A DNA stretch of 64,000 nt from Beijerinckiaceae bacterium (lineage in GTDB: Bacteria; Pseudomonadota; Alphaproteobacteria; Rhizobiales; Beijerinckiaceae): the NCBI GenBank assembly GCA_947452455.1, contig CANGBX010000002.1:62001-126000 (forward strand), read 5' to 3'. Below are positions 1 through 64,000 of this stretch, one piece after another. The number at the start of each line of letters is the position of its first letter. Position 1 is the stretch's first letter. The translations under genes were made by a program, and so were the position numbers. The notes beneath the pieces were generated by a model. The model ran no database searches and was not told where the DNA came from. It was given only the letters and a program-made list of their open reading frames with translations.

Positions 1-547
1 GGAAATCATCAAGATTTTGCCCTTGGCGCTCGTGTGGCACGACCCAAGGGTAGCAGGCCATATCAGCGATGGAATAGTCTCCCGCCACAAATTCATGCTG
101 CGCCAATTGGCGGTCCAGCACGCCGTAGAGACGGTTTGTCTCCTTCACATAGCGATCAATCGCATAGGGCACTTTTTCGGGCGCATATTGCGTGAAGTGA
201 TGGTTTTGTCCGGCCATGGGCCCAAGCCCACCCATCTGCCAGAACAGCCATTCCAGCGTGCGCACACGTGCGCGCAAATCTCCTGAAATATACTTGCCCG
301 TCTTGTCGGCGAGATAGAGCAGGATAGCGCCAGACTCAAACACCGACACAGGCGCGCCGCCATCGGCAGGCTGATGGTCGACAATGGCCGGCATGCGGTT
401 GTTGGGACCAATCTTCAAAAATTCCGGCTTGAATTGCTCGCCTTTGCCGATGTTCACCGGAAAGACTTTGTAAGAGAGCCCGCTCTCTTCCAGAAAAATG
501 GTGATCTTATGCCCATTGGGCGTCGGCCAATAATGAAGATCAATCAT
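1..547 (-). CDS. Glutathione S-transferase family protein, YfcG/YghU-like (nu class), partial at C-terminus
   Basis: The start is the ATG at 545-547 and the reading frame runs off the left edge, giving 182 codons without a stop. The protein opens MIDLHYWPTPNGHKI and continues with FESGAILLYLADKTGKY and WLFWQMGGLGPMAGQNHHF. These follow the E. coli YfcG/YghU family closely, a nu-class GST group with disulfide-reductase and peroxidase activity toward glutathione. The N-terminal thioredoxin-like half and most of the helical half are present. It is last in a minus-strand run after a GMC oxidoreductase, separated from it by an 89-bp gap containing a perfect 16-bp inverted repeat. A detoxifying role beside aromatic catabolism genes is inference. 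Confidence 0.88.
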   Translation of the reverse strand, partial: MIDLHYWPTPNGHKITIFLEESGLSYKVFPVNIGKGEQFKPEFLKIGPNNRMPAIVDHQPADGGAPVSVFESGAILLYLADKTGKYISGDLRARVRTLEWLFWQMGGLGPMAGQNHHFTQYAPEKVPYAIDRYVKETNRLYGVLDRQLAQHEFVAGDYSIADMACYPWVVPHERQGQNLDDF

Positions 548-566
548 GGAAATCTGCCTTTTGGTT

Positions 567-605
567 CAAACAGAATGATGAAAATGAAGTTCATCATTCT
601 GTTTG
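567..605. repeat. Perfect 16-bp inverted repeat with 7-nt spacer
   Basis: The arm at 567-582 (CAAACAGAATGATGAA) is exactly complementary to 590-605, with a 7-nt loop. It is AT-rich against GC-rich surroundings and lies in the gap between the GMC oxidoreductase stop and the GST start on the minus strand. No run of T follows either arm, so it is not a standard intrinsic terminator. It may be a regulator-binding site or an mRNA processing/stability stem. Confidence 0.8.
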
Positions 606-636
606 CTTCTTTGCAAGCATTGCAAGCTTGGCTGTC

Positions 637-2265
637 TCAAGCGTTTTGAGTGGCTGGCGCAGCCGTCTTTCCCAAAATCATGTCAGAGGCTTTTTCGGCC
701 ATCATGATCACGCACGCATTGATATGCGCGCCGACCATATCGGGCATAGCGGAAGCATCCACGACGCGCAGATTGTAGATGCCGCGCACACGCAAGTGCG
801 GATCAAGCACAGCCTGTTCATCCGTGCCCATCTTACAGGTGCCTGCCGGATGATGAGCGGTGACGGCCGCGCGCTTGATGTAAGCGTCGATCTCGGCATC
901 CGTCTTGACCTTTTCGCCGGGCGTACGTTCCTCGCCACGGTATTTTGCCAGCGGTTCGGCATAGCCCACTTCGCGCGCACGTTTGAAACCATGGCGCAGC
1001 GTCGGCAGATCATCTGGATGCGTGAAGAAATTATAATGGATGCGCATCGGCTCGTTGGGGTCATCCGAACCCAGCAAAATTTCGCCGCGGCTCTTGGGAT
1101 GCAGCAAAGCTGGGCGAATGCCATAGCCATCTTGGTAGGCTGGCCGCAGCAGCGGGAACCAGAGATGCGCATTGGTCGGCAGACCGCGGAACATGAATTC
1201 AATATCGGGTACATCGAGAGCCGGATTGGTCTTCACGAAAGCATGCAAACCGCCGGGCACGATTGTGCCGGGGCCCGTGCCAAGGAAATAGGCCTGCAAC
1301 ATCGACAAGGCCATACGATCAAAGCGCATGTGGTTGCGGAAGGGCGAGACATCGTTCTTGCGGTTCCACATGATCAGGCAGGCAAGATGATCTTGCAGAT
1401 TTTTACCGACCGCGAGATTTTCGACGACTTGAATGCCCTTGTCGCGCAGATGATCAGCAGGCCCAATGCCTGACAGCATCAAGAGATGGGGCGATTTGAA
1501 CGTACCAGCCGCCACGATCACTTCGCGCGCCGCATGGGCGCGAATGATCATGCCGTGATGTTCATATTCAACGCCGCGTGCGACCTTGCCTTCAAGGATG
1601 ATTTTGCGCGCATGGGCGTGGGTTTCCACCGTGAGATTGCGCCGCGCACGCACGGGCTTCAGATAGGCATTAGCGGTCGAAGAACGGCGTCCATTGCGGA
1701 TCGTATATTGCGAGCGTCCAAAACCCTCGCCCTGTTCGCCATTATAATCATCCGTTACCGGAAACTGGCAGGCGCGGGCTGAATCAACCCAGGCCTCATA
1801 GAGCGGGTCATCGGTCTTGGCGAATTCTGTGCCGAGCGGGCCATTTCCGCCGCGCGAGTTGCTCTCGCCGCCTTCCCAAGTTTCAGCGCGTTTGAAATAG
1901 GGCAGGATGTCTTTATGGCTCCAGCCTGTGGCGCCATTTTGCGCCCAGCGATCATAATCGCCGCGGTGTCCGCGCGTATAAGCCATCACATTGATGGAGG
2001 AGGAGCCGCCGAGCACTTTGCCGCGCGCTGCTTCAATGCGCCGGCCATTCAGATTGGCTTCCGGCTCTGTCTCAAAGCCCCAATCATGCATGTGATATTC
2101 ATGCATCTTGCCCATGCCGAGCGGAATGTGAATGAGCGGGTTGAGATCACGCCCGCCTGCTTCCAACAGCAGAACAGAAGCGCCATCGGCCGAGAGGCGA
2201 TTGGCCAGCACGCAGCCCGCCGACCCAGCGCCAACAATGATATAGTCGAATTCAGGATTGCTCAT
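637..2265 (-). CDS. GMC-family FAD-dependent oxidoreductase (choline dehydrogenase-like)
   Basis: This 542-residue protein has the GMC family layout. An N-terminal ADP-binding fold carries GAGSAG at residues 12-17 and LLLEAGG after the second strand. The GMC signature GKVLGGSSSINVMAYTRG follows near residue 80. The C-terminal catalytic region has HHPAGTCKMG at about 471 and a second conserved His in MVGAHINA at about 514. The family oxidises alcohols with FAD; choline, alkyl alcohol and aryl alcohol enzymes look alike, so the substrate is open. It starts 48 bp after the D-2-hydroxyacid dehydrogenase stop on the same strand, so the two are probably co-transcribed. A role in side-chain alcohol oxidation in the neighbouring catabolic pathway is inference. 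Confidence 0.9.
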   Translation of the reverse strand: MSNPEFDYIIVGAGSAGCVLANRLSADGASVLLLEAGGRDLNPLIHIPLGMGKMHEYHMHDWGFETEPEANLNGRRIEAARGKVLGGSSSINVMAYTRGHRGDYDRWAQNGATGWSHKDILPYFKRAETWEGGESNSRGGNGPLGTEFAKTDDPLYEAWVDSARACQFPVTDDYNGEQGEGFGRSQYTIRNGRRSSTANAYLKPVRARRNLTVETHAHARKIILEGKVARGVEYEHHGMIIRAHAAREVIVAAGTFKSPHLLMLSGIGPADHLRDKGIQVVENLAVGKNLQDHLACLIMWNRKNDVSPFRNHMRFDRMALSMLQAYFLGTGPGTIVPGGLHAFVKTNPALDVPDIEFMFRGLPTNAHLWFPLLRPAYQDGYGIRPALLHPKSRGEILLGSDDPNEPMRIHYNFFTHPDDLPTLRHGFKRAREVGYAEPLAKYRGEERTPGEKVKTDAEIDAYIKRAAVTAHHPAGTCKMGTDEQAVLDPHLRVRGIYNLRVVDASAMPDMVGAHINACVIMMAEKASDMILGKTAAPATQNA

Positions 2266-2313
2266 TTCTTCTTGCTCTTTCTGTGTCGCGCCTCTTGATC
2301 GGCGCGTTTTTTC

Positions 2314-3378
2314 TCAACCGATCAGGCTTGCGCCGCCGAATTTTTCACGCCAGCGCGGAATGACTTCTTTGTTGTAAACATTATCTGGCACTTCACCGCG
2401 CAGTGCGCAGAGCACAGACCGCAGCGCCCATTGGATGCCGGGAGCTAATTCACCGCCTTCATTGAAGGAGGCCGAGTGGGGCGACATGAGAACCTTGTCG
2501 CCTAGCTGGCGCAACGGTGAATCCATGCCCAGTGGTTCTTCTTCAAAGGCGTCGATGGCGGCACCGCGCAGGCGGCCTTCAGCAATGGCTTTTGCCACAG
2601 CGGCTTCGTCAATTACTTTGCCGCGCGCCGTATTGATGATGATCGCCGAGGGCTTCATCAGCTTGATCTGTTCTTCGCGCAGCATGAAGCGCGTCTCTTT
2701 GGTCAGCACGACATGGAAGGAGACCACATCCGACACGCGCAGCAATGTTTCATAATCGACGCGACGCACGCCCGTCAGCTGGAAGCGCGAGGGTTCCGCA
2801 TAGGGATCATAAGCAATGACCTTGACCCGCCAAGGCGCCAGCAATTGCGAGACGCGGGTGGCGATGCGCCCCAAGCCCACAAGCCCGATGGTAATGCCGG
2901 AATAGCCATCTTCGCGCGCACCCAGAAAGGTGGTGGCCATATGCGGTTCGCGCCATTTGCCTTCGCGCACTTCGCGGTCGCGTTGCACCACGCGCTTCAG
3001 CATGGCGAGCATCATGGCCATGGTGGTTTCAGCCACGCCAAAGCAATTGGATTCGGTGGGGGCATGGCAGACCATAATGCCCAGATCAGTCGCGGCATCC
3101 GTATCAATGTCGTCGACGCCGACTGTATATTTGGCAATCACACGCAGGCGCTGGGCTTCGGCCATGACAGCGCGGGTGATGGGCGTGTGGCGGATTGAAG
3201 TGCCCATGAGCGCGACCTTGTCGCGCGTGGCAGTGGCAAAATCGGCTTCGAAATCGGTGCGCGGCATTTGCCACGCCTTTTCGCCATAGGAAATGTCGAC
3301 TCCCGCTGATGTCAGCCGGTCGAGAATGTCTTTGGGTTCTTCGCGCGGTGCGTAGATGAGGACATTGGGCTTGGACAT
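2314..3378 (-). CDS. D-2-hydroxyacid dehydrogenase family protein (SerA-like)
   Basis: The 354-residue product begins MSKPNVLIYAPREEPKD at the ATG 3376-3378, preceded by a strong Shine-Dalgarno (GGGAGG). The frame is open upstream, but that part lacks family similarity. Features are the NAD-binding motif GLVGLGRIATRV, the substrate Arg in INTARGKVID, the Glu in FEEEP and the catalytic His in SPHSASF, in the usual order. The family reduces 2-keto acids or oxidises D-2-hydroxyacids with NAD(P). It is the first gene of a minus-strand run and diverges from the TauD-type dioxygenase gene across 181 bp of GC-rich DNA that probably holds both promoters. The substrate cannot be deduced. Confidence 0.9.
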   Translation of the reverse strand: MSKPNVLIYAPREEPKDILDRLTSAGVDISYGEKAWQMPRTDFEADFATATRDKVALMGTSIRHTPITRAVMAEAQRLRVIAKYTVGVDDIDTDAATDLGIMVCHAPTESNCFGVAETTMAMMLAMLKRVVQRDREVREGKWREPHMATTFLGAREDGYSGITIGLVGLGRIATRVSQLLAPWRVKVIAYDPYAEPSRFQLTGVRRVDYETLLRVSDVVSFHVVLTKETRFMLREEQIKLMKPSAIIINTARGKVIDEAAVAKAIAEGRLRGAAIDAFEEEPLGMDSPLRQLGDKVLMSPHSASFNEGGELAPGIQWALRSVLCALRGEVPDNVYNKEVIPRWREKFGGASLIG

Positions 3379-3559
3379 GTCGCCTCCCTGCCGCCCGATG
3401 GTGGCTGGCCGGTAGTCCGGCTCGGATTGATTATGCACGGGAATGTGCGCGAGAGGGGCGCCCCGGTCAAGCAGGCGCCGGTTGCGCGGGGCGGCCCCCG
3501 GCTGTAACCTCGTAGGACCAAGAGGGGTATCAGCCCCCAGCACTTCCGGGGAGGGAAGA

Positions 3560-4405
3560 ATGGGTCTCGAAATCAGGCCGCTCACCAAACATATCGGCGC
3601 GGAATTGCGCGGCATCGACCTGCGCCAGCCCCTTGATGAGGCCTCGCAAAAGGCGATCTACAAGGCGTGGCTCGACCATCTTGTCATCGTCTTCCCTGAC
3701 CAGAAACTCGAGCAGGAAGATTTGCTGCGCGTCTCATCCTATTTCGGTGAGATTGGCGCTTTGCGTCGTCCGCCCAAATTCTTCCCCCCGGGGTTCAATC
3801 GCCTGCTGCCCAATATCATGCTGATCTCGAACATTCGCGAGAATGGCGAGCCGATTGGCGCTCTGCCCGATGGCGAGATGATGTTTCATCATGACATGAT
3901 CCATGCGCCGATCCCCCATAACGGCACTTTCCTCTATTCGGTCGAAATTCCGACCCATGGCGGCAATACGCTGTTTGCGTCAGGCTATGCAGCCTATGAC
4001 ACGCTCGACCCCGCTTTGCGCGCCAAGTTAGAGGGCAAGACCGCACTGCATCTTTACAATTATGGCTCGACCAAAAAGGGCGATGGCCATGGCACCGAGG
4101 CTTTCGGTGAGGCCAAACACCCCTTGTTTCGCACGCATGAGGAAACAAATCGCAAGGCGATTTATGTCAACCGTCTCATGACAACCGGCATTGAAGGCAT
4201 GAGCGAAGAGGAATCCCAGCCCTTGCTCGACGCCGTCTTCGACCATGCTGAAAAATCAGAATTCGTTTACGAGCATGTGTGGAGCGTGGGTGACCTTCTG
4301 CTCTGGGATAACCGCTGCTCGTCGCATGCGCGCACGGATTTCCCGGCCGATCAGCGCCGCCTGATGCTGCGCACCACCATCGAAGGCACAGTGAAGCCTT
4401 ACTAA
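3560..4405 (+). CDS. TauD/TfdA-family Fe(II)/2-oxoglutarate-dependent dioxygenase
   Basis: The 281-residue protein has the usual length of TauD/TfdA enzymes. The HxD iron site is at H110 and D112 (FHHDMIHAPIP), the distal His is near 256 in NRCSSHARTDF, and the 2-oxoglutarate-binding Arg is in RRLMLRTTIEG. The chosen ATG follows GGGGAGGGAAG; the longer frame upstream is not family-like. Enzymes of this family hydroxylate a carbon next to a sulfonate, ether or amine, so the product collapses with bond cleavage; TfdA splits aryl ethers such as 2,4-D. The stop overlaps the next start in TAATG, coupling it to a phenol-hydroxylase-type monooxygenase. That resembles a tfdA-tfdB pairing, but substrate assignment is inference. 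Confidence 0.9.
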   Translation: MGLEIRPLTKHIGAELRGIDLRQPLDEASQKAIYKAWLDHLVIVFPDQKLEQEDLLRVSSYFGEIGALRRPPKFFPPGFNRLLPNIMLISNIRENGEPIGALPDGEMMFHHDMIHAPIPHNGTFLYSVEIPTHGGNTLFASGYAAYDTLDPALRAKLEGKTALHLYNYGSTKKGDGHGTEAFGEAKHPLFRTHEETNRKAIYVNRLMTTGIEGMSEEESQPLLDAVFDHAEKSEFVYEHVWSVGDLLLWDNRCSSHARTDFPADQRRLMLRTTIEGTVKPY

Positions 4406-6063
4406 TGTCCATTGCGGGTGAAGCGGATGTTTTGATCGCGGGCGGTGGCCCGTGCGGACTCATGCTTGCCAATGAGTTGGGGCGGCGCGGCATTTCAGCC
4501 GTGCTGGTGGATGAAAAGCCCTCGACCGCTTTCAACCCGCAAGCCAATGCGACGCAAGCCCGCACAATGGAGCATTATCGCCGCCTCGGCCTTGCGCAAG
4601 ATGTGCGCGCGCAAGGATTGCCCGGTGAATATCCAACCGACATTGCCTATTTCACGCGCTATGCAGCCTATGAGCTGGCGCGCTTCTCTTTGCCCTCCGC
4701 AAAACAGGCAACCGATGTCATCAAGCGCATGTCGGGCTCGTGGAGCGCGGCAGAATTGCCTCATCGCGTGTCGCAGAAATTTGTCGAGACGGTGTTGCGC
4801 CGTCACGCCGAAGCCTTGCCCGGCATTTCAGTTAACTACGGCTGGCGGCTGGCGTCTTTCACACAAGATGCCGATGGCGTGACAGGCATTATCGAAAAAG
4901 CCGATGGCAGTGAGCGCAAAACTGTACGCGCAGCCTATCTGGTGGGCGCTGATGGCCCGCGCTCTAAAACACGCGAAGCATTGGGTTTCAGTCTGGGTGG
5001 CGAGACGGGCGTGCAGCGCGATTTTATGGGCGGGCGCATGTGCGCCGTCTATTTGCGTGCGCCGGATTTTTATCAATGCGTGCCCCATGCCCCCGCCTGG
5101 ATGTATGTGACCTTCAATGATGATCGCCGCACTTTTATGGCGGCTGTCGATGGCAAAGGTGAATTTGCCTTCCATACGCAATTGCGTAGCGGAGAAGACG
5201 AAGACGCGATCACCGATGATATGGCCAAAGCCATGTTCTTGCGCGCCGCTGGCGCTGACATGCCGGTCGAATTGCTGGCGCGCGGTTTTTGGACCGCAGG
5301 CCACGCGCTTGTTGCCAATGGCTTTCAAAAGGGCCGCGTCTTTATCGGGGGCGATGCAGCGCATCTCTTTACGCCAGCGGGCGGGCTTGGCTACAATACG
5401 GCGATTGAAGATGCGGTGAACCTCGGCTGGAAACTCGCGTCCGTCTTGAAAGGCAAAGGTGGCCCGAAACTTCTCGAGACCTATGCCCAAGAGCGCCAGC
5501 CTTTGGCACGCCGCAACACGGCCTATGCGCGCAGCTTTGCCGATTCCCTTGGTCTCATTTCAGCCCCGCCCGAACTCGAACAGGCGAGCGCAGAAGGCGA
5601 TACGGCGCGTAAAGTTGCGGGTGATTATTTCAACGCGCATGCACGGCGTGAATTCAACATTCCGGGTGTGACGTTTGGTGGACGTTATGATGGTTCGCCC
5701 ATTGTGGTGAGCGATGGCAGCACACCGCCGCCCGACAAGCCCAATGAATATGTGCCCAGCGCCTGTCCGGGTGGGCGCCCGCCCCATCTGTGGATTGATG
5801 AGCAGACCTCGCTCTATGATCTCTTCGGTTTCGAATGGACCTTGCTCGTTACGCAAAGCGAGGTGGACACCAAGCCGTTTGAAGAGGCGGCCAAGGCGCT
5901 CGGGCTTGATCTCAAGATCGTGCGCCCCGATCAAGCAGGGCTTTATGAGCTTTATGAAGCGCCGCTCGCCCTCATCCGTCCCGATCAGATCGTGGCTTGG
6001 CGCGGGCAGGATGCGAAAGATGCGATTTCGGTCTTGCGACAGGCCAATGGATTTCTAGACTAA
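4405..6063 (+). CDS. FAD-dependent aromatic monooxygenase (phenol hydroxylase/TfdB/MhpA type)
   Basis: This 552-residue group A flavoprotein hydroxylase has the first FAD motif AGGGPCGLMLANELGRRG at residues 12-29. A DG motif follows in LVGADGPRSKTRE, and a second FAD motif GGDAAHLFTPAGGLGYNT lies near residues 314-331. The last 150 residues would be the thioredoxin-like domain typical of phenol hydroxylases. The family uses NAD(P)H and O2 to ortho-hydroxylate phenolic rings to catechols. Its ATG overlaps the dioxygenase stop (TAATG), so translation is coupled. The extradiol dioxygenase 1.1 kb downstream would open a catechol product. MhpA-, PheA- and TfdB-like activities cannot be separated by reading alone. 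Confidence 0.88.
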   Translation: MSIAGEADVLIAGGGPCGLMLANELGRRGISAVLVDEKPSTAFNPQANATQARTMEHYRRLGLAQDVRAQGLPGEYPTDIAYFTRYAAYELARFSLPSAKQATDVIKRMSGSWSAAELPHRVSQKFVETVLRRHAEALPGISVNYGWRLASFTQDADGVTGIIEKADGSERKTVRAAYLVGADGPRSKTREALGFSLGGETGVQRDFMGGRMCAVYLRAPDFYQCVPHAPAWMYVTFNDDRRTFMAAVDGKGEFAFHTQLRSGEDEDAITDDMAKAMFLRAAGADMPVELLARGFWTAGHALVANGFQKGRVFIGGDAAHLFTPAGGLGYNTAIEDAVNLGWKLASVLKGKGGPKLLETYAQERQPLARRNTAYARSFADSLGLISAPPELEQASAEGDTARKVAGDYFNAHARREFNIPGVTFGGRYDGSPIVVSDGSTPPPDKPNEYVPSACPGGRPPHLWIDEQTSLYDLFGFEWTLLVTQSEVDTKPFEEAAKALGLDLKIVRPDQAGLYELYEAPLALIRPDQIVAWRGQDAKDAISVLRQANGFLD

Positions 6064-6104
6064 GCACAAAGGCGCCGCACGGAATGCGCGCCACAGGGGA
6101 GGGG

Positions 6105-7130
6105 ATGATGCGGGGAAAAATCGCGACACTCGCGGCAGCTTTGGGCCTTTTGGCCATTGTGCCTGCCACCGCACAAGAAGAGGCGGCTTTCAAAGGCAAG
6201 ACCGTGCGCATCCTCGTCGGCGGCGCTTCGGGCGCGGCATATGATTTCGTTGGGCGTGCCATTGCCGCCCATATCGGTCGCCATCTGCCGGGCGAACCCT
6301 CGGTCGTGGTCGAGAATATGCCGGGTGCGGCCTCCATAGTCATGATGAACCATCTCTACAATCGCGCTGCCAAAGACGGCAGCGTGATGGGCATGCCGCT
6401 CAATGGCATTGTGCTCGAGCCGCGTTTGAAGAGTCTGTCGCGCGATGGTTCCAACGTGCATTTTGAATTGTCGAAAATGCGCTTTGTCGGAACGCCCGCG
6501 CAGCAGCCGCAAGTGCTCTGGGTCTGGCACAAGACACCCTATGCAACGCTGGATGATTTGAAAAAGACACCCAGCAATTTCGGCTCGACGGCCCCGGGGG
6601 GTGATAATTTCATTCTGCCGACACTCGCCAATGCGTTGCTTGGTACGCAGATGAAAGTCATCACGGGCTATAAGGGCGTGAATGATATATTTCTCGCAGC
6701 TGAACAGGGCGAGGTGCATGGCGCAACGGTCAATTTCTCCTCGCTTCTCGGCAAGCCCGATTGGATGAAGGAAAAGAAGGCCCGCATCCTCATTCAATTT
6801 GGCACCGAGCGGCTCGCCAATCTGAAAGATGTGCCGACCGCCATTGAGCTGGCCTCTGATGAAGCCTCCAAACAAATGCTGCGCGTCTATGCGACCAAGT
6901 TCAAAACGACCTATCCGATCTTGCTGCCGCCCGATGTGCCTGAGGCGCGGGTGAAGACGGTTCAAAAAGCTTTCGATGCCACAATGAAGGACAAGGCATT
7001 CATCAGTGACGCTGAAAAGATCGGTATTGAAGTCGATCCGCTGTCAGGCGCCGAGATTGAAAAGGTTATGGCGGAAATCAATGCCGCTCCGCAGGAGGCG
7101 ATTGATCGTCTCGGCAAACTTGTGAATTAA
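6105..7130 (+). CDS. Tripartite tricarboxylate transporter-type (Bug/TctC) solute-binding protein
   Basis: The 341-residue protein starts MMRGKIATLAAALGLLAIVP and has a Sec signal peptide cleaved near ATAQ, so it is periplasmic. The mature part begins FKGKTVRILVGGASGAAYD and contains VVENMPGAASIVMMNHLYN, matching the Bug/TctC receptor fold. These proteins bind carboxylates, often aromatic acids in catabolic clusters. A purine-rich GGGGAGGGG directly precedes two adjacent ATGs (6105 and 6108). The membrane partners TctA and TctB are not nearby, so it would have to work with a transporter encoded elsewhere or act as a sensor. It lies 41 bp after the FAD monooxygenase and is probably co-transcribed with it. 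Confidence 0.85.
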   Translation: MMRGKIATLAAALGLLAIVPATAQEEAAFKGKTVRILVGGASGAAYDFVGRAIAAHIGRHLPGEPSVVVENMPGAASIVMMNHLYNRAAKDGSVMGMPLNGIVLEPRLKSLSRDGSNVHFELSKMRFVGTPAQQPQVLWVWHKTPYATLDDLKKTPSNFGSTAPGGDNFILPTLANALLGTQMKVITGYKGVNDIFLAAEQGEVHGATVNFSSLLGKPDWMKEKKARILIQFGTERLANLKDVPTAIELASDEASKQMLRVYATKFKTTYPILLPPDVPEARVKTVQKAFDATMKDKAFISDAEKIGIEVDPLSGAEIEKVMAEINAAPQEAIDRLGKLVN

Positions 7131-7155
7131 TCCAAGAACAAGAAGGATACCTCCC

Positions 7156-8046
7156 ATGATTGAAACACGCCGTCTGGGGCATGCCACATTTTCGACACCC
7201 GACCTTCAGCAGCAGGTTGATTATTATCAGCATGTGCTCGGCCTCTCGGTCGTCGAGCAAACTGCAAAGCGCTGCGTGCTCGCTACCAAAGTAGGCCATG
7301 AGGCCATTGTGTTGGAGAGCGGCGACACGCCTTGGCACACGGGCATTGCTTTGCAAGTCGCGCCGGGCACGGATTTGGGCGAGCTGTCAGCAGCCCTCAC
7401 CAAAGAAGGCATCGCCAATGAGCGCCGCTCTGACATTACGCCGGGCGTGAAAGAAGCCATTGCCTTCAAAGATCCCAAAGGCACGCAGATGGAAGTCTAT
7501 GCGGAATATAATTTCGCACCCGACGATGGCATCCGCGAAGGCATTATGCCTTTGAAGCTTGGTCACGTGGCATGGCGCGTCAATGATGTGAATAAACTCA
7601 CGCGCTTCTATTGCGATCTGCTCGGCTTTAAAGAGTCAGATTGGATTGGCGACCATTTCTCGTTCCTGCGTTGCGGCGTTGATCATCACACGATGAATTT
7701 CGCCCGCTATCCGGAAGAGCGTCTGCATCATTTTGCTTTTGAAGTGAAAGATGTCCCGGCGCTGCATCAGGCTTGTGATGAGTTGACGCGTCACAAGATC
7801 CAGCTGGTCTGGGGCCCGATCCGTCACGTGGTCGGCCATAATGTGGCGGCCTATCATCGTAATCCCGAAGATCACCGCATCGAAATGTATGCGGAAATGG
7901 ATCTGCTGAAAGACGAAGCGCTCGGCTATTTCGAGCCGCGCCCCTGGCACGAAGATCGTCCGCAGCGCCCGAAACATTGGCCCAAGGACACATGGCGCAG
8001 CCAATGGGGTTTTGGTTCTTTCGGCACGTTCCCCGGTTATCCGTAA
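7156..8046 (+). CDS. Two-domain VOC protein, type I extradiol dioxygenase (catechol 2,3-dioxygenase-like)
   Basis: This 296-residue protein has two vicinal-oxygen-chelate modules, residues about 5-120 and 135-250. The C-terminal module keeps a full metal triad: H137 in LKLGHVAWRV, H191/H192 in RLHHFAFEV and E243 in DHRIEMYAEMD. That is the pattern of active type I extradiol dioxygenases, which cut catechols next to the two hydroxyls with Fe(II) or Mn(II). An AAGGA sequence precedes the ATG. It is the last gene of the plus-strand run with the TauD dioxygenase, FAD monooxygenase and binding protein, consistent with ring cleavage of the catechol they would make. Which catechol is used is unknown. 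A large palindrome follows. Confidence 0.87.
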   Translation: MIETRRLGHATFSTPDLQQQVDYYQHVLGLSVVEQTAKRCVLATKVGHEAIVLESGDTPWHTGIALQVAPGTDLGELSAALTKEGIANERRSDITPGVKEAIAFKDPKGTQMEVYAEYNFAPDDGIREGIMPLKLGHVAWRVNDVNKLTRFYCDLLGFKESDWIGDHFSFLRCGVDHHTMNFARYPEERLHHFAFEVKDVPALHQACDELTRHKIQLVWGPIRHVVGHNVAAYHRNPEDHRIEMYAEMDLLKDEALGYFEPRPWHEDRPQRPKHWPKDTWRSQWGFGSFGTFPGYP

Positions 8047-8065
8047 GACGCGACACAAATCGCGC

Positions 8066-8179
8066 GACCCCCACCCCTAGCCCCTCCCCACAAGGGGGAG
8101 GGGGATTTGGTCGCGCGTGCCCCTTAACCCTCCCCCTTGTGGGGAGGGTGGGCGAGCGCAGCTCGACCGGGTGGGGGTC
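8066..8179. repeat. Intergenic palindromic element with 11-bp terminal inverted repeats
   Basis: The ends at 8066-8076 (GACCCCCACCC) and 8169-8179 are perfect inverted repeats. Inside, CCTCCCCACAAGGGGGAGG on the left is mirrored by CCCTCCCCCTTGTGGGGAGGG on the right, so the whole 114 bp can fold into one long hairpin. It lies between converging genes, where it could also stop transcription from both sides. C/G-rich palindromes of this kind are common in Rhizobiales genomes. Confidence 0.7.
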
Positions 8180-8217
8180 TGCGCATCTCACACGTTTTCA
8201 AGAGGTGCAAAGACGCT

Positions 8218-8529
8218 TTAGTCGATGTCGACAAAAACCTCATCGCCGCGCATGTCGACTTTGTAGGTGCGCAGGGCAATCGAGCAGGGCGAGCCGGTGG
8301 GCTCTCCGGTGGTCACATCAAATGTGCCAAAATGCATGGAGCACTCGATCTCGGTGCCTATCAGAACGCCTTCAGACAAGTTCGAGAGGCCATGCGTGCA
8401 GCGGTCGTCGGTCACGTAGAAAGTGCCCTCGACATTATAGACCGCGAGAGCCTGCTCGCCGTGCTCTACCCGCTTCATTTCGCCGGGAGCTAGGTCGGCA
8501 GTCTTGCAAACGAGAATCTGGTTGGCCAC
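8218..8529 (-). CDS. Rieske-type [2Fe-2S] ferredoxin, oxygenase electron carrier
   Basis: The 103-residue product has the complete Rieske signature CTHG-16-CSMH with C44, H46, C63 and H66. Size and soluble character fit the ferredoxin component of multicomponent Rieske oxygenases (or the related small subunit NirD). The start is the GTG at 8527-8529, giving MANQILVCKTADLAPGE, with a GGGAGGA Shine-Dalgarno about eight bases upstream. The longer frame starting at 8601 adds a proline/arginine-rich stretch unlike the family. It diverges from the Rieske oxygenase alpha and beta genes 190 bp away and would deliver electrons to them. No ferredoxin reductase gene is seen in the window. Confidence 0.9.
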   Translation of the reverse strand: MANQILVCKTADLAPGEMKRVEHGEQALAVYNVEGTFYVTDDRCTHGLSNLSEGVLIGTEIECSMHFGTFDVTTGEPTGSPCSIALRTYKVDMRGDEVFVDID

Positions 8530-8657
8530 GCGTCTTTCCTCCCAAGCGGCGCTGCCCCGGTTGGGGTCTGTCCGCCACGGGGGTCTTTTAGGGCTGTGCA
8601 CCCCCTCGGGGCAAGGGTTTAGGCCAAAAAATCTTAAGCAATTCCCACGTTGTGAGA

Positions 8658-8686
8658 TTGACAGTCGGACGGGGCGGCCTCACAAC
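8658..8686 (+). promoter_or_regulatory. Possible promoter for the Rieske oxygenase genes
   Basis: A perfect -35 hexamer TTGACA lies at 8658-8663. At 17-bp spacing the -10 position holds only CACAAC, a weak match. The predicted start point would be near 8693, 25 bases before the alpha-subunit ATG. The -35 is clear but the -10 is poor, so activation by a regulator may be needed. Confidence 0.3.
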
Positions 8687-8718
8687 AGGGTCTGGAAACG
8701 CTTGGCAAGAGGTGCTCA

Positions 8719-9993
8719 ATGCCCCGTTCTTATGTCGTCGACGATCCGGAAAAGGGGGTCTTCCTCCTCGATCGCGAAGTGCACATGTCGGACGAAATTC
8801 TGCGCGATGAAATGCGCAAGATTTTCGCGAAATGCTGGATTTATGTCGGTCATGGCTCGGAGCTGAAAAAGCCCGGTGATTTTATCACCCGCCGCGTGGC
8901 TGGCCGCCCCGTAATTTTCGTGCGCAACCAGAAGGGTGAGGTTGAAGTTCTCTTCAACACCTGCCGCCATCGTGGCGCTCTGGTTTGTACAGATCGCAAA
9001 GGCAATGCGCGCCGCTTCTTCTGCGTCTATCACGGCTGGATTTATGGCAATGATGGCGAGCTGCAGCGCGTGCCGGGCGATGAAGCCTATACATCGGCTT
9101 TCGACAAAGGCACGCTCGCACTGAAGAAGCCTGCCAAGGTCGAGAATTATCGCGACTTCTATTTCATGACGCTCAATCCAGACATCGAGCCGCTGACAGA
9201 TTATCTCGGCAAAGCAACGGAATATCTGGATCTCGTCATCGACCAGTCACCATCTCACCAGATGGAAGTTCTGCCGGGCACGCAGGAATATACGGTTGGC
9301 GCCAATTGGAAGCTGATGGTCGAAAATTCGGTCGATGATTATCATCTGCCCTCGACCCATGCGACATGGCTGAACTTCATGGCCAATTCCGGCGTGAAGG
9401 TGGAGCCACCGAAAGAAAAGGGCCTCGTTCTCCCCACCAAAGGTTGGGCGATTGAACTGGGCAATGGTCACTTCACCACAGACAATGTGAACTTCCGCGG
9501 TCGTCCTGTGGCTGCGTGGATTCCGCTCTATGGTGACGACGCCAAGCAAGAAATGACTGAGATCAAGGATGAACTCATCCAGCGTTTGGGGCCGGAGCGC
9601 GGCGAGCGTGTTGCCAATACCAACCGCAATCTCGTCATCTTCCCCAACCTCGTCATCAATGACGGCTCGTCAGTGACCATCCGCACTTTCTTCCCCGAAG
9701 GTGCGAACAAGATGCAAGTGACCGCTTGGGCGCTTGGTCCGGTGGAAGAAACAGAGACAGCGCGTGCGCGCCGTCTTGATGCCTTCCTCACTTTCTATGG
9801 TCCGGGCGGCTTTGCAACACCTGACGATGTGGAAGCACTGGAACTGGTGCAGCAGGGTCTTGCCAATTGGGAAGATGACCGCTGGTCTGAAATGTCACGC
9901 GGCATGGGCCGTGAAGGCGAACAGCTCAATTCGGATGAGCATCACCTGCGCATCTTCTGGCGCCATTGGGACAAGATGATGAGGGCCGAATAA
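8719..9993 (+). CDS. Rieske non-haem iron oxygenase, large (alpha) subunit
   Basis: The protein has 424 residues. The N-terminal Rieske domain has C82 and H84 in TCRHRG and C102 and H105 in CVYHGW. The catalytic domain has the mononuclear iron site ENSVDDYHLPSTH, with H209 and H214 as ligands and D206 as the bridging acid between subunits. These are all the residues needed for activity. Such enzymes add O2 across an aromatic ring or remove O- or N-linked groups. The overlapping beta-subunit gene shows an alpha3beta3 type enzyme of the benzoate/terephthalate/2,4,5-T oxygenase class. The beta partner and the divergent ferredoxin complete the terminal oxygenase. The reductase is missing locally. 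The substrate is not identifiable. Confidence 0.92.
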   Translation: MPRSYVVDDPEKGVFLLDREVHMSDEILRDEMRKIFAKCWIYVGHGSELKKPGDFITRRVAGRPVIFVRNQKGEVEVLFNTCRHRGALVCTDRKGNARRFFCVYHGWIYGNDGELQRVPGDEAYTSAFDKGTLALKKPAKVENYRDFYFMTLNPDIEPLTDYLGKATEYLDLVIDQSPSHQMEVLPGTQEYTVGANWKLMVENSVDDYHLPSTHATWLNFMANSGVKVEPPKEKGLVLPTKGWAIELGNGHFTTDNVNFRGRPVAAWIPLYGDDAKQEMTEIKDELIQRLGPERGERVANTNRNLVIFPNLVINDGSSVTIRTFFPEGANKMQVTAWALGPVEETETARARRLDAFLTFYGPGGFATPDDVEALELVQQGLANWEDDRWSEMSRGMGREGEQLNSDEHHLRIFWRHWDKMMRAE

Positions 9994-10481
9994 TGGTGCA
10001 GAAAGTCTCGCGCACTGAGGTCGAAGACTTCCTCTTTCACGAAGCGGCCCTTCTCGATGAATGGCGTCTGGACGAGTGGCAGACGCTGCTCACCGATGAC
10101 GCGCATTATCTGATCCCGCCCAATGATGATCTTGATGGCGATTATCGCAGCTCACTCTTCATCATTGCCGATGATCGCGAGCGCATCCGTCAGCGCATCA
10201 TTCGTGTGCTTGATCCCAATTGCCATGCGGAATATCCAAAATCCCGCACGCAGCGCATTGTCGGCAATGTCCGCATCCTCTCGCAGGATGGCGATATGGT
10301 CGAAGTGGCAGCCAATTACATTTGCTACCGCTATCGCCGCTATGAGCGCGTAGGACAATATGTCGGCAATTACCGCTACAAGCTCGTGCGCAAGGGTGAG
10401 TCTTTCCTGATCAAGGAAAAGAAGATCGTCATTCAAGCGAATGAGCTGGGCCAGCTGGGCTCGGTGTCGATCATTCTCTGA
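9993..10481 (+). CDS. Rieske oxygenase small (beta) subunit, SnoaL-like fold
   Basis: The 162-residue protein begins MVQKVSRTEVEDFLFHEAALLDEWRLDEW and contains TDDAHYLIPPNDD and RIVGNVRI. This is the usual beta-subunit pattern of aromatic-ring-hydroxylating dioxygenases, with a cone-shaped NTF2/SnoaL fold. The ATG overlaps the alpha stop codon (TAATG), so the two subunits are translationally coupled and made in equal amounts. An upstream in-frame ATG at 9966 is inside the alpha gene and was rejected. The subunit has no iron ligands and supports trimer assembly and sometimes specificity. A strong terminator follows 22 bp downstream. Confidence 0.9.
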   Translation: MVQKVSRTEVEDFLFHEAALLDEWRLDEWQTLLTDDAHYLIPPNDDLDGDYRSSLFIIADDRERIRQRIIRVLDPNCHAEYPKSRTQRIVGNVRILSQDGDMVEVAANYICYRYRRYERVGQYVGNYRYKLVRKGESFLIKEKKIVIQANELGQLGSVSIIL

Positions 10482-10503
10482 TCGTTTTTTCAACGCAGTA
10501 AAA

Positions 10504-10527
10504 GGCGGGCTCAGGCCCGCCTTTTTT
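10504..10527 (+). terminator. Rho-independent terminator after the Rieske oxygenase genes
   Basis: The arm GGCGGGC (10504-10510), loop TCAG and arm GCCCGCC (10515-10521) are followed by six T. This is a textbook terminator ending the alpha-beta transcript. Confidence 0.9.
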
Positions 10528-10548
10528 GTGTGTTTGCATCCCCCGCGC

Positions 10549-10633
10549 CGTCATTGCGAGCGCAGCGAAGCAACCCAGGGGCCTCACGCGCGGCCCTGGT
10601 TTGCCACGTCGCCTACGGCGCCTCGCAATGACG
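10549..10633. repeat. REP-like palindrome, copy 1
   Basis: The unit runs from CGTCATTGCGAG to CTCGCAATGACG and can fold as one imperfect hairpin with CCAGG/CCTGG inside. The family recurs at eleven or more places in this window, always between genes. Confidence 0.85.
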
Positions 10634-10657
10634 TGGCTTTTGTCACTAACCCTCCAC

Positions 10658-10745
10658 CGTCATTGCGAGCGTGAGCCGAAGCAATCCAGAAGCCTCACGT
10701 GTGGCCTCTGGCTTGACACGTTGCCTTCGGCTCCTCGCAATGACG
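10658..10745. repeat. REP-like palindrome, copy 2
   Basis: A second copy, 24 bp after copy 1 and in the same arm order, makes a tandem pair. Together with the terminator the two copies fill most of the 323-bp gap between 10482 and 10804. The remaining 60 bp before the next gene could hold its promoter. Confidence 0.85.
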
Positions 10746-10804
10746 GGGATTTGCGTTGAGGAAAACCTTCATTACACTCGCCCTCCATCAAGAGGGGGGA
10801 ACAC

Positions 10805-11782
10805 ATGTCCGATCTGCCACTGACGCTCGCGTGCTGGGATTATGACCGCACGCGTCCTCTCATCGATGGTCGGGTGAAGCCCAAGGGCATTGATCTCGAC
10901 GTGCAGATGCTGCGTCCGCGCGTGATGTTTCCGCGCATGCTCGAAGACAAAGAATTTCACGCCTCCGAATTGTCCCTTGCCTCATATGCCAGCCTGCTTG
11001 GTCGTGGTGACACGACATTTCGCGCGCTACCTGTGGCTGTTTCAAAAATCTTCCGTCATTCCTGCATCTACATTCGCCCCGGTTCCGGCATCAAGAAACC
11101 CGAGGACCTGCGCGGCAAGCGCGTTGGCACGACACAATGGGGTTCAACCGCTGCCGTCTTCATGAAGGGCATGATTCAGGACGAATATGGCGTCGCGCCA
11201 TCCGACATGCATTGGTTCATGGGTGGTCTGGATGCACCGACCCAAGCCCCGCTCATTCCCTTCACGCCGCCGCCGGGCGTGACGCTCGAACTTTTGCCCG
11301 AAGGCAAGACGCTCGAAGCCATGATGGAAGCTGGCGAACTCGATGCGCTCTTTTCCATCTACTTCCCGAAAATCTTTTTGAATGGCTCGGAGAATTGCAA
11401 ACGTCTGTGGCCCAACTTCAAAGAGGTCGAGATCGCCTATTACAAGAAGACCAAAATTTTCCCGATCATGCACACAATCGCCATGCGTTCGGATGTGATT
11501 GAAGCCCATCCGTGGGCGGCCAAAAGCCTGTATCATTCGCTGATCGAGGCGCGTGATATTGCGGTCGAGGGTCTCTACGACACAGATGCTTTGCGCCTTG
11601 CGCTACCCTTCCTGCTCGATCATGTGGAAGAAAACTGGCGCGTCTTTGGCGAGGATTTCTGGGCCTATGGGCTTGAGGCCAATCGCCCGACTTTGGCGGC
11701 GCTTGGCCGCTATGTCTGCGAGCAGGGGCTATCTCCGCGCATTGTGAAGCCCGAAGAGATTTTTATGCCGGGTCTTGATTGA
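10805..11782 (+). CDS. 4,5-dihydroxyphthalate decarboxylase-like / ABC-type substrate-binding fold protein
   Basis: The 325-residue protein begins MSDLPLTLACWDYDRTRPLIDG and has LRGKRVGTTQWGSTAAVFMKG. This matches a family often named 4,5-dihydroxyphthalate decarboxylase (Pht5-like) that shares the periplasmic binding protein fold. It has no signal peptide or lipobox, so a cytoplasmic place is more likely than a periplasmic one, which favours an enzymatic or cytosolic binding role. A decarboxylase would fit between a phthalate-type Rieske oxygenase and an extradiol dioxygenase, but many family members are annotated as orphan binding proteins. AGAGGGGGG precedes the ATG. It stands apart from the next gene by 78 bp with its own promoter. 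Confidence 0.7.
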   Translation: MSDLPLTLACWDYDRTRPLIDGRVKPKGIDLDVQMLRPRVMFPRMLEDKEFHASELSLASYASLLGRGDTTFRALPVAVSKIFRHSCIYIRPGSGIKKPEDLRGKRVGTTQWGSTAAVFMKGMIQDEYGVAPSDMHWFMGGLDAPTQAPLIPFTPPPGVTLELLPEGKTLEAMMEAGELDALFSIYFPKIFLNGSENCKRLWPNFKEVEIAYYKKTKIFPIMHTIAMRSDVIEAHPWAAKSLYHSLIEARDIAVEGLYDTDALRLALPFLLDHVEENWRVFGEDFWAYGLEANRPTLAALGRYVCEQGLSPRIVKPEEIFMPGLD

Positions 11783-11790
11783 TCCGGCCA

Positions 11791-11818
11791 TTGACGCAAG
11801 CGCCCGCCTGTCTAATCT
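11791..11818 (+). promoter_or_regulatory. Sigma-70-like promoter upstream of the first Fe3+-type binding protein
   Basis: TTGACG (11791-11796), a 16-bp spacer and TAATCT (11813-11818) form a readable promoter. The predicted start near 11825 leaves a 36-base leader carrying GGGGAGG before the ATG at 11861. Confidence 0.5.
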
Positions 11819-11860
11819 GAGTTCAAACCGCCGGAGAACGAGCGGGCAGGGGAGGACTTG

Positions 11861-12883
11861 ATGAAACATCTGCTTCTGGCAACAGCCTTCGGGTGCGCAT
11901 TGTCTTTGCATCCGGCTTTGGCTGCCGATCAGGCCATGATTGATGCTGCCAAGAAAGAAGGCGAGATCAATTGGTACACATCGCAGATTGTGAACCAATA
12001 TGTGCGCCCCGCCATTTCGGCGTTTGAGAAGAAATACGGAATCAAGGTCAATTATTTCCGCGGCAATGCGACCGATATTGCGCTGAAGGTTTCGACCGAA
12101 GCCAAGGCCGGACGCGTGCTCGCGGACGTTGTCGATGGAACGACAACCAGCGTCATGCTGATGCGCGATGGCCACATCATGCAGTGGGTCCCTGACAATA
12201 CGAAGGCGTTCGACAAGCAATTCGTCGATCCCAATGGCTATTGGGCGGCCTCGAATTTCTATGTGCTGACGCCCGGCATCAATACCGAGATGGTCAAAAA
12301 AGCCGACATTCCCAAAACCTATGCCGACCTGCTCGATCCGAAATGGAAGGGCAAGATGGTCTGGAATGCGACAACATCATCTTCAGCTGCGCCCGGCTTT
12401 GTTGGCACCGTGCTCGAGACCATGGGCGAAGAAAAGGGCATGGAATATTTGAGGGCACTGGCGAAGCAAAATGTCGTCAGCGTTGCGAGTTCGGGCCGTC
12501 AGGTGCTTGATCAGGTGATTGCAGGCGAATATCCGCTCGCTTTGCAGATTTTCAACAATCACGCATCGATCAGCGCAAGTCAGGGCGCGCCGACCACATT
12601 CATCACGCTCGATACATCGCTGGCCGTGATTGCAACCATTTCTGTCACCAAAACCACGACCAAGCCGAATGCGGCCAAACTCTTTATGGAATTTGTCACA
12701 TCCGAAGAGGGTCAGAAATTGCTCGCGGAAGCGGGCGAGCTTCCTGTTCATCCCAATGTGAAGCCGACCGATCCGACGCTGCGTCCGGAAGATGGCAAGT
12801 TCAAAGCCATTTTCCTGTCACCCGAAAAGGTCGACCAAAGCATGCCGCGTTGGGCCAAAATCTATCAGGAGATTTTCCGTTAA
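11861..12883 (+). CDS. Extracellular solute-binding protein, family 1 (Fe3+/AfuA-type ABC)
   Basis: The 340-residue protein starts MKHLLLATAFGCALSLHPALA, a Sec signal peptide cleaved before ADQAM. The mature part has AAKKEGEINWYTSQ near its start and FEKKYGIKVNYFRG, typical of the type 2 periplasmic binding fold used by iron and putative organic-acid ABC importers. The start is the ATG 11861, with GGGGAGG nine bases upstream. The next gene begins one base after its stop, so both are co-transcribed. No permease or ATPase gene is in the window. Ligands of this family include Fe3+, phosphonates, polyols and aromatic acids; none can be chosen here. Confidence 0.85.
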   Translation: MKHLLLATAFGCALSLHPALAADQAMIDAAKKEGEINWYTSQIVNQYVRPAISAFEKKYGIKVNYFRGNATDIALKVSTEAKAGRVLADVVDGTTTSVMLMRDGHIMQWVPDNTKAFDKQFVDPNGYWAASNFYVLTPGINTEMVKKADIPKTYADLLDPKWKGKMVWNATTSSSAAPGFVGTVLETMGEEKGMEYLRALAKQNVVSVASSGRQVLDQVIAGEYPLALQIFNNHASISASQGAPTTFITLDTSLAVIATISVTKTTTKPNAAKLFMEFVTSEEGQKLLAEAGELPVHPNVKPTDPTLRPEDGKFKAIFLSPEKVDQSMPRWAKIYQEIFR

Positions 12884-12884
12884 A

Positions 12885-13946
12885 ATGAAAAATAAAATTC
12901 CGCAGATCTCCCGGCGCACTTTCACAGGTGCGCTGGGCTTTTCTATTCTGCCTCTGCCGTCTTTCGCGCAGGCCTCCGCTTTTGAAAAACTGGCGCTTGA
13001 TCAGTCTCCTGATCGCGCTGAGCGTATTTTGAAAGCCGCCAAGGAAGAGGGCACGCTGACCGTCTATGGCTCTGCACCTGTCGATGACATGTCGCAGATT
13101 TTCAACGCCTTTGAGAAAAAGCACGGGATCAAAGTGCGCTATTGGCGCGCAGGCCCGCAGGAATTGATCCGTCGCGCGGAGACTGAATATCGCGCCGGTC
13201 GCTTTGATGTCGATATTATTCAAGCCAATGGCCCGACGATGGAGGCCATCCGCCGCGAGTCGATCTTCCAAAAAGTCTATTCGCCCATTCATGCAGATTT
13301 GCTGAAACAGGCTGTGCCCGACCACGGCGAATGGATTGGCGAGCGGCTCAACATCATCATCGGCGCCTATAATACCAAGGCCGTGCAGGCGAAAGATTTA
13401 CCGACTTCTTATGAGGGTTTTGCCGATCCCAAATGGGTTGGAAAATTGTCGGTTGAGGCGACTGATTATGATTGGCTCGCCACTGTTGTCACTGCGATGG
13501 GCGAGCAAAAAGGCATTGAAACCTTCAAGCGCATCGGCCGCACGGCGGGTCTTTCGGTGCGCAAGGGTCACACGCTGATCACCACTCTGGTGGCGGCGGG
13601 TGAAATCCCGCTTTCGCTCAATGTCTTTTCTTACAAAGTCGAACAGCTCGCCAAAGAAGGCGCACCGATTGCCGCTCTCAACATCCCCCCGGCTGTGGGC
13701 CGTGTGAATGGTGTGGGCGCAGCACGTCGTCCTCCGCATCCCAATGCCGCACTTCTCTATTATGAATTCATGTTGTCAGAAGCGCAGCATATTCTGAAAG
13801 AACGCGATTTCACGCCGACCAATCAGAAGGTGCAGGCCTTGCCCGCAGGCATGAAGCTCGACTTTGTCGATTCAGCAAAATTGCTCGACGAAGACGAGAA
13901 GTGGACGGCGATCTGGAAAGAGATCACCACGCAAAAGCCGCGGTGA
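12885..13946 (+). CDS. Tat-exported extracellular solute-binding protein, family 1
   Basis: The 353-residue protein starts MKNKIPQISRRTFTGALGF. The twin-arginine motif SRRTFTG followed by a short hydrophobic stretch and SFAQA indicates Tat export, unlike the Sec signal of the gene before. The mature part has AAKEEGTLTVYGSAP and FEKKHGIKVRYWRAGP, so it is a paralogue of the upstream protein and the pair probably arose by duplication and divergence. Tat export suggests folding or cofactor loading before export. It begins one base after the preceding stop and ends at a bidirectional terminator. No transporter partner is seen. Confidence 0.85.
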   Translation: MKNKIPQISRRTFTGALGFSILPLPSFAQASAFEKLALDQSPDRAERILKAAKEEGTLTVYGSAPVDDMSQIFNAFEKKHGIKVRYWRAGPQELIRRAETEYRAGRFDVDIIQANGPTMEAIRRESIFQKVYSPIHADLLKQAVPDHGEWIGERLNIIIGAYNTKAVQAKDLPTSYEGFADPKWVGKLSVEATDYDWLATVVTAMGEQKGIETFKRIGRTAGLSVRKGHTLITTLVAAGEIPLSLNVFSYKVEQLAKEGAPIAALNIPPAVGRVNGVGAARRPPHPNAALLYYEFMLSEAQHILKERDFTPTNQKVQALPAGMKLDFVDSAKLLDEDEKWTAIWKEITTQKPR

Positions 13947-13950
13947 CATA

Positions 13951-13983
13951 AAAAAGGCGGGCCGCAAGCCCGCCTTTCTTTTT
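13951..13983. terminator. Bidirectional rho-independent terminator between converging genes
   Basis: GGCGGGC (13956-13962), a 5-nt loop and GCCCGCC (13968-13974) are flanked by five A on the left and TTTCTTTTT on the right. It can stop the binding-protein operon (plus) and the desaturase gene (minus). Confidence 0.9.
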
Positions 13984-14001
13984 ATGCAGCAAGCGCGTGT
14001 C

Positions 14002-15156
14002 TCAGGCTTGCGCGAGACGCTTGCCGAGCTTTTCCAAAACAAGCGCATGTGCCCGGTCCACCACATCTTCGATAGAGGGCGTGCGCGCAAGCAGTCGTTG
14101 CGCCGCAGCTTCCACTTCATCGCGTGTGGGTACATGGGGCAGATGCAGGCTTGAGAGCACGTCTGCCGCCCGCGTCTGGGCCTGTGCAAGGCGCGCTTGT
14201 GCTTCAGCAGCATTCGGCATGGTTGGGAGCGAAGCGCGGATGCGCGCCTCGATCTGTTCAACGTCAAAACTGGCTGCCAGATCGGCAGCCGCTTTGTTGA
14301 TGATGCGCGCCGTCAGCCGGTGCTCGTTTTTTAATACCGCTTCTGGCGGCATTTCCATCGCAGTGACGAGCTTGAGTTTTGAGAGCCCGAACAAGATGTA
14401 AAAAGTGAAGTCATATTCATACCAGCGAAAACCTTGGCGCACACTGGCCTGATAGGCATGGTGATTATTGTGCCAGCCCTCTCCCATGGTGAAGAAGGCG
14501 AGGATCCAATTGTTGCGACTGTCATCGCCTGTCACATAGCGCTTCTTGCCATGCACATGGGCGAGCGAATTGATGCAGAAAGTTGCGTGGTAGAGCGCCA
14601 CCGTGCTCCAGAAGAAGCCAACAAACAATCCGCTCCAGCCTGCGATGAAAAAGCACAAGACCGCCAGCACCACGGCGGGCACAAGCTCGTATTTGTGCAG
14701 CCAGACGAGTTCCGGATAGCGGGCGAAATCATCAATCTTCAAAAGATCGGTTGAATCATTCTTCTTGTCGAAAATCCAGCCGACATGGGAATAGAGAAAT
14801 CCCTTGTGGCGGGGCGAGTGAATGTCTTCTTCCATGTCGGAATAGAGATGATGATGGCGATGTTTGGCGCCCCACCACAGCACGCTCTTCTGCGCGGTTG
14901 ATTGCGCAAGACAGGCGAGAATGAATTGAAAGACGCGGTTGGTCTTATAGGTCCGGTGCGAGAAATAGCGATGATACCCGCCGGTAATGCCAAACATGCG
15001 CAGCCAATAGAGCGACACGCCGAGCACGACCGCTTGCCAAGTGATGCCGCTCCAGATCGCGCCGAAACAGGCTAGGTGCGCCAAGACAAAGGGAATGACT
15101 TGCGGATAGACAATGTCATCAGCTCCGCCAGCTGGAATTTTTAATTCGTTCTTCAT
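14002..15156 (-). CDS. Acyl-CoA desaturase (membrane fatty-acid delta-9 desaturase type)
   Basis: The 384-residue integral membrane protein has three histidine boxes: HRYFSH near residue 62, KHRHHHLYSD near 98 and HNNHHAY near 237. These bind the di-iron centre of stearoyl-CoA-type desaturases. Hydrophobic segments flank the boxes. After the catalytic part a C-terminal tail of about 100 residues is rich in Ala, Arg and Glu and probably helical, which is longer than the minimal desaturase. The ATG at 15156 was used; a GTG directly before it is possible. The product introduces a cis double bond in membrane acyl chains. It is a single gene ending at a bidirectional terminator. Confidence 0.9.
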   Translation of the reverse strand: MKNELKIPAGGADDIVYPQVIPFVLAHLACFGAIWSGITWQAVVLGVSLYWLRMFGITGGYHRYFSHRTYKTNRVFQFILACLAQSTAQKSVLWWGAKHRHHHLYSDMEEDIHSPRHKGFLYSHVGWIFDKKNDSTDLLKIDDFARYPELVWLHKYELVPAVVLAVLCFFIAGWSGLFVGFFWSTVALYHATFCINSLAHVHGKKRYVTGDDSRNNWILAFFTMGEGWHNNHHAYQASVRQGFRWYEYDFTFYILFGLSKLKLVTAMEMPPEAVLKNEHRLTARIINKAAADLAASFDVEQIEARIRASLPTMPNAAEAQARLAQAQTRAADVLSSLHLPHVPTRDEVEAAAQRLLARTPSIEDVVDRAHALVLEKLGKRLAQA

Positions 15157-15376
15157 CACACCCCATTCGCCCGCAGGCGACCCTTGTCTTTGTGCCCGGG
15201 CTTTCTCCCGATGCGCATGTCCCCTTTGACGTGCCGATTCCGGCTTATTGAGGACTTATTTGAGATGCTCAGCATGCCTTGGAAGTCCGAACCTCGCAAG
15301 ATCACGGGCGGCTATACTCAATCATTTGCAGGATATGCCGGTCTCTCCCGACGATTTTTGATCGTTTTTGGAATGG

Positions 15377-15416
15377 AAAAAAGTAGGGGCCAGCTCGGGA
15401 GGAAGAGCCGGCCCCT
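15377..15416 (-). terminator. Rho-independent terminator after the TerC/YjbE gene
   Basis: On the minus strand a 12-bp stem with one mismatch (15405-15416 with 15385-15396) is followed by TACTTTTTTCC. It lies 16 bp downstream of the gene stop. The rest of the 275-bp gap up to the desaturase start shows no gene. Confidence 0.85.
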
Positions 15417-15431
15417 TTGAGATGCCTTACG

Positions 15432-16070
15432 TTACTTCGAGAGGTAAGGCTGCAAATGCGGCCACACTTCGACACCGCCGCGCCATGTCATTTCAATTGC
15501 GACATAGACGATGATGACCAGGCCCACATAGGCGATCCAGCGATAACGCTGGAGGAGGCCCGCGATATAATTCGCAGCCAATCCCATGAGACCAATCGAC
15601 AGCACGAGGCCGAAGACCAGAATATAGGGATAGTCGCGCGCGGCTCCCGCAACGGCGAGCACATTGTCGAGCGACATGGAAACGTCAGCGACAATGATTT
15701 GCCAAGTCGCTTGCGCGAAGGTTTTCTGCGGCGCATTGGCTTCGGCTTGCGCAATCACGGAATCCGCATCTTCGCCGCCATGACCGGCGCGCAATTCGCA
15801 CCACATTTTCCAGGCGACCCAAACAAGCAACAAGCCGCCGACGAGAAGCAGGCCGACAATCTGCAAGAGCTGTGTGGTCAAACCGGCAAAAATAATACGC
15901 AGCACAGTTGCTGCACCAATGCCGATCAGAATGACTTTGGTCCGTTGATCTTTGGGCAGGCCAGCAGCTGCAAGGCCAATGACAATGGCATTATCGCCCG
16001 CCAAAACGAGGTCGATCATAATGACCTGCATCAGGGCGGAGAGGGCATCAAGAGTGAAATAGGCGCTCAT
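15432..16070 (-). CDS. TerC/YjbE-family integral membrane protein, probable metal ion exporter
   Basis: The 212-residue protein has about seven hydrophobic segments. It carries the TerC family acidic motifs LVLAGDNAIVIGLAA (helix 1) and DVSMSLDNVLAVAGAA (middle), whose Asp and Asn residues are proposed to handle metal ions. Members such as YjbE/YceF and MeeF/MeeY are linked to Mn2+ export or metalation of exported enzymes. Start at ATG 16070 follows AAGGAC. A 197-bp gap separates it from the chromate transporter gene upstream, and inside that gap lies a structured element (16145-16194) also found before the DUF465 gene. Metal-dependent control of this gene by the leader is a hypothesis. Confidence 0.85.
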   Translation of the reverse strand: MSAYFTLDALSALMQVIMIDLVLAGDNAIVIGLAAAGLPKDQRTKVILIGIGAATVLRIIFAGLTTQLLQIVGLLLVGGLLLVWVAWKMWCELRAGHGGEDADSVIAQAEANAPQKTFAQATWQIIVADVSMSLDNVLAVAGAARDYPYILVFGLVLSIGLMGLAANYIAGLLQRYRWIAYVGLVIIVYVAIEMTWRGGVEVWPHLQPYLSK

Positions 16071-16144
16071 GGTCTGTCCTTGACATCAAGCGACCTGAAA
16101 CGCGTCTTCGGCATGTGTGAAGATCGTGACCAGGCCATATGTGT

Positions 16145-16194
16145 CCAGTCCGACATCACAACGCATCAGGCGTTATCAGAGGGGCCCGGTCTGG
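16145..16194 (-). ncRNA. Candidate structured leader RNA element, copy A (upstream of terC/yjbE)
   Basis: Read on the plus strand, CCAGTCCGACATC is joined through the hairpin AACGC-ATCAG-GCGTT to CAGAGGGGCCCGGTCTGG. CCAG pairs with CTGG and CCG with CGG around one T-T mismatch. The loop sequences GTCCGACATC and CAGAGGGGCCCGGTC are identical in copy B at 29740-29786, while both stems differ but still pair. The element lies 75 nt upstream of the TerC start, inside its probable 5' leader. The strand is uncertain; minus is chosen because both copies precede minus-strand genes. Confidence 0.5.
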
Positions 16195-16267
16195 TGGATC
16201 TACAGCTACCGTGCGGATATACGTTCTTCAAGTCCGAAGTCTGCCATTTAACGCATTCGTGAAGGGA

Positions 16268-16807
16268 TTAGAAATAGCCGAAGCGCGCCGCAACTATGCC
16301 GATGACGACCGCAACGGAAAGCGGCACCAAAGGGTTGGAACGTGTGGTGGCCATAAAAATGGCAACACCAGCGGCTAGCACCACGCCAAGCCAATCGGTA
16401 ATCGCGGCTTGCGCTGTAATCAGAGCGGAAGCGCAGATCAGGCCGACGACGAGTGGCGGCAATGCACGTTTGGTCATCGCATACCAGCGCGCATGTTCAA
16501 TGCGTTCTTCCGCACGTCCCGCCATCAAGGCAATAATGCTTGTGGGAATGATCGTGGCGAGAGTTGCGACCGTGAGGCCAGCCCATCCGGCAATGCGCCA
16601 GCCCATCATGGTCATCATCAAAATATTGGGGCCGGGCGCCACTTGCGAAATCGCAAAGGCAGTGGCGAATTGTTCATTCGTCATCCAGCCGCGTGTCTCG
16701 ACAATCTGGCGGTGAATCTCCGGGATCATGGTGGAGATGCCGCCGACCGAAATGATCGCGGTGAAGAAAAAAGCAAAGCCCAATTGCCAGAGAATATCAT
16801 CCTTCAT
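16268..16807 (-). CDS. Chromate transporter, ChrA-family single-domain protein (second half)
   Basis: The 179-residue membrane protein has FFFTAIISVGGISTMIPEIHRQIV and FAISQVAPGPNILMMTMMGW, the CHR domain signature with the conserved Gly and Pro residues. It is half the length of classical ChrA and is encoded together with a second CHR protein that starts upstream; the genes overlap by 11 bp. Such short-chain pairs work as a heteromeric chromate efflux system with opposite topologies. The ATG 16807 was preferred to an upstream frame start that adds a Cys-rich stretch. Chromate or sulfate as substrate is known for the family, not shown here. Confidence 0.85.
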   Translation of the reverse strand: MKDDILWQLGFAFFFTAIISVGGISTMIPEIHRQIVETRGWMTNEQFATAFAISQVAPGPNILMMTMMGWRIAGWAGLTVATLATIIPTSIIALMAGRAEERIEHARWYAMTKRALPPLVVGLICASALITAQAAITDWLGVVLAAGVAIFMATTRSNPLVPLSVAVVIGIVAARFGYF

Positions 16808-17363
16808 GGCGGCCCCTCCAGAACGAGAAGGCAACCGCAATGGGGGCGAGCACAGCGAGTGTGCCAAGCAAAGGCCAGCGCAACAGACCGATAGAGACAA
16901 AGCTCAACGTCGCAAAGACCAAAGACCAGCGATTGTCGAGAATGGTTTTGCCAAGCTTGTAGCCCGTGCCGAAAATCAGACCGGCTGCGCCTGCCGCTGC
17001 GGCTTTGGTTCCGGCAATGACATCTGGATTGGTCGCGAATTGATCATAGAGCGTGGCCAGTGCCACCAGAATGAGGACGGGCGCCAGAGTTAGCCCGAGC
17101 AGCGAGAGCACGGCGCCCCATAGGCCCCCGAAACGATCCCCGATCACAGCCGTAATGTTGACGAGATTAGCGCCGGGCAGAACCTGTCCCAAACCCAGCA
17201 CGGCGGCATATTCGCGCGCCGAGAGCCATTTCTTGCGCTCAACCACGACATGATAGATGGCCGCTGCAATGCCGCCAAAACCAAACAGGCCGACCATCAA
17301 AAAGCCGGTGAAGAGCTCAAAGTGGCTCACATGCGGCTTTGGCATTGTCTCTTGCGTGGACAC
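16797..17363 (-). CDS. Chromate transporter, ChrA-family single-domain protein (first half)
   Basis: The 188-residue membrane protein carries ELFTGFLMVGLFGFGGIAAAIYH and AAVLGLGQVLPGANLVN, the CHR domain signature. The GTG at 17361-17363 with a nearby AAAGG is used as start; an ATG at 17345 is the alternative. It overlaps the following CHR gene by 11 bp, so the two are coupled and probably form one transporter. The gene begins 85 bp from the tRNA-Gln on the same strand and may have its own promoter there. It confers chromate efflux in characterised relatives. Confidence 0.85.
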   Translation of the reverse strand: MSTQETMPKPHVSHFELFTGFLMVGLFGFGGIAAAIYHVVVERKKWLSAREYAAVLGLGQVLPGANLVNITAVIGDRFGGLWGAVLSLLGLTLAPVLILVALATLYDQFATNPDVIAGTKAAAAGAAGLIFGTGYKLGKTILDNRWSLVFATLSFVSIGLLRWPLLGTLAVLAPIAVAFSFWRGRHEG

Positions 17364-17448
17364 AGCGGCCTTTCTCGAATCGTGATGACCGACAGTGCCA
17401 AAAGGCGCTGACCCGCTCCAGCAGGTTTTTTCAGATTTGAGAAGGATT

Positions 17449-17522
17449 TGGCTGGGGGACCTGGATTCGAACCAAGATTGACCGAGTCAGAGTCGGTAGT
17501 TCTACCGTTGAACTATCCCCCA
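17449..17522 (-). tRNA. tRNA-Gln (anticodon CTG)
   Basis: The 74-nt cloverleaf reads on the minus strand from TGGGGGA (17516-17522), which pairs with TCCCCCA. The D arm contains AGTTCAACGGTAGAACT. The anticodon stem ACCGA/TCGGT encloses the loop CTCTGAC, giving anticodon CTG for glutamine. The T arm has GGTTCGAATCC. CCA is encoded at the 3' end (17449-17451). Confidence 0.96.
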
Positions 17523-17569
17523 CCGGGCCTTGGCAGCTCCCGAGGGGCCGCTTGGCTGGCGTGCGCGGG

Positions 17570-17598
17570 GTTTAGCCTGCCCGCTTCTGTCCTGTCAA
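17570..17598 (-). promoter_or_regulatory. Promoter of tRNA-Gln
   Basis: On the minus strand a perfect TTGACA (17598-17593), a 17-bp spacer and CTAAAC (17575-17570) precede the tRNA by about 48 bp. The -35 is consensus and the -10 is weak, as often seen in alphaproteobacteria. Confidence 0.5.
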
Positions 17599-17755
17599 TT
17601 GGAGAGAGTAGGCGCCCATATTCCACGGACTGATCACATCCGCTTCGAAAGGTCGCCTACGGGCCTCAATTCGCATGACAAAGGCGCGTCCGGGCGGTTA
17701 CACTCGATCCCGAACCGCCCGGACCTTGTGTCGACAGGGCGACAGGAGATTTGCC

Positions 17756-18850
17756 GTGCTGCCCATGGACCTAAAGGGCGAGGCCCAGGGGGCCCCCCGA
17801 GACGCCGAAGTGCCAGAGCGCACCGGCGGTCCGTCCTTACAGCCGGGCGGGCGCTACCACACTTATGCAGCCCTTGATCTGGGAACCAACAATTGCCGCC
17901 TGCTTGTTGCGCGCCCCGCGCGCGAGGGCTTTCGCATTGTCGATGCTTTTTCGCGCATCGTGCGTTTGGGCGAGGGTGTGTCGGCTTCCGGTCGCCTGTC
18001 TGAACAAGCCATTCGCCGTACCATTGCCGCACTTGAAATCTGCCGCGACAAAATGGATGTGCGCGGCGTCTCTCGCGCGCGCCTGATTGCGACCGAAGCC
18101 TGCCGCATGGCGGAGAATGGTGCCGAATTTATTTCGCGGGTTTATGAGCGCACGGGCCTCGGGCTTGAAATCGTGGATCGCGAGACGGAAGCCCATCTGG
18201 CGGCAGCTGGTTGTGCGGCGCTGGCTGACCCATCTGCCAAAGGCGTTTTGCTGTTTGATATTGGCGGCGGCTCGTCGGAAATCGTCTGGCTTGGTCAAGG
18301 TCGGCCGGGCTCATCGGATATTCGTGGGCGTGTGCGCCATTGGGCCTCACTGAAACTCGGCGTGGTGACACTGGCTGAAAAATTCGGCGGTGAGCATGTC
18401 ACGGCAGATATTTTTGATGCGATGGTCGCTCATGTCAGTGATGAGCTGGCTGAGTTTCGCGCCCGTGTCGAAACAGAAACGCGCTGCGCTTATTTTCATC
18501 TGCTCGGCACATCGGGCACGGTCACAACGCTGGCTGGCGTCCATCTCGGCCTGCTGCGCTATGACCGCCGCCGCGTCGATGGTCTCTGGATGAGCGGCGA
18601 TGAAATTGACGAAGCGCTCGAAGATTTGCGCGCCATGAGTTATGAGCAGCGCGTGGCCAATGGCTGCATCGGTTCTGAACGCGCTGATCTTGTGCTCGCG
18701 GGCTGCGCTATCCTCGAAGCCATTCGCCAGGCTTTCCCGGCCGAGCGCGTGCGCATTGCAGATCGTGGATTGCGCGAGGGCATTTTGGCCGAGCTGATGA
18801 GTGCAGATGGTGTGTGGCGTGAAGGTGAGCGGGCAGGGCAGCGTCGATGA
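17756..18850 (+). CDS. ppx: Ppx/GppA family phosphatase (exopolyphosphatase/pppGpp phosphohydrolase)
   Basis: The product is about 364 residues from the GTG 17756, which follows AGGAG by eight bases; ATG 17765 is an alternative. It has the actin-like ATPase fold motifs: [16 protein letters not shown] near residue 40, then [13 protein letters not shown] and [17 protein letters not shown]. These are the phosphate-binding loops of Ppx/GppA enzymes, which degrade polyphosphate or convert pppGpp to ppGpp. This is the short form without the C-terminal HD domain. Its last codon overlaps rlmE in ATGA, so the two are co-translated, as in many Rhizobiales. The exact substrate is open. Confidence 0.87.
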
Positions 18851-19545
18851 CCAATAAAAAACCCGGCACCGCGCGCGAGGGCTCCCTTAAAGTCCGCGTC
18901 AAGACATCGCGTAAGCGCACGATCTCCTCGACACTCTGGCTGCAGCGCCAGCTCAACGATCCTTATGTGATGCGGGCCAAGAAAGAGGGCCTGCGCTCGC
19001 GTGCGGCCTACAAACTCATTGAAATGGATGAGCGCTATCATCTGCTCAAGCCCGGCCAGAAGATTTTGGATCTGGGCGCGGCACCGGGCGGCTGGTCGCA
19101 ATATGCGATCAAGAAAGTAGGCGCCAACGGACGCGTCATCGGCATCGATCTTCTCGATATCGATCCTATTCCCGGCGTTGAATTCACAATCATGGATTTT
19201 CTGGAAGAAGATGCGCCTGATCGTTTGAAAGACATGCTGGGCGGTCTGGCCGATGGTGTCATGTCCGACATGGCGGCCAATACAACGGGCCATAAAAAAA
19301 CCGACCATCTGAAAATCATCGGCCTTGCCGAACTCGCCATTCATTTTGCCACCGAAGTCTTGGCACCGGGCGGTTTCTTTGTCGCGAAAGTTTTTCAGGG
19401 CGGCACAGAAGGCGAATTGCTCACCTTGCTCAAACGCGATTTCAAAACCGTACGCCATGTGAAGCCGGAAGCCAGCCGCGCAGGCTCAGCCGAACTCTAT
19501 GTCTTGGCGACAGGCTTTCGCGGCGTTCAGCGCGACGAAGATTGA
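18847..19545 (+). CDS. rlmE: 23S rRNA (uridine2552-2'-O)-methyltransferase RlmE (FtsJ/RrmJ)
   Basis: The 232-residue protein has [16 protein letters not shown] with the catalytic Lys, the SAM-binding loop [13 protein letters not shown], the catalytic Asp in [13 protein letters not shown] and the Lys in [11 protein letters not shown] Glu follows in [11 protein letters not shown], completing the K-D-K-E tetrad. RlmE methylates U2552 in the A loop of 23S rRNA late in 50S assembly. The first 40 residues are a basic extension. It overlaps ppx by four bases upstream and overlaps the converging periplasmic protein gene by 19 bp at its end. Confidence 0.93.
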
Positions 19546-20486
19546 GGCCTTACCTCGTCTTCGTTGCGGATGCGCTCGGCCAGCGTCAATCGGCAATTGC
19601 GCGTCTCATCGGACTCGAGCGGCTTTTCGCGGCACAATTGATCTGAGAGCTTGGAGAGCCGCGTGACCTTGTCATCGCTCATGCCCCACAGAATACGTTC
19701 GCGCAAATTACGCCGGCATTCTTCGCGTTTTTGCACTTCAGCCAGCGAGCGCATCCATTCTTCGCGACCACATTGAGATTCAATCACCGCGCGGCGTTTG
19801 CGCAATTCCGCGCTGTTCAATCCATAAGTGCGCGCTTCGCGGGCGGTCACATATTCATCCCAAGCCGGATCAGATCCGTTGACGCCGATGCGTTTGGCCT
19901 CGACGGGTGAGAGCACCTGCATTTCACCGGGCGGCACCGCAATCATCATGCGCAAGAGATCATCAGAAATATTCATGTCTTGCAGATAGGTGCGCACCGA
20001 ACTGATCATTTTCTTATAGCGCTGGTCGGCATCGAAAAAATTCTTGGCTTGTGTTTGGGCAAAGAAGGGGCGGTGAATGCCAACCCCCGCCAGATTGCGC
20101 TCCACACCGCCAACCGCGACAAAGACGCAAGCCGAATGGCACGGGCCGCCCGACACCACAGTCGCAGTGGTCTTGCGCAGCAAATCGCCAATTTGCATGG
20201 CGGCATTCACATCTCCGCCGGGGCTCACAATGTTCAAAAAAGGCACGACGGGGGCGCTGATGCGACGCATTTCGTCATTCAAAATCGTCAGCAATTTTTG
20301 CGGCGTGTCGCTGGTGATTGTGCCTTCCATCGAAACGTAGACGATACAGCCACCGGGGCTTGGCTGGTCGCAGGGCTTGGTCAGCCGCACGCGAGCGGGC
20401 TCGTCCAGCGGTCCGGCGACAGCTACGCCAAGGCACGGTAAAACAAGGAGGAAGACGCCCCAAAGGGCCTGGCAGAAAAGCCGCAT
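19527..20486 (-). CDS. Periplasmic ClpP/crotonase-fold protein (COG3904-like)
   Basis: Read from the ATG 20484-20486, the 319-residue product starts [20 protein letters not shown], a clear signal peptide. The body has [20 protein letters not shown] and [15 protein letters not shown], the oxyanion and nucleophile-Ser regions of ClpP-like serine peptidases. A following HRPF supplies a candidate His. The last 90 residues are charged and Cys-containing. An in-frame ATG at 20534 would place 16 residues before the signal peptide, but it lies in the -10 of a good promoter, so the shorter start is preferred. The family is widespread in alphaproteobacteria with unknown function. Its 3' end overlaps rlmE by 19 bp on the opposite strand. 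Confidence 0.75.
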
Positions 20487-20529
20487 GGCTGTGGCAAAGC
20501 CTTTGAAAATGCATAAAACAATGGTTTTG

Positions 20530-20557
20530 AGCATAGTCTCAGGCTTAAACCTGTCAA
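20530..20557 (-). promoter_or_regulatory. Sigma-70-like promoter of the ClpP-like protein gene
   Basis: On the minus strand TTGACA (20557-20552), a 16-bp spacer and TATGCT (20535-20530) form a near-consensus promoter. Transcription would begin near 20523, downstream of the first in-frame ATG. This supports the start at 20486. Confidence 0.6.
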
Positions 20558-20606
20558 TTGTCTTCCCCAGCCCCCTGAAAGCCTTTGCCTCCTGTCACAG
20601 GCGTGA

Positions 20607-22175
<1,569 letters not shown>

Positions 22176-22199
22176 TTTATTTGAAAAAGGATTTTTGAG

Positions 22200-22616
22200 A
22201 TGGACATTCGTCTTGTGATTGCGCCTGTCATTGCACAGGCGATGATGACTTTGTGCATTCTCTTCGTCATGGCCTTTCGCCGCTATCGCGCCTTCAAAGC
22301 CAAAGAAGTGAAGGTCATTGATGCGGCGGCGAGCCAGATCTCCTGGCCGGCGGCTGCCTCACAAGCGCAGCGTTCTTTCGCCAATCAGTTTGAAACGCCG
22401 ATCCTCTTTTATGTGCTCGTGCCGCTGGTTGTGTTCACCAAAACCTATGACACGCTCTTCGTCGCGCTCGCATGGGCGTGGTTTGCTTCGCGCCTTGCCC
22501 ATGCCTGGGTCCATTGCACCAGCAATGCGCTGAGCTTGCGCTTTCCGACCTTCTTGATTGGTGTTGGTTTGCTGGTCGCCATTTGGGTGATCTTTATCAT
22601 TAAGTTGGTCGCTTAA
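22200..22616 (+). CDS. MAPEG-family membrane protein
   Basis: The 138-residue protein has four hydrophobic segments and the MAPEG hallmark QRSFANQFETPILFYVLVPLV, where the NxxE-type motif sits at the start of the second helix. MAPEG proteins are membrane-associated enzymes of eicosanoid and glutathione metabolism. Bacterial members are mostly uncharacterised, and some have glutathione transferase activity. It begins 24 bp after guaB and is probably co-transcribed, though a functional link to purine synthesis is not evident. A REP-like palindrome follows. Confidence 0.82.
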   Translation: MDIRLVIAPVIAQAMMTLCILFVMAFRRYRAFKAKEVKVIDAAASQISWPAAASQAQRSFANQFETPILFYVLVPLVVFTKTYDTLFVALAWAWFASRLAHAWVHCTSNALSLRFPTFLIGVGLLVAIWVIFIIKLVA

Positions 22617-22623
22617 ACTTCGC

Positions 22624-22708
22624 CGTCATTGCGAGGAGCCGCAGGCGACGCGGCAAGCCAGTGGCCCGCGTGATGCCTCTGGATTGCTTCGCTTTGCTCG
22701 CAATGACG
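22624..22708. repeat. REP-like palindrome, copy 3
   Basis: CGTCATTGCGAGGAGCCGCA opens the unit and CTCGCAATGACG closes it. The arm order is opposite to that of copies 1 and 2. It lies between converging genes. Confidence 0.85.
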
Positions 22709-22719
22709 GCTTTAGCAGA

Positions 22720-22872
22720 TCAGTACTTCCGTCCGCTTTCCAGCTGCGTCTTTGCATCGGCCTGCTTTTTCGGCGGCGGGTCCGGATAGACGGGTGGGGG
22801 CGGGTTGGTCGCGCAAGCGGCCAGAGAAAGGGCAAGCAGGCTCGCGGCCAGCGCCGCACTCAGGGTCTTCAT
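22720..22872 (-). CDS. Small predicted lipoprotein
   Basis: This 50-residue product reads MKTLSAALAASLLALSLAAC, a signal peptide with the lipobox LAAC, then a short proline-rich and charged tail (TNPPPPVYPDPPPKK). Lipidation at Cys20 would leave a mature peptide of about 31 residues. It is too small for homology by reading. Its position divergent from rsmB, with 90 bp between the two starts, leaves room for its own promoter. Function is unknown; the size recalls entericidin-like lipoproteins but the sequence does not match them. Confidence 0.65.
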   Translation of the reverse strand: MKTLSAALAASLLALSLAACATNPPPPVYPDPPPKKQADAKTQLESGRKY

Positions 22873-22962
22873 GGCAGTTCTTTCTTGTCTTACGCGCTCC
22901 GATGTGGAACGAGCACAGGCGAAGATGCCGCTGCACGGTGTCGTAAATATGGCTAAGCTCAC

Positions 22963-24255
22963 ATGACCCCTTCTGCCCGCCTGAGTGCTGCGATTGAAAT
23001 CCTCGGTGATTTGGCCGAGCGCCGCCGCCCTGTGTCGGATGCGCTCAAAGAATGGGGCCAGCGTAATCGCTTTGCAGGTTCCAAAGATCGCGCGGCCATT
23101 GCGAGCCATGTCTATGATGCTTTGCGCGTGAAAGCCTCGGCCGCATGGCTTATGGGGGATGACACGCCGCGCGCTATTTTGCTCGGCTCGCTCCGCCAAA
23201 TGCGCGGCCTTGATGCACAAGCCATTGCAGCCATGTGCACGGGTGAGGCCCATGCGCCCGCGCCGCTTTCCGAAGACGAGCAGTCGCGTCTCGCCACAGC
23301 AACACTCGATGATGCGCCCGACCATGTGAAGGGTGATTATCCCGAATGGCTGGCAGATGATTTTGCTTTGGTCTTTGGCGCAGATGCGGTGGCCGAGGGC
23401 AGGGCTTTGTCTGAGCGCGCCTCGATTGATCTGCGCGTCAATCGCCTGAAGGGCGATCGCGAAAAATCACTGAAGGCGCTTGCCCATCTCCATGCGGAAG
23501 AAACATCGCTGTCACCTCTCGGCATCCGTTTGCATGTGGGTGCAGATGGACGCGGCCCTTCGCTCAATGCGGAAGCCGCTTACATGCGCGGTCTTGTCGA
23601 GATTCAAGATGAAGGCTCGCAGCTCGCAGCGCTGATCGGTGCAGCAAAGCCCGGTCAGCAAGTGCTGGATTTCTGCGCAGGTGGCGGCGGCAAGACGCTC
23701 GCACTCGCAGCTGAAATGGATAACAAAGGCCAGATCTATGCGACCGACAATGATGGTCGCCGCCTTATGCCGATCTATCCGCGGCTTGAGCGCGCCAATG
23801 CGCGCAATGTGCAGGTGCGTGCACCCAAGGGCGACAAAGATGTGCTGGCAGATTTGGTCGGCCGCTGCGATCTCGTGCTCGTCGATGCGCCGTGCACTGG
23901 CACAGGCACATGGCGGCGCAATCCCGATGCCAAATGGCGCACGCGCCCCGGCGCGCTTGAGCAGCGAGTCAAAGAACAAGATGAAGTGCTGGAAAGCGCC
24001 GCGCCTCACGTGAAAGCTGGCGGCGTGCTGCTCTATATCACCTGTTCCGTGCTGAAGGCCGAGAACGAGGATCGCATCGCGGCCTTTCTCGATCGCCACG
24101 CCGACTTCCTGCCGCTCGATGCCGCCCATATGGCGCGCCGTGCGGGGCTCGAAGCTTTGGCAGCCTTTGCCTCCCCCCACGGGGCGGGCCTGCGCCTGTC
24201 GCCGCGCACCAGCGGCACAGATGGCTTCTATATAGCCGCGCTGCTGAGGAGCTGA
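22963..24255 (+). CDS. rsmB: RsmB-family 16S rRNA/tRNA cytosine-C5 methyltransferase
   Basis: The 430-residue protein has an N-terminal NusB-like helical domain (about 1-130) and a C-terminal Rossmann methyltransferase domain. The SAM loop VLDFCAGGGGKTLALAAEM, motif IV LVDAPCTGTGTWRRNPD with one catalytic Cys, and motif VI LLYITCSVLKAEN with the second are all present. This is the RsmB/Fmu type, which makes m5C967 in 16S rRNA of E. coli. Related RNA m5C enzymes cannot be excluded, but the NusB-like domain favours RsmB. It stands alone between a divergent lipoprotein gene and a repeat. Confidence 0.85.
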   Translation: MTPSARLSAAIEILGDLAERRRPVSDALKEWGQRNRFAGSKDRAAIASHVYDALRVKASAAWLMGDDTPRAILLGSLRQMRGLDAQAIAAMCTGEAHAPAPLSEDEQSRLATATLDDAPDHVKGDYPEWLADDFALVFGADAVAEGRALSERASIDLRVNRLKGDREKSLKALAHLHAEETSLSPLGIRLHVGADGRGPSLNAEAAYMRGLVEIQDEGSQLAALIGAAKPGQQVLDFCAGGGGKTLALAAEMDNKGQIYATDNDGRRLMPIYPRLERANARNVQVRAPKGDKDVLADLVGRCDLVLVDAPCTGTGTWRRNPDAKWRTRPGALEQRVKEQDEVLESAAPHVKAGGVLLYITCSVLKAENEDRIAAFLDRHADFLPLDAAHMARRAGLEALAAFASPHGAGLRLSPRTSGTDGFYIAALLRS

Positions 24256-24264
24256 CCTCAACCT

Positions 24265-24352
24265 CGTCCTTGCGAGCGCAGCGAAGCAATCCAGTCATTC
24301 CACTGCGGCCACTGGATTGCCGCGTCGGGCTGAAGACCTCCTCGCAATGACG
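24265..24352. repeat. REP-like palindrome, copy 4
   Basis: CGTCCTTGCGAGCGCAGCGA to CTCGCAATGACG, starting nine bases after the rsmB stop. The left arm has one change from the family core (CCTT for CATT). Confidence 0.8.
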
Positions 24353-24459
24353 GCGAGGCTCTAAGGGCAGTGGATGACCCCGCCCTGTGGGCTTCCGCCG
24401 GGTTGCTTAGCCTCCCTCCTTGGCCTAATCCGGGCCTTTGGACGCTCAGGGATCTTGCA

Positions 24460-26064
24460 ATGACCGCCACAGCCACCGACACCCATAAGGATCTGATCAG
24501 CCACCACGACAAGGTGCTGATTGTCGATTTCGGCTCGCAGGTGACGCAGCTCATTGCGCGCCGCGTGCGCGAGGCGGGCGTCTATTGTGAAATCGCGCCC
24601 TTCCAGTCCGCTGAAAAAGCCTTTGCCGATCTGAAGCCCAAAGCTGTGATCCTCTCGGGTGGTCCCTGCTCGGTGACGGATGCCGATAGCCCGCGCGCAC
24701 CCCAAGCCGTGTTCGAGGCGGGCATTCCGGTGCTGGGCATTTGCTATGGCGAGCAGACCATGGCCGTGCAGCTCGGCGGCAAAGTGGAAGCGGGCCATCA
24801 CCGCGAATTCGGCCGCGCCGAATTGGAGATCACCGAAAGCTGCCCGCTGTTTGATGGCGTGTGGGAGACGGGCAAAAAATACACCGTCTGGATGAGCCAC
24901 GGCGACCGCGTGACGGAGCTGCCGAAAGGTTTCAAGCGCATCGCCATTTCAGAAAATGCACCGCTCGCGGCCATAGCCGATGAAGCGCGCCGCTATTATG
25001 CGATGCAATTCCACCCCGAAGTCGTGCATACGCCTGATGGTGCCAAACTCATTTCCAATTTCGTGCATAAAGTCGCAGGCCTGAAAAGCGATTGGACCAT
25101 GGCCGCCTTCCGTCAGGAAGCGATCAAAGCGATCCGCGATCAGGTGGGGTCATCGCGCGTGTTGTGCGGCCTGTCTGGCGGCGTCGATTCCGCTGTGGCA
25201 GCTGTTCTCATTCACGAAGCCATTGGCGAAAATCTCACCTGCGTTTTCGTCGATCACGGTTTGCTGCGCATGGGTGAGGCGGAAGAAGTCGTGCGTCTCT
25301 TCCGTGATACCTACAACATCCCGCTTGTGCATGTGGATGCCTCAGGCCTTTTCCTGAAAGAGCTCGACGGCGTCTCTGACCCCGAGCAGAAGCGCAAGAC
25401 CATCGGCAAACTCTTCATTGATGTCTTCGATGCGGAAGCCAAAAAGATTGCGAGCGATGGCAAAGGCGCGCCTGACTTCTTGGCGCAAGGCACGCTCTAT
25501 CCTGACGTGATTGAAAGCGTGTCGTTTACGGGTGGCCCGTCCGTCACCATCAAGTCGCATCACAATGTCGGCGGTCTGCCCGCGCGCATGAAGATGAAAC
25601 TGGTCGAGCCTTTGCGTGAACTCTTCAAAGACGAAGTGCGCGCTTTGGGCCGCGAGCTTGGTCTGCCGGAAGCCTTTGTCGGCCGCCATCCGTTTCCGGG
25701 GCCGGGTCTTGCCATTCGTATTCCAGGCGCGATCACCCCAGAAAAACTCGATATCCTGCGCCAAGCTGATGCGATCTATCTCGACGAGATCCGCAAGGCA
25801 GGTCTTTATGACGATATCTGGCAGGCCTTCGCCGTGCTGCTGCCTGTGCGCACAGTCGGCGTGATGGGCGATGGCCGCACCTATGACCACGTCTGCGCCT
25901 TGCGCGCGGTGACATCGGTTGACGGCATGACGGCGGACTTCTTCCCCTATGACATGAATTTCTTAGGGCGCGCAGCGACACGCATCATCAACGAAGTGCG
26001 CGGCATCAACCGTGTCGTCTATGACGTGACCAGCAAGCCACCCGGCACGATTGAGTGGGAATGA
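24460..26064 (+). CDS. guaA: GMP synthase, glutamine-hydrolysing
   Basis: From the ATG at 24460 the protein has 534 residues; an in-frame ATG 90 bp upstream adds a Trp/Pro-rich stretch unlike GuaA. The class I glutamine amidotransferase domain has [10 protein letters not shown] with the nucleophile Cys and FHPEV with its His. The ATP pyrophosphatase domain has the PP-loop [11 protein letters not shown]. The C-terminal dimerisation domain ends KPPGTIEWE, as in all GuaA. It converts XMP to GMP using glutamine and ATP, downstream of guaB. Confidence 0.97.
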
Positions 26065-26078
26065 CGACGCCTTAGCTC

Positions 26079-26198
26079 CGTCATTGCGAGGAGGGTTAGG
26101 CTGTCGCCTAACCCGTCATTGCGAGGAGCCGCAGGCGACGCGGCAATCCAGAGCCCCACGTGAGGCCCCTGGATTGCTTCGCTTCGCTCGCAATGACG
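26079..26198. repeat. REP-like palindrome, copy 5, with a partial second unit
   Basis: A full unit at 26114-26198 is preceded by a truncated left arm at 26079-26093 and a perfect 9-bp hairpin GGGTTAGGC-TGTC-GCCTAACCC at 26094-26114. The arrangement looks like an interrupted or recombined tandem copy. It lies between the converging guaA and trhO-rluA genes. Confidence 0.8.
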
Positions 26199-26201
26199 GT
26201 G

Positions 26202-28019
26202 TTAAGTTCGTGCCGCCCAATCGGGCGCAGGCGCCGTAAATGTCAGCAACTCACCACTTGCTGGATGCGCAAAACTGATCTGCCATGCGTGCAGACAAAG
26301 CGGGGCTTCGCCCACATCCTTGGTCAGGCGCGGCGCTGCATCGCCTGCGCGGTAAGCGTCATCCCCCACAACAGCAAAGCCCAGATGCGAACAATGGATG
26401 CGGATCTGGTTCGTGCGCCCCGTCAAGGGCCGCGCCTCGATCAGGCTCGTGCCGTCGCTTAAGCGCTGCACAACTTTAAACAAAGTGGTCGCCTCATCAC
26501 CATTCTGCTCATCGACCTCGCGTGTGCCAGCTACGCGAGACTCTTTGCCAATCGGCGCATCGCAGGCAAACTCGTCTTGCGCGGGATGGCCATGCACGCG
26601 CACCAGATAGGTCTTGTTCACTTGGCCCTCAGCAAAGGCCTTTTGCAGCCGCCCGGCAAAATGATTGCTGCGTGCTGCAATCACAAGACCCGTGGTGTTG
26701 GCATCCAGCCGATGTGCGGGCCTTAGCTTCTGTGGCCGGTAAACTGTGTCGAGTGCATGCTGCAAAGTGTTGCGCGTGTAGCGTCCACCCGCATGCATGG
26801 GCAAAGGGGCAGGCTTGTTCAGCACCACCAGCGCTTCATCTTCGTAGAGCACGCCGATATCGCCAGATACATCAGGTTCGATGATCTGGGGATGGCGATG
26901 CAGCAGACGATCACCCGCATGCACAAGATCATTTGCGCCGAGCACTCGGTGATTTGCATCGAGCAGATGGCCCACACGGCATTGCTCTTCCCAGTAATCT
27001 GCGGGCAGATGCCCCAGTAAACGACAGAAAGTCTCAAGCACTGTGAGGCCTTCGCACGCCTCCGGTACGCGCAGGGGGCGGAAAATATCTTCCGGCAAAC
27101 TTCCGGGTAGCGGGTTCATCGCCGCGCGCATGGCGTGGTTGCGCGCATCCAGCTGTTCCGCGGCTTGCTCGGCATCCGTGCGGTAACACCACGGGCAGGA
27201 TTTTCCCAGCACATAGCGCGTGTCGCGCTGCTCATCAGCGGTGAGCGGTGACAGGCAGGCAAAACATTGCGCGGCATCTGACACGTGAAGTGATGGATCG
27301 ACACCCACGCGCTGGTCGAAGACAAAGCAATCGCCTTTGTAATGCGCGCCGCCACATTCTTCGAAATATTTCAGAATGCCGCCGTCCAGTTGGAACACAT
27401 TGCGAAAGCCCTGAGACTCCATATAGGGGCCGGCCTTCTCACAACGGATGCCCCCGGTGCAGAACATGACGATGGTTTCGTCCTTGAGTTCGTCGGGCAG
27501 TTTGGCAACAGCGGCAGGAAAGTCGCGGAAATGATCGACGCCGGCTGGCAGTGCGTTCTCGAATGTCCCGAGCTTCACCTCATAGTCATTGCGCGTATCG
27601 AGCAAAGTGATTTTGCGCCCCTCATCGAGCCAGGCTTTTAATTGTGAGGGTGCAAGTTTGGGCGAAGTGCGTTTCGAGGGGTCAATGCCTAGCACGCCAA
27701 AGGCAATGATCTCGCGCTTGATGCGCACCAGCATCCGCCGGAAGGGTTGATTGGCCGTGTAACTATATTTGGCTGTCAGCGCCTCAAGGCCGGGGATCGC
27801 GCGCAGGCGGGCCAAGAGGGTCTCGATGTCATGCGCCTCACCAGCCACAAAAAGATTGATGCCTTCCGTGCTCAGCAGGATCGTGCCGCGCAAATGTTTC
27901 GCGCCACTCAATGCGAGCAGCTCGGTGCGCAGCGCCTGTAGCTCTTGCAAGGGCGCAAAGCGATAGGCCGCAATGTTTACGATTGGTAGGGAGGGGGGTG
28001 TTTTGAGTTCGGTTTCCAC
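26202..28019 (-). CDS. Fusion of tRNA uridine(34) hydroxylase (TrhO/YceA rhodanese) and RluA-family pseudouridine synthase
   Basis: One 605-residue frame joins two RNA-modifying enzymes. Residues 10-300 are TrhO-like: an acylphosphatase-like N-domain, then a rhodanese domain with LLDTRNDYEVKLGTF and the catalytic loop CTGGIRCEK (C187). A Cys-rich end follows with CFAC at 252-255 and CPWC at 275-278. Residues 310-605 are an RluA-type synthase with the catalytic Asp in HRLDANTTGL (D440) and a later GRTNQIRIHCSHLG motif. TrhO makes 5-hydroxyuridine at tRNA position 34 from prephenate-independent O2 use; RluA enzymes make pseudouridine in rRNA or tRNA. There is no stop or frameshift at the junction. 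The GTG start at 28019 coincides with the predicted transcription start. Confidence 0.88.
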   Translation of the reverse strand: METELKTPPSLPIVNIAAYRFAPLQELQALRTELLALSGAKHLRGTILLSTEGINLFVAGEAHDIETLLARLRAIPGLEALTAKYSYTANQPFRRMLVRIKREIIAFGVLGIDPSKRTSPKLAPSQLKAWLDEGRKITLLDTRNDYEVKLGTFENALPAGVDHFRDFPAAVAKLPDELKDETIVMFCTGGIRCEKAGPYMESQGFRNVFQLDGGILKYFEECGGAHYKGDCFVFDQRVGVDPSLHVSDAAQCFACLSPLTADEQRDTRYVLGKSCPWCYRTDAEQAAEQLDARNHAMRAAMNPLPGSLPEDIFRPLRVPEACEGLTVLETFCRLLGHLPADYWEEQCRVGHLLDANHRVLGANDLVHAGDRLLHRHPQIIEPDVSGDIGVLYEDEALVVLNKPAPLPMHAGGRYTRNTLQHALDTVYRPQKLRPAHRLDANTTGLVIAARSNHFAGRLQKAFAEGQVNKTYLVRVHGHPAQDEFACDAPIGKESRVAGTREVDEQNGDEATTLFKVVQRLSDGTSLIEARPLTGRTNQIRIHCSHLGFAVVGDDAYRAGDAAPRLTKDVGEAPLCLHAWQISFAHPASGELLTFTAPAPDWAART

Positions 28020-28025
28020 CGCAAC

Positions 28026-28054
28026 ATTATAGGCAAACGCGCCCGCGGCATCAA
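28026..28054 (-). promoter_or_regulatory. Sigma-70 promoter of the trhO-rluA fusion, predicting a leaderless mRNA
   Basis: On the minus strand TTGATG (28054-28049), a 17-bp spacer and perfect TATAAT (28031-28026) form the best promoter in the window. The usual start distance of about seven bases falls on the GTG start codon at 28019. No Shine-Dalgarno is present. Confidence 0.65.
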
Positions 28055-28072
28055 CCGCCGGCCCGCCGTGTC

Positions 28073-28157
28073 CGTCATTGCGAGGAGCCGAAGGCGACGC
28101 GGCAATCCAGAGGCCGCAGGTTTGGCTCTGGATTGCTTCGCTGCTCGCGCATTGACG
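28073..28157. repeat. REP-like palindrome, copy 6
   Basis: CGTCATTGCGAGGAGCCGAA opens the unit; the closing arm CTCGCGCATTGACG carries small changes. It lies between terC (ending at 28167) and the promoter of the fusion gene. Confidence 0.8.
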
Positions 28158-28166
28158 GTGAAGGCT

Positions 28167-29144
28167 TTACGCCTTCACCCCCCGTGTCTTCCACAAAGAC
28201 CAGCCCACACCCGCCGCCAGAATGGCGAAGGTGATCGACAATGACACGACGGGCGGGAATTTCGCCAGTCCGAAGAGGTCGGCCACAAAAATCTTCGAGC
28301 CAATGAAGATCAGCAAAACTGCTAGCGCATATTTCAGATAGTGGAAACGATGGACCATGGCAGCAAGAGCAAAATAAAGCGCGCGCAGCCCCAAGATCGC
28401 AAAAATATTCGATGTGTAGACAATGAACGGATCGGTCGTGATCGCGAAAATTGCAGGCACACTATCAACCGCAAACACCACATCGACAATCTCGACCATG
28501 GCCAGCGCCAGAAACAGTGGCGTGACATAGGTTGAGGATTTTCCTGTCACAGCATCCGTCTGACGCACGAAGAACTTCTCTCCATGCAGTTCATCCGTCA
28601 CCGGCAGATATTTTTTGATGACACGCATTGCGCCGCTGGTGCCGACATCATAATTTTTGTCGGCAGTCTTCCACATTTTGATTCCGGTCAGGATCAAGAA
28701 GGCAGCAAAGACGTAAAGCACCCAGCCGAATTTCTCGACCAAGGTTGTGCCAAGGCCAATCATAATCGCGCGCAGCACGATCACGCCCAAAATGCCCCAG
28801 AACAAAACGCGGTGCTGATATTGGCGGGGAATGGCGAAATAAGTGAAGATCATCGCGATGACAAAGACATTGTCCATCGCCAGACTTTTCTCGATGACAA
28901 AGCCGGTGATGTATTGAAGGCCCGCTGTCTGGCCCAGATACCACCAGACCCAGCCGCCAAAGGCCATGCCAAGGCCCATATAGACGGCTGACAGAACGAG
29001 GCTTTCAGTTACGCCAATCTCGCGTTGTTTTTTATGCAGCACGCCCAGATCAAGTGCGAGAAGCGTGGCGACAATGGCCACAAAGGCCAGCCACATCCAA
29101 ACGGGTGTGCCAAGCCAAATAATTTCAAGAAAGGCCAAGATCAA
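28167..29144 (-). CDS. TerC-family membrane protein (Alx/YkoY type)
   Basis: The 325-residue protein has about nine hydrophobic segments. It carries both TerC acidic motifs, GFVIEKSLAMDNVFVIAMIF near residue 85 and MVEIVDVVFAVDSVPAIFA near 215, which hold the metal-handling Asp and Glu residues. Length and segments match Alx/TerC rather than the shorter YjbE type encoded at 15432. Alx and its relatives export Mn2+ or help metalate secreted enzymes. The start codon is TTG at 29144; no ATG fits the first helix. It lies beyond a terminator from the zinc-ribbon gene, so it probably has its own promoter. Confidence 0.85.
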   Translation of the reverse strand: MILAFLEIIWLGTPVWMWLAFVAIVATLLALDLGVLHKKQREIGVTESLVLSAVYMGLGMAFGGWVWWYLGQTAGLQYITGFVIEKSLAMDNVFVIAMIFTYFAIPRQYQHRVLFWGILGVIVLRAIMIGLGTTLVEKFGWVLYVFAAFLILTGIKMWKTADKNYDVGTSGAMRVIKKYLPVTDELHGEKFFVRQTDAVTGKSSTYVTPLFLALAMVEIVDVVFAVDSVPAIFAITTDPFIVYTSNIFAILGLRALYFALAAMVHRFHYLKYALAVLLIFIGSKIFVADLFGLAKFPPVVSLSITFAILAAGVGWSLWKTRGVKA

Positions 29145-29171
29145 ATCCGATCGAGTCTGTGTATATCAAAT

Positions 29172-29208
29172 GAAAAGAAAAATGCCGCCAGAGACTATCC
29201 GGCGGCAT
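29172..29208 (-). terminator. Rho-independent terminator after the zinc-ribbon gene
   Basis: On the minus strand ATGCCGCC (29208-29201) pairs with GGCGGCAT (29189-29182) and is followed by TTTTCTTTTC. It starts seven bases after the gene stop. Confidence 0.88.
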
Positions 29209-29214
29209 GATGCG

Positions 29215-29511
29215 TCAGTCGAACAGTTCCGACAAGAATGATTTTTTACTTTTACTCTGCTTGTAATCATCATCGTTATGCCGATAGGCCGTCCGCGCCA
29301 TGTCGGGGCGCGCAGGCGCGCTGGCATAGACAGGGGCGGGCGCCGCTGCAGGTTGGCTGCGCTCGATAATCTTGTCGAGTTCGCCTCTGTCCAGCCAGAC
29401 GCCGCGACAGGTGGGGCAATAATCGATTTCAATATCGGCACGTACCGAGAGTTGTAGCCCGCTTTTGCAAATAGGGCAGGCCATGGCGGCCACTGTGTCT
29501 GCGCTTCGCAT
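29215..29511 (-). CDS. Zinc-ribbon (zf-TFIIB) protein
   Basis: The 98-residue protein has CPIC near residue 12 and CPTCRGVWLDRGELDKII near residue 32. This CxxC-x17-CxxC zinc ribbon is of the TFIIB-like family found in many bacterial proteins of unknown role. After residue 50 there is an Ala/Pro-rich linker and a lysine-rich end (QSKSKKSFLSELFD). GGGAAG precedes the ATG 29511. It begins two bases after the DUF465 stop, so the two are co-transcribed, and it ends at a strong terminator. Confidence 0.8.
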   Translation of the reverse strand: MRSADTVAAMACPICKSGLQLSVRADIEIDYCPTCRGVWLDRGELDKIIERSQPAAAPAPVYASAPARPDMARTAYRHNDDDYKQSKSKKSFLSELFD

Positions 29512-29513
29512 GA

Positions 29514-29693
29514 TTAAATCTTCCCATGTTCATAAAGATCGACCAGTCGGTGCAAGCGGTCTTTCACCGCAAGCTTGCGCTTTTTCAGTCTCTCAACGCG
29601 CAATCGGTCTGCCGCCGCCCCTTTCTGCTCGACGCGGATTTCCTCATCGAGCTTACGATGCGTGCGCTTCAACATTTCAACATGGGGTGTCAT
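29514..29693 (-). CDS. DUF465 (YdcH-like) small coiled-coil protein
   Basis: The 59-residue product MTPHVEMLKRTHRKLDEEI continues with ERLKKRKLAVKDRLHRL. It is short, highly charged and helical with heptad spacing, as in DUF465/YdcH/SlyX-like proteins common in alphaproteobacteria. The ATG 29693 follows GGAGAGAGG; the frame stays open to 29828 but that part contains the structured leader. It heads a two-gene unit with the zinc-ribbon gene. The function of the family is not known. Confidence 0.82.
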   Translation of the reverse strand: MTPHVEMLKRTHRKLDEEIRVEQKGAAADRLRVERLKKRKLAVKDRLHRLVDLYEHGKI

Positions 29694-29739
29694 GTGCCTC
29701 TCTCCATTTAGAATGGATCGCCACCATGTGTGGGGCGAT

Positions 29740-29786
29740 ACGGTCCGACATCGCGGAAGAATGTCCGCCAGAGGGGCCCGGTCCGT
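29740..29786 (-). ncRNA. Candidate structured leader RNA element, copy B (upstream of DUF465 gene)
   Basis: Read on the plus strand, ACGGTCCGACATC leads through the hairpin GCGGA-AGAATG-TCCGC to CAGAGGGGCCCGGTCCGT. ACGG pairs with CCGT and CCG with CGG around a T-T mismatch, as in copy A at 16145-16194. The stem bases differ between copies but remain paired, while loop sequences are identical. Another hairpin, ATCGCC/GGCGAT, follows before the DUF465 Shine-Dalgarno on the minus strand, and GTGCC/GGCAC precedes it. It lies 47 nt upstream of the DUF465 ATG. The 305-bp gap holds no other gene. Confidence 0.5.
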
Positions 29787-29939
29787 GAGATCAAGGTGGG
29801 TATGAATTGTGCCGGTTCCAAGGCACACAGCCGCAGATCACGCGGGCTTGACCAATGATTGTTCGACTTTCTCATCAGCTGGGATTTTTCAAAAACCCTG
29901 TCTTTCAAAATCGAGCTCGGCTAATCTCGGCAAGAGACT

Positions 29940-29964
29940 CGTCGTTGCGCTCCTCGCAATGACG
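29940..29964. repeat. Minimal REP-like palindrome (arms only)
   Basis: CGTCGTTGCG, five bases and CGCAATGACG make a short remnant of the REP-like family with the centre deleted. It lies 35 bp before the start of the VOC gene. Confidence 0.65.
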
Positions 29965-29998
29965 CATGACAGACATGAATACCGAACAGGAGTTATCC

Positions 29999-30370
29999 AT
30001 GATCGCCTACACCACCGTCGGAACAAACGATCTTCCGAAAGCCATCGCTTTCTACAAAGATCTGCTTGAAGGCATTTTCGGCGCCAAAGTGTTCTTTGAA
30101 GGTGAAGGCGGCACGGGCTGGAGCGTCTCGCCCGACAAGCCGATGTTTGCTGTGTTGAAGCCTTTCAACAAAGAGCCGGCTACGGTTGGCAATGGTTCGA
30201 TGATTTCGCTGGCCTGCGCCAATCCCGAACAGGTGCAAGCGCTCCACGCAAAGGCGCTGGCATTGGGTGGCAAGGATGAAGGCGCACCCGGCCCGCGCGG
30301 TGGCGGTTTCTATGCCGCTTATTTCCGCGATCTGGATGGCAATAAGATCGGCGGCTTCTGCATGGCGTAA
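29999..30370 (+). CDS. VOC-family protein (glyoxalase/bleomycin-resistance fold)
   Basis: The 123-residue protein starts MIAYTTVGTNDLPKAIAFYKDLL and ends DLDGNKIGGFCMA, one VOC module. AGGAG lies eight bases before the ATG; an upstream in-frame ATG is less likely. The metal ligands of glyoxalase I are not all in place: the first strand lacks the usual His and the last strand has G-F-C instead of the common Glu. It may bind ligands without the classic metal chemistry. Related single-domain proteins are annotated as lactoylglutathione lyase-like. It lies 21 bp before the TSUP permease gene. Confidence 0.8.
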   Translation: MIAYTTVGTNDLPKAIAFYKDLLEGIFGAKVFFEGEGGTGWSVSPDKPMFAVLKPFNKEPATVGNGSMISLACANPEQVQALHAKALALGGKDEGAPGPRGGGFYAAYFRDLDGNKIGGFCMA

Positions 30371-30391
30371 ATTGCGCCAAAAGAGACAATC

Positions 30392-31144
30392 ATGTCCACG
30401 CTCACCCTCATCGCCGTCTGCGCCACCATGCTGGTGACGAATTTTCTGTCCGGCCTGTTTGGCATGGCGGGCGGGGTGATCCTCATTGGTCTGCTGCTGG
30501 TGCTTTTGCCCGTGCAGCAGGCGATGGTGTTGCATGGCATTACGCAGCTCGCCTCCAACATCTGGCGCGTTGTTGTGTGGCGGGCTTATATCCGCTGGGA
30601 TATTGCGTTGGTTTATTCCATCGGCTCGCTGATTGCCTTGGCGCTCTGGTCACTCACGCGCTATGTGCCCGACAAGGCGGTCGCCTTTTTGATGCTGGGT
30701 GTGACGCCTTTTCTCACCATGGTCATGCCCAAAAATATGCGACCCGATGCGGAGAGCAAGCCGCAAGCCATTGGCTATGGCATTGGCTGCACCGGTCTCA
30801 TTCTGCTCACGGGTGTTGCGGGCCCGATGCTCGACACATTCTTTCTAGGCGGCAAATTGGAGCGTCGCCAGATCATGGCGACCAAGAGCGTTTGTCAGGT
30901 CTTGGGCCATACGGTGAAGCTCATCTATTTTGCAGGCATTGTTGTTGATCCGGGCACGGTTGATTATCTCACTGCGGGGCTGGCTATTCTCATGGCGGCG
31001 ATTGGCACAGCGGCTGCCAAGCCGGTTGTCGAAATGCTGTCGGATAAAGTCTACCGCCTCTGGGCCAACCGCATTGTGGTGAGCGTCTCGGCTTATTACA
31101 CTTGCTATGGTGTCTGGCTTTTCGCAGGCCCGCTCTTCGATTGA
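30392..31144 (+). CDS. TSUP/TauE-SafE family permease
   Basis: The 250-residue protein has about eight hydrophobic segments. The N-terminal FLSGLFGMAGGVILIGLLLVLLP is the TSUP repeat motif, and the second half has GCTGLILLTGVAGPMLDTFFL. The family exports or imports small anions such as sulfite, sulfoacetate or organic acids through the inner membrane. The first gene of the pair is a VOC protein 21 bp upstream; the small gene downstream follows after 10 bp, so the three may form one transcript. The substrate is unknown. Confidence 0.82.
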   Translation: MSTLTLIAVCATMLVTNFLSGLFGMAGGVILIGLLLVLLPVQQAMVLHGITQLASNIWRVVVWRAYIRWDIALVYSIGSLIALALWSLTRYVPDKAVAFLMLGVTPFLTMVMPKNMRPDAESKPQAIGYGIGCTGLILLTGVAGPMLDTFFLGGKLERRQIMATKSVCQVLGHTVKLIYFAGIVVDPGTVDYLTAGLAILMAAIGTAAAKPVVEMLSDKVYRLWANRIVVSVSAYYTCYGVWLFAGPLFD

Positions 31145-31154
31145 GGAGGTGAGA

Positions 31155-31394
31155 ATGGCTGATGCACAATCTCTGGATCCGCTGATCCTTGATCTGGTCG
31201 AATGGGTGGCGCGGGAGCCGCGCCCCTATCTGGAACTCATCGATGCCTGGCGCACATCCTGCCCGCGTCTGACCGTCTGGGAAGATGCGGTGGAGCGCGG
31301 TTTTGTGAGCCGCGAGGGCGTCAGCCTGCCCTCGACCATGGTCCATGTGACCCATGCGGGGCAGGCCTTTTTGGCCGCCCACGGGCGGGTTTGA
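31155..31394 (+). CDS. Small conserved protein of unknown function, winged-helix-like
   Basis: The 79-residue product starts MADAQSLDPLILDLVEWVAR after a strong GAGGAGG. It continues with LELIDAWRTSCPRLTVWEDA and VHVTHAGQAFLAAHGRV. The alternation of three helices and a final beta hairpin resembles a small winged helix without an obvious recognition-helix charge pattern. I recall similar short proteins as common in Rhizobiales, always without assigned function. It starts 10 bp after the TSUP permease stop, so it is likely co-transcribed. Confidence 0.7.
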   Translation: MADAQSLDPLILDLVEWVAREPRPYLELIDAWRTSCPRLTVWEDAVERGFVSREGVSLPSTMVHVTHAGQAFLAAHGRV

Positions 31395-31525
31395 GGGCTA
31401 GGGGCCTGCCAGTTTGGCCTTTTGAGCCCCCTTCGGGGTAGTTTGTCTCGCCTTTGCCCCCGCATCGTGCTAACCGCACGGATCTTATAGAAATCCAGGA
31501 CCCCGTCGGGGACGAAGTCGAAGCC

Positions 31526-32176
31526 ATGGCTGATATTTTCCGCGAAATTGACGAAGATCTGGCCCGCGATCGGGCCGAGAAGCTCTGGAAGCGTTTCCAG
31601 ACGCCCGTCATCATTCTCGCCATTCTGATCGTGATCGCGGCCGGCGCTTGGCGCACCTATGATCATTATCGCACCAAGGCCGCCGAAGAAGCCGGCGCGC
31701 GCTTTCAAGCAGCGCTCCAGCTTTCGCGTGACGGCAAAACCAAGGAATCCGAAGCCGCCTTCGCGGAGATCGCGAAATCTGGCCCGCCCGGTTACAGCCT
31801 GCTTGCGAAATTCCGCGCGGCTGGCGACATGTCGGCAGATGACGCCGATGGCGCGGTGAAAGTTTTTGACGCCATTGCGGCCGATGCTTCCATTGATGCA
31901 GCCTTTCGCGATCTCGCCAAAATGCGCGCGGCCATCCTGCGTCTGGATCAAGCCGATGCTGGCGAATTGCAGCGCCGTCTCGAGCCTCTCGCTCAAGCTG
32001 GCCAGACCTATCGTAATTCCGCGCGCGAAATGCTCGCCGTGGCTGCGCTCAAGCGCAATGATCTGGATGCGGCGGCCAAATGGCTTGATATGATTGTCAC
32101 GGATGCCAATGCACCCGGTGAAATCCGTCAGCGTGCCGAAGCACTCCTCGGTCTTGTCGCGGGTGGCAAGAAGTAA
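31526..32176 (+). CDS. YfgM-like TPR membrane protein (Sec translocon/BAM-associated family)
   Basis: The 216-residue protein begins MADIFREIDEDLARDRAEKLW and has one transmembrane helix at about 27-43 (VIILAILIVIAAGAW). A periplasmic part of TPR-type helical repeats follows, to AEALLGLVAGGKK. This matches the YfgM/TPR_21 family, which in E. coli interacts with SecYEG and periplasmic chaperones. Its gene lies six bases before der, as yfgM does in E. coli with bamB between them; here bamB is absent. An Ala/Glu-rich composition is typical. GTCGGGGACGAAG precedes the ATG. Confidence 0.82.
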   Translation: MADIFREIDEDLARDRAEKLWKRFQTPVIILAILIVIAAGAWRTYDHYRTKAAEEAGARFQAALQLSRDGKTKESEAAFAEIAKSGPPGYSLLAKFRAAGDMSADDADGAVKVFDAIAADASIDAAFRDLAKMRAAILRLDQADAGELQRRLEPLAQAGQTYRNSAREMLAVAALKRNDLDAAAKWLDMIVTDANAPGEIRQRAEALLGLVAGGKK

Positions 32177-32182
32177 GGTTTC

Positions 32183-33595
32183 ATGTCGTTTACAATCGCC
32201 ATTATCGGCCGACCGAATGTCGGCAAGTCGACGCTGTTCAATCGGCTCGTCGGCAAAAAACTCGCGCTGGTCGATGACCGGCCAGGGGTGACGCGCGACC
32301 GTCGTGAGGGCGAAGGCAAGCTGGCTGATCTGCGCTTCACGATTATCGACACGGCGGGTCTTGAACAAAATGACGAAGGCGTTTTGTCCGAGCGCATGCG
32401 CATGCAGACGGAAGCCGCTATCGAACAAGCCGATATGATTTTCTTCGTCATTGATGCGCGCGTGGGCGTCACGCCCTCCGACCGCCATTTCGCGCAGCTC
32501 GTGCGCCGTGCCAGCAAACCCATTCTGCTGCTCGCCAACAAAGCCGAAGGCAAGCAGGGCGACACAGGCTATTACGAAGCCTTCACGCTGGGATTTGGTG
32601 ATCCGCTCCCCGTTTCTGCCGAACATGGCGAAGGCTTGGGCGAGCTTTATGACTCGATCCGCGCCGCTATGCCCGAAGAGCATCTTCGCGAAGATGATGA
32701 CATCGAAATCGACGAAGAGAAAATCTTCGACGATGAAGAAGATGGCACCGAACTCGACGTCACCAAGCCTTTGCGCATTGCTGTGGTGGGGCGCCCCAAT
32801 GCGGGCAAATCCACTTTGCTCAATCGCATTCTGGGCGAAGATCGTCTGCTCACAGGGCCGGAGGCGGGCATTACGCGCGATTCCATTTCAGTCGAAACGG
32901 AATGGACGCTGGCTGATGGCTCATTGCGCAAAGTGAAATTGTTTGACACGGCGGGTCTGCGCAAGCGCGGCAATGTCGTCGACAAGCTTGAAAAGCTCGC
33001 CGCCGCCGATGCTTTGCGCGCTGTGCGCTTTGCCGAAGTTGTGGTCGTGCTGTTGGATGCGACCATTCCTTTCGAAAAGCAGGATCTCACCATCGTTGAT
33101 CTCGTCGCGCGCGAAGGCCGCGCGCTGGTGATCGGTCTCAACAAATGGGACCTTGTGAATGATCAGGTGAAATTGCAGGAATTGCGCGAAGAAGCAGATC
33201 GTCTTCTCCCGCAAGTCAAAGGCATGCCGGTTGTGCCCGTGTCGGGTCTCACAGGGCAGGGCTTGCATAAGTTTCAAGCCGCCATCATTCGCGTGCATGA
33301 AACGTGGAACCGTCGCATCTCGACAGGCAAGCTCAATCGCTGGCTCGGCGCTGTGATTGAAAAAACGCCACCGCCTGCCGTGTCGGGTTGGCGCATCAAA
33401 ATCCGTTATATGACGCAGGCCAAAGCGCGCCCGCCGCATTTCGTCATCTTCGGCAATCAGCTCGATGAATTGCCGACGAGCTATGAGCGGTTTCTGATCA
33501 ACGGCATGCGCGAGACATTCGAACTCAAAGGCGTGCCGATCCGCATCACCAAGCGCATGCCCAAAAACCCCTATGAGGGAAGAAAGCGCCGGTAG
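32183..33595 (+). CDS. der: Ribosome biogenesis GTPase Der (EngA)
   Basis: The 470-residue protein has two tandem GTPase domains and a KH-like C-terminal domain, which is unique to Der. P-loops are [14 protein letters not shown] near residue 8 and [14 protein letters not shown] near residue 204. The switch motifs include DTAGLE and [13 protein letters not shown] and its counterpart NKAE give guanine specificity. A long acidic stretch (about 165-190) separates the domains. Der is essential for 50S assembly. It overlaps nothing and follows the YfgM-like gene by six bases, so it is likely co-transcribed. Confidence 0.97.
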
Positions 33596-33615
33596 GAGAG
33601 AGCGCCTCTCTCCGC

Positions 33616-33705
33616 CGTCATTGCGAGCAAAGCGAAGCAAACCAGAAAAGTCTCACGCGCGGCCACTGGTTTGCCGCGTCGGGCTACGCCCTCCTCGCAA
33701 TGACG
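33616..33705. repeat. REP-like palindrome, copy 7
   Basis: CGTCATTGCGAGCAAAGCGA to CTCGCAATGACG, between the converging der and SDR genes. The core is CCAG/CTGG with nearby ACCAGA and ACTGGT. Confidence 0.85.
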
Positions 33706-33719
33706 TGAGAAGATTTCAC

Positions 33720-34469
33720 TCAGACAGGCGCCTGAAAACTTTTCACGCTGTCGCTTGGAAATTCATAGAGCTTGCCGGTCTGCGTCCATTGCGGCGTGCA
33801 CAGCGCCACCAGTTTGGGCGCGAAATCTTCCGGCGTGCGCAGGCTCATCGGATCTTCGCCGGGTGCGACAGCCGCGCGCATTTTCGTGCGCAGGGGGCCG
33901 GGATTGGCAATCATCACTTTCACGGGTGATGTTGTGGCTGTCTCCGCCGCATAAGTGCGCGCCAAACCCTCGAGCGCGGCTTTCGTCACCGAATAGGCCG
34001 CGCGATAGGGATCGAAGTTTGCTTTATGTCCCGCGCCGGACGAGACAAACACCGCACGTCCCGCATCCGATGCCCGCAACAAAATGTCGAGCGAACGGAT
34101 GAGGCGGTAGTTGGCCGTCACATTCACCTGGATGGCTTCATCCCATTTGGGCGGATCAATATGCGAGATCGGCGTGATCGGCCCGAGGATCCCCGCATTG
34201 GCAACAAGAATATCGAGTTTCTTCCAACGCTCGTAAATTGCCGCACCCAGACGATCAAGCGCATCGAAATCTTTCAGATCGCAAGGCACGAGGGTCGCTT
34301 CGCCACCAAGCTTGCGGATCTCATCATCCAGCTCTTCGAGCGCGCCTTGTGTGCGGGAGAGCGCAATCACATGCGCGCCTTGGCGTGCGAGTTCAAGCGC
34401 AACCGCGCGGCCAATACCACGCGACGCGCCTGTCACCAGCGCAATACGATCTTTCAAAATGCCAGACAT
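33720..34469 (-). CDS. Short-chain dehydrogenase/reductase
   Basis: The 249-residue SDR has TGASRGIGRAVALELARQGA as cofactor motif, NAG in VANAGILGP, the catalytic Ser in FVSSGAGH and the Tyr-Lys pair in YSVTKAALEG. All catalytic residues are present, so it should be an active NAD(P)-dependent oxidoreductase. The absence of an acidic residue after the second strand favours NADP. Its start is three bases after the purF stop, so the two are co-transcribed, a layout seen in other Rhizobiales. The substrate is unknown; FabG-like activity cannot be claimed because fabG lies elsewhere. Confidence 0.88.
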   Translation of the reverse strand: MSGILKDRIALVTGASRGIGRAVALELARQGAHVIALSRTQGALEELDDEIRKLGGEATLVPCDLKDFDALDRLGAAIYERWKKLDILVANAGILGPITPISHIDPPKWDEAIQVNVTANYRLIRSLDILLRASDAGRAVFVSSGAGHKANFDPYRAAYSVTKAALEGLARTYAAETATTSPVKVMIANPGPLRTKMRAAVAPGEDPMSLRTPEDFAPKLVALCTPQWTQTGKLYEFPSDSVKSFQAPV

Positions 34470-34472
34470 GGA

Positions 34473-35945
34473 TCAGCCCGTTTCGGCGAGCAGCGAGAGC
34501 TGCTGGCGCGGCGTCTCGCCACGCACATCGGTGAGGTTCGTGGGATAATCGCCGGTGAAGCAATGATCGGTGAATTGTGGCCGCAGCGGATCGCGCTTCT
34601 CATAGCCCATGGCGCGATAAATGCCGTCAACCGAAATGAAGGCGAGCGAGTCGCAGCCCATATATTGGCGCATCTCTTCGAGCGAATGGGTGGCAGCCAG
34701 CAGCTTGTCACGCTCAGGCGTATCGATGCCATAATAATCGGGATGCGTGATGGGGGGTGATGAAATGCGGAAATGCACTTCTTTCGCGCCAGCTTCGCGC
34801 ATCATGCGCACAATCTTCACAGAAGTCGTGCCGCGCACCACCGAGTCATCGATGAGCACAATACGCTTGCCCTCGATCACCGAGCGATTGGCGGAATGTT
34901 TCATCCGCACGCCCAACTCGCGCACGCTTTGCGTCGGCTGGATGAAAGTGCGGCCGACATAATGGTTGCGAATAATGCCCAGCTCAAACGGGATGCCCGA
35001 TGTCTGCGCATAGCCGATGGCCGCCGGCACACCGGAGTCCGGCACAGGCACAATGACATCCGCATCGACATGGGATTCACGCGCGAGCTCTGCGCCCATG
35101 CGCTTGCGCACATCATAGACATGGCGGCCATGGACATAAGAGTCAGGGCGCGCGAAATAAATATATTCGAAGATGCAGGGGCGCATTTGCATCGGCGGGA
35201 AGGGCTTGTGGCTCTCCACACCGCTCTCGGAAATGACGACGACTTCACCATTCTCGATGTCGCGGACGAAACGCGCGCCGATAATATCCAGCGCGCAGGT
35301 TTCAGACGCCAGAATATAGCAGCCGTCGAGTTCACCCAGCACCAGCGGGCGAATGCCCAGAGGATCACGCGCGCCGATCAGTTTCTTGTTCGACAGGCCA
35401 ACCAGCGAATAAGCGCCTTCGATCTGGCGAAGCGCTTCGATGAAGCGATCAAGAATTTTCGATTTGCGTGAACGCGCGACCAGATGCAGCACAACTTCCG
35501 TGTCAGACGTCGATTGATAAATCGCGCCTTCCTTGATGAGGTCACGGCGCAGTGTCAGGCCATTCGTCAGATTGCCATTATGCGCAACCGCAAAACCACC
35601 GGTATCGAGCTCGGCAAACAAAGGCTGCACATTGCGCAAAATGGTTTCGCCCGTGGTCGAATAGCGCACATGGCCGATGGCAGCCGTGCCGGGCAGGCGT
35701 TCAATCAGATTGCGGTTCGAGAAATGGTCACCGACAAGCCCAAGGCGGCGCTCGGAAGAAAAGCGCTTTCCATCAAAAGCGACAATGCCGGCGGCTTCTT
35801 GGCCGCGATGCTGAAGCGCGTGGAGGCCCAGCGCAGTGATGGCAGCCGCATCCGGATGGCCGAATATGCCAAAGACGCCGCATTCTTCACGCAGGCGGTC
35901 GCCATCGAGATCGAAATCGTCCTGCGAAGAGGGTGCGCTCACCAT
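34473..35945 (-). CDS. purF: Amidophosphoribosyltransferase
   Basis: The protein has about 490 residues from the ATG at 35945, which has GGAGA seven bases upstream; an in-frame ATG at 35957 is possible. A short propeptide ends before the catalytic Cys in REECGVFGIFG. The N-terminal glutaminase domain follows, and the phosphoribosyltransferase domain carries VLIDDSVVRGTTS, the PRPP-binding loop. It makes phosphoribosylamine from PRPP and glutamine, the first step of purine synthesis. The SDR gene follows three bases after its stop. No Fe-S cluster Cys set is obvious beyond the usual residues. Confidence 0.96.
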   Translation of the reverse strand: MVSAPSSQDDFDLDGDRLREECGVFGIFGHPDAAAITALGLHALQHRGQEAAGIVAFDGKRFSSERRLGLVGDHFSNRNLIERLPGTAAIGHVRYSTTGETILRNVQPLFAELDTGGFAVAHNGNLTNGLTLRRDLIKEGAIYQSTSDTEVVLHLVARSRKSKILDRFIEALRQIEGAYSLVGLSNKKLIGARDPLGIRPLVLGELDGCYILASETCALDIIGARFVRDIENGEVVVISESGVESHKPFPPMQMRPCIFEYIYFARPDSYVHGRHVYDVRKRMGAELARESHVDADVIVPVPDSGVPAAIGYAQTSGIPFELGIIRNHYVGRTFIQPTQSVRELGVRMKHSANRSVIEGKRIVLIDDSVVRGTTSVKIVRMMREAGAKEVHFRISSPPITHPDYYGIDTPERDKLLAATHSLEEMRQYMGCDSLAFISVDGIYRAMGYEKRDPLRPQFTDHCFTGDYPTNLTDVRGETPRQQLSLLAETG

Positions 35946-36073
35946 GGCTGTCTCCATCGGACCATCAGGCCTGTGGCGTGCCGCTAGATGACACGCCCAT
36001 ACATAAGTCTTGCCGAAGCCCCTGTCACATGCGCGAATCCGCGCGGGGTAGGGCTATCACGCCGTCAAAACTG

Positions 36074-36649
36074 TTACGTGCGAGGCCCCGTTTGGGACGT
36101 TGCAGGGGGAACATTTTCTTCTGGCGTCGGCTCGTCACCCTTCGGGCGACGGAATGATTTCATCATCCCTTCCGGATCATCTGGCAGCATGGCCAAAAGG
36201 CCCTCGCCAGTGACGGTCAAGATGGGGGCTGTGCGCGACGTCTTGATCCATTCGGGATGGTTCTTCGGTGGCACAAGCCAGGAATAGAAATAGAAGGCGA
36301 CGACGCAGAGCAGAAGCCCGCGCAAAGCGCCAAAGACGAAACCCAGTGAACGGTCCAGCGCGCCAATGCGCGAGTCCAAAATCACGTCCGACAATTTCAC
36401 GGTGATGATCGACACGAGGATCAGCGTACCAAAGAAAATCGCGGCAACTGCAGCAGCAAGCGCCAGCTGTTCTTTGCCGATGTAATTTTTCATCGTCGGC
36501 AAAAGCAGCGGATGGAATTGGTAAGCAGCAAAAGCCGCCACAGCCCAAGAGGCAATGGCAAGCACTTCGCGCGTGAAGCCGCGCAACATCGAAAGCAAGG
36601 CCGAGATCAGGACGATAATGATCAATCCAAGATCGAGATATGAGGGCAT
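36074..36649 (-). CDS. cvpA: CvpA family membrane protein
   Basis: The 191-residue protein has four hydrophobic segments, with LDLGLIIIVLISALLSMLRGFTREVL at the N-terminus. GALDRSLGFVFGALRGLLLC is the CvpA signature. The C-terminal 60 residues are polar and proline-rich. CvpA, first tied to colicin V production, is linked to envelope and bile-stress tolerance. It lies 116 bp upstream of purF on the same strand, the cvpA-purF order seen in E. coli, and downstream of radA by 119 bp. Confidence 0.9.
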   Translation of the reverse strand: MPSYLDLGLIIIVLISALLSMLRGFTREVLAIASWAVAAFAAYQFHPLLLPTMKNYIGKEQLALAAAVAAIFFGTLILVSIITVKLSDVILDSRIGALDRSLGFVFGALRGLLLCVVAFYFYSWLVPPKNHPEWIKTSRTAPILTVTGEGLLAMLPDDPEGMMKSFRRPKGDEPTPEENVPPATSQTGPRT

Positions 36650-36768
36650 GATTTCAAAAGCCTTAGACGGCTGGCACGACTCAAGGAAACGCGAGGTTCG
36701 CCCGCGCGCGACCTCTATAGCCCAATGACTTCAGTCCCGTCACCCCTGTTGGCGCACCTGCGCACAAC

Positions 36769-38181
36769 TCACGCGCGCACAGCTTGGGGTCGCGGCCGCT
36801 CGCGCTCTTGCGTGCTGCCTGCTGCAATATCGGCCACCAGTGCTGAAATATGGCCGCAGGCTCGGGTCGGAATGGCAGGTGTGTCACCATCCCGCACGGA
36901 GGCGGGCGCCACCGCGCTGGCAAAGCCGAGCTTGGCCGCTTCTTTCAGGCGCAATCCCGTGTGGACGACGGGGCGAATGGCTCCCGAGAGGCCGATTTCG
37001 CCGAAAAAGACCGTATCGGGTGGCAGACGGGCGCCTGTCAGCGAGGAGACGAGGGCGGCAGCTGCCGCCAGATCGGCCGCAGGCTCGCCGATTTTGAGCC
37101 CGCCCGCCACATTGAGATAAACATCATGCTGGCCAAGCCGGACGCCCGCATGGGCCTCCAGCACGGCAATCACCATGGACAGGCGCGAGGTTTCCCAGCC
37201 CACCACGGCGCGCCGCGGCGTGCCGAGCGAAGAGGGGGCCACCAAGGCTTGAATTTCGACCAGCACAGGCCTTGTGCCCTCCATGCCGGCAAAGACCGCG
37301 GCACCGGGCGCAGAGGCATCACGGCCCGCCAGAAACAAGGCGGAGGGGTTGGAGACTTCCGACAGGCCAAGGCCGGTCATTTCGAAAACGCCGATTTCAT
37401 CCGTCGGCCCGAAGCGGTTTTTGACCGCGCGCAAAATGCGGAAATGGTGGCCGCCATCGCCTTCAAAAGAGACCACAGCATCGACCATATGTTCGACAAC
37501 ACGCGGGCCCGCGATCTGCCCGTCTTTGGTAACATGGCCGACGAGAATGACGGTCGCGCCTGATGTTTTGGCATAGCGGATGAGGGCTTGGGCCGCGCCA
37601 CGCACCTGCGTCACCGTGCCGGGCGTGGCCTCGACCTTGTCGGTCCACATGGTCTGGATAGAGTCGATCACGACAAGCGCCGGGCGGGTACCTTGTGAGA
37701 GCGTGGCGACAATATCTTCGACACTGGTTTCGGCGGCCAGTTCGACGGGCGATTTGGCAAGACCCAGACGCTCGGCCCGCAGCCGCACCTGCGCCACAGC
37801 TTCTTCGCCCGAAATATAGACAACCCGATGGCCCTTATTCGCCAGAGTGGCGCAGCTCTGGATCAGAAGGGTCGATTTGCCGATGCCGGGTTCGCCGCCA
37901 AGCAAAAGCACAGAGCCCGGAACAAAGCCCCCGCCCGTGACGCGGTCGAGTTCGCCTATGCCTGTAACAATACGCGGGGCAGGCCGGTTTTCGCCATCCA
38001 GTCCTTCCAGCGGGAAGACGCGCCCCTTGCGTGCGCCAATGGCCTGCTGGGCACCAATGCCCGAGCTGCCCGTCTCCTCGATGATGGAATTCCACTCGCC
38101 ACAGGACTCGCAACGACCCACCCACTTTTGGCTCAAAGCGCCGCAGCTCTGGCAAACAAATTGGGATCGGGCCTTGACCAT
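36769..38181 (-). CDS. radA: DNA repair protein RadA (Sms)
   Basis: The 470-residue protein has an N-terminal zinc finger CQSCGALSQKWVGRCESCGEW. The Walker A is GGEPGIGKSTLLIQ, the Walker B LVVIDSIQT, and the RadA signature KNRFG lies near residue 255. A Lon-protease-like C-terminal domain follows. RadA is a hexameric helicase that drives branch migration of recombination intermediates. All motifs are intact. It is 172 bp from alr, with a REP-like palindrome between, so it is likely transcribed separately. Confidence 0.96.
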   Translation of the reverse strand: MVKARSQFVCQSCGALSQKWVGRCESCGEWNSIIEETGSSGIGAQQAIGARKGRVFPLEGLDGENRPAPRIVTGIGELDRVTGGGFVPGSVLLLGGEPGIGKSTLLIQSCATLANKGHRVVYISGEEAVAQVRLRAERLGLAKSPVELAAETSVEDIVATLSQGTRPALVVIDSIQTMWTDKVEATPGTVTQVRGAAQALIRYAKTSGATVILVGHVTKDGQIAGPRVVEHMVDAVVSFEGDGGHHFRILRAVKNRFGPTDEIGVFEMTGLGLSEVSNPSALFLAGRDASAPGAAVFAGMEGTRPVLVEIQALVAPSSLGTPRRAVVGWETSRLSMVIAVLEAHAGVRLGQHDVYLNVAGGLKIGEPAADLAAAAALVSSLTGARLPPDTVFFGEIGLSGAIRPVVHTGLRLKEAAKLGFASAVAPASVRDGDTPAIPTRACGHISALVADIAAGSTQERERPRPQAVRA

Positions 38182-38251
38182 GGAACTTGCCTCTCATCGA
38201 TTCAGATGAGAACAATACCAGAACAAACGCAGTTTGGCTAGCAATTTTTCC

Positions 38252-38338
38252 GTCATTGCGAGCGCAGTGAAGCAATCCAGAAGCCTCAAGCGTGACCTTT
38301 AGATTGCCGCGTCGGCCTACGGCCTCCTCGCAATGACT
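38252..38338. repeat. REP-like palindrome, copy 8
   Basis: CGTCATTGCGAGCGCAGTGA to CTCGCAATGAC, in the gap between alr and radA, both on the minus strand. It could act on mRNA stability between the two genes. Confidence 0.83.
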
Positions 38339-38353
38339 GCTGGATGGCAGGCG

Positions 38354-39463
38354 TCAGCCGCCCACATATTGCCGGTGATACCGGCTCCCGAGGCGCGTCA
38401 AAATCTCATAGCCGATGGTGGCCGCGCGCAGGCCCAGATCATCCACCGTGATCTCTTCGCACAGCAATTGCGCGCGCGCATCTTTCAGTGCGGCGTCTGG
38501 CACATCGCTCACATCGATCACGGTGAGGTCCATCGACACGCGCCCCGCAAAGGGGCAGCGCACGCCTGCCACCATCGCCTCACCACCGGGTCGAATGTCT
38601 GTCGACATGGCAGCGCGCGGCAGACCGTCCGCATAGCCGATGCCGATGGTTGCCAGTTTGGTGCGGCGCTTGGCGGTCCATTGCGCGTTATAGCCAACCT
38701 TGTCACCGCCCTCGATCGTGCGGATCTGCAAGATGGGCGCTTCAAGGCTCACCACGGCGCGCATCGGATTGTTTTGTTCAGGCGTCGGATTGCCGCCATA
38801 GAGCGCGTAACCGGGGCGCACGAGATCGCCATAAGGTTTTTGCGGCAGAAACAGACCGGAAGAATTGGCCAATGACGTGCGCGCATGCGGGGCTTGCGCG
38901 CGAATGGCCCCAAAGCGCGCGATCTGGATATCATTGGTCGCATCGCTCGCCTCTTCAGAAGAGACGAAATGCGTCATCAAAAGATCAACCGCAATGTCTT
39001 TGCTCATCGCATGGGCAACATCGCTCGGCGCAAGTCCCAAGCGGTTCATGCCCGTGTCGACATGCAAAGCACAAGCGCGCATGCCGCGCACATTTTGCCA
39101 AATCGCGACATTGTCCATCGAGCCCAGCACAGGGCGCAGATCATATGCGATCAGCGTTTCCACGGAATCGGAAAGCAGACCATTCAGCACATAGATCGTG
39201 GCGTGCGGCGCTACTTTACGCACGCGCACGCCTTCGCTGGCATGGGCGACAAAGAATGTTTTGCAGCCGGCTTTGGCGAGCGCAGGGACGGCGGCTTCAA
39301 TGCCGGTCCCGTAGGCATCGGCTTTGACCACAGCGCCGCATTCGGCAGGTGCCACACGCGCGGACAAAAGCTTCCAGTTCTCGGCAAGCGCGCCAAGATC
39401 AACCGTGAGGATGGCTTGCGCCTCCTCGCGCTGGGGGCCGGACGAGAAAGTCACGATGCTCAC
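38354..39463 (-). CDS. alr: Alanine racemase
   Basis: The 369-residue PLP enzyme has the cofactor Lys in AVVKADAYGTG near residue 47 and the catalytic Tyr in KVGYNAQWTAKRRTK. GIGYADGLPR is a further family motif. It interconverts L- and D-alanine for peptidoglycan precursors. The start overlaps the dnaB stop by four bases (ATGA), so both are translated from one message. This alr-after-dnaB order is common in alphaproteobacteria. The stop is 15 bp from the REP copy downstream. Confidence 0.95.
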   Translation of the reverse strand: MSIVTFSSGPQREEAQAILTVDLGALAENWKLLSARVAPAECGAVVKADAYGTGIEAAVPALAKAGCKTFFVAHASEGVRVRKVAPHATIYVLNGLLSDSVETLIAYDLRPVLGSMDNVAIWQNVRGMRACALHVDTGMNRLGLAPSDVAHAMSKDIAVDLLMTHFVSSEEASDATNDIQIARFGAIRAQAPHARTSLANSSGLFLPQKPYGDLVRPGYALYGGNPTPEQNNPMRAVVSLEAPILQIRTIEGGDKVGYNAQWTAKRRTKLATIGIGYADGLPRAAMSTDIRPGGEAMVAGVRCPFAGRVSMDLTVIDVSDVPDAALKDARAQLLCEEITVDDLGLRAATIGYEILTRLGSRYHRQYVGG

Positions 39464-40962
39464 ATCTGCTCCGGCAGACGATCATCCTGTGCGAGATTGC
39501 CAAAGCGCGTCATTTCAGCCTCGAACGACAATTCCACCATGCCCGTGGGGCCGTGACGTTGCTTGCCGATGATGACTTCTGCGCGTCCATGCACGCGGTC
39601 CATATCGGCCATCCAGGTCATATGCTCTGGTGTGCCGGGCGTCGGCTGCTTGGCATTGAGGTAATATTCTTCGCGATAGACGAAGCAGACCACGTCGGCG
39701 TCCTGTTCGATCGAGCCTGATTCACGCAAGTCCGACAATTGCGGGCGTTTGTCATCGCGGTTTTCGACCTGACGCGACAATTGCGATAGCGCCATGATCG
39801 GCACATTCAATTCTTTGGCGAGTGCCTTCAGTCCCGTCGTGATTTCGGTCAATTCTTGAACGCGGTTGTCGCCCTTGCTCTTGGAGCCGGAGAGGAGCTG
39901 CAAATAGTCAACCACCAGAAGATCAAGGCCACGCTGGCGCTTCAGGCGGCGCGCACGCGCTGCCAGCTGCGCAATCGAAATGCCGCCCGTCTGATCGATG
40001 TAGAAGGGGATCTGCTGCATCTGCTTCGAGGCTTCGACAATGCGGTGGAATTCCTGCTCGGACAGATCACCACGGCGGATTTTGTAACCTGCAACACCCG
40101 ATTGCTCGGCGATGATACGGGTGGCCAATTGCTCGGCTGCCATTTCGAGCGAGAAGAAACCGACAATGCCGCCATTCACCGTCTCATGCGTGCCATCCGG
40201 CTTGAGCCGGCTTTCATAAGCCTTGGCAATGTTGAAGGCGATATTGGTGGCAAGCGCCGTCTTTCCCATGCCCGGACGACCCGCGACAATGACAAGGTCG
40301 GAGCGCTGGAGGCCGCCCATTTTCTTGTCGAGGTCGATCAGGCCCGTCGAAATACCCGCCAGCTTGCCATCGCGCTCATAGGCATTGGCAGCCATGTCGA
40401 CAGCAGATTTCAGCGCTGAATGGAAGGTCTGGAAGCCGCCGTCATATTTGCCCTGTTCGGCAATTTCATAGAGGCGGCGTTCGGCTTCTTCGATTTGTGT
40501 GCGCGGCGCAGCATCAACGGGCGCATCATAGGCCGTGTTGACGATGTCCTCGCCAATGTTGATCAGGTGGCGGCGCACCGCCAGATCATAAATCGTGCGG
40601 CCATAATCTTGCGCATTGATGACGGTGGTGGCTTCCGCCGCCAGACGCGCCAGATATTGCGGCACGGTAATGCCACCCAGATCATGATCACCCAAGAATG
40701 TTTTGAGCGTGACGGGCGTCGCTGTTTTGCCCGCCTTGATCAGCTGCATCATCACATCAAAAACGCGCCGATGCAGTTCTTCTGAAAAATGTTCCGGTGC
40801 CAGAAAATCCGAGATGCGATCATAGGCGTCATTGTTGACGAGGATCGCGCCCAGCAAAGCTTGTTCGGCTTCGATATTATGCGGGGGCGTCCGATAGGCG
40901 GGCGCTGACGGATCCGCCGGCACGAGATTGAAGCGACCGGTATATTGTTCAACGGCGGACAT
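39460..40962 (-). CDS. dnaB: Replicative DNA helicase DnaB
   Basis: The 500-residue protein has the DnaB layout. An N-terminal primase-interacting domain carries PPHNIEAEQALLGAILVNN, and the RecA-like C-terminal domain carries Walker A GRPGMGKTALATNIAFN and Walker B LLVVDYLQLLSG. The linker helices lie near residue 165-180. It forms the hexamer that unwinds DNA at forks. No intein is seen at the P-loop. It overlaps alr by four bases. The 289-bp gap up to the rplI stop holds the rplI terminator and probably the dnaB promoter. Confidence 0.97.
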   Translation of the reverse strand: MSAVEQYTGRFNLVPADPSAPAYRTPPHNIEAEQALLGAILVNNDAYDRISDFLAPEHFSEELHRRVFDVMMQLIKAGKTATPVTLKTFLGDHDLGGITVPQYLARLAAEATTVINAQDYGRTIYDLAVRRHLINIGEDIVNTAYDAPVDAAPRTQIEEAERRLYEIAEQGKYDGGFQTFHSALKSAVDMAANAYERDGKLAGISTGLIDLDKKMGGLQRSDLVIVAGRPGMGKTALATNIAFNIAKAYESRLKPDGTHETVNGGIVGFFSLEMAAEQLATRIIAEQSGVAGYKIRRGDLSEQEFHRIVEASKQMQQIPFYIDQTGGISIAQLAARARRLKRQRGLDLLVVDYLQLLSGSKSKGDNRVQELTEITTGLKALAKELNVPIMALSQLSRQVENRDDKRPQLSDLRESGSIEQDADVVCFVYREEYYLNAKQPTPGTPEHMTWMADMDRVHGRAEVIIGKQRHGPTGMVELSFEAEMTRFGNLAQDDRLPEQM

Positions 40963-41194
40963 GACGTCTCAGCATTCCAGAGTTGGGGCGACGGTTTTTT
41001 TGTGAGTCCCGCAACGGAATATTACGCCCGCGCTTGGGCGTTTGTCATGGCACTGTTCGGCACGAACTGCGAGGGCTTAACGATCACACAATCGCGCATC
41101 CGGCGCGTCATTCCCGTTACGCACAGGCTCCCACAAAGCACAAAAGTTGATCTTGACTCTCTTGAGCCCCAACTTTGCGGTAGATTGCGCGAGC

Positions 41195-41229
41195 AATAAA
41201 AAAAGCCCGCGACTTTCGTCGCGGGCTTT
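41195..41229 (-). terminator. Rho-independent terminator after rplI
   Basis: On the minus strand AAAGCCCGCGAC (41229-41218) pairs with GTCGCGGGCTTT (41213-41202) around the loop GAAA and runs into a T-tract. It ends the rpsF-rpsR-DUF2232-rplI transcript. The remaining gap to dnaB (41230-41251 and 40963-41194) shows no gene. Confidence 0.92.
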
Positions 41230-41251
41230 GCAGTGCAAAAAAGAAATATGC

Positions 41252-41821
41252 TTAGCGGTCGCCGAGGCTGCCGCCGGCATCAGCCAGTGCCGCGCCGACT
41301 TCGAGGCCCAGATCATCGAGCGAGGTTTCTTCGATCGTATTGAGCTCTTCGCCCTTGGCCTGACGTTCGGCTTCGTCGACTGAACGTGCGACGTTGACGA
41401 CGATCTTGGCTTCAACTTCAGCATGCAGCTGCACAGGCAGATTATGCAGGCCGAGGTTCTTGATCGGGGCCGAAAGCACGATCTGGTTGCGGTTCACCGA
41501 AACGCCGCCAGCGGTAATGGCTTCAGCAATGTCGCGTGTCGAGACCGAGCCGTAGAGCTGGCCGGTTTCACCCGCCTGACGGATGATGACGAAAGTCTTG
41601 CCGTCGACCTTATCGGCCACTGCCTGAGCTTCCTTCTTCAATTCCAGATTGCGGGCTTCGAGCTGGGCGCGCTGGCCTTCGAAGTGCTTCTTGTTGGTTT
41701 CATTGGCGCGCAGAGCCTTGCCGCGCGGCAGCAGGAAGTTACGGGCGAAACCGTCCTTGACGCGGACGACATCGCCCATCTGGCCGAGCTTGGCGATACG
41801 TTCGAGAAGAATGACATGCAT
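41252..41821 (-). CDS. rplI: 50S ribosomal protein L9
   Basis: The 189-residue protein starts [32 protein letters not shown], the conserved L9 N-domain that binds 23S rRNA. A long connecting helix and a C-terminal domain follow. It is longer than E. coli L9 by about 40 residues; the extra part is a low-complexity Glu/Ala-rich end, as in other Rhizobiales. It is the last gene of the ribosomal operon and ends at a strong terminator. Confidence 0.96.
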
Positions 41822-41845
41822 GGGATAGACTCCTTTGAACCAAAA

Positions 41846-42805
41846 TTAAGCGGCAGCGGGCGGGGGTGCCCGATGCCGGGTGAGCGGAATGAGGCTGTCG
41901 AACATGCCGATAGCCGCAGTGAGAAGAAGGGGCCAAGCCATCAGGGCGATGAGGGCATAAAGGCCAAACAGCAGCGCCCCGCGAACGGGATTGCCGCGCA
42001 AAAATCCATGCACCACAGCCAGACCGTGCAGCGCATAGGCGGTGAGAAAAGACGCAGCCAGCGTCGAGGCAATGGCGCGCGGCATTTCACCCAAAGTGCA
42101 GGCCGCAATGGCGGCAAACAGCACAAAGAGACTGTCGCGTGGCAGGCGCAGTTCAAAGGGAATGTCGCTGTCTTCGCGTTCGATCACACCGGATGTGCGC
42201 GCGACTTTGGCCGCAATCCACAGATTGAAGGCCAGCATCAAAGTGCTCGACGCTGCAAACATGGCCGGGAAAGCGAGCACAGCCATGCGGGCAAATTCAC
42301 GCGCCGACATGGCATAGGGAATATTGCTTTCACCGCGGAAGAAAGCGCGGATGGCGGGAGCGAGCTGACGCGCGGTCTCATCCACATCCATGCCGCGCAT
42401 TGCCATCACGGTCAGCGGCACCAGCGCGATCAGCGACGACAAAGTAGCAACCCAGCCCAGCATCTGACCTTTGGAATAGGCAGGAACGGAAATGCTCTCA
42501 TCACTGTCGCCCACAGACACATTGCGGCGGGCGGCAGCCAAACGCGCCAGCAAAGCTGCAGGCAGGCCTAGCGTCAGAATGAAGAACAGGGCGAAAGCGG
42601 GCGTGAGAGCCACCGCAAGCGCAGCAGCTCCCGACAAAGTCGCAGCGACTGATGTGATGGTGCCAAAGCCAAGGCCCGCGATCATGATCGGCAGCGGCCC
42701 GACAAAAGCCAGCAACAAGGCAACCGTTGTCCCCTTCACCGGAATGAAGAAGAGCAGGGCGGACGCGAGACCCGCGCCGAGTGCTATGGCGGCTTTGAAC
42801 AACAT
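41846..42805 (-). CDS. DUF2232 family membrane protein
   Basis: The 319-residue protein has eight or nine hydrophobic segments, beginning MLFKAAIALGAGLASALLFF and including LLLAFVGPLPIMIAGLGFG. It matches the DUF2232/YybS-like membrane proteins that sit between rpsR and rplI in alphaproteobacteria. The ATG 42805 is used because the longer GTG start at 42832 lacks a Shine-Dalgarno; either is possible. Function is unknown. The place inside a ribosomal operon is conserved, which suggests a constant, growth-linked role. Confidence 0.85.
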   Translation of the reverse strand: MLFKAAIALGAGLASALLFFIPVKGTTVALLLAFVGPLPIMIAGLGFGTITSVAATLSGAAALAVALTPAFALFFILTLGLPAALLARLAAARRNVSVGDSDESISVPAYSKGQMLGWVATLSSLIALVPLTVMAMRGMDVDETARQLAPAIRAFFRGESNIPYAMSAREFARMAVLAFPAMFAASSTLMLAFNLWIAAKVARTSGVIEREDSDIPFELRLPRDSLFVLFAAIAACTLGEMPRAIASTLAASFLTAYALHGLAVVHGFLRGNPVRGALLFGLYALIALMAWPLLLTAAIGMFDSLIPLTRHRAPPPAAA

Positions 42806-42860
42806 GGTTTCTTCAGACTGTCCCGTAGACACGGTTAGGGCGGAAAAGCTCCGTCCAGCC

Positions 42861-42914
42861 TTTCATCCGGATCATTCCGGATGAAACCTCTCCCTGTTTT
42901 GAGGCAGGGAGAGG
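42861..42914 (-). terminator. Two adjacent perfect hairpins after rpsR
   Basis: TTTCATCCGGA (42861-42871) pairs with TCCGGATGAAA (42876-42886). CCTCTCCCTG (42887-42896) pairs with CAGGGAGAGG (42905-42914). No T-tract follows, so they may slow rather than end transcription into DUF2232, or protect the rpsF-rpsR message. The type call is tentative. Confidence 0.45.
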
Positions 42915-42925
42915 CGATTTCGTTT

Positions 42926-43162
42926 TTACGCGATCACGTAAGGCAGCAGACCCAGGAAGCGGGCGCGCTTGATGGCCTGAGCCAGTTCACGCTGCTTCTT
43001 GGCGGAGACCGCCGTGATGCGCGAGGGCACGATCTTGCCGCGCTCGGAAATGTAGCGCGAGAGCAGACGTGTGTCCTTGAAGTCGATCTTGGGCGCATTC
43101 GGGCCCGTGAACGGGCAGGTCTTGCGACGACGGAAGAAGGGGCGACGAGCAGGTGCTGACAT
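42926..43162 (-). CDS. rpsR: 30S ribosomal protein S18
   Basis: The 78-residue protein starts [20 protein letters not shown] and has [37 protein letters not shown], the S18 core that binds S6. The ATG overlaps the rpsF stop by one base (TAATG), giving coupled translation. The Cys at residue 16 is the family position in zinc-free S18 variants. It partners S6 in the platform of the 30S subunit. Confidence 0.96.
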
Positions 43163-43605
43163 TAGAAGCCTCCTTCGTTGGAAAATTCGTCACGACGCGG
43201 ACGGGGCGCACGGCCCGAGTCACCACGGCCACCGCCACGGCGTTCGCCGCGATCACCACCGCGCTCATCGCGATCGGCATCATCACGCTTGCGCATCATG
43301 GCCGATGGGCCTTCTTCATGTTCTTCAACGCGGATCGTCATGACGCGCAGCACGTCTTCGTTGATCGACTGCAGACGTTCCATTTCAGCAACGGCGGCTG
43401 ACGGCGCATCAATGTTGAGCAGCGAGAAATGCGCCTTGCGGTTCTTCTTGATCCGGTAGGCGAGGGACTTCACGCCCCAATATTCAACCTTGGCGACCTT
43501 GCCGCCATTGGCTTCGATCACGCCTTTGAATTGCTCCGTCATAGCTTCCACCTGCTGGGCGGTCACATCCTGACGGGCAAGGAAAATATGCTCGTAGAGA
43601 GCCAT
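43162..43605 (-). CDS. rpsF: 30S ribosomal protein S6
   Basis: From the ATG 43605 the 147-residue protein reads [20 protein letters not shown] and contains [27 protein letters not shown], the S6 ferredoxin-like fold. The last 45 residues are rich in Arg, Gly and Asp ([14 protein letters not shown]) and are an extension seen in alphaproteobacterial S6. It overlaps rpsR by one base. The promoter lies about 170 bp upstream, leaving a leader with a hairpin (AAGAC/GTCTT plus GGG/CCC), which could be bound by S6:S18 for feedback control as in other bacteria. Confidence 0.95.
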
Positions 43606-43778
43606 TTGATTGCCTTTCTCTGTTCTCGTCATGCCGCTGGCGCGGAGCCCTTCGAGCCCGGAGAGAGGCCCGACGGAAAACATTTCGAAGGCGGGAACAC
43701 GGGAAGACGGGTTTTGAGCCCTGCCGTCTTGAAGACGACCTTCCGTTCAGCCCCCGGCCGGAAGCATGCGAAGCGCGC

Positions 43779-43806
43779 TTTATAGAGGTTTTTGAGGGGG
43801 TGGCAA
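43779..43806 (-). promoter_or_regulatory. Sigma-70-like promoter of the rpsF operon
   Basis: On the minus strand TTGCCA (43806-43801), a 16-bp spacer and TATAAA (43784-43779) form a good promoter. The start near 43772 gives a leader of about 167 nt before rpsF. Confidence 0.6.
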
Positions 43807-43863
43807 GGGGGAAAGGAGGGTGCACTCACTTGGACGAACGGTCATGGGTGGCAGCCTCTTCAC

Positions 43864-43954
43864 CGTCATTGCGAGCGAAAGCGAAGCAATCCAGTGGCCT
43901 CACGTGCGGCCTCTGGATTGCCGCGTCGGCCTTTCAGGCCTCCTCGCAATGACG
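43864..43954. repeat. REP-like palindrome, copy 9
   Basis: CGTCATTGCGAGCGAAAGCG to CTCGCAATGACG, upstream of the rpsF promoter in the 511-bp gap between rpsF and the YkgJ-type gene. The other part of the gap holds a second palindromic element. Confidence 0.85.
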
Positions 43955-43984
43955 GGTGCTGACCAAGATAGATCGGGATACATA

Positions 43985-44106
43985 CCTTCTCCCAAAGGGA
44001 GAAGGTGTCGCCGGAGGCGACGGATGAGGGGTTACCGCCTAACGGTATGAGGGCGTAACCCCTCACCCCGGAGCTGCGCTCCGACCCTCTCCCTCTAGGA
44101 GAGGGT
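43985..44106. repeat. Compound palindromic element with several hairpins
   Basis: In order: CCTTCTCCC-AAA-GGGAGAAGG, GTCGCC-GGA-GGCGAC, GGGGTTAC/GTAACCCC, CGGAGC-TG-CGCTCCG and ACCCTCTCC/GGAGAGGGT. It lies next to the YkgJ-type gene stop and could act as its terminator. The type resembles other Rhizobiales intergenic palindromes. Confidence 0.7.
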
Positions 44107-44116
44107 TGGGATCACC

Positions 44117-44530
44117 TCACGACCAAGGCGCAACATGCCCGTTGTCGTAAATGCGCCAAGCCTTTTCGCCTGCTTTGGCCACCACCGTGCGGCCTTCTTT
44201 GGCTTTGGCGAGGAGGAATTTGAAGACCAGCGGATGGCGCCAGGCCATCGGCTTCTTGGGGTCGCAGACCGCTTGATATTCGTCCGAATCCGCATCTTCC
44301 ATCAAAATCGTGCCGACTTTGTCGGGGCGTAGCGTCGAGGGGATGGAGCGCTCCATCATCCAGTCGCACTCGTAGTCCTGACAGACATCCGGGCGTTTTT
44401 TGTAAATCTTGCAGCCACCGCCGAGCACGCAGTGCTGGCACAAGACACCGGCGTCCTTGTTGAAATGCTCAATCGTGAGCACCTGGCAGCACATTGTGCA
44501 TTCGCCGCATGATTTACCCAGAGCCGCCAT
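44117..44530 (-). CDS. YkgJ-type Cys-cluster protein (Fe-S/Zn binding)
   Basis: From the ATG 44530 the 137-residue product begins MAALGKSCGECTMCCQVLTIEHF and continues CQHCVLGGGCKIYKKRPDVCQDYECDWM. This is the YkgJ-family pattern of about eight Cys that can bind a metal cluster. The frame is open upstream to 44704 but overlaps the fabD start there; only this part is family-like. The family is widespread and of unknown function. It lies between rpsF and divergent fabD and has no clear operon partners. Confidence 0.78.
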   Translation of the reverse strand: MAALGKSCGECTMCCQVLTIEHFNKDAGVLCQHCVLGGGCKIYKKRPDVCQDYECDWMMERSIPSTLRPDKVGTILMEDADSDEYQAVCDPKKPMAWRHPLVFKFLLAKAKEGRTVVAKAGEKAWRIYDNGHVAPWS

Positions 44531-44697
44531 GTCTTCAAAACGCCTACGATTCGAGAGATGGGCGCAGTCTCTTCGCGCTCCTTCGCAGTTGCAAGAGGCT
44601 CTGGCCATAAAAGCATGCGTGATCCCGCCCCTTGACTTGAGGGGAGTGCGCATGTCACTGCGCGCCCCAAGCAGCAGGGCGCAACGAGGCTTCCCAT

Positions 44698-45642
44698 ATG
44701 GCACGTGCTTTTATCTTCCCCGGTCAGGGTTCTCAGGCAGTTGGCATGGGCAAGGCCCTTGCCGAGACGTTTGCCGAAGCCCGCGCCGTCTTTTCTGAAG
44801 TCGATGACGCTTTGGGCCAGAAGCTTTCGGCCCTCATGTTCGAAGGGCCCGAAGCCGACCTCACCCTCACTGCCAATGCCCAGCCCGCTTTGATGGCGGT
44901 CAGCCTCGCGGTCACCCGCGTGCTCGAAGCCCATGCGGGTCTCGATATCGCGGCCCAAGCCAAATTCATCGCCGGCCATTCGTTGGGCGAATATTCGGCG
45001 CTGGCCGCGGCGGGCACTTTCTCGATTGCCGACACGGCCCGCCTTCTGCGCCTGCGCGGTGATGCCATGCAGAAAGCCGTGCCGGTGGGCGAGGGCGCCA
45101 TGGCCGCACTTCTGGGTGCTGATTATGCGACAGGTGTCGCCATTGCCCAAGAAGCTGCCCAGGGCCAAGTCTGCCAGATTGCCAATGACAATGGTGGCGG
45201 TCAGGTGGTCGCCTCAGGACACAAGGCAGCTGTCGAGCGCGCCATGGAAATCGCCAAAGCCAAGGGCATCAAGCGCGCAATCTTGCTGCCGGTCTCCGCA
45301 CCCTTCCATTGCGCTTTGATGCAGCCCGCAGCCGATGCGATGGCTGAGGCGCTTGCCAATGTGTCGATGAAAGCGCCTTGCGTGCCGCTGGTTGCCAACG
45401 TGCTGGCCAGTCCGGTCTCCGACCCCGAAGCGATCCGCCGTCATCTCGTTGAACAGGTCACCGGCACGGTGCGCTGGGCCGAGAGCATTGCTTATATGGC
45501 ACGTGAAGGCGTTGAATCCTTTTATGAGCTTGGCTCAGGCAAAGTACTGTCAGGACTTGTCAAACGCATTGCTGACACGGCCACAGGCACAGCCATCAAT
45601 ACACCTGCCGATATCGAAGCCTTTGCCGCTTTGCCGAAATAA
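44698..45642 (+). CDS. fabD: Malonyl-CoA:ACP acyltransferase
   Basis: The 314-residue protein has the N-terminal PGQGSQAVGMGKALA and the nucleophile elbow GHSLGEYSALAAAG. The catalytic His lies in SAPFHCALMQPA, near residue 200. It loads malonate onto ACP for fatty-acid synthesis. The start ATG at 44698 is used because the preceding in-frame codons have no Shine-Dalgarno. It is first of the fabD-fabG-acpP-fabF cluster, 11 bp before fabG. Confidence 0.96.
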   Translation: MARAFIFPGQGSQAVGMGKALAETFAEARAVFSEVDDALGQKLSALMFEGPEADLTLTANAQPALMAVSLAVTRVLEAHAGLDIAAQAKFIAGHSLGEYSALAAAGTFSIADTARLLRLRGDAMQKAVPVGEGAMAALLGADYATGVAIAQEAAQGQVCQIANDNGGGQVVASGHKAAVERAMEIAKAKGIKRAILLPVSAPFHCALMQPAADAMAEALANVSMKAPCVPLVANVLASPVSDPEAIRRHLVEQVTGTVRWAESIAYMAREGVESFYELGSGKVLSGLVKRIADTATGTAINTPADIEAFAALPK

Positions 45643-45653
45643 GGAGCGTCCCC

Positions 45654-46391
45654 ATGTTTGAGCTTTCCGGCCTCAATGCCCTTGTGACGGGCGCCACAGG
45701 CGGCCTCGGCGGCCAGATTGCCCGCGCGCTTCATGCGCAGGGTGCCACCGTCGGCATTTCCGGCACACGTGCCGAAGCACTCGAAGCGCTGGCCAAGGAA
45801 TTGGGCGAGCGCGTCCACATCCTGCCCTGCAATCTGGGCGACAAGGATGCCGTGGAAGCCCTCGTTCCGGCAGCCGAAGCGGCCATGGGGCAGGTCGATA
45901 TTCTGGTCAATAATGCGGGCATCACCCGCGATGGTCTCTTCATGCGCATGAAGGATGAGGACTGGGAGCAGGTCATCAACGTCAACCTGACCTCGGCCTT
46001 CCGCCTGGCGCGCGCCTGTATGCGGGGCATGATGAAGCGCCGATTTGGTCGCATCATCTCCATCACCTCGGTGGTCGGTGTCACCGGTAATCCGGGGCAG
46101 GGCAATTATGCTGCCTCCAAAGCCGGCATGATCGGCATGTCCAAGTCGCTTGCAGCCGAAGTCGCCTCGCGCGGGATTACGGTCAATTGCGTGGCACCCG
46201 GTTTTATCGAGAGCCCGATGACGGATGCCTTGAACGAAAAGCAGAAAGAATCGATTTTGGCGACTATTCCTGCGGGTCGACTGGGGGCTGGCAACGACAT
46301 AGCGTCAGCTTGCGTCTATCTGGCCAGCCGCGAAGCTGGCTACGTGACCGGTGCCACTCTCCATGTGAATGGTGGAATGGCAATGATTTGA
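45654..46391 (+). CDS. fabG: 3-oxoacyl-ACP reductase
   Basis: The 245-residue SDR has the cofactor motif GATGGLGGQIARALHAQGA, NNAG at VNNAGITRDG and the Ser-Tyr-Lys set in SITSVVG and YAASKAG. The ending MAMI and the genomic place between fabD and acpP identify it as FabG rather than a general SDR. It reduces 3-ketoacyl-ACP with NADPH. The gap to fabD is 11 bp and to acpP 171 bp; the latter gap has no clear gene. Confidence 0.95.
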   Translation: MFELSGLNALVTGATGGLGGQIARALHAQGATVGISGTRAEALEALAKELGERVHILPCNLGDKDAVEALVPAAEAAMGQVDILVNNAGITRDGLFMRMKDEDWEQVINVNLTSAFRLARACMRGMMKRRFGRIISITSVVGVTGNPGQGNYAASKAGMIGMSKSLAAEVASRGITVNCVAPGFIESPMTDALNEKQKESILATIPAGRLGAGNDIASACVYLASREAGYVTGATLHVNGGMAMI

Positions 46392-46562
46392 GAGGGTTGC
46401 GGATAAGTCCCAACTTTCGCAAAGGGCGGGTCTGAAAGTCTCGCCAAGCAGAAACGGATATGTTACTTCAGCCCTCGGACGGTGCCCGCAAGCGGGCGAT
46501 CCACGAGATCATGTCGGGTGGCCAACCCCGGCGAGAATTTTAAAAATCAAGAGGACTGACCT

Positions 46563-46799
46563 ATGAGCGATGTCGCCGAGCGCGTGAAGAAGATCGTGAT
46601 TGAGCATCTTGGCGTTGAAGCCGAGAAGGTTGTCGATGCTGCCAATTTCATTGACGACCTGGGCGCTGACTCGCTCGACACGGTCGAACTCGTCATGGCT
46701 TTCGAAGAAGAATTCGGTGTTGAAATTCCTGACGATGCGGCTGAGACAATTGTCACGGTCGGCGACGCAGTGAAGTTCCTCGAAAAGGCTTCAGCCTAA
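46563..46799 (+). CDS. acpP: Acyl carrier protein
   Basis: The 78-residue acidic protein starts [23 protein letters not shown] and carries the phosphopantetheine Ser in [19 protein letters not shown]. It shuttles acyl chains in fatty-acid synthesis. CAAGAGGAC precedes the ATG. A hairpin follows 43 bp downstream and may set the ratio of acpP to fabF messages. Confidence 0.97.
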
Positions 46800-46841
46800 T
46801 CGACGCAATGCTCTGTCATATTTGGCAGAGCTGAAGTGTGA

Positions 46842-46870
46842 GGGTCGGCCATGCCGGCCCTTATCCATTT
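46842..46870 (+). terminator. Probable attenuator or weak terminator between acpP and fabF
   Basis: GGGTCGGC (46842-46849) pairs with GCCGGCCC (46853-46860) with one G-T pair. It is followed by TTATCCATTTT, a loose T-rich tract, so readthrough into fabF is likely. Confidence 0.4.
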
Positions 46871-46934
46871 TACTGGCACGGCTGATCAGCCGCCGCCGCC
46901 CTGAAGACATTTGGCAGACATTGGGACGTTGATG

Positions 46935-48194
46935 ATGAGAAGGGTGGTTGTCACCGGACTTGGACTCGTCACGCCGCTGGGCGCTGGTGTTGAACATGTT
47001 TGGTCGCGTCTGATCGCAGGCGAAAGTGGCGCGGCTCGCGTTGAATCTTTCGAAGTCTCCGATCTTCCTTGTCAGATCGCCTGTCAGGTTCCGCGCGGCG
47101 ATGGTTCCAACGGCACGTTCAATGCCGATGAATGGATGGAGCCCAAAGAACAGCGCAAGGTTGATGATTTCATCATCTATGCAATTGCAGCTGCGGGCCA
47201 AGCGATCAAAGATTCCGGCTGGGCTCCAAAAACCTACGAAGAACAGATTTCATCAGGCGTGCTGATTGGCTCGGGTATCGGTGGCCTCGGCGGTATTTAT
47301 GAAACCTCGATCCTTTTGAAAGAAAAAGGTCCGCGCCGGATTTCGCCTTTCTTCATTCCCGGCCGTCTGATCAATCTCGCCTCCGGCTATGTGTCGATCA
47401 TGCACGGGCTCAAAGGTCCCAACCATTCAGTCGTGACTGCGTGCTCCACAGGAGCGCATGCGATTGGTGATGCGGGTCGTTTGATTGCGCTGGGTGATGC
47501 TGATGTCATGGTGGCGGGTGGCGCAGAATCTGCTGTCAATCGTATCGGTCTTGCAGGCTTTGCCGCGTGCCGTGCTTTGTCGACAAGTTTCAATGACAAT
47601 CCGAAAGCAGGCTCGCGCCCTTATGACAAAGACCGCGATGGTTTCGTCATGGGTGAAGGCGCTGGTGTTGTTGTGCTGGAAGAATATGAACATGCCAAAG
47701 CGCGCGGCGCGAAGATTTATGCCGAACTGATTGGCTATGGCCTGTCAGGTGACGCGCATCACATCACCGCACCTGCGGAAGATGGAGATGGCGCGTTTCG
47801 CTGCATGCAAATGGCGATGAAACGTGCGGGCATTTCCGCGCAAGATCTTGATTACGTCAATGCGCATGGCACATCGACGCCGCTCGGTGATGAAATCGAA
47901 CTCGGCGCCGTGACGCGTCTTGTTGGTGACGCAGCCTCAAAGCTCACTATGTCCTCGACCAAATCGGCCATCGGTCATTTGCTCGGCGCGGCAGGTTCTG
48001 TTGAGGCCATCTTCTCTGTGCTCGCCATGCGCGATGGCATTGCACCGCCGACCCTCAATCTCGACAATCCGAGCGTCACGACCCAAATCGACCTCGTGCC
48101 GAAGGTTGCGAAGAAAAAGCAGATCGACACGGTGCTTTCCAACAGTTTCGGCTTTGGCGGCACCAATGCTTCGGTGATTTTGCGCCGCTTATGA
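46935..48194 (+). CDS. fabF: 3-oxoacyl-ACP synthase II
   Basis: The 419-residue thiolase-fold protein reads MRRVVVTGLGLVTPLGAG and has the active-site Cys in VTACSTGAHAIGDA. The His pair lies in NAHGTSTPLGD and IGHLLGAAGSVE. FabF condenses acyl-ACP with malonyl-ACP and extends C16:1. The second of two adjacent ATGs is chosen by spacing from GGGA. It follows acpP as in most proteobacteria. Confidence 0.96.
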   Translation: MRRVVVTGLGLVTPLGAGVEHVWSRLIAGESGAARVESFEVSDLPCQIACQVPRGDGSNGTFNADEWMEPKEQRKVDDFIIYAIAAAGQAIKDSGWAPKTYEEQISSGVLIGSGIGGLGGIYETSILLKEKGPRRISPFFIPGRLINLASGYVSIMHGLKGPNHSVVTACSTGAHAIGDAGRLIALGDADVMVAGGAESAVNRIGLAGFAACRALSTSFNDNPKAGSRPYDKDRDGFVMGEGAGVVVLEEYEHAKARGAKIYAELIGYGLSGDAHHITAPAEDGDGAFRCMQMAMKRAGISAQDLDYVNAHGTSTPLGDEIELGAVTRLVGDAASKLTMSSTKSAIGHLLGAAGSVEAIFSVLAMRDGIAPPTLNLDNPSVTTQIDLVPKVAKKKQIDTVLSNSFGFGGTNASVILRRL

Positions 48195-48291
48195 GTGCAA
48201 AAAAGGGGTAGGGCCGAGTGTGGATCGGCCCATTCCCATGTTTCGCCATAATGGGGAATAGGTTAGTCTCAACACCCAAGGGACAAGCCGC

Positions 48292-50079
48292 ATGGAAACA
48301 ATGACGGAAGAACAAAAGACGCAGGATACGCCCGCGCCGAAAAACTTCGGTCTGTTTTCGCGTAAGGAAATGCGCACGCCCGGCGAAGCCTTGCAGCCCG
48401 ATGCGCCGCCGCCCCCGCCACCGCCCCCGCCCAAGCGAAAAAGCCGTGATGGTTTGCTGTCGCTGTTCAGTGCCTTTTTGTCTTTCTTGCTAATCGCAGC
48501 CCTAGCCTCTGTCGTTGGCTTTTCTCTCGCGCATCAGAAGCTGCGCGCATCGGGGCCGCTGGCGGCCGACAAGTTGCTCTATTTTCCCGCGCGCACGGAT
48601 GTGCCGGAAATTCTCGCCAAGCTTGAAAATGATGGCGTGATAGATGCGCCCATTCTCATGAACATTGCGCTGTGGCTTGAAGGCAATCGCGGCAATGTCA
48701 AAGCCGGCGAATATCTTTTCAAGAAAGAAGCGAGCCTGCGTGATGTGATGGACATGCTGGTCGCGGGCCGCGTCTATCTTCACGCCATTACCGTTCCAGA
48801 AGGTCTGACAAGCGAACAGATTTTGCAGCGCTTGCGCGATAATGATTTGCTGGGAGGTGATCTGCGCGAAGCACCGAAGGAAGGGCTCTTGCTGCCCGAG
48901 ACCTATCGTGTGCCGCGCGGGATGTCGCGCAGCGATCTCATACGCAAAATGCAGGATGATCAGCGCAAGCTCGTTGATCAGATCTGGGCCAAGCGCGATC
49001 CTTCCATTCCGTTGCGCACGCCGCATGAATTGGTGACGCTCGCCTCCATCGTGGAAAAAGAAACAGGGCGCGCCGATGAGCGCCCGCGTGTGGCGAGCGT
49101 CTTCATCAATCGCTTGCAAAAGCGCATGAAGCTGCAATCCGATCCGACGATTGTTTATGGCCTTGTCGGCGGCAAAGGCACATTGGGTCGCGGCATTACG
49201 CGTGCGGAAATTTCGGCACCGTCGCCCTACAACACTTATGTCATCGAAGGTCTGCCACCGGGGCCGATTGCCAATCCCGGACGCGCCGCGCTCGAGGCAG
49301 TCGCCAATCCGATGAAGACAGCCGATCTGTTCTTCGTGGCGGATGGTACGGGCGGTCATGCTTTTGCTGAAACGCTCGATGACCACAATCGCAATGTCGC
49401 GCGCTGGCGCGAGATCGAAAAAGAACGTTCGGGTGGTGCGAATGATCGTGCACCTTCCGTTGTGCCGGGCGATCCGGGTGTGCCTGATGTGCGCCCGAAA
49501 AATGTCGCCCCACCACGCGGACAGCGCGGTGCGCTGGAAGAGCCGGGTCCCGGACATGCGTTGGTCGATGCTTTGCCGCGCATGGAAGAATTTGCACAGA
49601 AGGCGCGCTTTGGTTTCTCTGGTCCGGTTTCGAAAGAGCCCGGACCTGCGCAAGTGCTGGCCGCACGCATCACCGAGGCCAAGCGTCTGGCAGCACGCAA
49701 TCCGAAATTTGAATCCCTTTCCGAGACGATCGTTTTCAAAACGCCCGAGCGCAAACCAAAGATTGAACTGGATGGCGAAGAAGATCTGTCAGAGCTTGGT
49801 GATATTGCCGCCTATCCGGTCGATCCACGCACGCTGGCTGATCAGCGCGAGCGGGCGGCACGCTTAGGCCTCACCGGCGGGCTTGATCTGGATGTGGGAG
49901 CATCTGCTTTGCCCCGTGATGTGCTTGCGCTCCAGCCTGTGCCGCCGCCCAATCCAGTTGCGCGCAAGATTTATGATGCCTCCGAGGGCACAGCACTCGA
50001 TCCCCTGCGCAAGAAGGGCTGGGATCTCAATTCACCCAAGCGCGTGCCCGATGGTTCGACGCGGGCTGCGACGCCCTGA
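48292..50079 (+). CDS. mltG: Endolytic murein transglycosylase MltG, with long C-terminal extension
   Basis: The 595-residue protein has a cytoplasmic N-terminus with a run of nine prolines, then a transmembrane helix near 55-80. A LysM-like region follows, then the YceG domain with the catalytic Glu in ASIVEKETGR near residue 254 and QSDPTIVYGL. The typical domain ends near residue 380. A further 215 residues, Pro- and Ala-rich with short conserved blocks (KKGWDLNSPK near the end), are not part of E. coli MltG. MltG cuts nascent glycan strands to stop peptidoglycan elongation. It follows fabF by 97 bp, and yicC follows by 57 bp. Confidence 0.9.
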   Translation: METMTEEQKTQDTPAPKNFGLFSRKEMRTPGEALQPDAPPPPPPPPPKRKSRDGLLSLFSAFLSFLLIAALASVVGFSLAHQKLRASGPLAADKLLYFPARTDVPEILAKLENDGVIDAPILMNIALWLEGNRGNVKAGEYLFKKEASLRDVMDMLVAGRVYLHAITVPEGLTSEQILQRLRDNDLLGGDLREAPKEGLLLPETYRVPRGMSRSDLIRKMQDDQRKLVDQIWAKRDPSIPLRTPHELVTLASIVEKETGRADERPRVASVFINRLQKRMKLQSDPTIVYGLVGGKGTLGRGITRAEISAPSPYNTYVIEGLPPGPIANPGRAALEAVANPMKTADLFFVADGTGGHAFAETLDDHNRNVARWREIEKERSGGANDRAPSVVPGDPGVPDVRPKNVAPPRGQRGALEEPGPGHALVDALPRMEEFAQKARFGFSGPVSKEPGPAQVLAARITEAKRLAARNPKFESLSETIVFKTPERKPKIELDGEEDLSELGDIAAYPVDPRTLADQRERAARLGLTGGLDLDVGASALPRDVLALQPVPPPNPVARKIYDASEGTALDPLRKKGWDLNSPKRVPDGSTRAATP

Positions 50080-50136
50080 GCTTGAGGCGGCCCCACTCGC
50101 ACTCTATGGTGCGCGCGAGAGAAGGGGCCCGAATCT

Positions 50137-51024
50137 ATGTCGCTTAAAAGCATGACAGGCTTTGCCCGCACGGCGGGGCATCAAGACCGCTTTCGCTGGT
50201 CTTGGGAAGTCAAAGCGGTCAATGCCAAAGGGCTTGATCTGCGCCTGCGCGTACCGCCCGGTTTTGATCAGGTGGAAACGGAAGCCCGCACACGTCTCTC
50301 CAAATGTCTGGCGCGTGGCACCTGCTATGCCACACTCACATTGGCGCGCGAAGCTGCCCCCGCGCAGGTGCGCATCAACCGCGATTTGCTGCAATCCTTG
50401 ATCGACACAATCGCGACCATTCCCACGAGCGACATTCTCAAGCCTGCGTCCATGGATGGCTTGCTTGCTGTTCGCGGGATTGTGGACGTGAGCGAGAGTG
50501 CGGATGATGAAGGAGCGCTCGCGACTTTGTCTTCTGCCATGCTGAAAGGTTTGGATGCAGCGCTCGACGAATTGATTGCGGCTCGCCTCTCGGAAGGCGC
50601 CGCTTTGCAAAAAGTCTTGAGCGAGCGCGTGGAGAAAATCTCTGCCCTCACAGAAGCGGCGGAAGCCGCACCGGGGCGCAAGCCTGAGGCCGTGCGCGCG
50701 CGTTTGCAACAAGCCATTGAAGCTTTGACGGGGGCAAGCCCCGCGCTTGATCCGGCGCGTCTGCATCAAGAGGCTGTGCTCATCGCCGCCAAAGCCGATG
50801 TGCGCGAAGAATTGGATCGGTTGAAAGCCCATGTCGTGGCCGCACGCGAGCTGTTGGCTTCTGATCAGCCGGTCGGGCGCAAGCTTGATTTTCTGGCGCA
50901 AGAATTTTCCCGCGAAGCCAATACGCTCTGCGCCAAGTCCAATGATCCTGCGCTCAGCGCCACGGGCATGGACTTGCGTGTCGAGATCGAGCAATTGCGC
51001 GAACAGGTTCAAAATATCGAGTGA
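50137..51024 (+). CDS. yicC: YicC family endoribonuclease
   Basis: The 295-residue protein starts MSLKSMTGFARTAGHQDRF and contains KAVNAKGLDLRLRVP. It ends with an acidic region followed by GMDLRVEIEQLREQVQNIE, the YicC C-terminal motif. YicC forms a hexameric RNase in E. coli that acts on small RNAs. The stop overlaps the gmk start by one base (TGATG), a conserved yicC-gmk pair. AGAAGGG precedes the ATG. Confidence 0.93.
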   Translation: MSLKSMTGFARTAGHQDRFRWSWEVKAVNAKGLDLRLRVPPGFDQVETEARTRLSKCLARGTCYATLTLAREAAPAQVRINRDLLQSLIDTIATIPTSDILKPASMDGLLAVRGIVDVSESADDEGALATLSSAMLKGLDAALDELIAARLSEGAALQKVLSERVEKISALTEAAEAAPGRKPEAVRARLQQAIEALTGASPALDPARLHQEAVLIAAKADVREELDRLKAHVVAARELLASDQPVGRKLDFLAQEFSREANTLCAKSNDPALSATGMDLRVEIEQLREQVQNIE

Positions 51025-51671
51025 TGACGATGAAAGATCCGATCAAACGCCGTGGCCTTATGTTGATCCTGTCCTCGCCTTCCGGTGCGGGCAAGACCAC
51101 ATTGACGCGTGATTTGCTGCAAGACAAATCACTGGATCTGACTTTGTCGATTTCAGTCACGACGCGCTCGCGCCGGACCAGCGAGGTCGATGGGATTCAT
51201 TATCATTTCAAAACCAAGGACGAATTTGATCGTCTCAAAGTCCAGGATGATCTGCTTGAATATGCGGAAGTGCATGGCAATTATTACGGCACGCCGCGCT
51301 CACCCGTTGAGGCGGTGCTCAATCAGGGCCGTGACATGCTCTTTGATATTGATTATCAGGGCACGCAGCAGGTGCAGAAGCGTGCACCCAATGATGTTGT
51401 GACAATTTTCATTCTGCCGCCGTCGATGAAAGAATTGCGCGCGCGTCTGGAACGTCGCGCAGAAGATGAAGCGGAAGTCATTGCCAAGCGCTTGCACAAT
51501 GCGCGCAATGAAATAACCCGCTGGCCGATCTATGATTATGTTATCGTCAACGAAGATATTCAGACGGCGCTGGCGCAGGTGAAGTCGATCCTGATTGCGG
51601 AGCGTTTGACACGTGCCCGCTCGGCAAACGGCATTTCAGCCTTTGTGGATCAATTGCTGGAAGAGAAATAA
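51024..51671 (+). CDS. gmk: Guanylate kinase
   Basis: From the ATG 51024 the 215-residue kinase has the P-loop LSSPSGAGKTTLTRDLL and the GMP-binding region SVTTRSRRTSEVDG. Further motifs include EYAEVHGNYYGTPRSPVE. It phosphorylates GMP to GDP. The start overlaps the yicC stop by one base; a GTG three bases upstream and an ATG at 51030 are alternatives. It ends before REP-like palindromes. Confidence 0.96.
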   Translation: MTMKDPIKRRGLMLILSSPSGAGKTTLTRDLLQDKSLDLTLSISVTTRSRRTSEVDGIHYHFKTKDEFDRLKVQDDLLEYAEVHGNYYGTPRSPVEAVLNQGRDMLFDIDYQGTQQVQKRAPNDVVTIFILPPSMKELRARLERRAEDEAEVIAKRLHNARNEITRWPIYDYVIVNEDIQTALAQVKSILIAERLTRARSANGISAFVDQLLEEK

Positions 51672-51678
51672 TTTCCGC

Positions 51679-51760
51679 CGTCATAGCGAGAGTTAGAGAA
51701 GCAATATAAGGGCCCTACGTGTGGCTTCCTGGATTGCTTCACCTTCGGCTCGCAATGACG
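51679..51760. repeat. REP-like palindrome, copy 10 (degenerate)
   Basis: CGTCATAGCGAG to CTCGCAATGACG, with several changes in the left arm. It begins seven bases after gmk. Confidence 0.7.
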
Positions 51761-51783
51761 TTGCTGTTGGCGTGGTCTTTCCG

Positions 51784-51857
51784 CCGTCATTGCGAGCATC
51801 AGCGAAGCAATCCAGAAAGCCTCACGTGTCACCTCTGCATCGCACCTCTCGCGATGG
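51784..51857. repeat. REP-like palindrome, copy 11 (right arm decayed)
   Basis: CGTCATTGCGAGCATCAGCG starts a unit whose closing arm is poorly kept (ATCGCACCTCTCGCGATGG). It directly abuts the ksgA stop, so its end may have been trimmed or replaced. Confidence 0.6.
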
Positions 51858-51862
51858 CTCAA

Positions 51863-52735
51863 CTATGCGGTCATTTCTGCGGCCAGACGCGCCAGCCGAA
51901 CAAAGCCTTCGACATCTACTTCTTCAGCGCGTTTCGTTTCTGCAATGTCAGCAGCTTTCAGCAGGGATAGCGCATCAATGGTTTTGCCATTGACGGCCAG
52001 CCCCTTCAGCGATTGGCGCAGCATCTTGCGTCGCTGGTTAAAAGCAGAGGCTGTGACTGCGGTGAGGATTTTTCCATTGCAATCCAGCAGCGTCTCGCGT
52101 GGCACCAGTTCCACAATCGAAGACGTCACTTTGGGGGGCGGGGTGAAAGCGGAAGGCGGCACATCAAACAGAATGCGTGCCTTTGTGCGCCATCCGCTCA
52201 GCACACCAAGGCGTCCGTAATCGACGCGCTCAGCTGGCGTCGCCACAATGCGCTCAGCCACCTCGCGCTGGAACATGAGCACCATGCGCTCATACCATGG
52301 CGGCCATGGATCGCTTTCAAGCCAGCCAACGAGCAAAGCTGTGCCGATGTTGTAGGGGAGATTGGCGCAGATGCGCACGGGGCCTTGCACACCAGCCACC
52401 AGCGCGCGCCAATCTGTTGTGAGCGCATCGCCATGCACGATCTTCAAACGACCCGGATAGGCACTTTCAATTTCAGCCAATGCAGGCAGGCAGCGTTCAT
52501 CGCGCTCGACTGCGATCACTTGGCTTGCGCCTTCGCTCAACAATGCGCGTGTCAGTCCGCCGGGGCCGGGCCCGACTTCGACAATGGTTGCGCCCTCCAG
52601 CGGGCCGCAGGCTCTGGCAATGCGCCCCGTCAGATTGAGATCGAAGAGAAAATTTTGTCCCAAAGATTTCTTGGCTGCGAGATCGTATTTTTCCACGACC
52701 TCGCGCAGCGGCGGCAATCCATCCGCGCTCATCAT
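51863..52735 (-). CDS. ksgA: 16S rRNA (adenine1518/1519-N6)-dimethyltransferase
   Basis: The 290-residue enzyme has [19 protein letters not shown], the SAM motif [15 protein letters not shown] and the catalytic [11 protein letters not shown]. It dimethylates A1518 and A1519 in helix 45 of 16S rRNA. The ATG overlaps the pdxA stop by four bases (ATGA). It is last in the lptF-lptG-lptD-surA-pdxA-ksgA operon, a layout like the E. coli surA-pdxA-ksgA group. Confidence 0.96.
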
Positions 52736-53733
52736 GCGCGTGTCACCAAGAGGCTTGCCAGATCAAGCGCTGCGATGAGGCTGGCTTCATCGGCCACACC
52801 CATGCCGGCAATATCGAATGCCGTGCCATGATCGGGCGAGGTGCGGATGAAGGGGAGGCCAAGGGTCAGATTGACGGCGCTGTCGAAGGCAAGCGTCTTG
52901 ATCGGGATCAAAGCTTGATCATGATACATGCACAAAGCCGCATCATATTGTGCGCGCGCTGCGGCATGAAACATCGTGTCGGGCGGCAAGGGACCGCGCG
53001 CATCAATGCCCTCTGACTGCAATTGCGCAACGGCCGGCGTGATGATCTCCAGATCTTCGCGTCCCATTGCGCCATTTTCACCCGCATGAGGATTGAGCCC
53101 GGCAATAGCCAAGCGCGGTTTGGCAATAGCGAATTTACGCTGCATGTCGTGGGCAACAATGCGTGCCGTCTTCACGATGAGATCTGTGGTGAGCTCTTTG
53201 ATCGCGCGCTGCAAGGACACATGAATGGTGACAGGCACGACGGCAAGTTGCGGCGACCAGAGCATCATGACGGGCAATACGGGCTTACCCCACAGTGCCT
53301 CGCTCAGCTCGCCCAAAAATTCGGTATGTCCGGGATGTGCGAAGCCCGCCTTGTAGAGGACGTCTTTGGCAATCGGGTTGGTGACAATCGCGCTGGCTTC
53401 GCCTTGTTTGACCATTCGCACACCGCGTTCAATCGAGGCGATGGTGGCCGGCGCGTCCGCTGCATCTGGTTTTCCCGCAACACCTTTGACCGGAAAGCCG
53501 AGATCGACAACGGGTAGGGCAGAGGCAAAGGCTTGTGCCGCTTCTTGCGGTGACACGCGCGCAACCGGTACATCTAGCTTGAGGGCAGCTGCTTGACGTT
53601 CAAACAAAGCTGCATCGCCCAGAACGAAAAAGGGATGCGTTTGATTATTGCGCGCGAGCCAGGCTTTCAGCGTCACTTCTGGTCCGATGCCGGAAGGGTC
53701 GCCCTGCGTGACAAGGAGTGGTGCGCGGCTCAT
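52732..53733 (-). CDS. pdxA: 4-hydroxythreonine-4-phosphate dehydrogenase
   Basis: The 333-residue protein starts [25 protein letters not shown] and has the PdxA motifs [28 protein letters not shown] (metal His) and [11 protein letters not shown]. It oxidises 4-hydroxythreonine phosphate in pyridoxal phosphate synthesis. It lies one base after the surA-like stop and overlaps ksgA, so all are co-translated. TGATGCG lies at the junction. Confidence 0.95.
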
Positions 53734-53734
53734 C

Positions 53735-54655
53735 TTATTTCTTCACAATGATCGCGCGCTTGCGCAGATCGGCATAGGATTTGGCGGCAAGATCATCAAT
53801 CTTCTTGGCGAGCAATTCATTGCGAATGTCTTCGCCCGCCGCCGTGTCATCGCGCATATCGCGGCGACCACAGACTGCCAGCATTTCAATGCCTGTTGCA
53901 GCCCGTGAGGGCGGTGTGAGGCGATTGACGCCGGTCTTGTCGATCATCTGGCGCGCCTCTTCGGGCAGTGCATTGGCAGGGCGCGAGAACTGTTCTTTGA
54001 CAGCGACTTCCGGTAGGGAGCGGGCGAGTTGCAGGCCGCTCGTGCAATCCGTGAAGCGCGTGCGGAAGTTTTCAGCCTCGCGCATACGCGCTTGCAGCTG
54101 GTCGGGCGAGGCACTGATCGGCACGATGAAGACAATCGGGCGCAACAAATATTCGATCGAATTGGCCGCTTTGCCGCCGCGCTTGTCGAGTTCGGCGCGC
54201 ACTTCTCGCTCGGAGACTTCGAGGCCCTTGTTGAGGCCGCGCGTCAAAATCGCCCAGCCCGCTTCGGCTTTGAAATGTTCGCTCCATTCCTTTTCCGGCA
54301 CGCCGGAGGATTGGAGTGCTGAAAACAATGTTTGCGGGGATGCCTTCAATTCGGCGGCCACTTTGGTGAGGGCTGAATTGCGCTCGTTCGTTCCGGGCTC
54401 GAGCTTGTATTTCTTGAGTTCGCGCAGACGCAGGCGATCAGCAATGATCCCCTCAAGCGCGGCCTCTTTGGTGGTCGGGCGCTTCAGGATTTTTTGCAGC
54501 TTGATGCGCTGGTCCAAATCATAGGTCGTGATCGGATCATCATTGACGGTCGCAACCAGTGCTTGCGCCTGAGCAGGTGCCGGGGCCAAGGTCGGTGCTG
54601 CCCCCAACAGAATGAGGGCGAGCATGGCAGCAGAGAGATTCGAAAAGGTCTTCAT
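53735..54655 (-). CDS. surA: SurA-like periplasmic chaperone/peptidyl-prolyl isomerase
   Basis: The 306-residue protein has a Sec signal (LSAAMLALILLGAAPTLAP, cleaved near AQA), then LVATVNDDPITTYDLDQRIKLQK, the SurA N-domain start. The middle has an irregular parvulin-like region from about 180, without an easily recognised active site. It is shorter than E. coli SurA (428) and has one parvulin-type region at most. Its place before pdxA and after lptD supports outer-membrane protein folding as its role. GAGGGGCAT precedes the ATG. The symbol is by context. Confidence 0.82.
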   Translation of the reverse strand: MKTFSNLSAAMLALILLGAAPTLAPAPAQAQALVATVNDDPITTYDLDQRIKLQKILKRPTTKEAALEGIIADRLRLRELKKYKLEPGTNERNSALTKVAAELKASPQTLFSALQSSGVPEKEWSEHFKAEAGWAILTRGLNKGLEVSEREVRAELDKRGGKAANSIEYLLRPIVFIVPISASPDQLQARMREAENFRTRFTDCTSGLQLARSLPEVAVKEQFSRPANALPEEARQMIDKTGVNRLTPPSRAATGIEMLAVCGRRDMRDDTAAGEDIRNELLAKKIDDLAAKSYADLRKRAIIVKK

Positions 54656-54686
54656 ATGCCCCTCATGCGATGAGGTGGGCCTCACG

Positions 54687-57275
54687 TCAATGGGACAAGC
54701 CGTCCGTGCCCGTCAGGGCTGAGACCGAGGTGCTGACTTTGGCTTGGCCGAGCGTGCGCAAGACCAGCTGAAGAATGATGGTTTGGTTGCGGTTCGAGGC
54801 GGCAGTTGTGTTCTGCGGATAGGTCGAGGTGAAATTCACCGTCAGCGTTGTACATTCGTCGCGATAGCCCGCGCCCAAGCCCAGGCCCGCAACGGCGAAG
54901 AGCTGCGAATTTGTGCTGCTCGTGTTGAGGTGGCGTGACAAATCGAAAATGACTGTTCCGCTCATGAAGTAATTTTTATCGAACGAATAGCTCGAGCTAG
55001 CCACGATGCCCTCGCGGCGTTTGTCGTAACCGAGAAAAGGCTGTGCCTCATAGCGCGCATATTGAATGCTTGAGCTGAAGTCGCCAAAGCGTCCGCTGGC
55101 CAGAAGGTCGAGGCGGCGCATGTGCATATCGGAAGGGTCCAAGCGTGTCTTGGCGACAAAGGAGTAGTTGTCAACGGAGATAGCCGCGCGCGCGATGTAA
55201 TCCGATTGCTTGGTGTCGAGACCAGAACCTAGACCGGTATTGGCCGCATCGGGGTTCGCATAAGAATTGCGTCCCGCCATTTGGTAGGACTGACCGAAGA
55301 GGAAATTGGCATAGCCGCCGCTGTCATAGCGTGCGGTATATTGCGCACCATAATTCGCGCGCAGGCCACCCTCGAAACGGTCATAGCCAGAAAATTTGCT
55401 GATCGCGAAAATATTCGTGTCATCGAAGACGAGGCTTTGCGCATCTTCATTGACCAGGGCGCGATCGGTCACTTCATCGGGGCGCAAGACCACTTGGCCA
55501 ATTGGTTCGATGATATGTGTCATGCCTGTGCTGCGCGCCACCATCGGCAGACGATATTCCATGCCGATGCCCGTCAAAGCACGGCCACGGAATGTGTCGG
55601 CACTATTTCCGAGAAAGTTCATTTGATCGGCATTGCGACCGAGCAGGGACGAGCCGGCAGAAAATGTTCCCGTCTTGTCGAGTGACAACCAGGAACCATT
55701 CAGATTGGCGAAAGCGAAGGGCGTCCAGATCTGACCGGCACCATCAATGAATTGACGCTTCCATGATGCAGTGGCTGTGGCGCGCGTATATTCACCCGCC
55801 ATACCGCGCAGCATACAATTGGCGCGATCGAATGTGGCGCAAGTGGAGTAGAGGCCATAGGTCGCATCACGCAATTGCGTGCCCGACGATTCAAATACCG
55901 CTTGCTGACGCGATATCGATGTCAGGTTCATGTCCAGTTCAACTTGGCCACCAATGCCGGCTGTATTTTCCGGGCGCACGTCGAACGTCTTGTTGTAATC
56001 GAGCGAAGGGGCAACCAAAGGCTGCTGCTCTTGTCGATCATAGGCAGACAGACCCTGGAAATAATAGCTGCGCAAATCGAAATAGCCGCGGTCCGCTTTG
56101 CCCACCAAATAGAGCTGCGAGGTGCGCTCGCGGAAATAATTGGCCGAAAGATTGGGGTTGGGCGCAGTATAATCTTGCGAGAAGAATTTATCGGTTGCGA
56201 AACCGACATCCCAACCAAAGCGCCACTTTTCGTTCAACCAGAATTCACCGGTTGTATCGATGGAGCCACGGAACTGATGATTGCCTGCGCCATAAGGTGC
56301 GGCAGGGAATTGGTTTGGGTTCCTCTGAAGAATACCAGCCGTGCGGATCGAATAAGATCCGTTCGTCATGCGCTGGCGATATTCGACGTCCATCAACAGG
56401 CCTTGCTTGGTCATCAAAGTCGGGATGACTGTCAGATCAGCGGACGGGTTGATGACATAGAAATAGGGCGTGGCCACACCAAAGCCGAGCTTGTCTTTGG
56501 TGATGTAATGGGGCGTCAGCCAGCCGCTCTTGCGCTTGACCGATGGATCGGGCGCCGAGAAATACGGCAGATAGGCAACCGGTAGGCCAAAGAGTTCAAG
56601 CGTCGCCTCTTCGTAATAAAGGGTCTGCTCATCGTTCTTATGGATCACGCGCTTGGCACGCACCTGCCATAGCGGCGGCTTGGTCGGATCATCCTTGCAT
56701 GCATCGCAAGCTGTATAGATGCCCTTGTCGAAAACGGTGTCGCCCTCGATGCGTTCAACACGCGGCGAGCTCATATGTGTTCTATCGAACGTATCTGTCT
56801 TCAGACTGTCGATGAAACCGGTCTTGAAATCATCAGTCAGTTCGAGACGTTCAGCATGCGAGACGGTGCCATCGGCTTCCGTCATACGCACGCGACCAAT
56901 TGCAAAAACGCGCTTGTCTTTTTGATTGTAAACGACGCGGTCGGCTTCCAGCACGCGGCCTTGATAATAGACCTGCGCATTTCCGTTCGCGGTGACGACT
57001 TCGTTCTTGGAATCATAGACGAGCTCTTGGGCTTGAACGAGCAGGCGATCCTTATCGCCGTCCTTCTTGCCGATGAGCCGGTCGTTGAGCGTCTGTGCCT
57101 GAGCAAGTGTTGTGAAGGAGACAAGCGCTACGCCTGACACGGCCAAGCCAAGGGTCAGTCCCAAACTCAAGGCGCGTGCAAAGGAGCCCACGGAAGCCCG
57201 CGCGGCGGTCAGAATGGTCTGGCGCGATCCATGAGGATTGCTACCTTCCGGGAGGGGCCCGTTACGCCGGCCCAT
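54687..57275 (-). CDS. lptD: LPS-assembly protein LptD
   Basis: From ATG 57275 the product has 862 residues; an AGGAGG lies eight bases upstream. A signal peptide (ALSLGLTLGLAVSGVALVSF, ending near LAQA) is followed by the OstA/LptA-like jellyroll domain (VQAQELVYDSKNEVVTANGN). The large beta-barrel domain is rich in aromatic strands. Two Cys in TACDACKDD near the jellyroll-barrel border and a C in CATFDRANC are candidates for the structural disulfides. LptD and LptE place LPS in the outer leaflet. Its start overlaps the lptG stop (TGATG). Confidence 0.93.
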   Translation of the reverse strand: MGRRNGPLPEGSNPHGSRQTILTAARASVGSFARALSLGLTLGLAVSGVALVSFTTLAQAQTLNDRLIGKKDGDKDRLLVQAQELVYDSKNEVVTANGNAQVYYQGRVLEADRVVYNQKDKRVFAIGRVRMTEADGTVSHAERLELTDDFKTGFIDSLKTDTFDRTHMSSPRVERIEGDTVFDKGIYTACDACKDDPTKPPLWQVRAKRVIHKNDEQTLYYEEATLELFGLPVAYLPYFSAPDPSVKRKSGWLTPHYITKDKLGFGVATPYFYVINPSADLTVIPTLMTKQGLLMDVEYRQRMTNGSYSIRTAGILQRNPNQFPAAPYGAGNHQFRGSIDTTGEFWLNEKWRFGWDVGFATDKFFSQDYTAPNPNLSANYFRERTSQLYLVGKADRGYFDLRSYYFQGLSAYDRQEQQPLVAPSLDYNKTFDVRPENTAGIGGQVELDMNLTSISRQQAVFESSGTQLRDATYGLYSTCATFDRANCMLRGMAGEYTRATATASWKRQFIDGAGQIWTPFAFANLNGSWLSLDKTGTFSAGSSLLGRNADQMNFLGNSADTFRGRALTGIGMEYRLPMVARSTGMTHIIEPIGQVVLRPDEVTDRALVNEDAQSLVFDDTNIFAISKFSGYDRFEGGLRANYGAQYTARYDSGGYANFLFGQSYQMAGRNSYANPDAANTGLGSGLDTKQSDYIARAAISVDNYSFVAKTRLDPSDMHMRRLDLLASGRFGDFSSSIQYARYEAQPFLGYDKRREGIVASSSYSFDKNYFMSGTVIFDLSRHLNTSSTNSQLFAVAGLGLGAGYRDECTTLTVNFTSTYPQNTTAASNRNQTIILQLVLRTLGQAKVSTSVSALTGTDGLSH

Positions 57276-58360
57276 CAACCGTCCTCCTGATACAAAAGAA
57301 CCAAGCAGCCTAACATGCTGCCAATTACTGCTGGCGCCCAAGCTGCGACGGGGGTGCTGATCATGCCGGCCCCGCCTAAGTCTGACACCAATTTAGTCAG
57401 AACATAAAGCACGAAGCCCGCGGCCACGCCACCCGAAACCGTCTGGGCTACGCCACCAAATCGAAAGAACCTTAAGGAAAAACAGGCGGCGATCAGGACC
57501 ATGGCCACCAGAAGCAAAGGTCTGGCTAGAAGTATCTGATATTTCAAGCGGTAAGGGGTGGCATCCAAGCCCGCCGCTGCAGTTCGGGCGGCCAGCTCGG
57601 GTAGGCCCCAGAAGGGCACGGCTTCGGGTGTGACGAAGCGCTGGCCGACCTGGTCGGCCGAGAGGAAGGTCGACAGGCGGTAGGTTTCAAGGTCGCGAGG
57701 CTCTTCTCCCGGCCGGATGACGCGGGCCTGCTCCAAAATCCAGGTGCCAGGCTCAAGATGGGCACGGGCTGCCTCGACCCGCTCCAGAAAATGGTTGTCG
57801 AGGTCAAAGACGAAGGCTGAGACATTGCCAAGCTTTGAGCCGCGCTCGCTGGATTGTTCCGCCCGCAGCACGGATTGGCCATTTTGGCTGCGCTGGCGCA
57901 ACCACAGGCTTGCGTCGCCTTGGGCTGGTGCGGTGCGGCCAAAAATCGAGATTTCGATGTCATCGGCCTTCTGCTTCATGACTGCCGAAATCGGATTATA
58001 GACCGCGACCGAAAACAGCCCGATGGTGATCACAATCGCAAGTGGGGGCATGAGAAACTGCCAGACCGAGACACCGGCTGCGCGCGCCACCACCAATTCG
58101 AGACGCCGTGTCAGGTTGATGAAAGCAAACATCGCCCCGCCGAGCGTGGCGAAGGGCAGGATTTGTTCGGTGATCGCAGGCACACGCAAGAGTGTGAGGA
58201 AGGCAAGCCCCAGCGAAGTGGTATTGCTGATGTCACCCGCGCGGCGCAACAATTCGACAAAGTCGATCAAAAACACCAGCACAAAAATCGTGCCGAACAC
58301 GGCAAGAATGGCGCGGGTGAAACGTATTGCGAGATAAAGACCGAGCGTGCGTCCGATCAT
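57275..58360 (-). CDS. lptG: LPS export ABC transporter permease LptG
   Basis: The 361-residue protein has six hydrophobic segments, MIGRTLGLYLAIRFTRAILAVFG at the N-terminus, and a large periplasmic jellyroll domain between segments 3 and 4. This is the LptF/LptG permease layout. With LptF and the ATPase LptB it extracts LPS from the inner membrane. It overlaps lptF by four bases upstream (ATGA) and lptD by one base downstream. Confidence 0.94.
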   Translation of the reverse strand: MIGRTLGLYLAIRFTRAILAVFGTIFVLVFLIDFVELLRRAGDISNTTSLGLAFLTLLRVPAITEQILPFATLGGAMFAFINLTRRLELVVARAAGVSVWQFLMPPLAIVITIGLFSVAVYNPISAVMKQKADDIEISIFGRTAPAQGDASLWLRQRSQNGQSVLRAEQSSERGSKLGNVSAFVFDLDNHFLERVEAARAHLEPGTWILEQARVIRPGEEPRDLETYRLSTFLSADQVGQRFVTPEAVPFWGLPELAARTAAAGLDATPYRLKYQILLARPLLLVAMVLIAACFSLRFFRFGGVAQTVSGGVAAGFVLYVLTKLVSDLGGAGMISTPVAAWAPAVIGSMLGCLVLLYQEDG

Positions 58361-59487
58361 GCCGCGCGCTCCTGATTTTTCGAGCGCTTGAAAAGACTGC
58401 TTAGGGCATCGGGCTTAAGCGCATAAATCCAGGCCAGTGCAATCACCAGAACAGGCATAGTGTAGGCAATCACAACACCGGTTTCACTGCGCAGTATGAG
58501 ACCTGATGTGCCAAAGCCTGCGATGCGCATCGACAGCGCGGCAACAATTGCTGCAGCCAGCGCCAAGCCACGCCCTTGGCGCGTGGTTTTGGGTTGGCAC
58601 AAAGCCGCAAAAGCAATCATACCCAAAACAAGCCCGTAAATCGGGTTCAAAAAGCGTTCATGCAATTCTTGGCGGAAACGCCCTGCCAATTGACGAACCA
58701 TCGGTTCATTGGGGTCGCGGTTGAGCAAGGCAAGTGTCGGGCGTTCACGCGGGCGTAATGGCCCGCCTTCTTCGCTGCCGCCAAATTGCGCGAGGTCGAT
58801 GGCATAGCGCTCGAATTGGATGATCGCCGGATCGTAAGCATCGGGTGACTGGCGCTGGATGGAGCCCCGTTCCAGAACGAGATAATTTTGCGCGCCTATT
58901 TCAATCGTGCGGCCTATCTCGGCCACATAGGTCGAGACGTGCTCAGCATCGCGGCGGTCTTGGATGAACAGCCCGCGCATGTCGCCACTCGATTGGCGTT
59001 CGCGATAGTGGAAGACGAACCCCGCATCGAGCTCGGCAAATTGCCCTTCGAGGATCACGCGCGTCACCATATCGGCACGGATTTTCGTAAATTGCGCGGT
59101 GATCTCGCGAAAGCTCGCGGGCATGGCCCAGAGCGAGGTGACCGCAACCAGAGCCGTCACCAGAACAAAGAGCAGAGAAAAGGGACGGAAAAGCTGAAGC
59201 GGCGAGAGGCCGGAGGCGGACATGACGACGAGTTCGCTGTCGCTGTTGAGTTTGTTCAGGGTGAAAAGCACGGCGATGAACAAAGCAATGGGCGCGATGA
59301 CCATGACCAGTGAGGGGATGGTGAGGCCCGTCACCGTGAGGAAGACCCAAAAGGTCTGGCCCTTAGCCGACATGATGTCGATCTGGCGAAGCGAAAGGGC
59401 CAGCCAGACCACGCCTGTCAGCAGGCTTAAGCCCGTGAGAAAGGCGCCCAGCGACGTCCGGAAGACATATCTTTCGAAAATGGACAT
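58357..59487 (-). CDS. lptF: LPS export ABC transporter permease LptF
   Basis: The 376-residue protein starts MSIFERYVFRTSLGAFLTGLSLLTG and has the YjgP/YjgQ layout: three membrane helices, a periplasmic domain and three more helices. It is the first gene of the LPS export/outer membrane operon. Its partner lptG follows with a four-base overlap. The divergent 325-bp gap to pepA should hold its promoter. Confidence 0.94.
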   Translation of the reverse strand: MSIFERYVFRTSLGAFLTGLSLLTGVVWLALSLRQIDIMSAKGQTFWVFLTVTGLTIPSLVMVIAPIALFIAVLFTLNKLNSDSELVVMSASGLSPLQLFRPFSLLFVLVTALVAVTSLWAMPASFREITAQFTKIRADMVTRVILEGQFAELDAGFVFHYRERQSSGDMRGLFIQDRRDAEHVSTYVAEIGRTIEIGAQNYLVLERGSIQRQSPDAYDPAIIQFERYAIDLAQFGGSEEGGPLRPRERPTLALLNRDPNEPMVRQLAGRFRQELHERFLNPIYGLVLGMIAFAALCQPKTTRQGRGLALAAAIVAALSMRIAGFGTSGLILRSETGVVIAYTMPVLVIALAWIYALKPDALSSLFKRSKNQERAA

Positions 59488-59812
59488 CGGCTGACTTTAA
59501 AACCTGAACTCTGGACCACAAAAAGCTGGCAAGAGGGAGGTGGCCCACGCCGACTCGCCGACGTTGGCAAAGCCCCAGCTCGCCACCCTCTTTGGCTAAT
59601 CACTCAGGGCGGGTCAGGCAAGGCTTTGGAGGCCATTCACATGTGTCGTCCCACGCTCTTATGGTGCATGTGGCTCCAGCGACACTGTGGGGGGCAAAGT
59701 CACGTGCTTCTCGCTTGCAAATCAGCCAGTGCAATGGCACCCCTTGAGGTGAATGATGTGCTGCGATTTGCCTTTCGAACCCTTCGGGCGCTAGGCGGGA
59801 TGAGGACAGAAA
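59488..59812. other. Divergent intergenic region between lptF and pepA
   Basis: These 325 bp hold no convincing gene. A long imperfect inverted repeat pairs AGCTGGCAAGAGGG (from 59524) and GTGGC with GCCACCCTCTTTGGCT (59582-59597). Promoters for both flanking genes must lie here, but none reads clearly. GAGGA at 59802-59806 is the pepA Shine-Dalgarno. Confidence 0.6.
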
Positions 59813-59846
59813 ATGGCAGGTCAAATGGCAAGTCAAATGGCAAGTC
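59811..59846 (+). repeat. Three tandem 12-bp repeats over the pepA start codon
   Basis: AAATGGCAGGTC (59811-59822) is followed by two perfect AAATGGCAAGTC units (59823-59846). Each unit carries an in-frame ATG (59813, 59825, 59837) and encodes M-A-G/S-Q. The number of repeats sets the N-terminus and the spacing from the Shine-Dalgarno. Confidence 0.9.
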
Positions 59847-61366
59847 AGCTCCAGATTGAATTCACCGCTCTCAAAGAGGCAGGCGGACGCAAGGGTCGCG
59901 GGGGGGCGGGGACGCTCGTGGTTCTGGCTGGAGCCGATCTCGCGCTGGGCGCAGAGACCCGCCGGATTTTGGGTGGCGGGGCTGATCTGGTGAAGCGGGC
60001 AGCTGCGACCGCCAAATTCAAGGGCCAGTCGGGTCAGGCGCTCGATATTCTGAGCCCCGCTGGTCTCTCCTTTGACCGCCTCCTTGTCATCGGCACGGCG
60101 AAGAAAGAGGGCGCGCCCGATTTTCTGTCGCTGGGCGGCGCGATCATGGGCAAAATCGATGGCATTGCGCAGGCGACGCTTGTTTTTGATCCCGCAGAGA
60201 CACCCTCGGATGTGGGCCGCGCGGGTGCGGATGTCATGCTCGGCATGAAATTGCGCGCCTATAAATTCGATCTCTACAAGACCAAAAAGAAAGACGACGA
60301 CGAAAAGACGAAGAGCAAAGCCTCTGACAAAAAGCATGTCGCTATTGCCTTGTCAGATCCCGCCAGCGCCAAGCGTGAAGCCAAACGCGCGGAGGCTTTG
60401 GCCGATGGCATTACCATTGCGCGCAATCTCGTCAACGAGCCACCGAATGTGCTCTTTCCTGCCTCTTTCGCGCAGCGCGCCAAGGAATTGCAGAAGCTCG
60501 GCGTCGAGGTGCAAGTGCTCGATGAAAAGGCGCTGCATAAACTCGGCTTCCGCATGTTGCTGGGCGTGGGTCAGGGCTCTGACCATGAGAGCAAAGTCAT
60601 CATCATGCGCTGGAATGGTGCCAAGTCGGCGAAAGCCAAGCCGCTGGCCTTTGTCGGCAAGGGCGTGTGTTTCGACACGGGCGGTATTTCGATCAAGCCT
60701 GCCGCCGGCATGGAAGATATGAAGGGCGATATGGCGGGCGCGGCCTGCGTGGTCGGTCTGATGCATGCACTCGCCGCACGCAAAGCCAAGGTCAATGCCA
60801 TTGGTGCGATCGGTCTGGTTGAAAACATGCCCGACGGCAAAGCCCAGCGCCCAGGTGATATCGTGACTTCGCTGTCAGGTCAGACGGTTGAAATTATCAA
60901 TACGGATGCCGAAGGCCGCCTCGTTCTGGGTGATGTGCTTTGGTATGTGCAAGACAAGTACAAGCCGCAATTCATGGTCAATCTGGCCACGCTTACCGGC
61001 GCGATTTTGGTGGCGCTGGGCACAGAACATGCGGGCCTGTTCTCCAACAATGACGAATTGTCGGCACGCCTCACGGAAGCCGGCCTTGCAACAGGTGAGA
61101 AGATTTGGCGCATGCCGCTGGGGCCTGCCTATGACAAGCTGCTCGATTCCAAATTCGCCGATATGAAACATGTCGGCGGCCGCTTTGCGGGTTCGATCAC
61201 CGCTGCGCAATTCTTGCAGCGTTTCGTCAATGGCGTGCCATGGGCGCATTTGGATATTGCAGGCACTGGCATGTCCTCGCCATCAAGCGACATCAACCAG
61301 AGCTGGGGTTCGGGCTGGGGCGTGCGCCTGCTCGATCGCCTCATCAGCGATCATTATGAAGGCTGA
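59813..61366 (+). CDS. pepA: Leucyl aminopeptidase (M17)
   Basis: The 517-residue protein has the M17 catalytic domain with [25 protein letters not shown] and [16 protein letters not shown], which provide the metal-binding Asp, Glu and Lys residues. The C-terminal half continues the family order to the end. It removes N-terminal residues from peptides and in some bacteria also binds DNA. The first 12 residues are a triple M-A-S-Q repeat from tandem DNA units; GAGGA lies six bases before the first ATG. Confidence 0.94.
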
Positions 61367-61374
61367 GACGAAAC

Positions 61375-61908
61375 ATGAAAATCTGGACGGCAGGCTTTCT
61401 CTTTCTTCTTTCGAGCTTTGGGGCGCAGGCACAAGTGCAATCCGGCCGCCCGCCGAGCTGTGGCATGTTTCAAGCGACCTTCATCCGCGAAACGGGTGAT
61501 GTGAATGCGGCTTTCGTGCGCCCGCTCGTTGTGTCGCGCTCCGCTTCGCAGGGCGATTTTTTCGATCTCGTCACCAATGTGCGCATTGACGGTCTGCTCG
61601 AATGCCGCGGCGATGCTTTGGTGCGTTTTGAAGTGAAGATCGGCCTGCCGAGCGATACGGCCACGACCACCAAATTCGAGCAGATCCAAAATGCCGCTAT
61701 TCGTGCCGCTTTGGCCTGGAACGCAACACGTGCCTCGACCGCGGTGCGCACGATGAGCCGCGAGGCAGAAGAATATTTGCGTGCCTCTAACCAACGCGGT
61801 GATGTGTTTGTGGCCGGCAAGACGGAATATCATCAAGGCGGCGCTGATATGGGCATGATCTGGACCATGCGCGACCGCACACTCGTCATTGTCGGTGCTG
61901 GCAACTGA
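61375..61908 (+). CDS. Secreted protein of unknown function
   Basis: The 177-residue protein starts MKIWTAGFLFLLSSFGAQAQ, a signal peptide. The mature part (VQSGRPPSCGMFQATFIRE) is of mixed helical and strand character with several charged residues and two Cys. It starts nine bases after pepA and overlaps holC by one base, so it is in an operon. I cannot assign it to a family by reading; a periplasmic place is likely. Confidence 0.7.
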   Translation: MKIWTAGFLFLLSSFGAQAQVQSGRPPSCGMFQATFIRETGDVNAAFVRPLVVSRSASQGDFFDLVTNVRIDGLLECRGDALVRFEVKIGLPSDTATTTKFEQIQNAAIRAALAWNATRASTAVRTMSREAEEYLRASNQRGDVFVAGKTEYHQGGADMGMIWTMRDRTLVIVGAGN

Positions 61909-62372
61909 TGAGCGAGATTCATTTCTACCATTTGCAGATTCATCCCCTTGAGCGGGCTCTGCCAAAGCTGTTGGAAAAATCGCTCGAGCGCGATTGGCAT
62001 GTCTGCTTGCAAATGCGCACGCCGGAAAAATGCGCCTCGCTCAACGAATTGCTCTGGAATGTCGGGGAAGACGGGTTTCTGCCCCATGGCACGGCCGAAG
62101 ATGGCGATGTGGAATTTCAGCCCATCTATCTGACAACAGGCAGCGAAAATCCCAATGGCGCGCAGATCCGCTTCTTTGTCGAATGCGCGCAGATTGCACC
62201 AGCTCTTGCCGCCAGTGCGGAGCCCTATGAGCGCATCGTCATTATGTTTGATGGCAATGATGAAAACGAGCTCAATGATGCGCGCGCGCAATGGAAGGCG
62301 CTGAAAGATACAGGCCTTCCCATGTCCTATCTCCAGCAGACCGAAAACGGTGGCTGGGAGAAGAAAGCGTGA
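61908..62372 (+). CDS. holC: DNA polymerase III chi subunit
   Basis: The 154-residue protein begins MSEIHFYHLQIHPLERALPKLLEKSLERDWHVCLQ and has IVIMFDGNDENELNDARAQWK, matching HolC. Chi links the clamp loader to SSB. Its ATG overlaps the previous stop (TGATG). Its 3' end overlaps the MFS gene by four bases. The pepA-holC neighbourhood is known from E. coli and other proteobacteria. Confidence 0.92.
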   Translation: MSEIHFYHLQIHPLERALPKLLEKSLERDWHVCLQMRTPEKCASLNELLWNVGEDGFLPHGTAEDGDVEFQPIYLTTGSENPNGAQIRFFVECAQIAPALAASAEPYERIVIMFDGNDENELNDARAQWKALKDTGLPMSYLQQTENGGWEKKA

Positions 62373-63541
62373 CACTTGCGCGCGATCAATTAGCGCAAGA
62401 GCAGGGCTATATTGATGATCAGGGCAGGCGGGAATTTATCCGTTTCGGGATTGCAGCCTTTCTTGCCTCCCTTTTGAACGCGCATGTTGCGCTTCTCTCC
62501 ATTTTGTTTGCGCAGTCGGGCCATTCGCTCCATACGACTGGCTGGCTCTTGTCGCTTTTTGTAGTGCCGGTGATTGGTATCAATCTGCTGGCCGGGCCGA
62601 TTGCCGCGCGTATCGGCGTTTTGGCGACGGCGCGTCTGTCTTTTCTCTTCTGCATTCTGGGCTTTTGTTCGCTGGCTTTCACCGCGCAGGATTTTTGGGG
62701 TGCGCTGGCCTCGCGTCTCTTTCATGGCGTGGGCTTTGGTCTCTTTTTGCCCTCTGTCATGACCTATGGGCAGAGCCGTCTCAATCAGCGACGTTTTGTT
62801 GGTCTGGTGATTGTTTTCTCTTCGCTCATTCCCTTTGCTTATGCGGTGGGTCCGGCTTTGGGTGAATTCACGCTGGCGCATCTGGGCAGCGACTTGTTTT
62901 TTCTGATCGCGCTTTTGCCCGGTGTGGTCGGACTTGTTTTGACACTTGGCTTGCGCCCGTTGGGTAAGCCGGAGCGGCGCGGATTGGCATTGTCGGGCGC
63001 GCTGAAGCCGCGTTTTGTTTTGCCGCTGACAGCACTTTTTGTCGGAGGCACTTTGCATGCCTATAGTTTGGCTTATCTGCCGCCCGATTTTGTGTCGCGC
63101 GGATTGGCGCTTGCGCTGTTCTTCGTGCCATCGACTGTGGCCACAGGCTTGAGCCGCATCTCGGGAAATATGTTCCAGCGTTTTCAGCCGCGCTTTTTGG
63201 TCTCGGTTGGTGTGGCCATGATGGGCCTTGGCCTCGCAGCCATCGCTGTCACTTCGCAGATCTGGCTTGTCGTGCTGGGCTCTATTCTTTTCGGCCTTGG
63301 CTCCAGCGTGCTTTATCCGGTGGTCTCAGCCTGGCTTGCGCAAGGCATCGAGCCTGAAAAGCGCGCAGGCCCGCAGGCGGTGGGCTCTGCGGCTTTTTAT
63401 CTGGGCCTGCATGGCATGCCTTTGCCGCTCGCTTTTTTGGTCGAGCCCGTTGGCTATGCGCTGACGAGTTATCTTCTGGCTGTAGCCGCGCTGATGGTTG
63501 CTGGCGCGCTTTTGGTGCGCGGCCAGCTTGTCCGCCTTTAG
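62369..63541 (+). CDS. MFS transporter
   Basis: From the GTG at 62369 the protein has 390 residues and about 12 hydrophobic segments. The family Gly-rich motif is weak, but SLFVVPVIGINLLAGPIAARIGVLATAR fits the helix 2-3 loop. GTG overlaps the holC TGA in GTGA. A longer start at 62291 would lie in holC. The substrate is unknown; related proteins are often drug or sugar exporters. It overlaps the converging ubiX gene by four bases. Confidence 0.82.
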   Translation: MTLARDQLAQEQGYIDDQGRREFIRFGIAAFLASLLNAHVALLSILFAQSGHSLHTTGWLLSLFVVPVIGINLLAGPIAARIGVLATARLSFLFCILGFCSLAFTAQDFWGALASRLFHGVGFGLFLPSVMTYGQSRLNQRRFVGLVIVFSSLIPFAYAVGPALGEFTLAHLGSDLFFLIALLPGVVGLVLTLGLRPLGKPERRGLALSGALKPRFVLPLTALFVGGTLHAYSLAYLPPDFVSRGLALALFFVPSTVATGLSRISGNMFQRFQPRFLVSVGVAMMGLGLAAIAVTSQIWLVVLGSILFGLGSSVLYPVVSAWLAQGIEPEKRAGPQAVGSAAFYLGLHGMPLPLAFLVEPVGYALTSYLLAVAALMVAGALLVRGQLVRL

Positions 63542-64000
63542 GCTTGCGGCTCGTCGTCTTCTTTCCAGCGCTTCACAATGCGCGCGTCGAGATCGAAGAG
63601 ATCGAGCAAGCGGCCGACCGTATGGTCGATAATATCATCGAGCGTTTTGGGACGATTGTAGAAGGCAGGCATGATCGGCGCGATCACTGCCCCCATTTCC
63701 GACAATTGCGTCATGGTGCGCAAATGCCCCGTGTGCAATGGCGTTTCACGTATAGCCAGCACTAGGCGGCGGCGATCCTTCAACACGACATCGGCGGCAC
63801 GCGTCATCAGCGAGGCGGTGACACCAGTTGAAATCTCGCTCATCGTACGCACAGAGCATGGCACGATCACCATGCCGAGTGTTTTGTAAGACCCCGACGA
63901 GATATTGGCGCCGATGTCCGACATGGGATGATATTCATGCGCCATGTCGCGCAAATCTTTGACCTTGAAATCTGTCTCATAGGCCAGCGTCATTTCGGCC
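63538..64000 (-). CDS. ubiX: Flavin prenyltransferase UbiX, partial at N-terminus
   Basis: The visible 154 residues run off the right edge. They contain KTLGMVIVPCSVRTMSEISTGV, RRRLVLAIRETPLHTGHLRTM and APIMPAFYNRPKTLDDIIDHTVGRLLD, the conserved C-terminal UbiX/Pad1 pattern. UbiX prenylates FMN to make the cofactor of UbiD decarboxylases, used in ubiquinone synthesis and aromatic acid metabolism. It ends with TAA at 63538-63540, overlapping the MFS stop on the other strand. The N-terminal part with the FMN site lies beyond the window. Confidence 0.93.
   Translation of the reverse strand, partial: AEMTLAYETDFKVKDLRDMAHEYHPMSDIGANISSGSYKTLGMVIVPCSVRTMSEISTGVTASLMTRAADVVLKDRRRLVLAIRETPLHTGHLRTMTQLSEMGAVIAPIMPAFYNRPKTLDDIIDHTVGRLLDLFDLDARIVKRWKEDDEPQA

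Follow-up and report, generated by a model that had tools for sequence, protein, structure and literature searches.

Two terC RNA elements lie upstream of TerC genes

The window analysed here is a stretch of 64,000 nt from a Beijerinckiaceae bacterium (assembly GCA_947452455.1, contig CANGBX010000002.1, positions 62,001-126,000 of the forward strand), and all coordinates below refer to it. The window contains two copies of a short structured element, each lying upstream of, and co-directional with, a row of genes that includes a TerC-family member, which is the gene context of the Rfam family RF03067 (terC RNA).

29736-29789, minus strand: terC RNA element, copy B (RF03067; cmscan, 54.9 bits, model positions 1-59)
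29514-29693, minus strand: DUF465 protein, 59 aa, behind copy B (PF04325, 44.5 bits)
29215-29511, minus strand: Zn-ribbon TFIIB-like protein, 98 aa as the longest frame (PF13453, 61.5 bits)
28167-29144, minus strand: TerC, Alx type, 325 aa (PF03741, 179.9 bits; TIGR03718, 411.3 bits)
16141-16197, minus strand: terC RNA element, copy A (RF03067; cmscan, 49.7 bits)
15432-16070, minus strand: TerC, YjbE type, 212 aa, behind copy A (PF03741, 156.3 bits; TIGR03717, 214.3 bits)

The earlier note on this DNA had described a duplicated element, and both copies were located by sequence where it had placed them. The window has the shared 15-mer CAGAGGGGCCCGGTC at two places only, 29769-29783 and 16177-16191, and a second shared part, CCGACATC, lies at 29745-29752 and 16150-16157. 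As had been described, intact hairpins of differing sequence connect the constant parts, and the changes in the outer stem compensate between the copies. The RNA of the element corresponds to the minus strand, so that the constant parts read 5'-CCGGGCCCCTCTG ... GATGTCGG-3' and the T-T mismatch of the outer stem becomes A-A.

A scan of the whole window against the 4227 families of Rfam 15 returned three matches, one tRNA and the two terC RNAs. Both copies cover the full RF03067 model (positions 1-59) and score above its gathering score of 39.9 (copy B, E = 9.2e-7; copy A, E = 1.4e-5). With these E-values, obtained for the window against all 4227 families, the likeness of the copies is beyond chance, as the note had argued. 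The note had also held that the element fits no known riboswitch class, and had itself counted a match with an existing Rfam family among the refuting outcomes. This part of its proposal is given up: both copies belong to RF03067, a family named for its terC gene context, and a novel RNA class is ruled out. Because Rfam already catalogues the element, any claim of discovery closes; terC RNA is a poorly understood RNA switch candidate and not a novel class. In comparison with the catalogued motif, the invariant loops, the stems and the terC gene context are the same and both copies are full-length. We see no substantial difference, except that copy B places a DUF465 and a zinc-ribbon gene ahead of terC. 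A search of the bacterium's own genome for RF03067 found two elements, copies A and B only. A plus-strand HgcF candidate scored 13.8 bits, below the gathering score of 70 for that family, and was rejected.

In the same window, a 605-aa frame (26202-28019, minus strand) combines a TrhO-type tRNA uridine hydroxylase/sulfurtransferase (NF003703, residues 13-283; NF001133, residues 16-241) with an RluA-family pseudouridine synthase (TIGR00005, residues 323-599). It is a predicted fused RNA modification enzyme.

Covarying stems flank a near-invariant internal loop

Elements for comparison came from 161 loci, three matches below the cut-off being left out. A pattern of the conserved core located 160 elements in 157 of the 161 loci; loci L028, L131, L147 and L158 lack the pattern and were excluded. 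On the RNA strand, the outer stem P1 is followed by an asymmetric internal loop and then by the hairpin P2, which is free in sequence and length. Within the internal loop, GCCCCUCUG on the 5' side faces GAUG on the 3' side. This RF03067 architecture is present in the alignment of copy B and in the pair counts over 157 distinct elements. The parts of copy B, in RNA order, are as follows.

29778-29786, minus strand: P1 outer stem, 5' strand ACGGACCGG (from sequence and covariation; the Rfam structure line pairs the inner seven)
29769-29777, minus strand: conserved internal loop, 5' side GCCCCTCTG
29753-29768, minus strand: P2 hairpin GCGGA..TCCGC, variable in sequence and length
29749-29752, minus strand: conserved internal loop, 3' side GATG
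29740-29748, minus strand: P1 outer stem, 3' strand TCGGACCGT (same basis; one A-A mismatch, at P1 position -2)

Among the 157 distinct elements, CGGGCCCCTCTG is identical in 152 and GATGTCGG is present in 151, a near-invariance that is partly built in because the elements were located by a pattern of this same core, the Rfam search that supplied the loci having no such requirement. P1 positions -3 to -6 are paired in 94, 85, 71 and 56% of the elements, compared with 64, 63, 43 and 41% in column shuffles, and P2 positions 1-8 in 65-99% compared with 37-93%. The excess pairing over these positions amounts to z = 4 to 15, the shuffles taking no account of relatedness among the elements. Changes on both sides were counted in 38-58 elements per P1 pair and in 7-74 elements per P2 pair. 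Both stems thus covary over the 157 elements, which bears out the earlier description of a structured, covarying, riboswitch-like leader. Columns -7 to -10 displayed no pairing excess over shuffles in the same 157 elements. At P1 position -2 a mostly constant A is faced by T, G or A (T-A 80, G-A 48, A-A 13, few others), with no pairing excess over shuffles (z = 0.9, 157 elements). Of the conserved T-T mismatch that had been proposed, the mismatch itself is therefore present in the outer stem, as A-A on the RNA, while its constancy is not, the position varying over the elements.

A dispersed repeat or a DNA-level operator without a role as RNA would also yield an element that is short, duplicated and high in G+C. 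However, the element keeps a fixed strand before genes, only two copies were found in the genome, compensatory changes occur in both stems, and P2, which spans the distance between the cores, consists of stems of many sequences and bridges anything from 14 to 68 nt. We regard this reading as already contradicted and as very improbable; the E-values, the two genomic copies and the covarying stems together rule out a repeat or a chance match.

The flanking hairpin of the earlier note is a perfect 6-bp inverted repeat, TGTGCC..GGCACA, at 29808-29827, about 18 nt 5' of copy B on the RNA strand and outside the Rfam model. It may form an additional hairpin or serve as an operator.

Folding suggests a two-state switch on translation

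The RF03067 membership of the copies, their strand, their gene context and the covariation of their stems are established; the switch mechanism that we propose has moderate support, from folding statistics. A signal would stabilise the asymmetric internal loop, P1 would form, and the ribosome-binding site would become more accessible (ON). In the absence of the signal, either the conserved 5' strand or the 3' strand of P1 would pair with downstream sequence and P1 would be broken. In copy B, and in the Alx-type leaders taken together, this OFF state would cover the ribosome-binding site. The features concerned are listed below.

29697-29705, minus strand: Shine-Dalgarno sequence GGAGAGAGG of the DUF465 gene (in the free fold as predicted, its AGAG and GGC pair with the conserved CUCU and GCC)
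16183-16191, minus strand: copy A GACCGGGCC, P1 5' strand and start of the conserved loop, pairing downstream in the predicted minimum-energy free fold
16128-16136, minus strand: sequence GGCCTGGTC downstream of copy A, predicted competitor that breaks P1 (minimum-energy fold)

From the 160 elements, 140 have a seed-classified gene start 15-300 nt away, and de-duplication by shared 6-mers left 116 leaders. Fold tests used the 105 of these with starts at 22-200 nt, among them 58 of Alx type and 16 of YjbE type; start codons are the first in-frame starts, uncurated. For each leader, the free ensemble was compared with an ensemble in which the aptamer fold was imposed, and openness was scored from -16 to the start codon. 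The fold energies leave out ligand and tertiary contacts, and the leaders, although de-duplicated, are uncorrected for phylogeny.

Over the 105 leaders, imposing the aptamer increased openness by 0.107, compared with 0.042 in dinucleotide shuffles (p = 2e-6) and 0.032 when upstream regions of other genes from the same loci served as the leader (p = 9e-7). The probability of P1 in the free ensemble was 0.116, compared with 0.223 with the regions of other genes (p = 2e-7). Judged by the larger gain and the lower free P1, the native sequences seem adapted to compete with P1 and, as long as the aptamer has not formed, to keep the ribosome-binding site hidden. Swapping leaders among elements left the gain nearly unchanged (0.107 native, 0.089 swapped, p = 0.3), a result that an invariant core as target would predict; it gives little element-specific covariation with the expression platform. 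Native leaders competed slightly more, the free-ensemble probability of P1 being 0.116 compared with 0.145 in swapped leaders (p = 8.5e-5). For a platform that would be mutually exclusive with the aptamer fold, the evidence is divided: the folding effects were significant in all 105 leaders together and in the 58 Alx-type leaders, whereas the direct start-region test given below was negative. In the 16 YjbE-type leaders, which include that of copy A, coverage of the ribosome-binding site was not above controls (0.037 vs 0.002, p = 0.3), and only competition with P1 was seen.

The two copies in the window follow this division. Copy B, folded freely, is predicted to pair its conserved CUCU and GCC with the Shine-Dalgarno stretch, next to which a short CCATT..AATGG hairpin forms, and the region from -16 to the start passes from 42% unpaired to 69% unpaired when the aptamer is imposed. 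At copy A, the downstream competitor breaks P1 in the predicted fold, the ribosome-binding site being little affected (46% to 54%).

RNAduplex of single strands against the leader yielded modest signals, some of them close to the P2-strand negative control. Complementarity of start regions to CCGGGCCCCTCTG was not significant relative to the start regions of other genes (complementary 6-mers in 16/122 vs 26/211, p = 0.11), although relative to permuted cores the difference is larger by about 2.4 standard deviations. The 5' strand of P1 is repeated downstream, as GGTCCG in 14 of 116 leaders (3.4 expected) and as GGTCCGG in 10 of 116 (1.1 expected); in 4 of the 14, GGTCCG starts within 11 nt of the start codon. 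Intrinsic terminator control was considered and rejected: T-runs are not enriched (TTTTT in 1 of 108 leaders, 2.0 expected), which makes intrinsic terminators unlikely, and none was found in the copy B leader.

Taken as a whole, the folding statistics suggest that the RF03067 leader pair before the TerC gene rows forms a two-state, signal-stabilised switch on translation, a reading to which we give slightly better than even credence. As a riboswitch in the strict sense, binding a ligand directly, terC RNA is an unproven candidate.

Distribution and associated genes

Family searches found terC RNA in 52 of 385 genomes of the class, in 60 of 199 of the order and in 64 of 398 genomes of the phylum, nine of these last belonging to one family outside the class; the three sets overlap, and each includes the bacterium's own genome. 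Among 14 control genomes, only Caulobacter vibrioides carries it. The motif was reportedly first described in a 2017 paper, and its range takes in Alphaproteobacteria and Pseudomonadales.

The earlier note had foreseen further matches, mostly before terC or DUF465 genes; many were found, mostly before terC and sometimes before DUF465 genes. By seed search, TerC is the first recognised downstream gene in 110 of the 160 elements, a count in which at least one locus (L157) actually has a TerB gene, missed by the seeds, in first place; TerC lies within 1.45 kb downstream in 118 of 160. Representatives of other first genes were named by Pfam as DUF4112, TerB, DUF533, YegS lipid kinase, Tim44, zinc-ribbon and DUF465. 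Single cases were a sodium/calcium exchanger (Na_Ca_ex), a CitMHS transporter, a carbonic anhydrase (L084) and ATPase inhibitor zeta. Twelve of the 160 elements were unclassified by seed; some of their genes have since been named by Pfam, and several scanned proteins have no Pfam name. Loci L190-L210 were inspected outside these counts. A later locus set added a second Na_Ca_ex behind terC RNA (L205, after L138) and, in second position, an M48 peptidase and a Bax1-I protein (L193). DUF465 followed by TerC was seen in L201, L202 and L204, and L193 has DUF465 and later a zinc ribbon; as the DUF465-TerC order recurs in relatives, the layout behind copy B is no accident of this genome.

Further arrangements were observed at individual loci. 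Back-to-back pairs of terC RNAs, about 100-150 nt apart, occur in L014, L023 and L067, with TerC on one side and DUF4112 on the opposite strand. A protein of about 100 aa recurs behind terC RNAs in L136, L062, L051, L052, L057 and L108, two scanned members being without a Pfam match. The first gene behind the terC RNA of L071 (positions 1617-2183 of that locus) encodes 189 aa without a Pfam match, and its start resembles a lipoprotein signal by eye.

The mixture of associated genes resembles a stress regulon rather more than the pathway of a single ligand. The invariant loop might accordingly be bound by a regulatory or ribosome-associated protein that blocks or frees translation. The invariant part, about 20 nt between two ordinary helices, is small, and the company of TerC with YegS, Tim44, DUF533, TerB, M48 peptidase and Bax1-I would suit such a regulator. 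Against this, downstream sequence competes with P1 as it does in riboswitches, although a protein could use the same fold. We consider a protein-binding leader rather improbable.

The signal and the manganese riboswitch

A catalogued leader RNA before TerC genes still matters, as its signal was not found in a literature search. Searches on terC RNA, RF03067 and the terC motif gave no paper on the element among the matches listed, judged by titles and the starts of abstracts, and none was found with riboswitch, alphaproteobacteria and manganese or with orphan riboswitch. The comparative data provide a switch model open to experiment, and they are grounds for seeking the signal of this leader beyond Mn2+.

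The obvious candidate is nevertheless Mn2+, with terC RNA as the functional counterpart, for TerC genes, of the yybP-ykoY riboswitch (RF00080). Passages of PMC10550928 and PMC13274385 ascribe Mn efflux or Mn metalation roles to TerC proteins, PMC10550928 (2023) linking them to the metalation of exported enzymes. According to the same passages, TerC genes elsewhere are under yybP-ykoY, Bacillus subtilis meeY is riboswitch-controlled, as is E. coli alx by the title of a work cited there, and Vibrio parahaemolyticus terC is predicted to be under yybP-ykoY. The NCBIfam names of both TerC families in the window, R_switched_YjbE and R_switched_Alx, agree with such control.

Several observations speak against this reading. 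RF00080 matches (E <= 0.001) co-occur in 25 of the 52 terC-RNA genomes, where 7.6 are expected, and in 17 of 51, where 5.6 are expected, with both families over the cut-off, shared ancestry of the genomes being uncorrected in both comparisons. For 24 of the 25 shared genomes, 24 Mn2+ riboswitch loci were read. Using sequence motifs that we take to mark GDT1 and MntP, 16 carry the GDT1 and 4 the MntP motif, one has a cation-diffusion facilitator (CDF) and three are unnamed; no TerC gene was found in these 24. The 28 RF00080 loci read in total comprise 20 with a GDT1-motif frame, 4 with an MntP-motif frame and 4 with neither (the CDF of L181 and three unnamed), and TerC seeds gave one 18-bit match, in the frame of the GDT1-motif locus L176. 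Pfam named five of the genes, as GDT1 (two), MntP (two) and CDF (one). Conversely, when the 1.45 kb downstream of each of the 160 terC RNAs was searched for the GDT1 and MntP motifs, neither was found behind any of them. The two leader RNAs also differ in sequence and size (177 model positions for RF00080, 59 for terC RNA), and RF00080 has no match in the window at its gathering score and none in the own genome at E <= 0.001.

Where a cell already possesses an Mn2+ aptamer but places TerC under a different RNA, that second RNA probably responds to a different signal. The co-occurrence and the separate gene sets thus argue weakly that terC RNA reads a signal other than plain Mn2+. A different Mn2+ threshold of terC RNA is conceivable, and we rate the manganese reading as unlikely. 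Rather than Mn2+ excess as such, the signal is probably some ion or condition connected with the metalation of membrane or secreted proteins. The additional terC-RNA genes point, as a suggestion only, to ion handling and to stress of the membrane or of secretion. A broader and tentative proposal, possible in our estimation and not favoured, is that terC RNA is an ON-type translational riboswitch for a non-Mn2+ signal and that metal-related membrane proteins are split between two RNA sensors. Mn2+ exporters would then answer to yybP-ykoY, and terC RNA would control TerC together with proteins of membrane or secretion stress (M48 peptidase, Bax1-I, YegS, Tim44, DUF533, Na/Ca exchanger).

The alx leader is known as a sensor of alkaline pH, and terC RNA might likewise use its switch fold to sense alkaline pH or membrane or ion stress. 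Na_Ca_ex (L138, L205), carbonic anhydrase (L084) and Bax1-I as a second gene (L193) are in keeping with this, but each such gene occurs only once or twice, and we hold the reading to be doubtful. The passages of PMC13274385 point both ways, stating that E. coli Alx acts at alkaline pH and that terC is without a growth effect at alkaline pH in Vibrio.
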